NCBI GenBank assembly: GCA_034509925.1
Contig: CM067528.1
Span: forward strand, 7,277,001 to 7,341,000
Direction: 5' to 3'
Length of the DNA: 64,000 nt
Source of the DNA: Hirudinaria manillensis
Lineage: Eukaryota; Annelida; Clitellata; Hirudinida; Hirudinidae
Each line of letters starts with the position of its first letter. Position 1 is the stretch's first letter. The position numbers were made by a program, and so were the translations under genes. A model generated the notes under the pieces. It had not been told where the DNA came from, searched no databases, and was given only the letters and a program-made list of their open reading frames with translations. Shown piece after piece: positions 1-64,000 of this stretch.

Positions 1-1264
1 AAACCACCGATCTATCGTCTGTAATTGACTTTTGAGAAAAAATTGGTTCCCAAAACTGGAGCAGTTGTTCGTGTGGTATGGGTTTAACTTCCTCGTTATA
101 TTCTTCATTCAAAACCGAACGAGCTCCTGAAGATCTATTCTTCCTGAATAACCCTTGGACCTTTGCTCGTTTCATCTTTCTGTCTTCCCTTCTTATCTCC
201 TTCTTGGATGGTCGGATCTTCGTTGTCCGAAATGGTCTGGTCAGATTTCCCGCTTGACTTTGGTCAGATGCAGCATAGGAAGTAGTCTCGACCTTCGGAG
301 GCCGCTTTTCATATCTGTCAGCTCCCTTCTTTCCACTGTGCACTTTCAAACCCTCCATCCATTGTATGTATTCCTTGTCTATCAAACGGCGCTTTGAGTC
401 CATGTCATCAACTTGATTTCTCAACAGTTCGGAAAGTTCCTCGCATGGCAGACTTATGTATTTGTAATTTGCGAGTATAAATTGCTGCAGTTGAATGAAG
501 CTATTCACTTCCGCTTCGACTGGAGATGCCGTGAGTGTGGGAATCGCAGTACATTTCGTAGGCTTGCCAGAGCAAGTTGTCTTTTCAATGATGTAGTTAT
601 TTAGATACTTGCGATATCCTGGCTTGTTCCTAACTTTCCTAATGGTTTCAACTGGGACGGTTGGCAAGTATCGGTGAAGGGCAAGGTTGACCTGCTTTTT
701 CTCAAGTGAATTCAGCCTCCATTCGGCGCTGGCAATCTCGTTCCATAGGCTGTCCACCCCTGAGAGAGCAGAAGTAATTTCACGGTTGGATGAACGTTCA
801 ACTTGACTCTCTGATCCACCAGATTCTATTTTAGTCTGGTATTTCTCCAAGATGATCCTATATTTGGGCTGCCTTCTGTGAGACTTAATGGCATTCAGTG
901 ACCTGTGTGGGAAACCTTTCTGTGCCTCTATGTTGATGTTTCTGATTCCTTTGCTTTTCAGTTCCAATTCAAACTTGGCTAACAGTGTGGATTCTTCCTC
1001 AGTCCAAACACACTTTGAATAACTTTTGCCAGCTCTTTCTTTGTGGTATTCCTCTGGGTGAGCATGGTTCTGATGGATTCTAAGACCTCGTACTGTTTTG
1101 AAGACAGCTTCACAAAAACAACAGGTTTCTTGCTTTTCCTCATTGCTTGTGTCTTTCACAACTGAATTTGTAACTGGAGGCACAGCAACGCTTTCGCCGG
1201 AGGAGTTCTTTTCAAATATGGCTCGAGAACGAAGAGTTCTAACTAGGTTGTCGGAATTGGACAT
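1..1264 (-). CDS. R2-clade non-LTR retrotransposon, N-terminal part of the single ORF (cut by window edge)
   Basis: A reading frame of 421 codons runs without a stop from ATG at 1264 to the left edge. Residues 48-69 form a C2H2 zinc finger with C48-x2-C51-x12-H64-x4-H69 and the F....GL..H....HP pattern typical of R2 proteins. Residues about 87-135 form a Myb-like helix module (WTEEES, then IN..A....R....I..HRR). Further on are LFRKNRSSGAR and LQFWEPIFSQ, resembling the segment ahead of the reverse transcriptase in R2. In this clade the finger and Myb domains bind target DNA for target-primed reverse transcription by the RT and restriction-like endonuclease, which would lie beyond position 1. 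The frame is also open upstream to about 1367, so non-ATG initiation is possible. The block is richer in GC than its surroundings and has no disabling mutation, so the copy looks young. Family assignment is by motif only. Confidence 0.8.
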   Translation of the reverse strand, partial: MSNSDNLVRTLRSRAIFEKNSSGESVAVPPVTNSVVKDTSNEEKQETCCFCEAVFKTVRGLRIHQNHAHPEEYHKERAGKSYSKCVWTEEESTLLAKFELELKSKGIRNINIEAQKGFPHRSLNAIKSHRRQPKYRIILEKYQTKIESGGSESQVERSSNREITSALSGVDSLWNEIASAEWRLNSLEKKQVNLALHRYLPTVPVETIRKVRNKPGYRKYLNNYIIEKTTCSGKPTKCTAIPTLTASPVEAEVNSFIQLQQFILANYKYISLPCEELSELLRNQVDDMDSKRRLIDKEYIQWMEGLKVHSGKKGADRYEKRPPKVETTSYAASDQSQAGNLTRPFRTTKIRPSKKEIRREDRKMKRAKVQGLFRKNRSSGARSVLNEEYNEEVKPIPHEQLLQFWEPIFSQKSITDDRSVV

Positions 1265-1440
1265 TCCGAAACGGTGAAAGCTACAAGTTTTCAAGAAGAC
1301 TGCGAGTCCGTAAACGAAAGTCAACAGACACGACGATACGGAAGGATTTTCGTTCGCAAGTCTTCAATTTTCCCCTTTTCTTTTACAGAAACAGTAAAAT
1401 GATTTCACCTTCAGACAAAACGGAAGGTAGGGGACACGAA

Positions 1441-1547
1441 TAAGCTAAATTCGGAGAAATTCGATAATTTCCGAGCGAAATTAACATGTATTTAACACGA
1501 AAACACGCAAGAAAAACAAATCGACCGCTCCTTAGCTTACTCGCTCG
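1441..1547 (-). ncRNA. Candidate HDV-like self-cleaving ribozyme at the 5' end of the R2-like element
   Basis: On the minus strand, CGAGCGA (1547-1541) pairs with UCGCUCG (1478-1472) over 7 bp. UAAGCUAA (1539-1532) pairs with UUAGCUUA (1448-1441) over 8 bp. The strands come in the order P1, P2, P1', P2', which is the interlocked arrangement of HDV ribozymes. Between P1' and P2' lies a perfect 6-bp hairpin, GAAAUU-AUCG-AAUUUC (1471-1456), in the P4 position. It is followed by UCCGAAU, which includes a CNRA-like joining segment. R2 and related elements are known to carry such ribozymes at their 5' ends. Weak points are the long P3 region and a P1 that starts with C rather than G. Confidence 0.45.
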
Positions 1548-1555
1548 AAACTATG

Positions 1556-1883
<328 letters not shown>

Positions 1884-3060
1884 CAATCCAGAATATCGAA
1901 CTCTCACTTCAGGCTGGGCGACGAAACACAAATCGGACTGCAATCGAGAGATAAAAAAATCAAATTCCAAGCCTCTGATACTTTTCCTTGAATATAAAAT
2001 AATAAATAAATAAATATAAAAATTTATATGTATATTTACAATATAAAATATATCACATTTTAATATGATAAGATATGTATTATATATATATAAAGAAATA
2101 ATATTATATTTTATTCCCTGATTTGCACAATTTCTGATCCCTGACACGAAGGGCATTTCATACGCTCAACCGAACAAACACGAAGAATTCAATCTATTTA
2201 TTGCCAATTATTTTTATGACAATTATCTTATGGACTTTGTTCGTCCTGTTGTGACAGCGTTAAACTATGATTTCATTTCATTTATTATCGTGACAACCTT
2301 TATATTATTTATATTTTCTTTTTACAATTTCAAATGTAATTCCATTGTAATTGAAATTTCCATCAAAAAGCCACGTGATTAATGAGAAATAATTTTAGTT
2401 TTTAAGTCGTGCTTCAATGTTTTAAAAGTAAAAGTTTTAAATTAATCATTCCTGGGCATCAAAACATGTTCTAAGAAAAATACAGATTCAGAATTAATCA
2501 AATTATTTCTGAACTTTTAATATTTAACGATAAAAGTATTTGCTGGAAATTATGCACAACTAATTAAATCAAATTTTGTGGATCTTGTCATTTTCCAAAG
2601 ACAAAAATTAATCATTTATTATTAATTATTTATTTATTATTTATTAATTATTAGAAATAATTTTTTATCGAAAATGAAATTCATCTGAAATCTCCACCTC
2701 AGTAAAGAAATTACATTCCCTGTTGGTCGTTGGTGCAGCAATAAGTCACTTGCAGAAGAGCACGAATTGCTAATAATGGTTGCTCGAAGAAATAATAATA
2801 ATTATTATAAATGATGATAATAATAATAATAGAGCGTATCAGAGAAGTGGAAGAGAATTTGAATCAATTGAGAAATTCGAGGAAGTAACGATAGTGGCAT
2901 GGATTGAGGGAATGATTCATAAAAAAAAATTCAATTTTACAACACATGGAAGCAGATGTTTTCTTTTTGGTTAAAATAAAGTAAATAATTCGCTTTCAGG
3001 AGATTCTTTAACAAAACGGAATTAATTTCAATTCATGACTTTAAAACAAATTCGAAGCTT
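1884..3060. other. AT-rich non-coding stretch
   Basis: I see no gene here. A short GC-richer piece (about 1885-1955) lies just past the ATT array. The rest is AT-rich, with small AAT runs near 2795-2830. Confidence 0.6.
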
Positions 3061-3065
3061 TAAAA

Positions 3066-3222
3066 GCCATTCACACATCCATTCACACGTCCATTCACAC
3101 GTCCATTCACACATACATTCACACGTCCATTCACACATCCATTCACACGTCCATTCACACATCCATTCACACGTCCATTCACACATCCATTCACACGTCC
3201 ATTCACACATCCATTCACACAT
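3066..3222. repeat. 12-bp minisatellite, CATTCACACRTC unit
   Basis: About 13 head-to-tail copies of CATTCACACGTC or CATTCACACATC, the two variants partly alternating. The unit is a multiple of three, so both strands show open His-Ser or Cys-Glu-Trp repeat frames. I do not consider these genes. Confidence 0.95.
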
Positions 3223-3229
3223 TCTTAAC

Positions 3230-6200
3230 AATGAAAGGTTTTGAAGTTTGAACGAAAATTAACTTCTCCTTAAGAACCAAGTCACGCGATTAAGTTCTAC
3301 CTAATATAAAAATAAAAATTAAAAAAAAAATAAAGCCAATCGAAATTGTTTCTAATTACATATTCCATTTCCATCTTGATATGAATATCTAAATTTTTAA
3401 TGTAAAAAAAATTGATTTTTTGAATTTGTGAATCTTTGAAATTCAGGATGAGAAAAACCAAATCATCACCACGAATTGTTGGCTAAATCAGGTAATAAAT
3501 ATTTATTTGTTATTTAAATATTAATTAGCATAAAAATATTAATTAGCATAAACAACAGATTATTCATCATTCATTAACAACATAATTTTGCGCTGAGGAA
3601 GCGAAGCAAAACTATCTGTAAAAATCATCTGTAAAGTTTAATTGTCTATCATAACATAGCATTCACTTATCTTAAATTTAATCATAAATATTAATTAATT
3701 TCCTAATTTCTGTAATAAATCGTGCACTAATTTTTATTTCAAGCAGAAATAAATAAATAAATAAATAAATGGAGGACAGGCATTGATAAAAAAGCTGAAA
3801 TGATTGAACTTTCAAAGTGTCAAAATTCAAGCACATTCCATGCACGCCATCATAAATTTCGTGTTACATTTAACAAAGGGTCGTTATTTTTGCCACTCGT
3901 GGGTGGTTATGACTGTTATTGCCGGTGTTTTGATGTGATCTATTTTGGCTATTTGTATTTGTAAGATGTGATTTTTTATAAGTTGATTGTGTATTGTTGA
4001 TACGTGATTGAATATTGTTGATTCGTGATTGTATATTGTTGATATGTGCTTGCGTATTGTAGTGCTTCTTCAAAACAGAATGTGCTTTTGAATCTCCCTC
4101 TATGTTTCTATGTTTATGTGTGAGTGTGACAAGTTTATGCTATTTTGCAGTTTGTAACGTATTGCATCGCGAGACAATATTGGGTTTCCCAAATAATTCC
4201 GTAAAAAGTCTCCAATTTCAGTCAGGCTTCCATTATTTTTAAACACCGTGAAATGCTGCCACCAGATGCCAACAACTTCTTCTGAAGGAGGATTATGGAC
4301 ATAAGGAAGTCCTTTGTTGCAATTATTTGATCAAGTATCATCCCTTTTCATTTTTTAAATGCTTTCACTACATTTTTCTTAAATGCTTCTTTTATTATAA
4401 TTCCAATCTGCATGTCTTAGAAGCCGATTTTACAACAAAAAAAAAAGATTAAATATCATATTATTAAGCGTTTTTTAAAAATAATTTTTATATTATTAAA
4501 ACTTATATCATTAAGAATAAACATTTAATAAAATAAATTACAAATTAAATTAAAAAAAGCGTCTTAAAATTTTATATTATCATATTGTGTAACAAAACAA
4601 AGCTTATTATATTTAATAACTAATATAATTCAAATAATACAGTTACAATTATATATAAATATAAATATTATCCAAAGCTCATTGACATGAACAACATATT
4701 ACATCACGACGACATTGCTCAGAATTTATGAAAGGTTTTGGTTTATCACGACAACATGACGTCGAGAATTTCAAGAATTCTTTGGAAATGAAGAGGAAAT
4801 AAGTAGGTTGGACCAAAAGTCAAAAGGGAACAGAATAACAAGTTGGAAAACGTAATTCAATAGTATAATAAATAATTACCAAATAATAATAATAATAATA
4901 ATAAAATATATTAATTCTACAAGAGTTTTGACGAATTTGAGATATGGATTGGTCATTCACGTCAGATGACTTATGTTTTGACATCAAAAACTGGAAATGA
5001 AAAGTAAGGAATTGAAAGGTTGTTTCATGAAACTTTCTTTGTCCTGCTTTTGCCGCATAAAATGCTACGAGAGTTGAGCAACTTGCCAGAGAATCGCATG
5101 TTCCAACGTTCTCTTGAGTCCTGGTAAAAGGAAACAGATGGAAGGATGAACGATGGACTGAATGATCGGATGGATGACTGAGTGAATAGACCGACTCGCC
5201 GTTGAACGAACGAACGAACGAATGAATGAATGAAGATGAATAAACGACTGGATGATAATCGATGAGTTCTTGATGTCTTGGAAAAAGTTCAGATGCTGTT
5301 TTGTCCGCTTTTGTCAATTTCTCAACAAGAAGCAAAGTTTTACGAGTTGAAGAATAAATTAATAATTGGTAATTATCGTAATTATTATTTTGAATTAATT
5401 CGTAACACTTATAATTCAACTAAGATTCATTAATGACAATATCATAATTTGTTTCCATAGAAACAACTTCAAAATAAAAAAAAAACGTTTTTTGATTTTG
5501 TTGCTGAAGAACAAATAAATCCAGGCAGGAAAGTTCTTGTCGCGTCTCATTTTTTCTGCTCTCCATCACGTGTTCCTTCCTTCAAACATTTCCTCGTTCG
5601 TTTTAAATAATTTCTTCCCCCTTTTTTTTTTATACTTGATGCAGTTTTTTTTTAATTCTAAAAACCAGCAATTTTTCAGTTCTAAAAACCGGCAGAATTT
5701 GAAAACCATCAGAATCTGTCTTTGCTTCGAACTTAGCAAAACCTTGAAACCATTTTTCAACTTGGAAAATAAATAAATTCGCAAATTAGGCATTTCATTT
5801 ATTCTTTCCACTTGTTTTATTTCTGGACGACAGACACGTGCCTGAAATTTTTCATTATTTATGAAAAAAAGATATTTTTAAAATAACAATTTTATTAAAA
5901 ACTAATAATAATAATAATAATAATAATAACCGAGGTTGACGGATTAACCATAATAACAATAACTTTTTTTTTGAAGTTTTATAAGGTTTTGCATTTGTTA
6001 TTTGGTCAAATTAAAACAAACATTTTTAGAATTAAAGTGATATAAACAATAAATTGAGGAGATTGTACATTAAGGAGATTAAATTTCAAATTAAATTATT
6101 GATTTTCTTTTTAATTTTAAAAATTCTACAAATTCATCAAATTCAGTCAAATCATTATAAGAATATTATAACATTACAAATATAATAACAAAAAATAATT

Positions 6201-7760
6201 AAAAAGCATTTATTCATTTAGTGCAAGATAATTCAACGTGTTAGTCTCTATAAAAATAATTGCTGGTCAAGTTGTTAACTTGAATCCATGAGGTTCGATG
6301 GTTTATGATTCGATGATTTAAAAAACTGACTTCCAACAGGCAAAAAAATCAGATTTTATTCTCTGACTCCATGAAGGCGAAATGAATGCAATAAACTCCT
6401 CCTTACATTCTCCAATGTCAATTTCTTAATGCTAGGAAACCATCTTAAATCACATTTGCCCAAGGATCAATGCCTACGTGTATTTTTAAAGTCCTCGAAA
6501 ATAATTTGGGGTACTTTTTTGCTTATTACTTAGAAAAGGCTTAGTCGACATATCTAACGACTTGTCAATGCTTTATTTCGATGATTCAATGAGATGAAGT
6601 GTTCTTTAAAATGTACGTTTTGAGCAAAATCTCAGATTTTTTGGGGAAAAATTGTTTAAAAAAAAATAAAAATAACTGGAATTTATGAATAAAATATTTT
6701 TAACGACCTAATTTCAATTTATTACTACGTTCGACAATCTTAATTTCATCTGCACTATTAAGAAATAGTTGACTTTCTTGCATGCATGGCAAAAGGTTGT
6801 TGGATGACCTTGAAATAAGAACTCAACGATTTGAAGAATGAACCATCTTAACCCCTGGAAAAGCCAGGTGTACTGCAAAGCCTTCAGAAATCCATCATAT
6901 AAATTCACCCATCTGAAGCTAAGGAGGCCCGAGAGATACAATTTCTTGGTAATTCCGACGAAACAACCAACGTCTTGCTCCGTGTGGCTGGCTGATCGTG
7001 GAATTGCGGAGATATTTATTGGAATCAAAGCCAAATCGTGCTGCAAATATTTCGTCGGAGTCGAAACGAAGTGGTTCAAAGATGATCACAAGTGGCAGCA
7101 TAGCAGCACTCAGCAATATTTTGAAGAGTCCTTGAAACATTCCATATTTTTGAACATCATCATCATCATCATCATCGAGTGCCATCAGTACATCGATAGG
7201 CGTAAGTACCTTGACGTGCCATTTTTCAAAAGAAATTCTCATCTACGGTCCATTAGTCTGCAACAGGCAAATATCAAGCATTAATCTCAATAGGTCAACG
7301 GGTCATGGGAAACAAATAATTTATTAAGAGACATTAGAATACATCCAATCGCATACATTAAATTGATAAATGGTTTAAATAAAAATATCTTTTTAAAGCA
7401 TCAAATAAATGGAGACATCTTTCTTAAGCATGTAAAAAGTTCATCTTTTTGCGCACGTTTTCCTCGACTTCCTGATGAATCCAAATGAATTTCCTGCATT
7501 AAAATATTATATTCGGAAAATTTATTAAAAAAAAAAAACTAAACCATTATTCAATATTACACACATTAGAACATTTGAAATATAAAACCAAGTGCCTTTT
7601 GCGTCAATTGCGTCTCCAAAATGGATGTTTTGGGCAGTCCAGTGAAGCTTAAAATGAAATGATAAATGGCCAATGTAACCGCTACACAGTTTACAATGGC
7701 CACAAAACAAATACATAATAAAATAACGCGTGATTGCAAGAAACTTCTCCTCGAAATACT
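3230..7760. other. Gene-poor stretch upstream of the receptor exons
   Basis: AT-rich DNA with short AAT, AAAT and GAAC/GAAT runs (about 3750, 5205-5235, 5905-5930). A frame of about 200 codons on the minus strand (5419-4820) has no recognisable motif. A GC-richer block at 6780-7300 has open frames of over 100 codons on both strands and an ATC run at 7157-7178; I cannot name it. The missing first exons of the acetylcholine receptor gene could lie in or before this stretch. Confidence 0.4.
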
Positions 7761-7765
7761 CCCAT

Positions 7766-7912
7766 TCATTCGTTCATTCATTCATCCATCCATCCATCCA
7801 TCCATCCATCCATCCATCCGTCCGTCCGTCCGTCCTTCCATCCATCCATCCATCCATCCATCCATCCATCCATCCATCCATCCATCCATCCATCCATCCA
7901 TCCATCCATCCG
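7766..7912. repeat. (CATC/CGTC)n tetranucleotide array
   Basis: About 35 copies of CATC, with a central block of CGTC variants around 7819-7834. The Ile-His-Pro-Ser frames over it are repeat artefacts. Confidence 0.97.
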
Positions 7913-8036
7913 TGTGAAAATAATATAATCACGAAGCACGTAAATAATACGCATCTTGAAATGCTCTTCTTGTTGCGAAAAATAAAATAAAAGCATACTT
8001 GAAGATTTCAGTTTCAATTCATAAACTTATTAAAAG

Positions 8037-21355
<13,319 letters not shown>

Positions 21356-21466
21356 AGATGGAGTTGAGTTTGGAATTCATCTATTAACATCTAGGTCCGT
21401 TTTGCAGATGTATTTTATACTTTTAACATTTCCCTTTAACCAGATTTAAACAGATTCTGCTTTTTG

Positions 21467-21472
21467 AATAAA
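21467..21472 (+). terminator. Polyadenylation signal AATAAA of the receptor gene
   Basis: Canonical hexamer 112 bp past the receptor stop codon. Confidence 0.7.
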
Positions 21473-21479
21473 ACATTTT

Positions 21480-22182
21480 TTTGCTTACAATTATTTGCAA
21501 CGTTATTTCACGAAACAGAGTTTAATGTCATTAAAAGCGTGGTTCAAAGCAAATAATGAAATGAGTCTTATCAGCGGAAATTGTGCGGAGGTTTCTTAAA
21601 TACCTTTTTTATTATTTATTTTATAAAATAAAAGTTAATATATAAAAGCTAATGTAATAAAAAAAAACTTACGAAATAAGTTTCGCTAAAATGTTCAATA
21701 CATTTATTGGCCAAATTAATCTCGGCCTTGAAAAATGCAGAAGACCCAAGAACCGAACGCGTCATTCATTGTTGACATGTCATCAATTCTCCGTCTTATT
21801 ATATTCCTATTTTTCCTATTATTGCCTTATAAATATATAATTTATTTTGTTTGTTTTTATTTTATACAAAATAAATTATTATAATCCTCTCAAATTCCAT
21901 TCAGTTCTTTCACATACAGCAATATTTAATAATAATAATAAAATATAAGTCTTGAAATGCTTCATCTGAAGAAATCACCTTATCGAAAGACCATTCTAGT
22001 GGGAGAAGAATCTGATATTTTGGGGTGTGTCTGCAATTTTTTTTTTTTAGAGAAGGAAACTAAAGTTTAATTTTATGCAGGTTTCAGACCTTTCGAGAGA
22101 TGGTATTAGCTGACGATGCTTCATGCGCTGCTGGTAAATACAGCGATTGCATGAGGCTGGTTTTATATCATATAGAAAGCTC

Positions 22183-22227
<45 letters not shown>

Positions 22228-23318
22228 GGCTTTACTTTCACTGGATGAAACTATTTTGAATCAAGTTCCTGAAATTGGAATTTTATGCAACACTTATAAC
22301 GTGACTTGAGAGATCTTTTCATTTCCTGGTGTTTCTTTTATCCAAACTGAGGCCACATACCTGCTGTTTAATAACTATTCATAAAATTTATGACACCGTA
22401 ATTAATGAGATGTCAACAGATGTCGCGGACTATTTCAACATAGAGGTAATCTTAAATAAAAAAGAAAAGAGCATGCTTATTAAGCAACCAAATACAAGTA
22501 AAAAAGATGAGATAAAGTTTTGGTTACGAACAAGTTATGAACCACGAATAAATCACGTGCTAAGATGGACTTTTAAGTCTACCAGATCCGATAAGACATG
22601 GTAGTTAACGGTTGGAATGATGAACCATCAGCGGATGGAATGGAAAATTAAAACAAAAGATATGATTCTATCTTATAAGTAAAATTTATCCCCTTCCATC
22701 ATCCTAGAACAATTTTGAAATGCTGGTTAAACCGTTGAGTTCAGTTATCATGTAGGTTAGGTTACCATATACTTGCCTGGAATTTCAACCTTAACCTGAG
22801 CATGTACATCGGTTTGGATGTAAATATGACAAATTTAAGAAATTAAGTAAAAATTATCAATTAACTTTTCGTTTTTGCTTTAGCAAAACTCCTAGAATTT
22901 GAAACGATTTTAGGAATACAGATTAGAATTGTTTTTTTTTAACCCAATCTCTAACTTGGAATTTTTAGCCTAAATTCGAATTATTACCAAAGTATTACAT
23001 GTATAGTAAAAGTTACAAAGTAACAATCGATCAAATTACATTTGTTCCTCAAAATCAATTTAATTTAGCTTGAGTTGCCCGGGGGCATGTCAAACGCGGT
23101 GAAAATAATAAACATTACTGACCCGGAAGATAATGATTTGGGGTTTTGCTGGATTCGTTCTGCTAGAGTTTGATGTGCTTGGATCTATTTTTAAATTTAA
23201 CTTTATTTCAGGCTAAATAAGCTTGTCTTTTGAGATGTAGCAAAAATCTTATTCGATAACATTTACTTCTATGTAATCTAGCATAGATGGACATTTTTAT
23301 TTGTTAAAGTTATTATAT
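21480..23318. other. Intergenic region between receptor and ArfGAP genes
   Basis: No supportable gene. It holds an (AAT) run at 22186-22225 and a weak open frame of 91 codons at 22329-22604 with no recognised motif. The promoter and any 5' exons of the ArfGAP gene would be here. Confidence 0.5.
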
Positions 23319-26300
23319 ATGTTGGTGTTCGTCATGGCGAACAAACCAGCTGTACCGGTAAAAACTAAAATTTACCCCAATAAAGAAGAAAGAAAATATC
23401 CAGTGATACCATCCAAGCCGGTCAAATTTTTGTATCAAAGCACCCCTAACATCATCGCCAAACCACAGACAGAATACTTTCCCGCATCGTTCACGAAACC
23501 ACAGGATGTTACATTGATTTCATTCAGAAGTTCAAAAGGGGATCGTGAAGAAATTGAAGACTGTGTTGAAAACCCAAGATGCTCCTCAAAGAGTGAGAGT
23601 GACGATTCAGAATTTGCAGGCTTCAGAGGAGTCTTAAGGAGGTCTTTTGAAAGGAAATCTTCAAAAAACAAAAGGTCAGCCTATTACAACAAAGCAACAT
23701 TTGAGGCAAGTGATATTCCACTGGGGACCAATCACTCAGGAAGTTCAGTAGTTAACACCAGACCCAAAACTTCACAAATAAATGATCCTTCTCTTAAAAC
23801 GTTGAGAGAAACGTTTGATGAATTCAAAACTCTGATGAATAACAACGAACCGCGTCAAAATAATGTTGCACCGAACGATGAAGTGAAAGCAAATCACAAC
23901 AAATTCAAGAGAATCTCTGAAATTCCTCAAGTCGTACAATTGAAAATGGATAAGGAGAGCAATCTAGTCGGTTCGCGAACTCAGCAAACTTCCTTGAAAA
24001 AGAATCCGATATTCTTTGCTAGCATTAGAGAGGTTAGGATTTCATTTCTATCCAGGGAGTGTTGTTTCTTTGGATATTTATTGATTGATTGTTGAGAACC
24101 CATGTTACTCAATTGGATTCTAATTTTGGAACAATAAATTAGATATTATTGTAATATTAAATATAAAAAAAAGTCTCATAAGGAAGTTTGTGAAGAAAAA
24201 TCCTTAAGTCAAATTAAAATATTGATTTGTTGCATCATTTATAAATTCAATTCTTTTAAGTCATTTGCTTTTGGACTTTAAAATAATGATAATATTATGT
24301 TAAAAGAAATTAATATTTAATTATTTCTTTTCTTATTTAATTAAATTATTTCATTAAAAGAAATATTTTAACTAAGAGAAATAAATGGACTAAAACAATT
24401 GTGTCACTGGTGCAAAAATTCAAATATCCTTCAGTAACAATCAATTTTAATTATCAATTTTTAAATATAAATTTTAAATATAAAAAATTGCATCGAAACT
24501 CCTTGAAAATGTCTTAAACATTCGCAAAGAGCACACAGGAACTCGAAAAGTCTTTCCAGAAAGATACCAAGTCCCAAAAGTCTCCTCTCTTAGCTGATGA
24601 AGGAGGTATGGCTGTATGATGGTAGTAACAGAGGCGATAGTAATGATTCTATTAAATATTGTATTGTTGTTTATGTTATTATTATTGCTATTGTTGTTGC
24701 TGTTGTTGTTTCAGCTCTCCTGTAGCTCAAGTGCACTACATAAATGACATGTTATTATTATTATCATTATTATTATTACTATTATTGTTATTGTTGTTGT
24801 CGTTATTATAATTATTATTATTAAGAAAGCTGATGTTGTTGTAACGACTGCAAGCGACAACATTCGTCGCAGGATACGCAAGCGAGGACGGACTGTCGGA
24901 TGACGGTGATGTCGTCCTGAACGAGGAGGAGGAGTTGGAGTTCAGCAGACCCAGTAGTGATGTCATGTTGCATTCCATTCCTATTGTACCCTCACAACAG
25001 GTTCTTGATGATGATGATGATGATGATGTGATGATGGTGGTGGTGGCAGTGGCGGTGACAATGATGATGATGATGCAATGCTCTTCAGTCTTTTAGACCA
25101 TATCTGTGGAGTTTGATAAATATGTCTGGTGATTACTTTTCTGTAATTACGTTTAAACATGTCTTATAAAATACAAGTAATTATTGCTGTGGGTATTTAA
25201 CATTCTGTTGATAGATTCACTATCAGTGCATCGATCATGTCCTAGTCTTCAATGAACCCAGATTTATAACATTGTAACCTGGGGGAATTTGAAGCAATTA
25301 ACAGATTGCATCTTGAACCTCCATTAACAGAAAGCAATAGGTTTCTTGAGCAAGAATCATCAGAGAAGTAGCACCTTCTTAGAACAATTTGTGATGTTAA
25401 AATCTCCAATGCTTCCTGGTGATACCAGTTGATCAGATGGTGTTTCTGTTGTTGTTGAATCTCCTTTTGACCTTTGACTTCTTGAACTCATCTCACCAGA
25501 TTCAAACCACTTTCTTTGAGACCTCCAAACTACATTGCAAATGCAAACTGCTTAACTTGGAAGTCAACTCCTGGATGTTTGTCAATGTGCTGACTCCTCA
25601 CAATGTGGTGAATGTTCTTATGTCTTACAATCCATCTTTGACTCATTAAGAGGCTGCTTTGCCACCCTGGGCATCCATTGCTAAATATTTTTCTTCTTTG
25701 CAACTATTGCAAATTAATATTCCCATTCTGTCCTCATAAGGCAAGCCAACTGTGAACTATAGTTCAGTTTTGTTTTTAATACACTATTGCATACATCCTT
25801 GAGTCATTTTTTGACACCTGATATTCTAATCAGAAGATGATGATGTAAATCTCCAGTAATTCTGCAAATGGCACATGTTAGAGTAGTAGTAACAACAACA
25901 GCAGCAACAATAATTAATCTTCCTCATTTTGAATTACAAACCAATTATTTCGACTAACTTATTGATTTAACATTTGTCTTTTGTAATTATAAGTAATAAT
26001 TATTATTGAATAATTATTTCGTTTCAGCACCAAGTAACAGAAAGGAAGGGATATTTGTTCAAATTCACTACCGGGTACTCTTCTCACGTAGAAAATGTTT
26101 TCTGAAAAGCAGTTTATTTCAATTGCATAAGGATGTATGCATTGGCAGCAGTTTGTAATGTTTGCATCATTAGCATGAAACCATTAAAACGTCAAATTAT
26201 AATATTTTTATAACATAAAGTTATTAAAATTGTTTTATTATATTATTTTATTAAATTATTATATTAAAATCACATTCAAAATATCCAACAAGTGATGAAA

Positions 26301-29300
26301 AAATATGATTTTAATAGAAGGAACAAATGTGCAAGTTAAATATAATATTTAATTTTTTAATGATAATTATTATTATTATTTCTTGATTTCTATGCAGTTA
26401 ACAAATTGCTCAAATGTCAACTCTTATTTAATGTTCTTATCCAAGCTAATAATGTTTATGAAAAATAAATTGTAATTATCTATAGAAATCAGAAGAATAG
26501 TGTAATTAATTGTTCCAATTTAAATGTCCCAGACAGTCCAGATTGACCTCAAAACTTGTCACAAGTTGGCAGAAGCGATGGGTCACCATAGATCCAAAGT
26601 TCCTCATTTATTATTCTTCACCAAAGGTTTTTTGTTATTAATTATTTATTTAATTAATTAAATTCATTTCAATGTTTATTTGGGTTGCAATTGCTTCACA
26701 AATGCAGCTTGATGATCCAGAATGAACATGTAAAACGAAAATGTAAAATCAATGAATGTGTGCTGACCATTAAGTAAAGTTTTATTAATTAAAGATTTAA
26801 TAACATTTTAATATTTAATTATTAGTAATTTCAGGGTTTATTAGAATTATTATCAGGGATTTAAAAGCACCTCGTTAATTGTAAAAAAAGAAATCGCACG
26901 AGTCTAACTTTTAGAGATTGCTTTTTCATGACAACTGACGATGCGTAACGTAACAACTAATTATTTTTCATCCTCCTCGTCAATTAATAGATTTAATTTG
27001 TTACTCAGCAATTATTATAAAAATATAATATTTTACATATAGGTTACATAAAGGTTTCTTTAATTAACTCATCTTTCAAAGCTCATTAAGCTGGATTCTT
27101 TCATGAAATTTATGAGTTTATGAAACAATTTGATAAATTAAGTTTTAACCAAGAGGAGTCTACTTGGAAGATCCAAATGCATCCCATTGACAAAGTAATG
27201 TTCAGCCAGTAATGATTATCATCATTAACTTTGGTTCTTTTCCTGTGCCATTCTGATGTTTTACTGTCTTTCTTAACGACATCATTACTGCATGTGATGT
27301 CGTCATCTGATAATAATTACATATTTTCTGATAATAATTACATATTTTTGACATTTTACTTTGAGAATTGCTATGGTTCATTAAGTGTTTGAAATTAAAT
27401 GTTTATTAATGATAACTTATTATCATTAATATTTTATTATTTTATCATTAATGATAACTTAGTATCATTAATAAACATTTAATTTCATGATAATAAGTTA
27501 TCATTAATAAACATTTAATTTCACGATAATAAGTTATCATTAATAATAATAATAATATTAATTATCATTAATAAACATTTAAGTTCATGATAATAAGTTA
27601 TCATTAATAATAATAAGTTATCATTAATAACTTATTATGTGGTTGTGTTTTAAATTATAAACCTTCCATTGAGCTTTCAATAGATTGTTATGTTCTTTGC
27701 TGAATAAGTGATAAAATATAGATTTGTTGACTTTATTTGTCTTTACTTGATGGATAGCATCTATTGCCATTTTATGTTATGTAATTCATAACAAGGGTGA
27801 TGAATGCTTGTGGAGTGATAACATGAAATATTCTTTTATTGTTTAAAATGCAACCCATTGATGCATCAGCGGGAGTCAAATTTTAATAATAAATTGCAGA
27901 GTGTCTTTTCACGAAGAGTGTTGTCCGTTTGCAACATGTTGAATGTCAAACAGGTCATTAAGGTGAGATTTTTATTTGCATTTGTTTTGTATTGATTTTT
28001 ATTTGGGAATCAATTTATTTATTTGCTTGCATTTTTTGTTCAACTTTTGTTCATCATAAAAGCATTTAGCATTGTTCTGATGCTGATTTAGAACCAATTG
28101 CAAAGATAATACAGTTTTACATTGGAGAAATTCTTATAGAAGTGATTTTATGAAATTTTAAATAATTGTTAGAGAATCGTGAGCAAATCGTCATCAGCTG
28201 GCATTAATTAAGGAAATAAAATGATAACAAACTCATAAATAAATTTGATTTATTGAGTACGATTAAGTTGAGTTTAATGAGTCAACTGAGTGTAACATTT
28301 GCATGTTCCCATGCCAGCCAACAGAGCAGCATCCTTTCCAGTTCAGAATTATTATGAAACACAAAATGGCCATCAATTTTGCTTCTGACACTTCAGGTTT
28401 GTTAGTTGAACTCAGGCATTTATTTTGCTTTTTGATCAGTTTTTGATAATTTGTTGTTGTAATTCATTTAATATTTTGTTCATTAGTTGTGTTTGTTGAC
28501 AGTTTCCAAAGGAATGCTTAATTTGTGAATTTGTAATCTGTTATTCAGTTGTTGAGTTATTAGCATGCAGTAATATTAAATATTATGCGTTTTAATTTAA
28601 TCATAAAGATTATTTATGTAAATTGATTTATGTAAATAATCATGTATTATTTATGTAAATAATCATATACCCACCTGTTATTGGCTGATCTGATATTAGC
28701 ATAATTAATTTCTCAACTTTATGATTCATAAAACTTTCCTCAATTATAAATGATGACAAAAATTCAGATGACATGTCATTGTGGACTTCCATCATCATGA
28801 AATTCATCATAGACAGCTCAGCCAATGTAGGTCGATCTAATAACATTTATCAATTCAATTGATTAATAATAATAATAATAATAATTTTAGTTAACATAAT
28901 TTATGAGATTCGATTCTAAATGTTGACCTCTTTAATAGTTTGTAGTTTAATTATCTTCGATTAATTTAAATTTTCACACATTCAACAAATGCTGAATAAT
29001 GTTGTTATTATATAAATTATTTAATGGCATTTGTCACATTTCATTATTTAAGATATAATTGTTTAATTATGATGAAATGATGTTCCACTCATTAATGTTT
29101 GAGTCTTTTCTTAGGTCTGTTAATTCAAGCATTTGTGATGTACCTGCACCAATTGACATTGAGTCTTGATTATAAATTCATTTTAAAAAAATGTTAGATT
29201 ATTATTATTATTATTTATTATTTTCAGGTGGAACATTTTAAACCTGGGGGAATTTTCCATTCTCCTGACATGCAGGTTGTTGGATATGTTTATCATATTA

Positions 29301-32300
29301 ATAATTGGTTCAATTTAAATCATTAAATTTAAAAAAAGCAAGTGAAATTGATTGCAAAATCTAATGTATGTGGACCTTTTAATTAGCATAGACTATTTAA
29401 TGATAATTTTTTATATATATTATATATAATAAATATATATAATAAATAACAAATATATATAATATAATAACCATGGTTGACATTTATTTCTTGGTTCTTG
29501 AAATATTATTCCAAATATTTATTAGAAAGTTCAACATTTCCAATTAGGTAATAATTTATAAGTTAATTATAATTAGGTTAATTAATAATAAGTCACGAGT
29601 TGTTGAGTCAATGTTTGTCATTTTTGTTGTTGTTGTTTTCCAGGGATTTGCAAAACTTGAGGGTTCAAGAGGCAAGAAATTCTTGGCCTGCAAAAAGGAC
29701 AAGTTTGCAGTTTACCACACGCAATCAGTTGAGTCCGTCTTGGCAGACGCTCGTTCCACATACGAGACACTTTTAATTTACGAGCAACCGCTTAATTATT
29801 GGCTGCACAACTTTATTAATTATTAATTTCATCATTTATTAGCAATAACAAGTAAGCACAACACGACCAGAAAGATAGGTTGCTTAGGATAATTGGGCAC
29901 TTTTAGTTCTGTAGATTTATGTGGGCATTGTTGGTAGTTTTTGTTTGCATTTATTTTTGCTTTGGTGTGGAAATATTAGGAATTCAATTTCTGTCTTAGG
30001 AGTTGTTTAATTAATTACAACTTGTTTAGTTAATTAATTAATTAATTAATCTAACCAATCACTTCTCGTTGAGGAAGTTCTAAATAAATGAAAACATTTT
30101 GTGGGTGTTTTTTATTTTATATTTGTTTGTAGCCAAATTATTTGTGTTTGGTTGAAATGTTGTTAAATTTTATTTTCACAGAACATCGTCAATTTATTTT
30201 TATTTTGCAGGACTTTGAGAGTTTTATGCCCATCTTCATGCTCAACATGCAGTTGTTGAGTGTTAGGGAGGTCAACAAGTTCAAACTCCAACTTAACACG
30301 CCACAGTCCAATCACATGTAATCGTTTTATATACAGATGACAATTTATATTATTATTATTATTATTAACATTGTTGTTGTTGTTATTAATCTATTAATTA
30401 TTATTTTATCAATTAATATTTGTTAAAAATGGTTAATTATAGTTTTTAATTCTCAATCATTTTCACAAATGACAAGAATAAAGTATTAAATTTAAACAGA
30501 AAGCAGAATCTTTAGAATGGCACTTAATGCAATCAATGAGTTTTCAACACTGAATTTAAGCAATTAAAAGTTAATTAACTTAAAAAAGACGAACAAATGC
30601 ACTTTAATTACAGATTCATTTTCGAGACCCAAGAAGAAATGAATTCTTGGAAACTTGCGATCGAGAGTGGAATTTCATTTGCTCTCGGAGACGACGAGGT
30701 TCTTAAATTCAAAGTTTTTTTGAATATTTAACTTTTTAATATTAATTTATTACTTAATATTAATTTATCATTTAATAATAATTTATTGTTTAATATTCAA
30801 TTATTGTTTAAGTTAACACTTAACTTTTTAATGTTAATTTATCATTTAATATTGAGTTATCATTTAAGCAACTCTTACATATACCATCATATCTTATAAT
30901 TTCTATCGATTAGCATAATTTTATTATAAATTTGATGACAACTTTTCGTAGTTTTTCGTTTGGCTGCTGAATTTATTAATAAATTATCTGGAAGCCATAG
31001 TTGGTTATGACCGCTTTTTGTCTTATATTCTTTGACAAATCCTTGACTTTCTGTGTGGACATTGTAAGCCATCTTTATTTTAAAAATAGCATTTCATTCC
31101 TTCCTGGAAATATAGAAATTAATTATGCTTTTAGTAATTAATTATGATAATATAGACAATGCCACTTCATTTAAACATTCATGACATCACTTTATGACAC
31201 TGGTGATCCTGGTGATGATGTTGTTCATTTAATTAGTGGAATTTAATTTTGTTTATCATTTCATTAATTTATTTTGTATGGGAGGGGTAACGTAATATCA
31301 GTCAATGTGCTGCTGTTTTAAATGTTTTTGTTGAGATTTAGCAAATAATTAAAAACATTTACTAATATTTAATTTAATGTAAACATTTACAATATTTTCT
31401 AAATATATTCCAATGATAATGTTTTAGATTGAATTGCCATTTACAATCAAAAACTAATATTTAATTTTAATATTAATGAAAATATTTTTTATAAACAGTT
31501 TATTGTATTATGAATCCTATTAGTCATCAGTATTTGTTGTTCCAGACACCTTTTTTTATTGAATTAACATCAATTTTGTTTGCTAGTCACTACATATGCA
31601 GATACATGTACAGATACATATATAGATATATCACACCTCAGAATCTTTTTGCAATCCAATCACTTGTTGATATCCTCAGTGATGTTGTCCTGTAATTTAT
31701 AATCATAATAAAAATGAAGTAATAAATGTAAACATTTTTTAACAAATTAATTTATTTATAATAACTGTTGACTTAAGGATATTTTTTTTAATTAATAGAA
31801 AGCAATTCATGAATATATCTTAAATGTTTCTTTTCAAAGGTGATGCATAAAGTCTTTGAAGTTCAGAGCAACAAGTTTTGTGCTGATTGCGGTGCTGATG
31901 GTAATTCATTATCTTGAAAAATATAAAATTAATTAATTATAATTTAATTAATAATTTAAAATATTAATACTTAATTATTAGTAATATCAATATTGTAAAT
32001 ACTGTAAATTAACCATACAGAGAATGTCTCCAATATGGGACAAAAAAGATGTTTACATTGAAGTAAAACAGAGATAACATGATTTTGTGAATTTAATTCT
32101 TTAACCTATTATTGTTAACCTTTAACCTACAATTGTTATTAACCTATTATAGTTGTTATTGCATCAGCCATTGCATTTTTGCCAAAAAAAAGTTTAGTAG
32201 GATTGATTTTTTTTAGCGCAAGATTTTCTTTATAAACAATACAGCTATGTAACTTGTTGAATTGCCATAAAATGATATCACTTATGTCTTAAAGTTTATT

Positions 32301-35300
32301 AAATTATCACATTTAATTAATGTCTTTTGGTTGGAAATTCCAAAACAATATGTCATCTTTGATTGCAGTCTTTATTTTCTTAAATCTTCATTTGCAGAAC
32401 AACAAATACTGATGACACCTTTGCATGCTTCATCCAACTCAACAACTTACATTTTAGACAGCCTCAATTTGCTCATTGCCAGCATCAACACCTTTTCCAA
32501 ATACAGTCAAAACCTCGCTACTATGCAACTATGCTACTAAGCCATCCTCGCTGTTATGCCACTTTTGCTCAGTCACATCAAAATTCAATACAAAATAAAT
32601 TTATTATGCCACTCCCACCTCTTGCTACTATGCCTGACAATGTTTATCTAACCCATGAAGTTAAGACCATATTTCCAGTTGGGATATTAATTAAGAGACA
32701 TTACTTTGTATTTTTAGGATTTGATCAGGTTAATACTTTCCCAGGACTTGTTGGTGAGGGATGATTAAGGAAAGTGATGGAACGTTCCATGGAATTTGAT
32801 TGGTCGAATGGGCAAAGTTGACTGGGAGTGTAAATAGGAATGAGAGTGAATGTTGAGAATTGCGAGTTGGACTGAAGGCAAATGTCATCTCAGAAAGCCA
32901 AGCTGGACAATTTCAAGAAGTGACAAGACATCATGTTCAAGACAGTCTAGGGTGAAGCTGAAGCAGTAGTTGCAAGTCTGGTGTGATGTAAGCGTGCAAT
33001 CGGCTAGACAACGAGATCTGCCGAAAGGAGACGCAGCAGCCAACGATTTTGAGAGCTTTAGAATGAACTGATGGGTAACTTGGGAAAACAAAGCCGTTTT
33101 TATTTGATAAAATAAGGCCATTTTTACAAACTTATGCTAGATGTAAGTTTAATCTAGAAATCTACTGTAGATTTAAATTCATTTTTTTAAATTTATGTAA
33201 ATAAAATTGCATTTCAAAAATCTTAACAACCCTTAAACCACCACCTAACTAAGGAGGTTAATGCACCTCAGATGTCAAATATTTCTTCAATACTTGTTAC
33301 AATGGAGATGTTACCATTTATAGTTGGTTCCAACACTCTGCTAAAAGAACTGTTGGTTCAGTTAGTTTAAGGGTTAATTTGTATTCATTGTTAATGTATT
33401 GGGTTAATTTGTATTTGTTGTGCTACATCCTTTGTGGCTTTGAGGAATAAATAAATGCTGTGGCAATAAATACCCTGCCTTTGGTACCAATTAACTTGTT
33501 TCACAAAATGAGTTGCTAGGCAACCATTACAAACATTTTATTAATTTCCCCCTCATCAATATGCTTCTTGTGTTTTATTTTTTCTCAGTAATTTTCAAGA
33601 TGTTTTACAGCAGCCCAGAACTTATTAAGCAGTTTCCCATAGAAGTCTACATCCTACATAGTGAACAAATTACATGATGAAAAGCATTACATTATAATTG
33701 TAATATTATTTGAGTGGAAAACTACTATAAGCAGATCTTCTTATAAACTCATAAATTTATGGACCATATTTTGTTAATGCATTTTGGATATATGCAATAA
33801 GTTTGCTAAAAACTATACCTAGGATAATTATAATTTTAGGACCTGAGTGGGCTTCAATCAACTTTGGCATCACCCTTTGCCAGAATTGTGCAGGTGAAAT
33901 TGATTTGCAGACTTAATTTATCAGAATTCAACTGTTTCAATGTTTTCAAAACATAATAAAAAAAATGCAGGAATTCACAGGAACATGGTTAATGCAAAGA
34001 TCAAATCGCTGAGAATGGATTTCAAAGTTTGGAGTGACCAATTAATTGAGGTCACATGAAATATTATTTAAAAAATGTTCACTTTTGTTATTCTTTCAAT
34101 TTATTCATTAACAAAAGTTTTACTAATTATTAAATAATATTTATAATTAATACATTACATAATACATTTTATGTTTGTATTTTATGTCATTGGCTTGTGA
34201 TGTGTTTATAAGTAATCATTCTCAAGCAAGCACTGAAAACGACTTGCATCTGCAAGTGTCTCTCATTAAGCAAAACTTAATTGCAGATGATGAAAGTAAT
34301 AGGAAATGAAAACTCAAACAGTGTATGGGAGTATTCAATGAAACCTGAGAGTAAAATCAATGCGTCTTCTGAGCAGTTAGAACTTATTACACTATTATAA
34401 TTTTTATTTTCAGTTATTTTTGTTACTATTATTATGAATTATTAGCCACCATCATGGGAATTAAAGCAAATAAAGAATTTAAATCTCTGATAAATGGATA
34501 TCTAGAAAATATAAATTTGGTTCATTTATGTTAATGGTGGGGCTATTCTTTCCGTTACCCATTTTACATCATGGATTTACAATATTATAACTATCCTAAT
34601 CCTGTATAATAAACAGTTTATTTGACTATCATTAATTAAGTGTTTGAATGTGACCATAAAGATGCAAGAAGAAGCAGTTCATTGAAGACAAATACCTCAA
34701 CAAGAAATTTTTTCATCTCTTGCAAGGAGATGAACAATCCCCAGACCAGGTTGATGCTTCAGGCACAATTTTAATTAAAAGTGACTGAGTTCATTAATTA
34801 ACTTATTTACATGAACACATCCCCATTTAAGGATTATCCATCTTTGACTTCCACCTGCATTACTTTTAGTAATATTTTCTATGTTTGTAATTGACCTTAT
34901 AGGCTTTGCTACCAAATTTGCTTCTGCAGTAGAAGCTGGGTTGCAAACACAAAACACAAGAAATGCAAGGATGCAATGCATTCAGTTAAAGGCATTAGTT
35001 CACCTATAAAGTATGCGTTAAAGACATAAAATTAAAATTAAAACCACAGCTTCTCAGGCGAGGACTAAAATCTTCGGACATAGCCCTGACTCTAAGAGCC
35101 GTGTTTTCAGGGGCAGATGTAAGTTGATAGGATTGACTACCTTAATGAATTATGAACAATCAATAACCACAAAATTAATAACTATGTGAATATGAGTAGT
35201 GCATAGGCACAAGCCTCATGGGGTCCAGCTTTTTTAATGGCTGCATTGCAAGCACAATGCTCATTGGCTCTGACATTGTCATATTGTGTTGATTTTGCAG

Positions 35301-35711
35301 TTGTTTGCTGGGAAAGTTCAACCCTCTGAATCAATTTATTATTGACAACTGAATATTTTTCTTTTAAGATCACAAACACACTACAGGAACTTGAAAAAAA
35401 CTCCCCATCGTCAGGTTTGTCCTTGCAATTCCCCACTGGGTTGCCATAGCTATTGCTCCTATTTCATAGAAATTATTCATATATATTTATTTTTTTAATG
35501 CTGGAATGACTTCTCAGATGATAGTTTGATCAGTTTGTTGCCATCACTTATAATCAATAATTGATTAATTTTGATGCAAATTGGGAATAAATTAAAATGA
35601 AAAACACTGGCAGTGGTTAACTATCATGTCATCGCTATTGCAGAAATTCCCACACCGCCAGCACCATTTCTTGAGTTCCTCAAGCAAAACATTGGAGGTG
35701 ACAGATCGTGA
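23319..35711 (+). CDS. ARAP-type ArfGAP with two PH domains, apparently lacking RhoGAP
   Basis: GTPase-activating protein for Arf; such proteins bind phosphoinositides at membranes and remodel traffic and actin. Exons: 23319-24032, 24530-24605, 24873-25000, 26028-26074, 26533-26626, 27900-27962, 28330-28396, 28768-28826, 29228-29275, 29644-29727, 30211-30317, 30614-30698, 31840-31900, 33840-33893, 33971-34050, 34287-34375, 34662-34749, 35050-35118, 35369-35414, 35644-35711. Together 708 residues, every junction in phase. Residues 1-306 are polar and probably disordered. PH1 is about 308-414 (KGYLFKF, WQKRWVTID, W in the last helix). PH2 is about 432-522 (GFAKLEGSRGKKFL, EEMNSWKLAI). ArfGAP begins near 526 with CADC-x16-CQNC zinc ligands and the arginine of IHRN. 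Later FSGAD matches the segment after ArfGAP in ARAP proteins. The start may instead be ATG 23334, and 5' exons may exist. Confidence 0.85.
27389..27637. repeat. AT-rich palindromic repeat cluster in ArfGAP intron
   Basis: Arms of about 40 bp (TGAAATTAAATGTTTATTAA, then TGATAACTTATTATCATTAA) face their reverse complement across a short spacer at 27390-27490. Further copies of the ATGATAATAAGTTATCATTA unit follow to 27637. The units can form nested hairpins. Confidence 0.8.
32495..32560. mobile_element. Pogo/Tigger-like terminal-repeat signature
   Basis: ATACAGTCAAAACCTCGCTA, in the intron after the first ArfGAP exon, resembles the CAGT-AAACCTCG-type ends of pogo/Tigger elements next to a TA. 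I found no clear matching right end, so this is only a fragment call. Confidence 0.3.
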
Positions 35712-36356
35712 AAGATTATAAATAGCTTCAACATAGCCAGCCATTCCTTCATGCTCAATTCCTTAGCGAATGTTTCTTGCGTTTGGGTTTTTGTGCGGGT
35801 CATGATCACGATGCATCTCGATTGATTGTTATTCTCTGGTTTTCATTTCATTCTTATCACATTATCACTCCCTGTACATATTGACCTAGTTTTTATATAA
35901 ACAAGTTCATCAAAGCAATTCATACGAAATATGTCCTAATATTAGAATTCTCCATCTTCACTTTTGTTTATTAAGTGGCTCAAATAACTTCCTTAACTGA
36001 ACAAAATCAAGAAGGGTCAGACACTACCTTCAGTGGAAATTGCAAGTCACACTGCATTGATTAGAATTATTACTACTTATCAGCCTAGTCGTGGAAATCA
36101 GAGCAAATAAAAGACCTAACGCAGTCTAATGTTGACCGTCGGACCATAAATAAGACAAAAATTCAGGAAAAGGATTCAAAGAAAATAAATGAATATGATG
36201 CAACAATGTCCTGCAAATTGGGTTTGCCATTTTCGTCTTAAAAACCACACATGATGAGAACATTAACGAGACAACGAAAGCAGCGGGCAGGTGGGCGGCG
36301 GCGACGAGAGAAACCGACGGCAGTGCTGAGCGAAGAGGAGGATGAGGAGAGGCACG
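35712..36356. other. Tail-to-tail 3' region of ArfGAP and MICU3 genes
   Basis: The two genes converge here with 645 bp between stop codons. Plus-strand AATAAA occurs at 36106-36111 and about 36184. A minus-strand AATAAA (TTTATT at 35967-35972) would make the 3' UTRs overlap. A GC-rich patch at 36270-36350 contains a 47-codon plus-strand frame that I do not accept as a gene. Confidence 0.55.
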
Positions 36357-39300
36357 TCACGAACTGCTCCTCAGTTCACTCTTCACACAACCTTTGAAGC
36401 TCTCCCAACGTGTGTTTGGAGCATGCTGTGTTGAAGAACCCAAGTTTAAACAGAATGAATATTTTGTCATGACATTGCATGTCATAAGTTAAATTATCGT
36501 TAATTAATTCAAGCGACCACTAGCAATAATCTTTAAAATGATAAATTCATTGCAATTGCCAATCAGACTCACCTTTGCCCCCCTGTGGATTCTCTCCTTC
36601 ATGACTGAAATGAATTCTCTGTGACTGAGTCTTCCGTCTCCGTCGACATCAAAGAGTTGGAAAACGACGTGGATCACGTGGGAATTCAAAGTTTGTCCGG
36701 TGCAGGCCTTGACGGCTCTCGTGAAATCGGCTGAGTACGAAATGGGGAGTTAAGGTTAACATTGTGTCGGAAGTAATTCTAAAACTAGAATAAAATGAAT
36801 AATTCCAAGTGGGCAATCATTGATGTTCACCTTCAGAAATTGGATGGTCAGCATAAGTGTAGATCCTCATGGCAAGTGAAAAATCCTCAATGCTGTTTAG
36901 AAATTGACAGAATTCCTTGAAGTCTTTGAAACTTATGCCCTAAATTAAAAGTACATTCAGTCAGCTAGTACGTGAGAATAATGGCTTGAATGGGTATTGC
37001 CTCAAATGGATCGAATTAACGAAGCTGCACAAGATTATGTTCCATGATTGTTGGTAATAATTTGAATAAATTAATTAATTATAATTATATTAATAGTAAT
37101 AACCTTTGAGTGCTCGATTCTACTCCTGAGTCTGTTGAGGTATCTGTCATTCTCCTCCTTGGTCAACTTCGTGTATCTGAGGAGGATCTGTGCGAATTCT
37201 ATTTCACTGATTGTCGGCAGACCGCATGAAAATTCTGCAAATTCCAGTTCCAAGACTTCAGTTTGAAGGTTGTCCATGAATCTGTTTAATGTTGAAATTA
37301 TTGACTAATCAGGATAACCACAACAAACCACCAAAAATAAACTATAAATCTGAATATTATTTGTTTTAGTGATTAACAACATTGATTTCTGTGTTTGATG
37401 TAATGGCAAAAAGATAAATAAGCCCGGCCATCTTAATTGTTACTTCAAGTTATAAAATATGATCAACTGATTTACTACTTAGAGAGCAGATCAGAAATCA
37501 TTTTTCAAGGATATGATCACTGTAAATAGTAACCTATCTGCCTTTTAACAACAATCAAAACAAATCATTCCAAGCTTGAAATAAACAACATTTTGCAAAT
37601 AATTGAAAAAAATAATTTTGCAAGAAACCTGTGAAAATCTTCATAGTTCATGTAATCCCTTCCTTTTGATCCAAAAAAATGGATGGTCAATGTTGTATCA
37701 GTTATAGGCTCCACATAGTAGCCCTACAAATGTCAGACGATGTTGCTAATAATAGTGTTAATAATATTCTTTATGAGTTGTTCCTAGGAAATGCTTTATA
37801 TCCTTATTCTGTAATCTTTACTTAAATATTATTTCTCAATTCTGAGCTGAAATTAGAAATTTGAATTATTTTCTAAAGCATACATCATTATGCTGCTAAA
37901 TGCCTTACTTGATAATTATTTGGTCTTTATTAATGGTTTATCAACTGATTCATACTTTTTTTTGATGCAATATCAGCTAATGGAAGCAGGAGGTTTTGTC
38001 AATTCATGAGCTTATTTACAATTTACTGCTGTTATCTTATCAATAATTATTTGTGTCATTAATTTACAATTGTACTAATTATATTTTATATAATAATTAT
38101 ATTTCATATTAATTTATAATTCTACTAATATTGGAGTAAAAATATATGCAGCAGTAAAAGCAGATATCATTTTGATAAGCTTGATGTACTGCTTAATGGC
38201 TGCAAATCCTCTGTTTAAAAAATGTAAATCTCATTTAGCCAGTTATTAGTCAATTTAGCCAATAATTAGTTAATTACTAAGCAGTGACTTTAATCTGGAA
38301 CTCAGGAAGTGTTTTGAAAACATAAATGAAATAGAAAGCAAATGTTAATGAAGAGGAAGCTCTGGAGAGTAAACAATAAGCATTAATAAGCTATCAAAAC
38401 TAGCAATTGAAACAACAGTTAGCCAAGCATGCTCAAGCATATAAAAAACAAAGTTAACATGCAGCAAATACTAGTGACATACTGGTAAATATAATATTAC
38501 GTGATACTTTTCAACAGAAAAGAAATCAATAGGAAATCATAGAATCCTGAATGTCTCCTGTGTAATCATCTGTCTTATCATCTGTGGTATCATTTGAGCT
38601 GGCAAATGAACAAACATCTTCACAAAAATGAAAACTTATTGAAATCAAAGTTGTGAAATAAATCATCCTGTCTCGATGTCTTTGATGGACGCAACATCGC
38701 ACGTCCACACAACACTCGAAAGAAGTAGCTAATTGATTGCAATTCCATTTCAGGTGCATTAAACTCTTTCTTTAACTTGTTGAAATGTCAAGGCAGAATT
38801 TATTCATAATCAATTCATAATTAATGCATAATTAGGCTCTTTTGACATCATTCGTTAAAGAGATAACAAATTTCAATATATGAATAAAAGTGAATAATTA
38901 ATTAATTGTAAAAATATTGTTGAAATAAATAATCACGAGTAATACTAAGTTTAATCGTATGATTTAAAAGAATACAAACGGTAAACGTACAGGCAGCAGT
39001 CCCCTCGCATCGTGCTTCATGAGTTCCCAGATGTTCCTCACCGGTCTCTTGCGACATTCGCAGTCACCAGGAACTCTGCTCTTTGTTTTGTTGTATAATT
39101 TCTTTATCTAAACACATCCCAAACTTATCAAGCACCACCGTATTTCCTGATGTTTATATGTATTGATTTCTCAGTTCAGATGTAATGGTATTTATAGCCG
39201 TTTAAATAATTTATGTATTGACCACTTGGTTCAGACATAGTTTATTAATTATAACCATTTGTTAAATTTTATTTTGTACAGCTTGGTTAATCCCAATTAC

Positions 39301-42300
39301 TGTGGCTATGCCACCTATAATTTATGACCATCATTCATTATTTCATCCATCCATCCTTCCATCTTTCATCACAACTCAAAAATGAGAAGGGAAGTGGATT
39401 TATAAGAAATAATATCAAACAATTTCTATTTACAATAATTAATTAATTACATTTGTTTTGTATTTTCTCAGCAGAAATTAATATCTTTGTTTAGCACATG
39501 CTTGATTGCGAAGAACCTCATTTGGAACAATAATATTATTATTAACAAGGAAAATATCATCCTGGTTGTCTAGGGTATGATGGTAATGGTGATGAAGGTG
39601 GTGGTGATGGCAATGATGATGATGATGATCACCATCACCTTCAACGACATCATCAATTAATCACAAATAACAGCCTCAAGTCTTTACATCTAAGAACAAC
39701 TTACTGCAGAAAACAAAGAAGAGGTAACATAAATAACAACATAGAAGTAAATAAAACCTTTTGCATTTATTTAATTAAATTTGCATATTAATTTAAATAT
39801 TATATGTTTCCATCCAACCATCACTAACAATTCAACTCTTACATAAATTAAATTACATTTTTGCAAATCTAGATATAAATACAGTAAAACCTACAAATTG
39901 GGACACCCGAGTATGGGGTAAAACCTGATTTAAGGGCTGATTTTCTAGGAAGCGATTTTACTTTTGTTTAACATTTGATACCTAATAAAAGGGCAATCTC
40001 CTCCTAGGGATACTTTTTACATGCAAAATCTATTTGTCCCTATAGGCAGGTAATTTGTTATTAAAGGCATTACATTGCAAACCAATTTGGATTTCACTTC
40101 TTATGAAGATCACAAAATGATTTACTTTTAAAACATCTCAATTTTTTCCTAAAAATCTTTCAACCTGGGTTTGCAATTATCAAAGTACTGCAACACCTGA
40201 AATCAACCACATACAAATCTACATATAAGTTGATACAAACCTCTTTAAATAACATACAGTGAAAGCGGTCGCTTGAGGATAGCAACAGTCGAGGAAAGAC
40301 CAGAAATGCCAAGCAAAGAAGATCATTGAGGTCTTAAATGTGTAATCAAATTCATCATTAATAATAATAGTTTCAAATACTTCCAGGAGAAGTCAGACGA
40401 TGGACAAGCCGACTATCTTTGGGTCTCGTATTAGTAAACAAAAATTGGAACATAATTCATGCAAATGAATGTCAGTGAATGAGTAAATGAAACTGAGGTG
40501 AGTAAGTACTCCAGGTGTCACAGGAATAAACCAACTTGACGTAGACCAGGTCTAGCACAGCCGAACCCTCTTAGCTTTGACGGATAAATAGATTCGTTAT
40601 AATTAATTAATTAATTACTAAAACAGTTAGCAATTATAGATTGATCGCCTATACATTTATGGAAAAACATTTCATTATTTGATTTTTGTAATTTAACAAA
40701 AATACGATCGAATTGCTCCTATCACAGAAGTGATGAACTATGAGCTAAGTGGGTTCCACTGGTTAAGATTCTAAGTTCTTCAACAGGCCAAGCAAGCAAA
40801 GCACACGACCAACGACTGTTAAAACAACAAAAAAGGAATAAATATTCCACGTAAGAAAGACATACTCCAAACACCACTCCGTCCACTGATTCTTGGAGGA
40901 TATCCCAGAGGTTAAGCTTCCTTCTCGTGTCCTTAATCAACTAAAAACATGTTTGGTTGGTTTCAATTGCGTTCATATTTACATTGCGAGGCTCGGCTTG
41001 GCAAAGTTTAATCTCCCGATTGCCAGGCTTTCGATGATTTGATCGTGAAAAATAATTTAAAATGAGGAATTTTCATCTTTTAAAGATAATAAATAAGAAC
41101 TACGTGTTTATAAGTAAGTGATTTCGGAAATCATCAGTTCGCTTGGTTATTTTTAAATGATGCAAACAAAATGCGTTGTCCCATGCTTGAAAATAGGGTA
41201 TGTAAGAAAATGATGTAGTAATTCAGGAGTTAAGCAAATCTGGCATCAGATTAAAATTATTAAATCAGATTAAATTTAATCAGATTAAAATGTAATTGTT
41301 CAAAATTCAGCATTTTCCACATGCATTCCACAAAGCAGAGGGTCAAAATTATAATACATTACACATTTCCGGTGATTTTGACATTCAAATATTCACTCCT
41401 ACAATTACAGTTATTTTCAATGCAATTCTTCTGCCCTCCAATGTTTATTGGGAGTAACAAAAAAATGGCTATTGATGTACAAATAAAAATATTTAGGAAA
41501 TAAATCAATGATCATTTTGCAAGGTAACTCTCCTGAAAGTTTAATTGTAATTAAAACTGAATGTCACTTTGATATTGTGACAAAGTTCAAAATGCCATCC
41601 TTGCCAAAGCCATGAATTTGTAATAATATCTCAAGTTGCAGAGAAATTCAAGTCAATAACAAAAAATTAAAAATGAGATGTTTCAATCCAACCCACAGGG
41701 TTGGTAAATGGCTTTTTTAAATCATTCACATTAAGTGCTTCCTTAATAATAAACATAAAATTGAATGAAATTATTTCAAAATAAATAAAAATATATATAT
41801 ATTAAAAGTAATTAAATTACTACAGTAACAATCACTAACTAGTTTGAAATAATTAGATTGCATCAACAAATGAAATAATTGGGTTACAGACATAGGAAGC
41901 AAGAACACTGACAGCCTCAACAAGAATTTTCCTAATAACAACACAACACAATAAAAATGATATAATACAACTTTATTGAAGGATATTACCCTAAGAACCC
42001 TATTTATAAGCACCAATTCTGTTTATATCAAACTATTAATGTCCAGGCACTACTTTAGATGCTTAAATCATCGCATTTGGCAGTGTCTTTTCATCTTAAT
42101 TTAATATAATTCCCTCATCAATGCCAACCATTGAGCAGGACAAGCTGAAGCTCTTAACGAAAGCAAAAATGTTTTTTGCCCTAATTAAAAATAATAGAAA
42201 CAACATACAAGAATATTAATAGCTATAATACCACTCTTAACTAAATCCATTTAAAACTTGAAGCAAAGTTTTTAAGCCCATAAATATTCGCGCTAAGACG

Positions 42301-43415
42301 TATATTGATGAAAATTAAATCAACTGAAATCCTAGGGGAATAAATTAGCCCAACAAAAACTCAACCGAGGTTGTTAAAAACAACGGGAGGTCAAACACCA
42401 TCCGATATTCACCCTCGTTAATGAGTAATAAAACCCATGCCACGAAACCAAATGGACGATAATATGCAAATGTTTTAAATTAAAAAAAATTAAATCCTTA
42501 AGCAAATGAGAATATGTGAAAATGGAATATCTTTTTAATATTACTATTAGCATTATTAATGTTCTTATTATGGTTACGGTTGTTGGTACCTCTTGTTGTT
42601 ACTGCATATTAATTAAATTATTAATCAATGAGTGCTGTTAAGTTGAATGTCCAAATGAGACACCCGAGAAAAACAAGAGGAAGGCACAACTCAGGAATTT
42701 GGTTCTCAAAAAAATGACTCACTTCCTTTGTAGGATCAGAGCCACATTTTTCTGCATGGGCAAGCAGCTGTTCCAACTGAAATGTTATTAAATATAAAAT
42801 AACACAGATAATTCAAATAGTACAGATCAATGACTACCTTGTCATATTAATGCCGTGTTAATCAAACCATGCGTTTATCATAAAATGTAATTATTGCAAT
42901 AAGTATTAGTTAATTCTAAAACATTGGTACAAGCATATCTTGCAGCCTTGTAGCAGGTGGACAAAATATTTGGTGAGTTGAGGTTTATAATCATTAACCA
43001 GTTTAATTTCTGAGATCAAATGTTAACTTAATTAGAATTAGAGAATATTCATATATGCATATTAAAAAGAATTCCAATTAACACCAACCACTAGGAATTC
43101 TTTTTTATCGACTCTTTCATCTCCATCGACGTCAAACATGTTGAATGCTATTTTGAATCCCGACTTTGGTTCTGGCAAAAAATTGTTTTTTATTATTTTT
43201 CCATCAAATTACTTGAGAAAATTTCAATAAAAAATTGGTGGTTCTCATGGGTAATACATCCATCAGTAGGAACTGCTGGGAGTTCCAAAGATTTCTGCTG
43301 CCAAATTGGATTTGGCTGCCATTTGGACAGCAAGTGTTGCAATAGCACAGCATTAATCATTTGATTTGCACAATACTGGTTTATAGCCACATTAATAATT
43401 AAGATGCTTTTGATG

Positions 43416-43475
<60 letters not shown>

Positions 43476-45362
43476 GTACATTTATAATTTATAACAATTA
43501 ACTATCATAGACCCTCATAGTTTATTGAAATTAGTGCTATTATTAAACTGATGCTATCTCAATGGATATCACTTATGATGAATATCTATAAAGAATCATA
43601 TTATAAATATTGATCATGTTTAATTAATCTATGAATAATCATTAAAACATACTTAAGTCTGAAATAGAAAATTTCATTCTCTGTAATAAATTATGCATGA
43701 TAAATTTGAATTAACAATGATGTCATCATTATTATAATGAGTTGTAATCAGTTGACTGATCAGATCGCATTTGTTTGGAGCACGTGGGGATTACAGAGCA
43801 CGCATTATTGGGATGTTGCCAATGGCATTCTCGAGTGAATTCATTCATTCAATTAATGCATCCTTAATTGCCATAACAAAATCAATTCTATTCAAGAGTA
43901 GTAAAATCAGTGATAAAATCAAAGATATTAATTTAACCAAAGTCAATCAATATGTAATCAATTCTAATTCATTTAAAATTATTAATAATAATTTTGCCTG
44001 TGCATCGATTTTGAACCAAATAAATGAAATGATTCATAAATGTCCTAGAAATTAAATAATTGAACGATAAAGATATTAATTAAATTTTTTTTAATTTTTA
44101 CGCTACTCTAACAAAAATCATATTTATTTAAAGATAAGGCAACAATTATAAGAAACAATTTACTGGTGAGGACGCACAGCAGGAAGAGATATTCCGTGTA
44201 TGATATTAGACCTGGATGGGTTTCAAAATTTAAAAAAAATTAAGAATAAATATTTGTCAAATTGCTTTATAAGTTCATTGCTGTTGAACAGTAAAAGGCA
44301 AAACATTACGAATGTCAATAACGGATTTACTCTATTTCTAAAATAATCCCCAAAAGTGGAAACAATTAATTAAATGATTAAAGGTTACAAGGATAAAATT
44401 ACAAACCTAACTATAAAATAAGTCAACAAATGTAAGAGTGTGCACAAAAAGTTGCAAACAATTATCTCCATTTTTAAAAACTAGTTTAACCATTTTCTCC
44501 AAGGTTTCTAAACATGGAACTTGAACTATTCCTCCTTGAAGGAGTTGTTTTCAATAATTTTTCAACACCTGCTTTGTTCAGTTTCAATCTTCCAGTCCTA
44601 TCTGCAACCAATTTGAAAAGATTAGATTAGCAATTGAAAAGGAGGGGTCATCAAATTGTGGGCTCTAAAAATTTCTGTCAAAATAGATTCGGCCTACAAA
44701 TGTAAATTAAATCAAATTAAGGTAATTCATACATCGAGGATTGTCGTATGTGATGGATTCCAGAAAGTCCCTCGGTGTCATGAAAACGTGCCCCTGGTAT
44801 TCAACTGATGCAAAGTTGTTGAACCTCAGTTCTCTGAACGATGGCTGTCTTTCTTGTGGTTCTTCTTTAATTTCCTTGAAATTGGAGATTCAATTTACAG
44901 CTTAAATGAGTTGAAGTAAGTAATTGTTTCTCCTGTTATTTATGCCACACAATTAGTGTAATTTCTCTTTATTACTACCAAGGTGACTTATTGGATTAGC
45001 AACAATTGGAAAACTTCTAGCTTGAAACTCCAAAAGATTGACATCATTTGATAATTTATCCGCAATTCGCCCTGCTTCAACGACAAAAAAAATAGCTTTA
45101 CTTTGGCGTGAACGCAGTCATCTACTCCAAGTAACCATGACACAGAGCCAGGGAACTTTTTGTAAAAGAGGTAGGAACTTGTCAAGGCGACTAATGAGGC
45201 TGTCAACAGTTTCCGAGACACGGATTTTTTAAGCAGCAGTTCGGATTTTACACATTTTCCAAAATACCGACTAGTGACTTGCAAAGAAACTTTTTTATAA
45301 GAATAAAATTTTGAGCCGAGCAGAGAGCGGCCCAACCGAAGGCACGACGCCATTCCCAACAT
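36357..45362 (-). CDS. MICU3: MICU3-like EF-hand regulator of the mitochondrial calcium uniporter
   Basis: Exons in order: 45102-45362, 44733-44874, 44491-44601, 44164-44211, 43092-43171, 42723-42776, then 40866-40940 and/or 38991-39107, then 37629-37723, 37104-37281, 36831-36939, 36573-36730, 36357-36425. The product has 459, 473 or 498 residues depending on the variable exons; phases agree throughout. The first 70 residues are basic, with almost no acidic residue, and end in a hydrophobic stretch, as expected for import and membrane anchoring. The first EF-hand is DVDGDERVDKKE and the last DVDGDGRLSHRE, both with good calcium ligands. MDNLQTEVLELEF and ISEIEFAQILLRYT, and a tail like FKGCVKSEL, match MICU3 better than MICU1 or MICU2. 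MICU proteins sit in the intermembrane space and gate the uniporter by calcium. MICU2 remains a less likely alternative name. Confidence 0.87.
38991..39107 (-). other. MICU3: Candidate alternative exon B of MICU3
   Basis: 117 bp, phase 0 at both ends. Acceptor GTGTTTAG; donor GTACGT. It encodes IKKLYNKTK, a CECRKR motif and IWELMKHDARGLLP. It shares an aromatic-acidic W-D/E core with exon A at 40866-40940. Confidence 0.7.
39885..40080. mobile_element. Degenerate pogo/Tigger-like MITE in MICU3 intron
   Basis: The left end TACAGTAAAACCTACAAATT is followed by GGGACACC. Inside, TTTGTCCCTATAGGCAGG resembles the 3' part of such elements. A second TACAGTGAAA motif lies at about 40256. No intact right end or transposase is seen. 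Confidence 0.35.
40866..40940 (-). other. MICU3: Candidate alternative exon A of MICU3
   Basis: 75 bp, phase 0 at both ends. Acceptor TTTTTAG; donor GTATGT. It encodes LIKDTRRKLNLWDILQES followed by VDGVVFG. Upstream of exon B in transcription. Confidence 0.7.
43413..43475. repeat. (AAT)n microsatellite in MICU3 intron
   Basis: About 20 AAT units between the exons at 43092-43171 and 44164-44211. Confidence 0.97.
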
Positions 45363-45612
45363 CTTGTGCTACGTAAACAAAACAAGGCCTCATCCATTTG
45401 GACGATCTCGCTTGGGGCTGTGTCTGATGAACAACCATTATTCTTAGATTTGAATATGCATGAAACTTTTGGGGGCGTGGTCATTTCGGAAATTTGTTTA
45501 TTTCGTGTTAAGCAAAGTTTTTGCGAAGTTATCGTCCGTGAAGTGAAAGTGGTGATGAGACTTGGGGGTTGCTTTCCCTACTAAGATATGAACTTTGGAC
45601 TTAGCTTATGTT
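45363..45612. promoter_or_regulatory. Probable shared promoter region of MICU3 and the trefoil gene
   Basis: 250 bp of comparatively GC-rich DNA upstream of the MICU3 start. The two genes diverge from here, now separated by the Merlin element. No specific core motif is convincing; the role is inferred from position. Confidence 0.4.
45604..45612 (+). repeat. Left 9-bp target-site duplication of Merlin copy 1
   Basis: GCTTATGTT, repeated exactly at 46976-46984. Confidence 0.93.
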
Positions 45613-46075
45613 GGTATTCCCGATCGATAAGCCCTCTCTATTATCGCTCACAACAATGGAGCAACCATAGCTCCACCCCCCATACATAATTTATTAATGT
45701 AGCTCCTCCTCCTGCTAATTTGTAAAAAATATTGTATATATTTTCTTAAAAAATATATTATTATATTTAAAAATATACGTTCAATATTTTAAAAATACTC
45801 AATCAAATTAAAATCAAGTAAAACAACGCGTAGCTCGGCTAAAGTGAACATGACAAAAATTGCGCGGGAGCTGACCGTCCAATCAGAGGCTTCTGGAAAA
45901 TATGACTTTATTAGTTATTTCTCCACCCATCATATTCCACATAAAGTAAAGCATATTTATATACAAAAACGCTCTTGCCGATAGTACGACAGTACGTGCT
46001 TCCAGGTAAGAAAAACTTAGATAATTCTGTAAATCAGTGGAATAAACGAATTAACTTTTAATTTCCTTTTAATAG

Positions 46076-46368
46076 GCACTACTGTCTGGAGCGATCAGTG
46101 GGGGGCCTACAGAAACTTAACGGCAGTGACTGGATTAGATCACGCCACTGTGAACCATTCCCTGATGTTTGTGGCCCCCAACGGCGTCAACACGAACTCC
46201 GTCGAGAACATGTGGAGATGTGCGAAGGACAAGATAACGAAAATGAGAGGAACTTGTCCTGAGCACATCGAATCTTATCTCGCGGAGTTCCTTTGGCGCC
46301 GTTTGATACCCAGGAGATCCCTATTCGACAGGACGCTGGAGCTGATTCGAGCATATTATCCTGTATAA
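46076..46368 (+). pseudogene. Merlin transposase fragment (ISXO2/IS1595-type DDE domain, C-terminal half)
   Basis: After an acceptor (TTTTAATAG) the frame runs 97 codons to TAA at 46366. TTVWSDQWGAY carries the second catalytic aspartate; TVNHSLMF follows, then NTNSVENMW with the catalytic glutamate, and a helical tail ending RAYYPV. These are the signature blocks of Merlin and bacterial IS1016/IS1595 transposases. The N-terminal half with the zinc-binding region and first aspartate is absent, so I call it a remnant. Confidence 0.88.
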
Positions 46369-46460
46369 ATTTTGTACATAAACACTCTTTGCTTTTTGTT
46401 GTAAATAAATATTCTGTGCTTTACTTTATGTGGGATTTTATGGGTGGAGAATATAACTAA

Positions 46461-46683
46461 TTTTTTTTTGTTGAGTTTATGAGTTTATTAAGGTATCAAA
46501 GCAACTGAAAGAACAAATAGCAAATTGAACATGTACAATATTAGACAGACAATTATGTACATAACACAATGAAACAAATGAACTTAAAATACAAAATAAA
46601 CTCATAGAGTCAGTCTTAAGGAAGCGCAAGTTAACTCCCTAATTGAATCTGGTATTGAGATATATAATCTCGGACCATAACCC
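46461..46683 (-). mobile_element. 5'-truncated CR1/Jockey-type LINE inserted in Merlin copy 1
   Basis: On the minus strand the piece begins in a frame reading YGPRLYISIPDSIREL and ends at TGA soon after; this is the usual C-terminus of ORF2 in Jockey/CR1-type LINEs. About 150 bp of 3' UTR follow, with AATAAACTCATAAACTC and a run of nine A at 46469-46461. Comparison with Merlin copy 2 shows that about 10 bp of the host element were lost at the insertion. Confidence 0.75.
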
Positions 46684-46975
46684 TGATTTTCCAGAAGCCT
46701 CTGATTGGACGGTCAGCTCCCGCGCAATTTTTGTCATTGTTCACTTTAGCCGAGCTACGTGTTGTTTTACTTGATTTTAATTTGATTGAGTATTTTTAAA
46801 ATATTGAACGTATATTTTTAAATATAATAATATATTTTTTAAGAAAATATATACAATTTTTTTTACAAATTAGCAGGAGGAGGAGCTACATTAATAAATT
46901 ATGTATGGGGGGTGGAGCTATGGTTGCTCCATTGTTGTGAGCGATAATAGAGAGGGCTTATCGATCGGGAATACC

Positions 46976-46984
46976 GCTTATGTT
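46976..46984 (+). repeat. Right 9-bp target-site duplication of Merlin copy 1
   Basis: GCTTATGTT, exact match to 45604-45612. It lies only 51 bp before the trefoil gene start codon. Confidence 0.93.
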
Positions 46985-47034
46985 TAATATAATTTAAACT
47001 CACTGATACTGTAGCAATATTGACTGCTTTGGAG

Positions 47035-49776
47035 ATGTCACGCATAAAAAAGGGAAAGTACTTCGTAATTAAAGCTAAAATAAATCCCGATCTGGTATTA
47101 GAAACGCAATTAGGCGGGGATGGAGACTTGGTCGCTGTGTCTCCTCAAATATATGATTGGGTTGGAAACAATGATCATCAAATGTGGTATTATGATTTTA
47201 CTTATAAGACACTGGTCAATAAAAAAAATAATATGGTTCTGGATTGCAATGGTGAGTTAGATATTTCATTGTTGTCATATTTATGCTGTGCTATGCTCTT
47301 CGTTTAGATGACAAGGTTGTTGTGAAGAGTTTAGAACATACAAGATATGAAAAGTTTGTGCTGGACAGCAATTACATTAAAGCTGAGAAATCGGGCTTAG
47401 TTTTGGAATTTAAAGGATCACAATGTTTCTTGAAAGAAAAAAGTGATTCAAATATCCTTCAGCTTTGGAAATTTGAGAATCAGTGTGAGACAGTTCATGA
47501 GAAATTTCATTCAAGTTGTTGGTGATTTATGAAATTTTATTGACTATTTTTTTATGTTCAGGCCTGCTTTATTCTTTTACATCAAGCTCAAAAGTAACCC
47601 AAACTTAGTTGTTGATGTGAAAGGTGATGACAAAGATGCTGGAGCAAAAGTAATTTTGTATGAAAGCAAAGAGAATATGGCAGACAACCAACTTTGGTAT
47701 GAAGATGAACTGGGATTTCTGCGCTCCAAAATTAATGAATATGCTATGGATTTGACAGGTAACGTTATGAACATGTGTTAACTTACATCCAATTATGAAC
47801 ATGTGTTAACTTACATCCAGTTGTAAGAATTACTAATAAATTTTCTTGATTCATTAATTTTCATTGATATATTGATTTGACATCAATCCTTGAATTATTT
47901 TGGACAAGTTCTTGGATATGAATCTTTTTGCTTAAACAACTTAAAATCATTTCAAAATAGTTAATAGATGGTGTGATAATGTTGATAATGATTCTAATGA
48001 AGTTGTTAACATTGCTAATAATTAGTAAAATAGACCATCATCATAACATGTTTACTTCAATTTCACCAATTCTATGAAATTGCATTTATTCATTTATATC
48101 ATTAAATATTTAATAACTTTTCCATTGAAAGACAAGAAGGAGGTTGTGTTGAAACCATACAACGGACAATCAATACAGCAATGGATTGTGTCTGGAAATT
48201 ACATCAGGAATGCTAGCGATCCATCTTTGATTCTCCGAATGAAGGCCGGCAACTTCCTCATCAACCATCGCTTGGTGGCCGGGTGCGATTCCGAAGACAC
48301 GGATTCTCAGTGGGACTTTGCATTCATTCCTCACCAGTCCATCACTCTCAAGTCAGTCTCATATATTTGTGACCTAATTATTATTTTGAAATTATTTTTA
48401 TAGTTATTCTTATTCACATATAGCACTTCATTCATTCGTTCATTACCTTTCCATAGTCATATGGGCAGAGGAAAGAACTTTGTTATCAGAAGTATGATGA
48501 CCGGTTTGACATTGGAAATTGAAGATGAAATAATCGATATTGGAAACAAAGTCGTGTTGGGTCAATACCACGAGGACCCATCGAAGGTGGTCAGACAACA
48601 TTTCTACCAGGACAAGCTTACTGGAGTCATCAGGAGTGTTCTGAGAAATTATGTTCTTGAAGCTGCAGGTGAAAATTGTTAACCTCATGTCATGCTGCAT
48701 TTGAGTTATTATTTTGAAAGTATAATGAGGATAGTTTTTCACCAAATAATGATATTTAAGAAATAAGACTGCAAGCAAATAATACTCAGCATTTCAGAGA
48801 AATGGTCATAAATGGTTACATTATGAAAACGTGATTACTATCCCTTCAACACATCCACAGCTAAAACATTTATTTACATAACAAAGATAATAAAGATAAG
48901 TTAAATATGAATGTAATAAAAATAATAACACATTTTCCTCCTGAAAATTCAGATGATGGTCTAAAATTGTCTCCATATGATCCCTATAACAAAATGCAAA
49001 TGTGGTTCCTGGACTTGAACAAGATCAGGAATAGACACAGCACAAATCTCGTTTTGCAGGCCAACAAAAGCAGAAACAAAATTATTGTTGCAGAGGAAGC
49101 AGACGATGTGGCCGAACAACTTTGGGAATTCTATTTCATGTTGGTTTCATTTTCATTTATTCTAAAGGTCCCTGTAATTCACTAGAATTAGAAACTAATT
49201 TTAATTTTTTATAAATATTCTGTAGTTACTTATTAGTATAATTCTAAATTATTTTAAAATGCTTTTGTTTATCTTAATGGTTCTGATCCTTGCACGAATC
49301 ACAGACCAGCAAAATGCTTCCACATAGTGAGTCTTTCTTCTCGGAAAGTTCTCGACGTGAGAGGCTCCAATGCCAGTTCTGGTGCCTCGGTAATACTTTA
49401 TTCCAAGAACATGCGACCATCTGACAACCAGCTCTGGTATGAGGATGAGGCAGGATTAATCAGGTCGAAGCTAAACGGATACGTATTCGATTCCTCAGGT
49501 AACTTTAAGTCTAATAGAAAAGTTGTTTTGCAGTTTGTTTCGTGATAACTTTGTAAATAAATATTTTTTTTAGGCAATGGAGTCAAAGTGATGCCCTTTG
49601 ATCCTGACAACAAAGAACAGTACTGGGTCGTCGTTGGCGACAGGATTCAGAACAAATACGAGGATAAGATGGTGCTAGACATCAGTGGAGAGTCAAAAAT
49701 GAGTGGAACTCCGCTCATAAAGTACAAGTTCCATGGAGGTGATAACCAAAGATGGAAGTTTGAATATATCGATTGA
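47035..49776 (+). CDS. Four-domain ricin-B-like beta-trefoil protein
   Basis: Exons 47035-47251, 47308-47482, 47562-47758, 48132-48351, 48457-48668, 48953-49139, 49305-49498, 49574-49776 give 534 residues from MSRIKKGKYF. The protein is four tandem beta-trefoils of about 133 residues (1-131, 132-270, 271-403, 404-534). Each shows VLD or LVLD strands and QxW-type motifs: DHQMWYYD and LQLWKF; DNQLWYEDE, QQWIVSG and SQWDF; MQMWF and EQLWEF; DNQLWYEDE, EQYWVV and NQRWKFEYID. Such folds commonly bind sugars, but several QxW sites are degraded, so binding is not assured. There is no signal peptide or membrane segment, so it is probably cytosolic. Each domain uses two exons with the same phases. No catalytic partner domain is present. 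The function is unknown. Confidence 0.88.
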
Positions 49777-52336
49777 TGTATCATCTCCTTGATTAACACT
49801 GCCTTCTAATCACTTGATTTATTCATTGTTTTCAAATACCTAATTGGTATATTTGTTAAAGTTTCAACTTTTAGAAGCTTCTTTGACTTTAACTGTTCAT
49901 TGAGGTGCAAACTATTTTCTGTTTTATTGTTTATTAGACAAGGAAAATTATGATTGGTATATGTTAATCAAGAAGGCTTAAACTTGTTGAAACATAATTT
50001 TGTGGGTATTCAACATGTTCATCACTTCAGTTATTTTTTTAGCAGGACTCCATTTTGCCATTCTTTCTGATTGATTTCTAAATTATATTTTCATGCTTGT
50101 TCAGTTTCTGCATCATGAAAATTCAACAGGAACTAATATGTTAATGAGGTTGCAGCAGAAGTTGTATTGCAAAACTACTCTGAAGATTGCAATTTATTTC
50201 AATTATTACCTTAGAGAGGTTCTATGAATAGATTGGGGGTTTATATTTATCGCTTGCAACAGCTATTTTAAACGAGAATATTTTGGGTTTCTTGTTGGTT
50301 TTAAGATTTTTGCTCATCAATTTCATTCCTTTATCAGATAGTCTAGTTTTTGCTTTGCAGAACATTTTTTGGAAGATTCCGGTATTTATTCTTCAAGAAG
50401 CTTAATTATTTAATTACAAATTCATATTTGGCTTACATAAGCTTGTAGCTTAATTTTATATTTTTTTTAAAATTCCAATTTGATTTCAATGATTTATGCT
50501 CATGCAATAAATTGCAAGTTTTGTTAAAACTTGGTTTAACTTAAAAGTCACTTATATGTCCTCATATGCTTCTAAGAGTTGCCCGATTTCCACTTAGAGC
50601 ATATTCTTTTATGGAAGGCCTGTCACCATAAGTAGTCTGAGTTTATAGTCTTAGTGGAGTTAGTCCCACTTGTTCTTTACTCATGTGATGAGGGTCTCCA
50701 AATTTGCTTCCTTCACTTACATCATGTTTTTGCAATTTTCTTTTGGATTAGAAGCAGGCTTCCAGGTGCTCCTGATTGTGCTAAAGTTTGCTCTTGATCC
50801 TTTTCAGGTACTCTGGTATTCTTTCATACTCCTCAGTAAATGAAGCAACAATTTATGATCTTTAGTTTTTCCACATTTCTTTCAAACAACATTTATTTCA
50901 ACATGAATTGCTTCCCAATTTTTACCTTCTTATTCAAGATAAATGGCTGGAGGATAGATGGATCTAGGAACTGTCTCCATTCCTTGTCTCCACATAAACT
51001 CTTTTTGGACATTTGGAAATAGCTTTGATATTTTCCACAGTACTTTCAAGAATGAAATCCTTGTTTGTGCTCCGTTGTTTCTCGTCATGCTTTGGCACTT
51101 TCTTTTGTATCCATCTGGATATTAGAAATTATTGGAATCTGGAACATTTAAAACCAAAATTTAAATAAACTAAATATGACCTTTTAATAACTCTTAATGC
51201 ACAATGATTAGACTCATGTTGCACGATTCTTGTAATGTAACGCGATGAAACCAGCATAAAATTTACTTTCGATTTCACTTTCTTTCGACCATAAATGGTC
51301 CTATATGAACAGTTTCAAATTTTCAAGCCAAATTTTTCAAATGCCAGCCCCCTACAGACTCTTTTCTTCATCCCCGTTCAAACTGAAAAAAATCTTTTTT
51401 TTTTTAATTTTTAGATTAGCATCTTTAAAATGTGCGCGGAATCAAATTAGCACTGAAAATTCAAGCTTTATTAGCTGAAAATATACCTCTCCAAGATTTA
51501 AAATGCACAAATTTTTGACATAAGAAATCAACGTGTCCATCGCTGTCGTCAACATATCCTAACAAATTCGTCTTTAAGCTTTCGACCAAAACAGCCACGT
51601 TATAAGTTTGTAAACAATTTTGTTTAATAGTTTTGTAATGTAATTATAGGACATGTTTGTTTTATTTAATTTAAATTTTGTCAAGTTGATTTTAATATCG
51701 GTCGGAAGTTTTAACCTTTAAAGATGAGAACATGCTCCACCCTCAAACCTCATACATATTCAAATATCAGAATCGTGGTTGTTCCTTAGACACCCCTCAT
51801 CAAGTATTAATTCCATTTTGATAAAGCTATTTTAAAATGATTAAATTTAATAACGCTTTCAACATTTTGTTAACTTAATTCAATAAATTTGAATTTATTA
51901 AATACATTTAGAAATTGTAATACTCGATCCATAAAATATGGAAATGAAATATCTTTTATTGCTTCAGCTTTCAAATTAATTTATTTTTTGAAAAATAAGA
52001 ATGAAATTCAGCGACAATCCAATGACACACCACTTAAAATCACGTCCCAAATATTAGGTACAATCACTACAATATACGCCTTATATTTCATAGTTAATTA
52101 TTTTAGTTTAAATTCAGCTTCAACACAGAAACACCAATTGAATCTAATCAAGCTTAATTCAAGTGACATATGACAATCAGAATGTCTTCTGAAATATCTT
52201 CAAAAATATTTTTTAAAAATAAGTAAGGTGAGTGATGTGGAATCAAGTGAGCAGTGTTTAATATTATTTTATTACAATTTACATTTTGACAAATGTTTTG
52301 TAATTTTACATTTCAGACTAATTGAGGCCATCAATC
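49777..52336. other. Intergenic stretch
   Basis: Possible AATAAA for the trefoil gene at 50506-50511. The region 50560-51130 is less AT-rich and on the minus strand has broken frames (for example ESTVENIKAISKCPKRVYVE) that might be a decayed element. I cannot support a gene. TTTATT at 52268-52273 is the likely minus-strand polyadenylation signal of PTPDC1. Confidence 0.45.
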
Positions 52337-55300
52337 TCATCTCTTATTTCTTCCTCCAAAACAGCTACAGGCAATTCCAGACTGGAAAATGAAGTCACTG
52401 AAGTCAAGCAGGAACCTGTAAATCTTCTTTCCAAGATCAAGTCTCATCACAGAACCAACGTGGTTCGAAGACCTGAGGAAATACTCGTCGTTGAGGTCGT
52501 TTGTTACGTCATCACCTTCGAGGATGCAATTTTGGTGGACCAAAGTTGAAATAATTCTCTGCATTAGTTGGAAATTGATGCCATTTTGAGCCAACTTTCC
52601 TGGCGTTTTGGATGGGGGATGGAGAGCCAGGGAAGTGAGAAGGAGGTAGGATATCGTTGCTACTGCACACTTTAGAAGGATTTTTTTTATTATTTAGTGC
52701 TACTAAAAGCAACGATCTTATTGATTTAATAGCATATGACCATTAATTAAATCTTAAACACTGATATTTAACTAACAATTAAAAATGAGAAAATAATTAA
52801 ATTATAAAAAGTCACTTTTCAAACTACAGGAGCAGATCAGAAGAGAAAGCAAAATCCACCTTTTCAAGATGAGATAATTTTTCTCTAAGATTGTATGTTT
52901 CATCAATAACAATTGGAAGATCCTGATGGGTAAGTATTGGCTCCTACCAAATGTTTATATTACTTTTATTGATTATTTTGCATCAGTTGGAAAAATAACA
53001 CTTTGAAAATAATTAAATAAATTTATTTTAAATATCATAGACAAAAGTTTTTGTCCTATGTTTACTTTTCTTTTGTTTCTGTATTGCTTACTATAATATA
53101 AGGAATTGTTACACCACATAATAACAGCCATGCATACTTAATGTAGCCTATTTCAAAATATAAATTTAAAACAAAATTTATTATTAATGTAAAGCATTAA
53201 CTGATTAATAGAATCAATAATTGAATCTCAACCTTCAAGTCATCAATCCATCCCCACAAGATACACGACAACACTTCAGGATTTTCCTCTTTTGCCAAAC
53301 TGTTCCAACCTGAGTCACTTGAATTTAATTCTCTTTTGAGATCATCAACTCCCTTCAAAGCATCATTTTTTATTATTTAATTTAATTTAATAATAAAATT
53401 AATAATACAATTTATCCAGATAATAGTTTTAAAATTTAAAGAGTATAAATGCACCAATATATCTTGTGACATGCGGCTCTTAACTGCAGGTGGCCAAATG
53501 GGTAATGTTCCTAAATGCAGAAGTAAAAGCAAGAAACCATTAGGTGTCATGTTTGATATCCACCCTTGGAGGGGGGCATTATACAAATTGAGATTGGTAT
53601 TCAGTGCCATTTTCAGGAATATATAAGGCTCTTTAAAAAATTTATTAACCATTGATCTTTTTATTTGTTGCCATAAATATTTTTTTAAATTAAAACATTT
53701 AGTTTGTAATTTAATGAACAATTAACTTGAATTTATTAAAGTAAATATATATGTTAAAGATATGCATATGTAACTTGAAATTATTCCTCACTTCAAGTAC
53801 ATTTATATCGTAAGTCGTCTTCGACATGGCCTTCATGACATCACTTTTCAACATCCCCGACCGACTTTCCCTTTTGTCGAGCTTGTTTGCAGAACTCCGC
53901 GAAGAAACAAGAGGGAGGTCGGGATTTGAAAAGACTTTGTGAAGGAGAGGAATCGGACAGAAACTCTCAGAGCTGATGGATCTACTGACAGTTTCAGAAG
54001 CGACATTCAAATGATTGCTCGAAAACATTTCTGCTTTTTGGCAGTTTTGATCCTTTGTTGAAAAGAAGCAATCAATGGCGCATCTCCTCGAAATGTGCTC
54101 ATCTTTTGTGCACAAAACTCCCGCCAATTCCATCAGCCTATTGCAGCAGACAAAAACAATCTGCACGAAACAATTAAATGCAATCAGTTTTGAGTGTTTG
54201 TTCAGTTTTATTTTATTTGTAATTTTATTAAACCTAAAAACAAACAGAAACTCTAAGGAATCAGTTTGCGGTATTCCCGATCGATAAGCCCTCTCTATTA
54301 TCGCTCACAACAATGGAGCAACCATAGCTCCACCCCCCATACATAATTTACTAATGTAGCTCCTCCTCCTGCTAATTTGTAAAAAAATTGTATATATTTT
54401 CTTAAAAAATATATTATTATATTTAAAAATATACGTTCAATATTTTAAAAATACTCAATCAAATTAAAATCAAGTAAAACAACACGTAGCTCGGCTAAAG
54501 TGAACAATGACAAAAATTGCGCGGGAGCTGACCGTCCAATCAGAGGCTTCTGGAAAATATGACTTTATTAGTTATTTCTCCACCCATCAAATTCCACATA
54601 AAGTAAAGCATATTTATATACAAAAACGCTCTTGCCGATAGTACGACAGTACGTGCTTCCAGGTAAGAAAAACTTAGATAATTCTGTAAATCAGTGGAAT
54701 AAACGAATTAACTTTTAATTTCCTTTTAATAGGCACTACTGTCTGGAGCGATCAGTGGGGGGCCTACAGAAACTTACCGGCAGTGACTGGATTAGATCAC
54801 GCCACTGTGAACCATTCCCTGATGTTTGTGGCCCCCAACGGCGTCAACACGAACTCCGTCGAGAACATGTGGAGATGTGCGAAGGACATCTTACCTGGAA
54901 GCACGTACTGTCGTACTATCGGCAAGAGCGTTTTTGTATATAAATATGCTTTACTTTATGTGGAATTTGATGGGTGGAGAAATAACTAATAAAGTCATAT
55001 TTTCCAGAAGCCTCTGATTGGACGGTCAGATCCCGCGCAATTTTTGTCATTGTTCACTTTAGCCGAGCTACGCGTTGTTTTACTTGATTTTAATTTAATC
55101 GAGTATTTTTAAAATATTGAACGTATATTTTTTAAGAAAATATATACAATTTTTTTTACAAATTAGCAGGAGGAGGAGCTACATTAATAAATTATGTATG
55201 GGGGGTGGAGCTATGGTTGCTCCATTGTTGTGAGCGATAATAGAGAGGGCTTATCGATCGGGAATACCTCAGTTTGCAATATGTTTGATGAAACCAGCAC

Positions 55301-57769
55301 ATAATCTGCGCAATTTAATGATAGTACTTTTTTATCATTTTGTCATCTAAAGTGGTTCTTAGAAATATTCTTTAATTAATTAATTAATTAAATTTAATTA
55401 CCTTAGGCAAATTCTTTAGCAGTTTTGCTTCTCTGCCGTGAACAAAATATTTTTGTCTGACGAGGAATTCAGACAAAGTGCAAGGAGAAGTAACAGAACT
55501 GTTTGATATGAAATCATTCCAAGTGTAATGAATGGACAACTCTTTAATTTCTTAAATAATCATTGAATAGTTTTTTTTTAATTACAATATTATTTTCAGA
55601 CTTTACAACTCATGCAAACATTTTGTAAACAAATTTTGTTCCCTGATTTGAATTAATTATGAATTTAGAAAAATGGAAATTAAAGGCATATAAAATACAC
55701 TCTAACCTAATGCTACACCTTGAGATAAAATCAATTTAAAATGATTAAATTCTATGGAAAACATGTTTAAGTAATAAATAAATAATATTATTATTAAATT
55801 AATTAATAAATCTGCTTTCAACCTCTGAGGAAGATGGAAGATGATTCTCATGGGGAGAAGTGTTTTGTAAAAATCACTGATGCATTGTATCTGACAATTG
55901 CTTTGAATTGAACCTGGCCTTTTTAAGAGAAAAAAGTTAAAAATCATGTTTTACCCCAATTTAATACTATTTTAATTGATATTGTTAAATTATTACTATA
56001 CTGATAAGACAGTAAATAAAACGATGTTACAAACCATTATTAATTCACGAATAAACAAGAATGAACATGAATAAACAGTAAAAAGGCTCAACTACCTTTT
56101 AGATCTTATGTAATTAATAGCGATTTGTGGTTGAGTTCTGTTGGTGTAAACCAAATAACAGGCTATCAACACCCCTGTTCTACCTAAAAGAAAACTTTAC
56201 TTTTCAGATTCTGATTAAATTAATAGAACTTTCAAATAGTTTCTTCATAATAATGCTTTTTTACTTAATAATGTTTTAACAATACAATTGCATCATTTGA
56301 TAATCCAATAAATAAGGAGAATCAAGTTGAGCAGCACAATTAAAGTTAAATAATTGAAAATAATTCAATTCAATTCACAAATATTTTAAGTGCCTTTTTT
56401 ATCCAAGTCCTAGGATTTCAAAGCAATAATTTGATTATCATTGATCATTGCTTCCTCAAATAAATGTTTAAATGCAATTTAAAATGGATCAATTGAACAT
56501 GTTAATTCGAACCAAGACCAGCATGGCAATGAATGGCCACTTTTCCTTCTGAGATTGCAAACTGCATCACTTGAACAACATCAACCAAGTTCTTCAGTGA
56601 TCCAACTCCATAATCTCTCCACCCATAATTGTAGAAGGAAACTGCAAATTGCAAAGAGGTTGCCATTGTGATTCATTATCATGATGATAAATATTGTTAA
56701 ATTAAATAACACAAAAATATTCTTGCATGAATCAATATCAATATTATGAACAATGTTATAGAAATAAATAAATCTTCAAAATTCTTGTTTCATGTCAACA
56801 GCTCACCAAACTTAGATTGAAGGACCAAGGCACACCTAAAAAATAATCCAATTCCTACCCTGGGCATCCATGAATTCTTGGGGTTGATAAGTGAAACCAC
56901 TGCTCTCGAGTCCCGGGCCACAATGTTCGTGCTCCCCAAGCATTTGGAGATTGATCAATGATTTGATGTTGTTGCTTGAATGTGAGCAAATAAATGAGTG
57001 AAAAAAATGGATCAAAGGTTACTAATTTAACTATGAAATGAAATGCAACTAATACTACACATAGCAATTGGAATATCAATGCAAGATTCATTATCCACTC
57101 ACTCTTTAAATTGTTGTATGATGTTAAATTTATCTATCATGTCAGAGTTTGGTCGTGACATGGCCAGTATATTCTGAGTTATCCTAAAATGATTATTATC
57201 AATTATACCTATCTTCATATATTAACATGTTTGGTTGAAAGTCTCCAAAACTCAATATTTTTTATTATTCGGATTATAGATTAATTATTTAACAAATTAG
57301 TTAAAACTACTGCAATTGCAATAAAAATTAAGGTAATAAGTAAATTATGGTACGGAAACATTAACAATAGCCCTCTCTTATAAAACTTACCAGGATGAGT
57401 ACAGACCTGTAATGGCCTGAACATCTTTCCATTTGGTAGCACTTTCATATTTACAGTTTTTTCCACCACAAAACATTAAACACATTTGAGATTCAGGAAT
57501 ACTGCTTCTGAGAGATTCAGATATTGGTGAATATTTTGCCACAGCTTCCTCTGTTTTGCAAAATACCAGTTTGTTAAAGTCTTACATTTGGTAGTTTGAT
57601 AAGTAAATTTGAAAGTAGTAATTGTTAATATTTTGTGACCACTAAACAATTTGAAACTCTATTAAGAAGCTTTAAAGAGCAATGCCTTAAAGTTAATATA
57701 TAAAAATGTTTTCTTACTGTTTAGATGCTTGTCCGCAACATCAGAAATATCTTCTCCCAAGGTAACCAT
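52337..57769 (-). CDS. PTPDC1: PTPDC1-type protein tyrosine phosphatase
   Basis: Exons in order: 57718-57769, 57391-57550, 57103-57183, 56859-56974, 56513-56641, 56096-56183, 55823-55918, 55402-55498, 53792-54160, 53233-53352, 52860-52943, 52337-52669; 574 residues, all phases consistent. The catalytic P-loop HCHAGLGRTG (CX5R) spans the junction of exons 5 and 6, and YGWRDYGV provides the general-acid loop. CGGKNCKYE, NILAMSRPNS and LVRQKYFVHGREAKLLKNLPK, and the C-terminal helical region (LKRELNSSDSGW, ILWGWIDDLKEP), match PTPDC1 along its length. The protein is Cdc14-related and in vertebrates linked to centrosomes and cilia. It is shorter than the human protein because the linker between catalytic and C-terminal parts is brief. 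Merlin copy 2 sits in the intron 54161-55401. Confidence 0.92.
54261..54269 (+). repeat. Left 9-bp target-site duplication of Merlin copy 2
   Basis: TCAGTTTGC, repeated exactly at 55269-55277. Confidence 0.93.
54270..55268 (+). mobile_element. Merlin copy 2, hairpin-like non-autonomous derivative in PTPDC1 intron
   Basis: Same GGTATTCCCGATCGATAAGC ends as copy 1 and its own 9-bp duplication. The inverted repeats are about 399 bp (54270-54668) and 380 bp (54889-55268). They enclose only about 220 bp, which contain the intron acceptor and about 50 codons of the transposase (54733-54887), cut off when the right repeat begins. The left repeat differs from copy 1 at only a handful of positions, pointing to recent common mobilisation. 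The structure is a potential 400-bp-stem hairpin in transcripts crossing it. Confidence 0.9.
55269..55277 (+). repeat. Right 9-bp target-site duplication of Merlin copy 2
   Basis: TCAGTTTGC, exact match to 54261-54269. Confidence 0.93.
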
Positions 57770-58717
57770 TACGAAACTTAGAGCGAAAGGTATTGCTATT
57801 AAATATCTGCTATATCTTGTAAATATTACAACTTATAATTTGATTCTATTTCCATCAATAAGAATGACATGACGTGAAATTTGGTCATATTTCATCACAA
57901 AAATAGCATATAAAATAGATCTGTTAAATTAACTAAATTATGATTTCGATAGAAAACCACTCGAGGCACCGGCCAAACGTTCTCACAGCTTCATTGTTTA
58001 CAGCGCGCAATGAGCCTAGTAACGGTGTCTAATTGCGAAAACCGGATCGATATTACAAGCAGCAACTAATTTTCCGTCTATCGCTTGCGTGATATTGTAT
58101 GAATCATACCTTGCTGTTATTTTTTTAAATCTTTAAGGTAACTGCCTCATAAAATTTGAGTTATTGGAAGCCTTTCACCGAGCTCGATGTGCAACCCCGT
58201 TCTCTATCTGAGCCTCTACTGGCAGACCCGAGAGTGGCATCAAGGACCAAGTTTTTTCACGATCGGCTACTGAGTCTGCCGCCTCAGTCTTAAAACTCGA
58301 TATTTACACATCTTGACCGGGCATGGCCTTCTTCAGCCTCCAGTGAATGACTCAACAACCATAGACCACAGAAAAACCCAATAACGTTTCGTCTCCAAGT
58401 ACGAATAAAGGGTTTGGTGAACGTTTTTGATAATCTGTAGGTATAATTAATTAACCCAAACTAAACTGGCATCCAGATCTGCACCCAGATCCAAAGTCTT
58501 TAAATTCAAATTAACAAACAATTCAAACGAGCCAATCAAGTGAAGCCAGAAGGTAAAAATGCAAGACCTCCACTGAAAATTATTTCATGAATTAGTCGCA
58601 GAACCAATCTCAAACATACACACACACATCCAAACATCTCCACAAAAACTCATATCATGTTTGACAAGAAAGAATATTGTTGTTGAACGCACAAAAAATA
58701 AATTCTTTGAAAACAAG
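57770..58717. other. Intergenic region: PTPDC1 promoter side and RFC1 3' side
   Basis: Both flanking genes are on the minus strand, so this holds the PTPDC1 promoter and the RFC1 3' end. About 57955-58420 is less AT-rich than the surrounding DNA and has no coding pattern I can defend. Confidence 0.5.
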
Positions 58718-61700
58718 TCATTTCCTGGTTTTCTTCTGCTCTTGCTTCCCTTTCTTGGTAGGTGCTTTGTCAGAAGTCTTTGCATTTTTTGACTGTGGTT
58801 TTGGTTTTTTGGCCTGGAGAAATGAAACAAGAGAATAGTAAATACAGCCATAATTCAAGCATAATAAATAAATAAATTAATTGATAATCATAAACAAGAG
58901 ACCATAATCATGGCATCAGTAGCGATGTCATCCTCTTCTTGTTCTTCATCCACTTCTAATGAGTCATCATCACCTTCCAAATCATCCAAACCACCAACAG
59001 ATGCCCCCTTAGAGGATTTCTTAATGACAATGTTGGAATATGGCAATGCATGACCCTCCTTGTTGTATGCTCTTGTAAATGCAGCCTTGACCTGTAATTG
59101 CAAGAACATTAACAATGTAAATTATATTTTAATATCATCTCATGAAAAACTAATCTTCTAGTAATCACTTTTCAATGAAAGTCAATAAAATACCAGGAAA
59201 TAGCATCGGTTTCCTTACAAAAAATGAATCAATAGGCAATAATAACAATAATAATAACATATAATAGAGAAATAAACTTATGCTTGTGAATTCTGATTAT
59301 CAACGTAACATATCTGGTATAACTTGGCTATCAAATTCAATAAATCAGAAAGCACGACCTTTGAATCAACAAGAGACATGACATCCTTGGAGTCGGACCA
59401 ACTGCTCAGCTCGAGTAAGTCATCAAAGTCTTGTCTGAGGAGATTGTAATTGTTCATGATGGACACCACTGCATCCACTCCTGCCGTTCCTTCATTGACG
59501 AGGGGCTTCGTAATGAAATGCTTCATGGCCGGCAGGAAGTCAAGGTTCAGAGATTGTTTGTTGCAAGAAGTACTGAATGATGAAAATCGATATTTTAATA
59601 ATGTACAGATATCTGAATATAATCTAAAATTATCATGAATAACTTTCCAATAATTATTAATTCAATGCAGTTATTAAGCTGCAAACAAATAATAAAAAGT
59701 TAGAAGGTCATTCATTCACCTGAGTGAGGTGTGAAATTTGAGTCTCTGGAGAATACCGTTGTTCTTGTTGGTCGTTGAATTTTTTCCAAGCCAAGATGGA
59801 AAGGCAATCATGCCACTCATGGCACCCCTCAGACATTCACCTGGAATCACACTTGCAAGCATCGCCTGCAAAATTTTGCGACATTAAACAACGGCTTAGC
59901 ATAAAAAATACGGTAATGCAAGAGCGTATGTAATGTAATTGCACAACATGATAGAAGCAAGATTAAATAACATGATTCATTAACAATCCAAAACTACACA
60001 AAAGAGAGCAAATGAGTCATTATTATTGCAACAATCTAGGTCTTAAAGTAATACGTAACTCAAACCCTATAATTATATTAATAAAGATAATTAATTAATA
60101 AATAATAATAATAATTAATGATAATAACGATTAAATAATGATTAATTAATTGGGCATCACCTGGGTTGGCAGCAATCCCCAACTTTGGTTCCTCCTGATG
60201 TGACAATCAACAAGATCCCCCATGGAGATGCTGTTGGCTGCTTCACCAAGAAGTTTCAGGTGCTTCAACGAGTCACATCTGCAGGTGGTTTAAAGAGATG
60301 TTAATGAGATGTTGAGGAATCAATTATTATTATTATTGTTGTTAATTAATTATATTTTGTATGCAATACTGTAATTAAAATGATGCAAATCCACTTATGA
60401 TTTAGAATGAATTAGCATATTAAGATCTGGCAAAACAATACAAAATGCATTCAGCCAATCTTTAGAGTGCCTTATGGGATTCCTACTCTAATGGGATGTG
60501 GAGATACTTCTTAGTCCAATACCATTTGCATGATGCCACAAACAACAGGCAACAAACATGTTTATAAAAGACACCAATGACAGGAATAGTGGAATTCTGC
60601 CCATTTGTGGATCAGTAAAATAATTTTATGAGTGCAGCCCAAAAGGTAGGTTTGAAAGTTAAATTATTTTAATGGCAAGCACTTACTGAGCCCCGTAAGG
60701 TCTGACGGAGAGGTAGTTCTCATGCACAAAGAGTGGTGCCAAGTTGTAGTCATGGAAGAAAAGATCGCTTTTGTCGTTCAAAGTCATCTTCCTTCCATCT
60801 TCGCCTGAGAACACCTTTCTGCAGACATCAAAACAAACCTGTAGGAATGAATGAGATTTCAAAATAGTTGCATTCATATAAGAACATAGTCATAAAGGTT
60901 TAGTAAAGTTTTAGTTAAAAGATTTAGTTAGTTTTATTAACACCAATGAGAAAATGGCACTGACACCATTAACAATATTAAATTTAAAACAATTTAATGA
61001 CAACGCACTGTCATGATATCAGAAATGTTTTTCTAGATTTATGCTGGAGGCACTTGTGGTAATTAATATTAATAATAAATTAATAAATTCTCACCAGATG
61101 GAGGTCCTTTTGAGCACGTAAAGCGTCCTGCTTGAGCTGATCATATGTAAGACTCTTGTCCTTCACAGTCCACATGGATAGATTATGGATTACCTGGATT
61201 GGATTTATGGAAATAATAATGTTTTTGTGATTTAATGTTTATATAATCACAGAGAATTAGACATGGAACTGATCTTAGAACAAAAATGGCTACCACTGAA
61301 GTTTATCATTAATAAATTATTCCAACTTAAAAAACACCAATCAAACTTGTTCTTTGTAAAATAATTAAAATTAATTCATTAATCAATTTAATTCGATCAA
61401 TTCCAGAAACAAAAACAAATGCTATAAATAAATGAGTGAATATCAGCACCTGTCGAATATCCTGATTGGCTGCAATAATGATTTCATTGAGTGCAGGGGG
61501 AGGTATCTTAAGGCCCTCCTTGAAAGCTATTGACATCACGAGCCCCTTCAATGTTTAATATCACTTAATCACATAATTCTTTATTAGTTTTAAATGTCAT
61601 AATCCATACTCAGAAAACATCCAAATAATAAATAGACAATAGTTTTTATTTAAGTATTTATGACAAAAAAATCAAACAGATCTCTAGATAAAAGACATAC

Positions 61701-64000
61701 AGAGATGTCAAACCCCAGCCCAGTGTAAATGTAATAAAACAAGGACTAATTTTAAAAGTGAACTTTGGTAAAAATATACAACAATCTCTTCCCGAGAACA
61801 TACCTTTATCTGTTCAACTCGTGGCCTTTGAAAGCGAAGATCGAAACAATAATTGGCAAGGCTTCTGATCTTCGGATGGTTCCTGTCGTTGCACATGCAA
61901 ACGACAGGCACTTGGCTTGTTTTGATCAGCTGGATCATTTCCTAGAACAAGGATATTAAGCTTTTTTACTTAATAAACATTGATATAGATGGCATTTTCA
62001 GATTATAATCATAAACATAATTATGCAGGTTATAAGATTATAATCATAGGCATGCAGACTTCCAGCCCAAGATATCAACCTGAACTCCTCCCCTATCTTC
62101 ATTTCCAGCCATTCCATCCACCTCATCCATCACCAAACAATGCTTCTTGCCATCCAATGTTGTTGCCTTTTTACCATCAGATTTACCTGTCAGAGTTATT
62201 GTTAATCAATTATTAATTTTGCTGCAATTCATGCTTTTATTTATTACATTATATACACTATTATATATGCTATTATATATGTTATTATATTTGCTATTAT
62301 ATTGTGTCACCACAATCATCACAAGAGAAGTATTCCAAACCACTGAAATAGCTTTGCAATGAGTGACAATTGAGAGCTTCAGACACACATTCTTTCAAAC
62401 TCTTTTTCGATCTTGTATCAGAAGCATTCAACTCAAAAAATGAGAATCCAGCCTCCTGTAAAAATATTTTAAGAAAATGAATGAATGATAAAATAAATAG
62501 ATTTAATTCAAAAATAACTTTATTATTATTATTATTATTATCATATTAATATTAATTTCCATCACAACACAACCCTTGCCAACATCATTCAACAGCAAAA
62601 AACAAGTACATTAAAAAGGCAAAACAAGGTAAGTAATCCTTCAACTAAATCTGCTTATCACTAACTTTGCCAAATTTTATTTTTTAAAATAAATAATACT
62701 TCTTAAATCTCATTCATAAACAGTTCTACATAAGCTTCATCTATTTTACAAGAAATATCTCAAATGATCGACCAATGACCTCAAAGACCACTCAATGTGT
62801 AAAAGTACAATTCTATAAAAGTCCAATCTAAGAAATAAATCTGATCTGAAGAAATAGAAAAAAACATGAACATCATTCGTATCAAAGACCTGGCAGACGA
62901 GGTGAGCGGTCGTGGTTTTTCCGATGCCTGGAGGACCGGAGAGCAGAGCGGCTTTGAATCCACATCCGTCCTCGCTCTGTCGACCATCTGAATCACAACA
63001 ACGCAACATCACACATATTTTTAGTATTTAAATCCAGATTCAGATGTACATGTAAAGTGCTACATGTAATTCAGAATTACTAAACTGATTCGATTTATGA
63101 ATGAATAAATAAATAAATGACTAACAAATTGGCTTCTTGTTTATATTTTTGTGCCAGTTCTTGAGCCAATTATAGAGCTTCTTAGCTTGGCTCTTGTCTC
63201 CCTGCTGACCAATGATGTTCTTCACAGAGGTGGGTTTATATTTGTCAACCCACAACAGTGTACTCTCATCCGTCTCAGCCTTTCTGACGATGTTTTCCTT
63301 CGTTTCATTCTTAGCAGGTGATGATGATGATGTCTGTACATCTGCTGCTTTTGTTGTCTCAGAGTTGAACTCTTTGGACGTTTTTTCATTGGATTTCAAC
63401 TTGTTTGCAGATGGCAATGAAGCTGCAGCAGGCAGAGGTCTTTTGCTGGACTAAAACAGTTTCATGGAATTCTCATCAACTATCTACATTCTGGAATCAT
63501 TGTCCAACTGGACTTAATAATGTCTCTTAATGGGACTTAAGTTAGTGATAACTAATAATTATGTGTGTTTTAATAAAAATAAAGTAACAAAACCATCTTA
63601 AAACTTGTGCTTTTTCTTAAATGCAATTATTAAGAATAAAATAATATCACTAAAATAATATAGGACAAAAGCTGTAAAATGACTTTAAAAACAACTTTTA
63701 TTAACCTTCTTGCTGCCTTCCTTCTCAGCTTCATATTTCAACTCATATTTGGACTTCTTACCTGGCAACGTCCTCAGCAGTTCAAACAGTTCATCCTCGT
63801 TGATTTGTTTTGTTTTCAATTCATTTGCCTTCAGAGCAAAAAAAATAGATTTTAGTCCTGAAGTGGTGATTGACTAAGGAATGACTTCTGATCGTCTGCG
63901 AAATTCAACAGACGGCATCGACAATGATACGTCGACATTCGCAATCACCTTTGAAATCTTCGAGGCTCCAGCATCCCTGCCCACGACAAGGTACTTGGTG
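58718..64000 (-). CDS. RFC1: Replication factor C large subunit (5' part beyond window)
   Basis: Clamp-loader ATPase subunit that helps load PCNA onto primed DNA in the nucleus. Exons in order: from beyond 64000 to 63949, then 63706-63828, 63126-63450, 62890-62987, 62344-62455, 62080-62186, 61804-61941, 61450-61545, 61095-61193, 60687-60838, 60161-60278, 59720-59865, 59359-59572, 58903-59091, 58718-58813. The first piece is the end of the BRCT domain (YLVVGRDAGASK). LPGKKSKYE and LLWVDKYKPTS follow, then Walker A GPPGIGKTT, ELNASDTRS, Walker B VMDEVDGM, CMCNDRNHPKIRSL and FQRPRVEQIK. The C-terminal domain includes SDLFFHDYNLAPLFV, LPTQ, FPSWLGK and VKAAFTRAYNKEGH. The tail is acidic, then basic, as in other RFC1 proteins. 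No break is seen. One donor (GTCGTG at 59358) is weak. Confidence 0.95.

Follow-up and report, generated by a model that had tools for sequence, protein, structure and literature searches.

The RNA 5′ end of F1, a family of R2-like LINEs with one copy opening the window (the whole 64,000-nucleotide stretch of Hirudinaria manillensis DNA analyzed here), probably forms a nested pseudoknot with HDV-type strand order, a 5′-end module descended from R2/R4-type elements. In element nucleotides, the order is P1 (1-5), one letter, the side hairpin P1.2 (7-115), one letter, P2 (117-122), the P3 hairpin (123-144), P1′ (144-148), P4, a short A-rich strand, and P2′ (175-180). P1′ lies about 140 nt downstream of P1, right after P3 and inside the UCCCCU/AGGGGA stem P2. 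This fold is supported by comparison between families, in that predicted counterparts of P1, P1.2, P2, and P3 are present in four families of the genome. Its likely ancestors are HDV-like ribozymes such as those found in R2/R4-type elements, and it would act as the 5′-end module of the retrotransposition template, with the RNA 5′ end fixed and protected at P1 or at most about two letters from it. We describe it as HDV-like in layout and do not claim it as an HDV ribozyme. The features concerned, including strands of P1 and P2 as first proposed in an earlier note on this DNA, are as follows.

1..1550, minus strand: 5′ part of the R2-like LINE, family F1; the element extends past window position 1
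1546..1550, minus strand: P1 5′ strand UUUCG, the element's first letters (start in 30/40 copies; covariation)
1532..1544, minus strand: 5′ strand of the P1.2 basal helix, holding the P2 5′ strand first proposed (best fold of F1A)
1449..1531, minus strand: upper part of P1.2, folding as a long rod in F1A but weakly in F2 and F3
1472..1478, minus strand: P1 3′ strand as first proposed; its CUCG core also occurs in F2, F3, and F5
1436..1448, minus strand: 3′ strand of the P1.2 basal helix, holding the P2 3′ strand first proposed
1429..1434, minus strand: P2 5′ strand UCCCCU (folds and family comparison)
1423..1428, minus strand: P3 5′ strand ACCUUC (three pairs changed on both sides)
1407..1412, minus strand: P3 3′ strand GAAGGU (family comparison)
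1403..1407, minus strand: P1 3′ strand UGAAA, with U 1407 shared with the closing pair of P3 (covariation)
1379..1402, minus strand: P4-like hairpin (1402-1394 / 1386-1379), missing or different in the folds of other families
1377..1378, minus strand: strand AA between P4 and P2′, lacking a cytosine at the place of the catalytic C of HDV ribozymes
1371..1376, minus strand: P2 3′ strand AGGGGA (folds and family comparison)
1262..1264, minus strand: first in-frame ATG of the F1 ORF, giving a 5′ UTR of 286 nt
1552..1593, minus strand: 5′ copy of the target site duplication (TSD), 42 bp, an exact match to the 3′ flank
1557..1883, strand not given: (ATT)n microsatellite (Tandem Repeats Finder)

The F1 element at the window start has a full length of 3,932 bp in the assembly (G000:C3). 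It is bounded by a 42-bp target duplication of AAT-repeat sequence, exact on both flanks, and a single extra G (1551) stands at the 5′ junction between the duplication and the element. The ORF spans 1195 codons from stop to stop (copy L049) and contains an RVT_1 domain (PF00078, E 1.7e-32), the only domain that Pfam returned for it. Its best match among solved structures is PDB chain 8gh6 (E 1.3e-112, over residues 62-181 and 389-1178), which is listed as a reverse transcriptase-like protein and which we take to be the silkmoth R2 (R2Bm-type) protein; the matched regions presumably correspond to the zinc finger, Myb-like, and restriction-like endonuclease domains. This kinship of the reverse transcriptase with R2 identifies the element as an R2-like LINE. 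In contrast to R2Bm-type elements, the F1 copy lies in an AAT repeat and not in 28S rDNA.

The family looks recently active, judging by its sequences, because 10 of 39 scored genome matches to the F1 protein (scored out of 1513 candidates) run stop-free from residue 1 to residue 1193 or beyond. A public collection holds a 1165-aa protein (P0001, source lgn; protein only, no DNA) with 76% identity to the F1 ORF, indicating that a close relative is present in another sample. No relatives of the ORF were found among viral contigs. An upstream AUG is located at 1487-1485 (minus strand; element nt 64-66), inside the P1.2 hairpin; the frame that it opens at 1487 runs across P2-P3 to a stop at 1383-1385, within the 5′ UTR.

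F1 elements have a uniform 5′ end. For this comparison, 40 of the 42 DNA matches were fetched, with two short partial matches excluded, and 30 of the 40 start by alignment with the TTT at 1550-1548. The remaining ten begin at least one letter later and include some truncated or decayed copies, as well as L038, in which the TTTCGAG start is present but was missed by the alignment. The letter preceding TTTC varies (T 17, A 7, G 4, C 2, in the slightly different set of 30 copies where the motif was found). Uniform 5′ ends with variable upstream flanks fit the copying of a processed or protected 5′ end. The earlier note had placed the start of the element next to the ATT array, at an inferred cleavage position; the element does adjoin the array, but it begins at 1550 rather than at 1547.

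Two queries, the F1 protein and P0002, a distant relative, served to collect further families. The F2 protein is 55-57% identical to that of F1 and is encoded by a 1143-aa ORF; F3/F4 have 1160-aa open frames, in the same genome as F1. We read the 5′ ends of 11 F2 loci, of which 10 reach the element start (L084 does not), and of six F3/F4 loci, one of which (L095) lacks part of its start. A genome search with the pattern GTCCCCTA-N25..55-AGGGGA returned 125 places (68+57; among the matches listed, at least four are unrelated by eye) versus 3 (2+1) for a backward control, and brought out a further family, F5, with many copies known from DNA only, and one old copy, F6. Compensatory variants of P2 (GTGTYTCCTA-N25..55-AGGARA) occur at 4 places in the genome versus 8 in the control, and there are 0 genome places each for a shorter and a longer spacer between the P2 strands.

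The families F2, F3/F4, and F5, together with F1 (L080-L102), lie mostly beside AAT repeats and have the same 5′ layout; the repeats are immediately upstream in most fetched copies of each family and absent from some. At G000:C11:2957045-2961532, an F2 copy is followed closely downstream by an F5 5′ end in the same orientation, which suggests a nested or clustered insertion. At G000:C4:4399873-4399907, the start of an F3 copy bears GTGTCTCGAG twice in close succession; the doubling might stem from a template jump at the 5′ end.

The main evidence for the knot is covariation in P1 between families. In each of F1, F2, and F3, the element's first five to six letters are complementary to those directly after the P3 hairpin (UUUCG/UGAAA in F1, GGCUCG/UGAGC(U) in F2, and GUCUCG/UGAGAC in F3). 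The last pair is a G-U whose U also closes the P3 hairpin. The pairs at positions p1 to p5 are as follows.

F1: U-A, U-A, U-A, C-G (no p1)
F2 (copy L087): G-U, G-C, C-G, U-A, C-G
F3: G-C, U-A, C-G, U-A, C-G
F5: U-A, G-C, U-A, U-A, C-G

Over these four families, 18 Watson-Crick pairs and one G-U give 19/19 paired positions, a result that only the true one of the 24 possible assignments of 3′ strands to families achieves. Adding the decayed F6 gives 23/24 pairs, reached by 1/120 assignments; counting p2-p6 with G-U free gives 24/25, reached by 4/120. The comparison set consists of four families and one old copy, all from one genome.

For F5 and F6, the P1 letters were predicted from P1′ and written down before the 5′ letters were seen, as (CU)GUUC-G and (AU)UCUC-G, respectively. 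Of the five F5 copies fetched, four match the prediction at its three variable letters and differ little from one another; the fifth, L097, has a different 5′ flank. The four start with UGUUCG, pairing with UGAACA over six letters, and have an A in place of the further outer C that was predicted. The F6 prediction held only in part, as this copy reads UCUUCG, with one C x A mismatch and one G-U in p1-p5. Within F2, four of ten copies have G-U as the outermost pair, and six have G x A.

These results bear on a simpler account, which has no pseudoknot. The RNA would be a row of hairpins (the P1.2 rod and the P2-P3 stem) with its 5′ end set by transcription start, and the pairing in P1 would reflect chance or shared ancestry. 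We consider this unlikely given the compensatory P1 changes in F2, F3, and F5 and the fulfilled F5 prediction, and given that the variable 5′ letters fit just 1/15 (F2), 1/16 (F3), and 1/29 (F5) places of the P3′-P2′ strand. Hairpin folds alone nevertheless account for the folding energies, and the P1 of F1 itself is weak: it has four pairs, three of them U-A, plus the G-U whose U belongs to P3 as well, and its two variable letters fit 8/27 places. P1 is six pairs long in F5 and F3 (terminal G-U included), five to six in F2, and four to five in F1.

A start site would also fit the overhang seen in F3. The first letter of P1 is also the first letter of the copies in F1, whereas those of F2, F3, and F5 begin zero to two letters upstream of it. 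A G[C/T] precedes the first P1 letter in 19/19 F3 copies among the matches listed, is absent from two F3 copies fetched separately (L091, L093), and has a counterpart, GC, in 4/10 F2 copies. The F3 overhang counts against an HDV-type cut because such a cut would leave none.

The pseudoknot that we favor also contains helices with other kinds of support. In P3, three pairs show a change of both partners, in one row apiece. Across six rows from F1, F2, and F3/F4 (F5 and F6 were dropped since the aligner misplaced them), 95% of 60 cells are paired versus 87.6% in shuffles, with 7/500 shuffles as high; sliding the strands out of register leaves 34.5-65.5% paired. P2 is invariant between families save single decayed letters, and therefore receives no covariation support. 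Compensatory changes were counted for P1 and P3 and judged by eye for the P1.2 base. When the P1 strands are kept free, the best folds of F1A, F2, F3, and F5 consist of P1.2, P2, P3, P1′, an optional P4, an A-rich strand, and P2′, with P2 pair probabilities of 0.86-1.0. The basal helix of P1.2 has a counterpart in F2, F3, and F5; in F2, the letters flanking P1.2 number 3 and 4, not 1 and 1. With the P1 strands unconstrained, the best fold of F5 loses P3 and that of F3 places the P1′ letters in a hairpin. P2 was not seen in the F6 fold.

A long rod was considered as the main answer for F1 and was rejected, as its strong z-score is confined to F1A: for the whole first domain, F1A has -5.1, two F1-B copies have -1.1 and -0.4, and F2, F3, and F4 have -1.9, -0.7, and -1.2, respectively. 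From these folding models, only the base of the P1.2 rod looks general.

The earlier note had described a different knot within the same 5′ end. It comprised a P1 of seven Watson-Crick pairs (CGAGCGA 1547-1541 / UCGCUCG 1478-1472), a P2 of eight (UAAGCUAA 1539-1532 / UUAGCUUA 1448-1441), a P4 of six (GAAAUU 1471-1466 / AAUUUC 1461-1456), and a joining strand UCCGAAU at 1455-1449, all on the minus strand. Every letter of these interlocked perfect helices is present in the sequence. They are also rare in dinucleotide shuffles of the 110-nt stretch: the interlocked 7+8-bp pair occurs in 10/4000, with a P1 start within 4 nt of the 5′ end in 3/4000, and together with a perfect 6-bp P4 in 0/4000, a test that the real sequence passes, though all three figures are flattering given that the thresholds were derived from the tested sequence itself. 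The note's general claim of an HDV topology at the 5′ end of an R2-like element holds insofar as a knot of HDV layout is supported there; its assignment of helices is not supported. The 5′-terminal letters of F2, F3, and F5 covary with the counterpart of 1407-1403 and not with that of 1478-1472. The P2 proposed there forms the base of P1.2, the side hairpin that separates P1 from the P2 now placed at 1434-1429 / 1376-1371.

Read as a complete model, those helices would form an HDV ribozyme at 1547-1441 with its catalytic C in UCCGAAU and a cut at 1548/1547. We regard this as very improbable, even though its perfect helices seldom arise in shuffles. The element starts at 1550, not at 1547, and in F2 and F3 the seven-pair P1 is interrupted close to the 5′ end by mismatched letters outside the CGAG core. 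If G-U is allowed, it extends to 11 pairs (1550-1540 / 1479-1469), exceeding the 6-7 bp given as usual for R2 HDV-like ribozymes (PMC3774820). No P3, L3, or P1.1 could be placed in F1 beside its P2 and P1′, and a one-letter spacer between P1 and P2, such as this model has, gave little activity in a tested HDV-like ribozyme (PMC4908430). In its favor, a C-N-R-A motif stands just before the P2′ counterpart in F1-A, F1-B, F2, and F3 by eye; F5 has none there by the same inspection. The first 115 nt also have a knot-free alternative, a single extended hairpin with an energy of -39.1 kcal/mol (z -5.3; shuffles -23.1, sd 3.0); this P2 forms part of its 13-bp base, and part of the P1 strand is taken up in it too.

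Compensatory changes among F1 copies, which the note had named as a check, gave a mixed outcome. One pair of its P1 is changed on both sides in L038 (C-G to U-A, at CpG sites) and one pair of its P4 in L044. Against this, the six older F1-B rows have lost one P4 pair in 6/6 and another in 4/6, and have a U x C mismatch in P1 in 5/5 rows that reach it. In F1-B, hairpin cells are kept at 75% and those of the proposed knot at 73%, values due in part to the alignment slipping in a loop. Variation within F1 is limited, with few changes and decayed older copies; with one or two both-sided changes for either structure, it does not decide between the hairpin and these helices.

One component of the proposed P1 recurs in other families. 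The side hairpins of all four families contain a CUCG complementary to the invariant CGAG at the 5′ end (F1 nt 76, F2 40, F3 40, F5 41), which is matched by 65/5000 shuffle sets; it is absent from F6. F5 even has a counterpart of seven pairs, two of them G-U. CUCG is thus an alternative partner for the P1 letters, and its match with CGAG may be a second contact sharing letters with P1; the core is invariant and so offers no covariation.

As for the pseudoknot supported by family comparison, the nested order P1-J1/2-P2-P3-P3′-P1′-(P4)-J4/2-P2′ is found in the comparison of F1A, F2, F3, and F5, and the standard features of an HDV active site are mostly missing from these sequences. No catalytic C stands at the start of J4/2 beside P2′ in F1, F2, or F5, which carry A or G at this point, in AAAAGGGG runs. 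In F3 the letters here are CAAAGGGG (CAAA, so a C), and in the old copy F6 UUCAAGAAGGGG. An HDV-type P3 measures about 3 bp and is capped by a short, conserved L3; the families instead have hairpins of about 4-7 bp with differing loops of 5-13 nt, and no P1.1 consistent among families was found by eye. On these sequences, the structure may self-cleave by some means, at slightly less than an even prospect; self-cleavage through a standard HDV active site is most improbable.

Searches with HDV models were in line with this. The descriptor check suggested in the earlier note came out no better than shuffles: a home-made descriptor with strict rules, run with no known ribozyme as positive control, gave one match in F1, as in 7/60 shuffles, and none in F2, F3, F5, or F6. 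A loose version was discarded as too permissive, with matches in 57/60 shuffles; the best F1 score of 41, against a highest shuffle score of 40, used the P1 of the earlier note with other P2 strands, and counts in favor of that model. Rfam gave no match at gathering scores in the whole window; with E values up to 10 allowed, HDV-type matches were likewise absent from window positions 1300-1700, L087, and L091, with models that may miss a large J1/2. A genome-wide search with RF00094 had no match either, and neither did control genomes.

The layout has precedents in the literature. In the R4-type element Dong of Bombyx mori, an HDV-like ribozyme self-cleaves at the 5′ junction, with a TAA-repeat leader (PMC3774820). 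Compared by description, F1 is likewise an R2/R4-type LINE in a TAA/AAT repeat with the P1 of the knot at or near its first letters; unlike Dong, the leech families have a long P1.2, a long P3, and no consistent P1.1, and the family in the window lacks a C beside P2′. Silkmoth R2 5′ ribozymes with a large J1/2 of 216-498 nt (PMC3774820) and drz-Agam-2-1 with its P1.2 stem (PMC4908430) have the same succession of P1, an inserted J1/2, P2, P3, P1′, and P2′. However, R2 ribozymes are reported to keep the catalytic C and conserved P1.1-P3-L3 letters within moths and within flies (PMC3774820), in contrast to the families described here. Changing the catalytic C to U abolishes cleavage in the R2 of the silkmoth Samia cynthia (PMC3774820) and serves as a negative control for theta ribozymes (PMC10879173). 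Among the openly accessible papers searched, none was seen to describe a 5′ structure of this kind; subscription papers were outside the scope of this search, and a description may be in print.

The 5′ end might also be produced by a 5′-3′ exonuclease that trims read-through RNA as far as the knot, whose junction would hold the 5′ letters in an xrRNA-like manner. The 5′ letters in the junction, the small and variable overhang, and the lack of an HDV catalytic C in F1 would all suit such a fold. xrRNAs halt the exonuclease some letters ahead of the fold, however, which counts against this reading. Findings on R2 point both ways: protection of R2 templates against 5′ decay has been proposed for an HDV-like fold, but the R2 fold with a changed catalytic C is severely impaired as a template (PMC11331408). 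Overall, we consider an exonuclease stop very unlikely.

For the favored reading, an R2/R4-descended 5′-end module, the same source provides a functional parallel. A ribozyme fold at the 5′ end of the R2 template raises insertion, and deletion of a P2 strand or a change of the catalytic C is severely inhibitory (PMC11331408); the effect of the latter speaks against a purely structural role in R2. R2-type elements are under development as gene-insertion tools, in which the 5′ ribozyme fold strongly affects insertion (PMC11331408). Related families with the same strand order and an altered or lost active site would offer a natural test of fold versus cut. It is doubtful, but would be of consequence, that several AAT-targeting LINE families have in common a self-cleaving or end-defining RNA with HDV order and a different active site; if so, the HDV fold would have outlived its catalytic cytosine or acquired other chemistry. 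The case also illustrates that a knot read from a single copy can misplace P1 and P2.

Two other features of the window were recorded. An open frame at 20738-21352, perhaps an exon, matches the membrane region of neurotransmitter-gated ion channels at 25.2 bits, below the cut-off of 28.1. At 3067-3222, Tandem Repeats Finder reports a 13-copy array of the 12-bp unit CCATTCACACAT.
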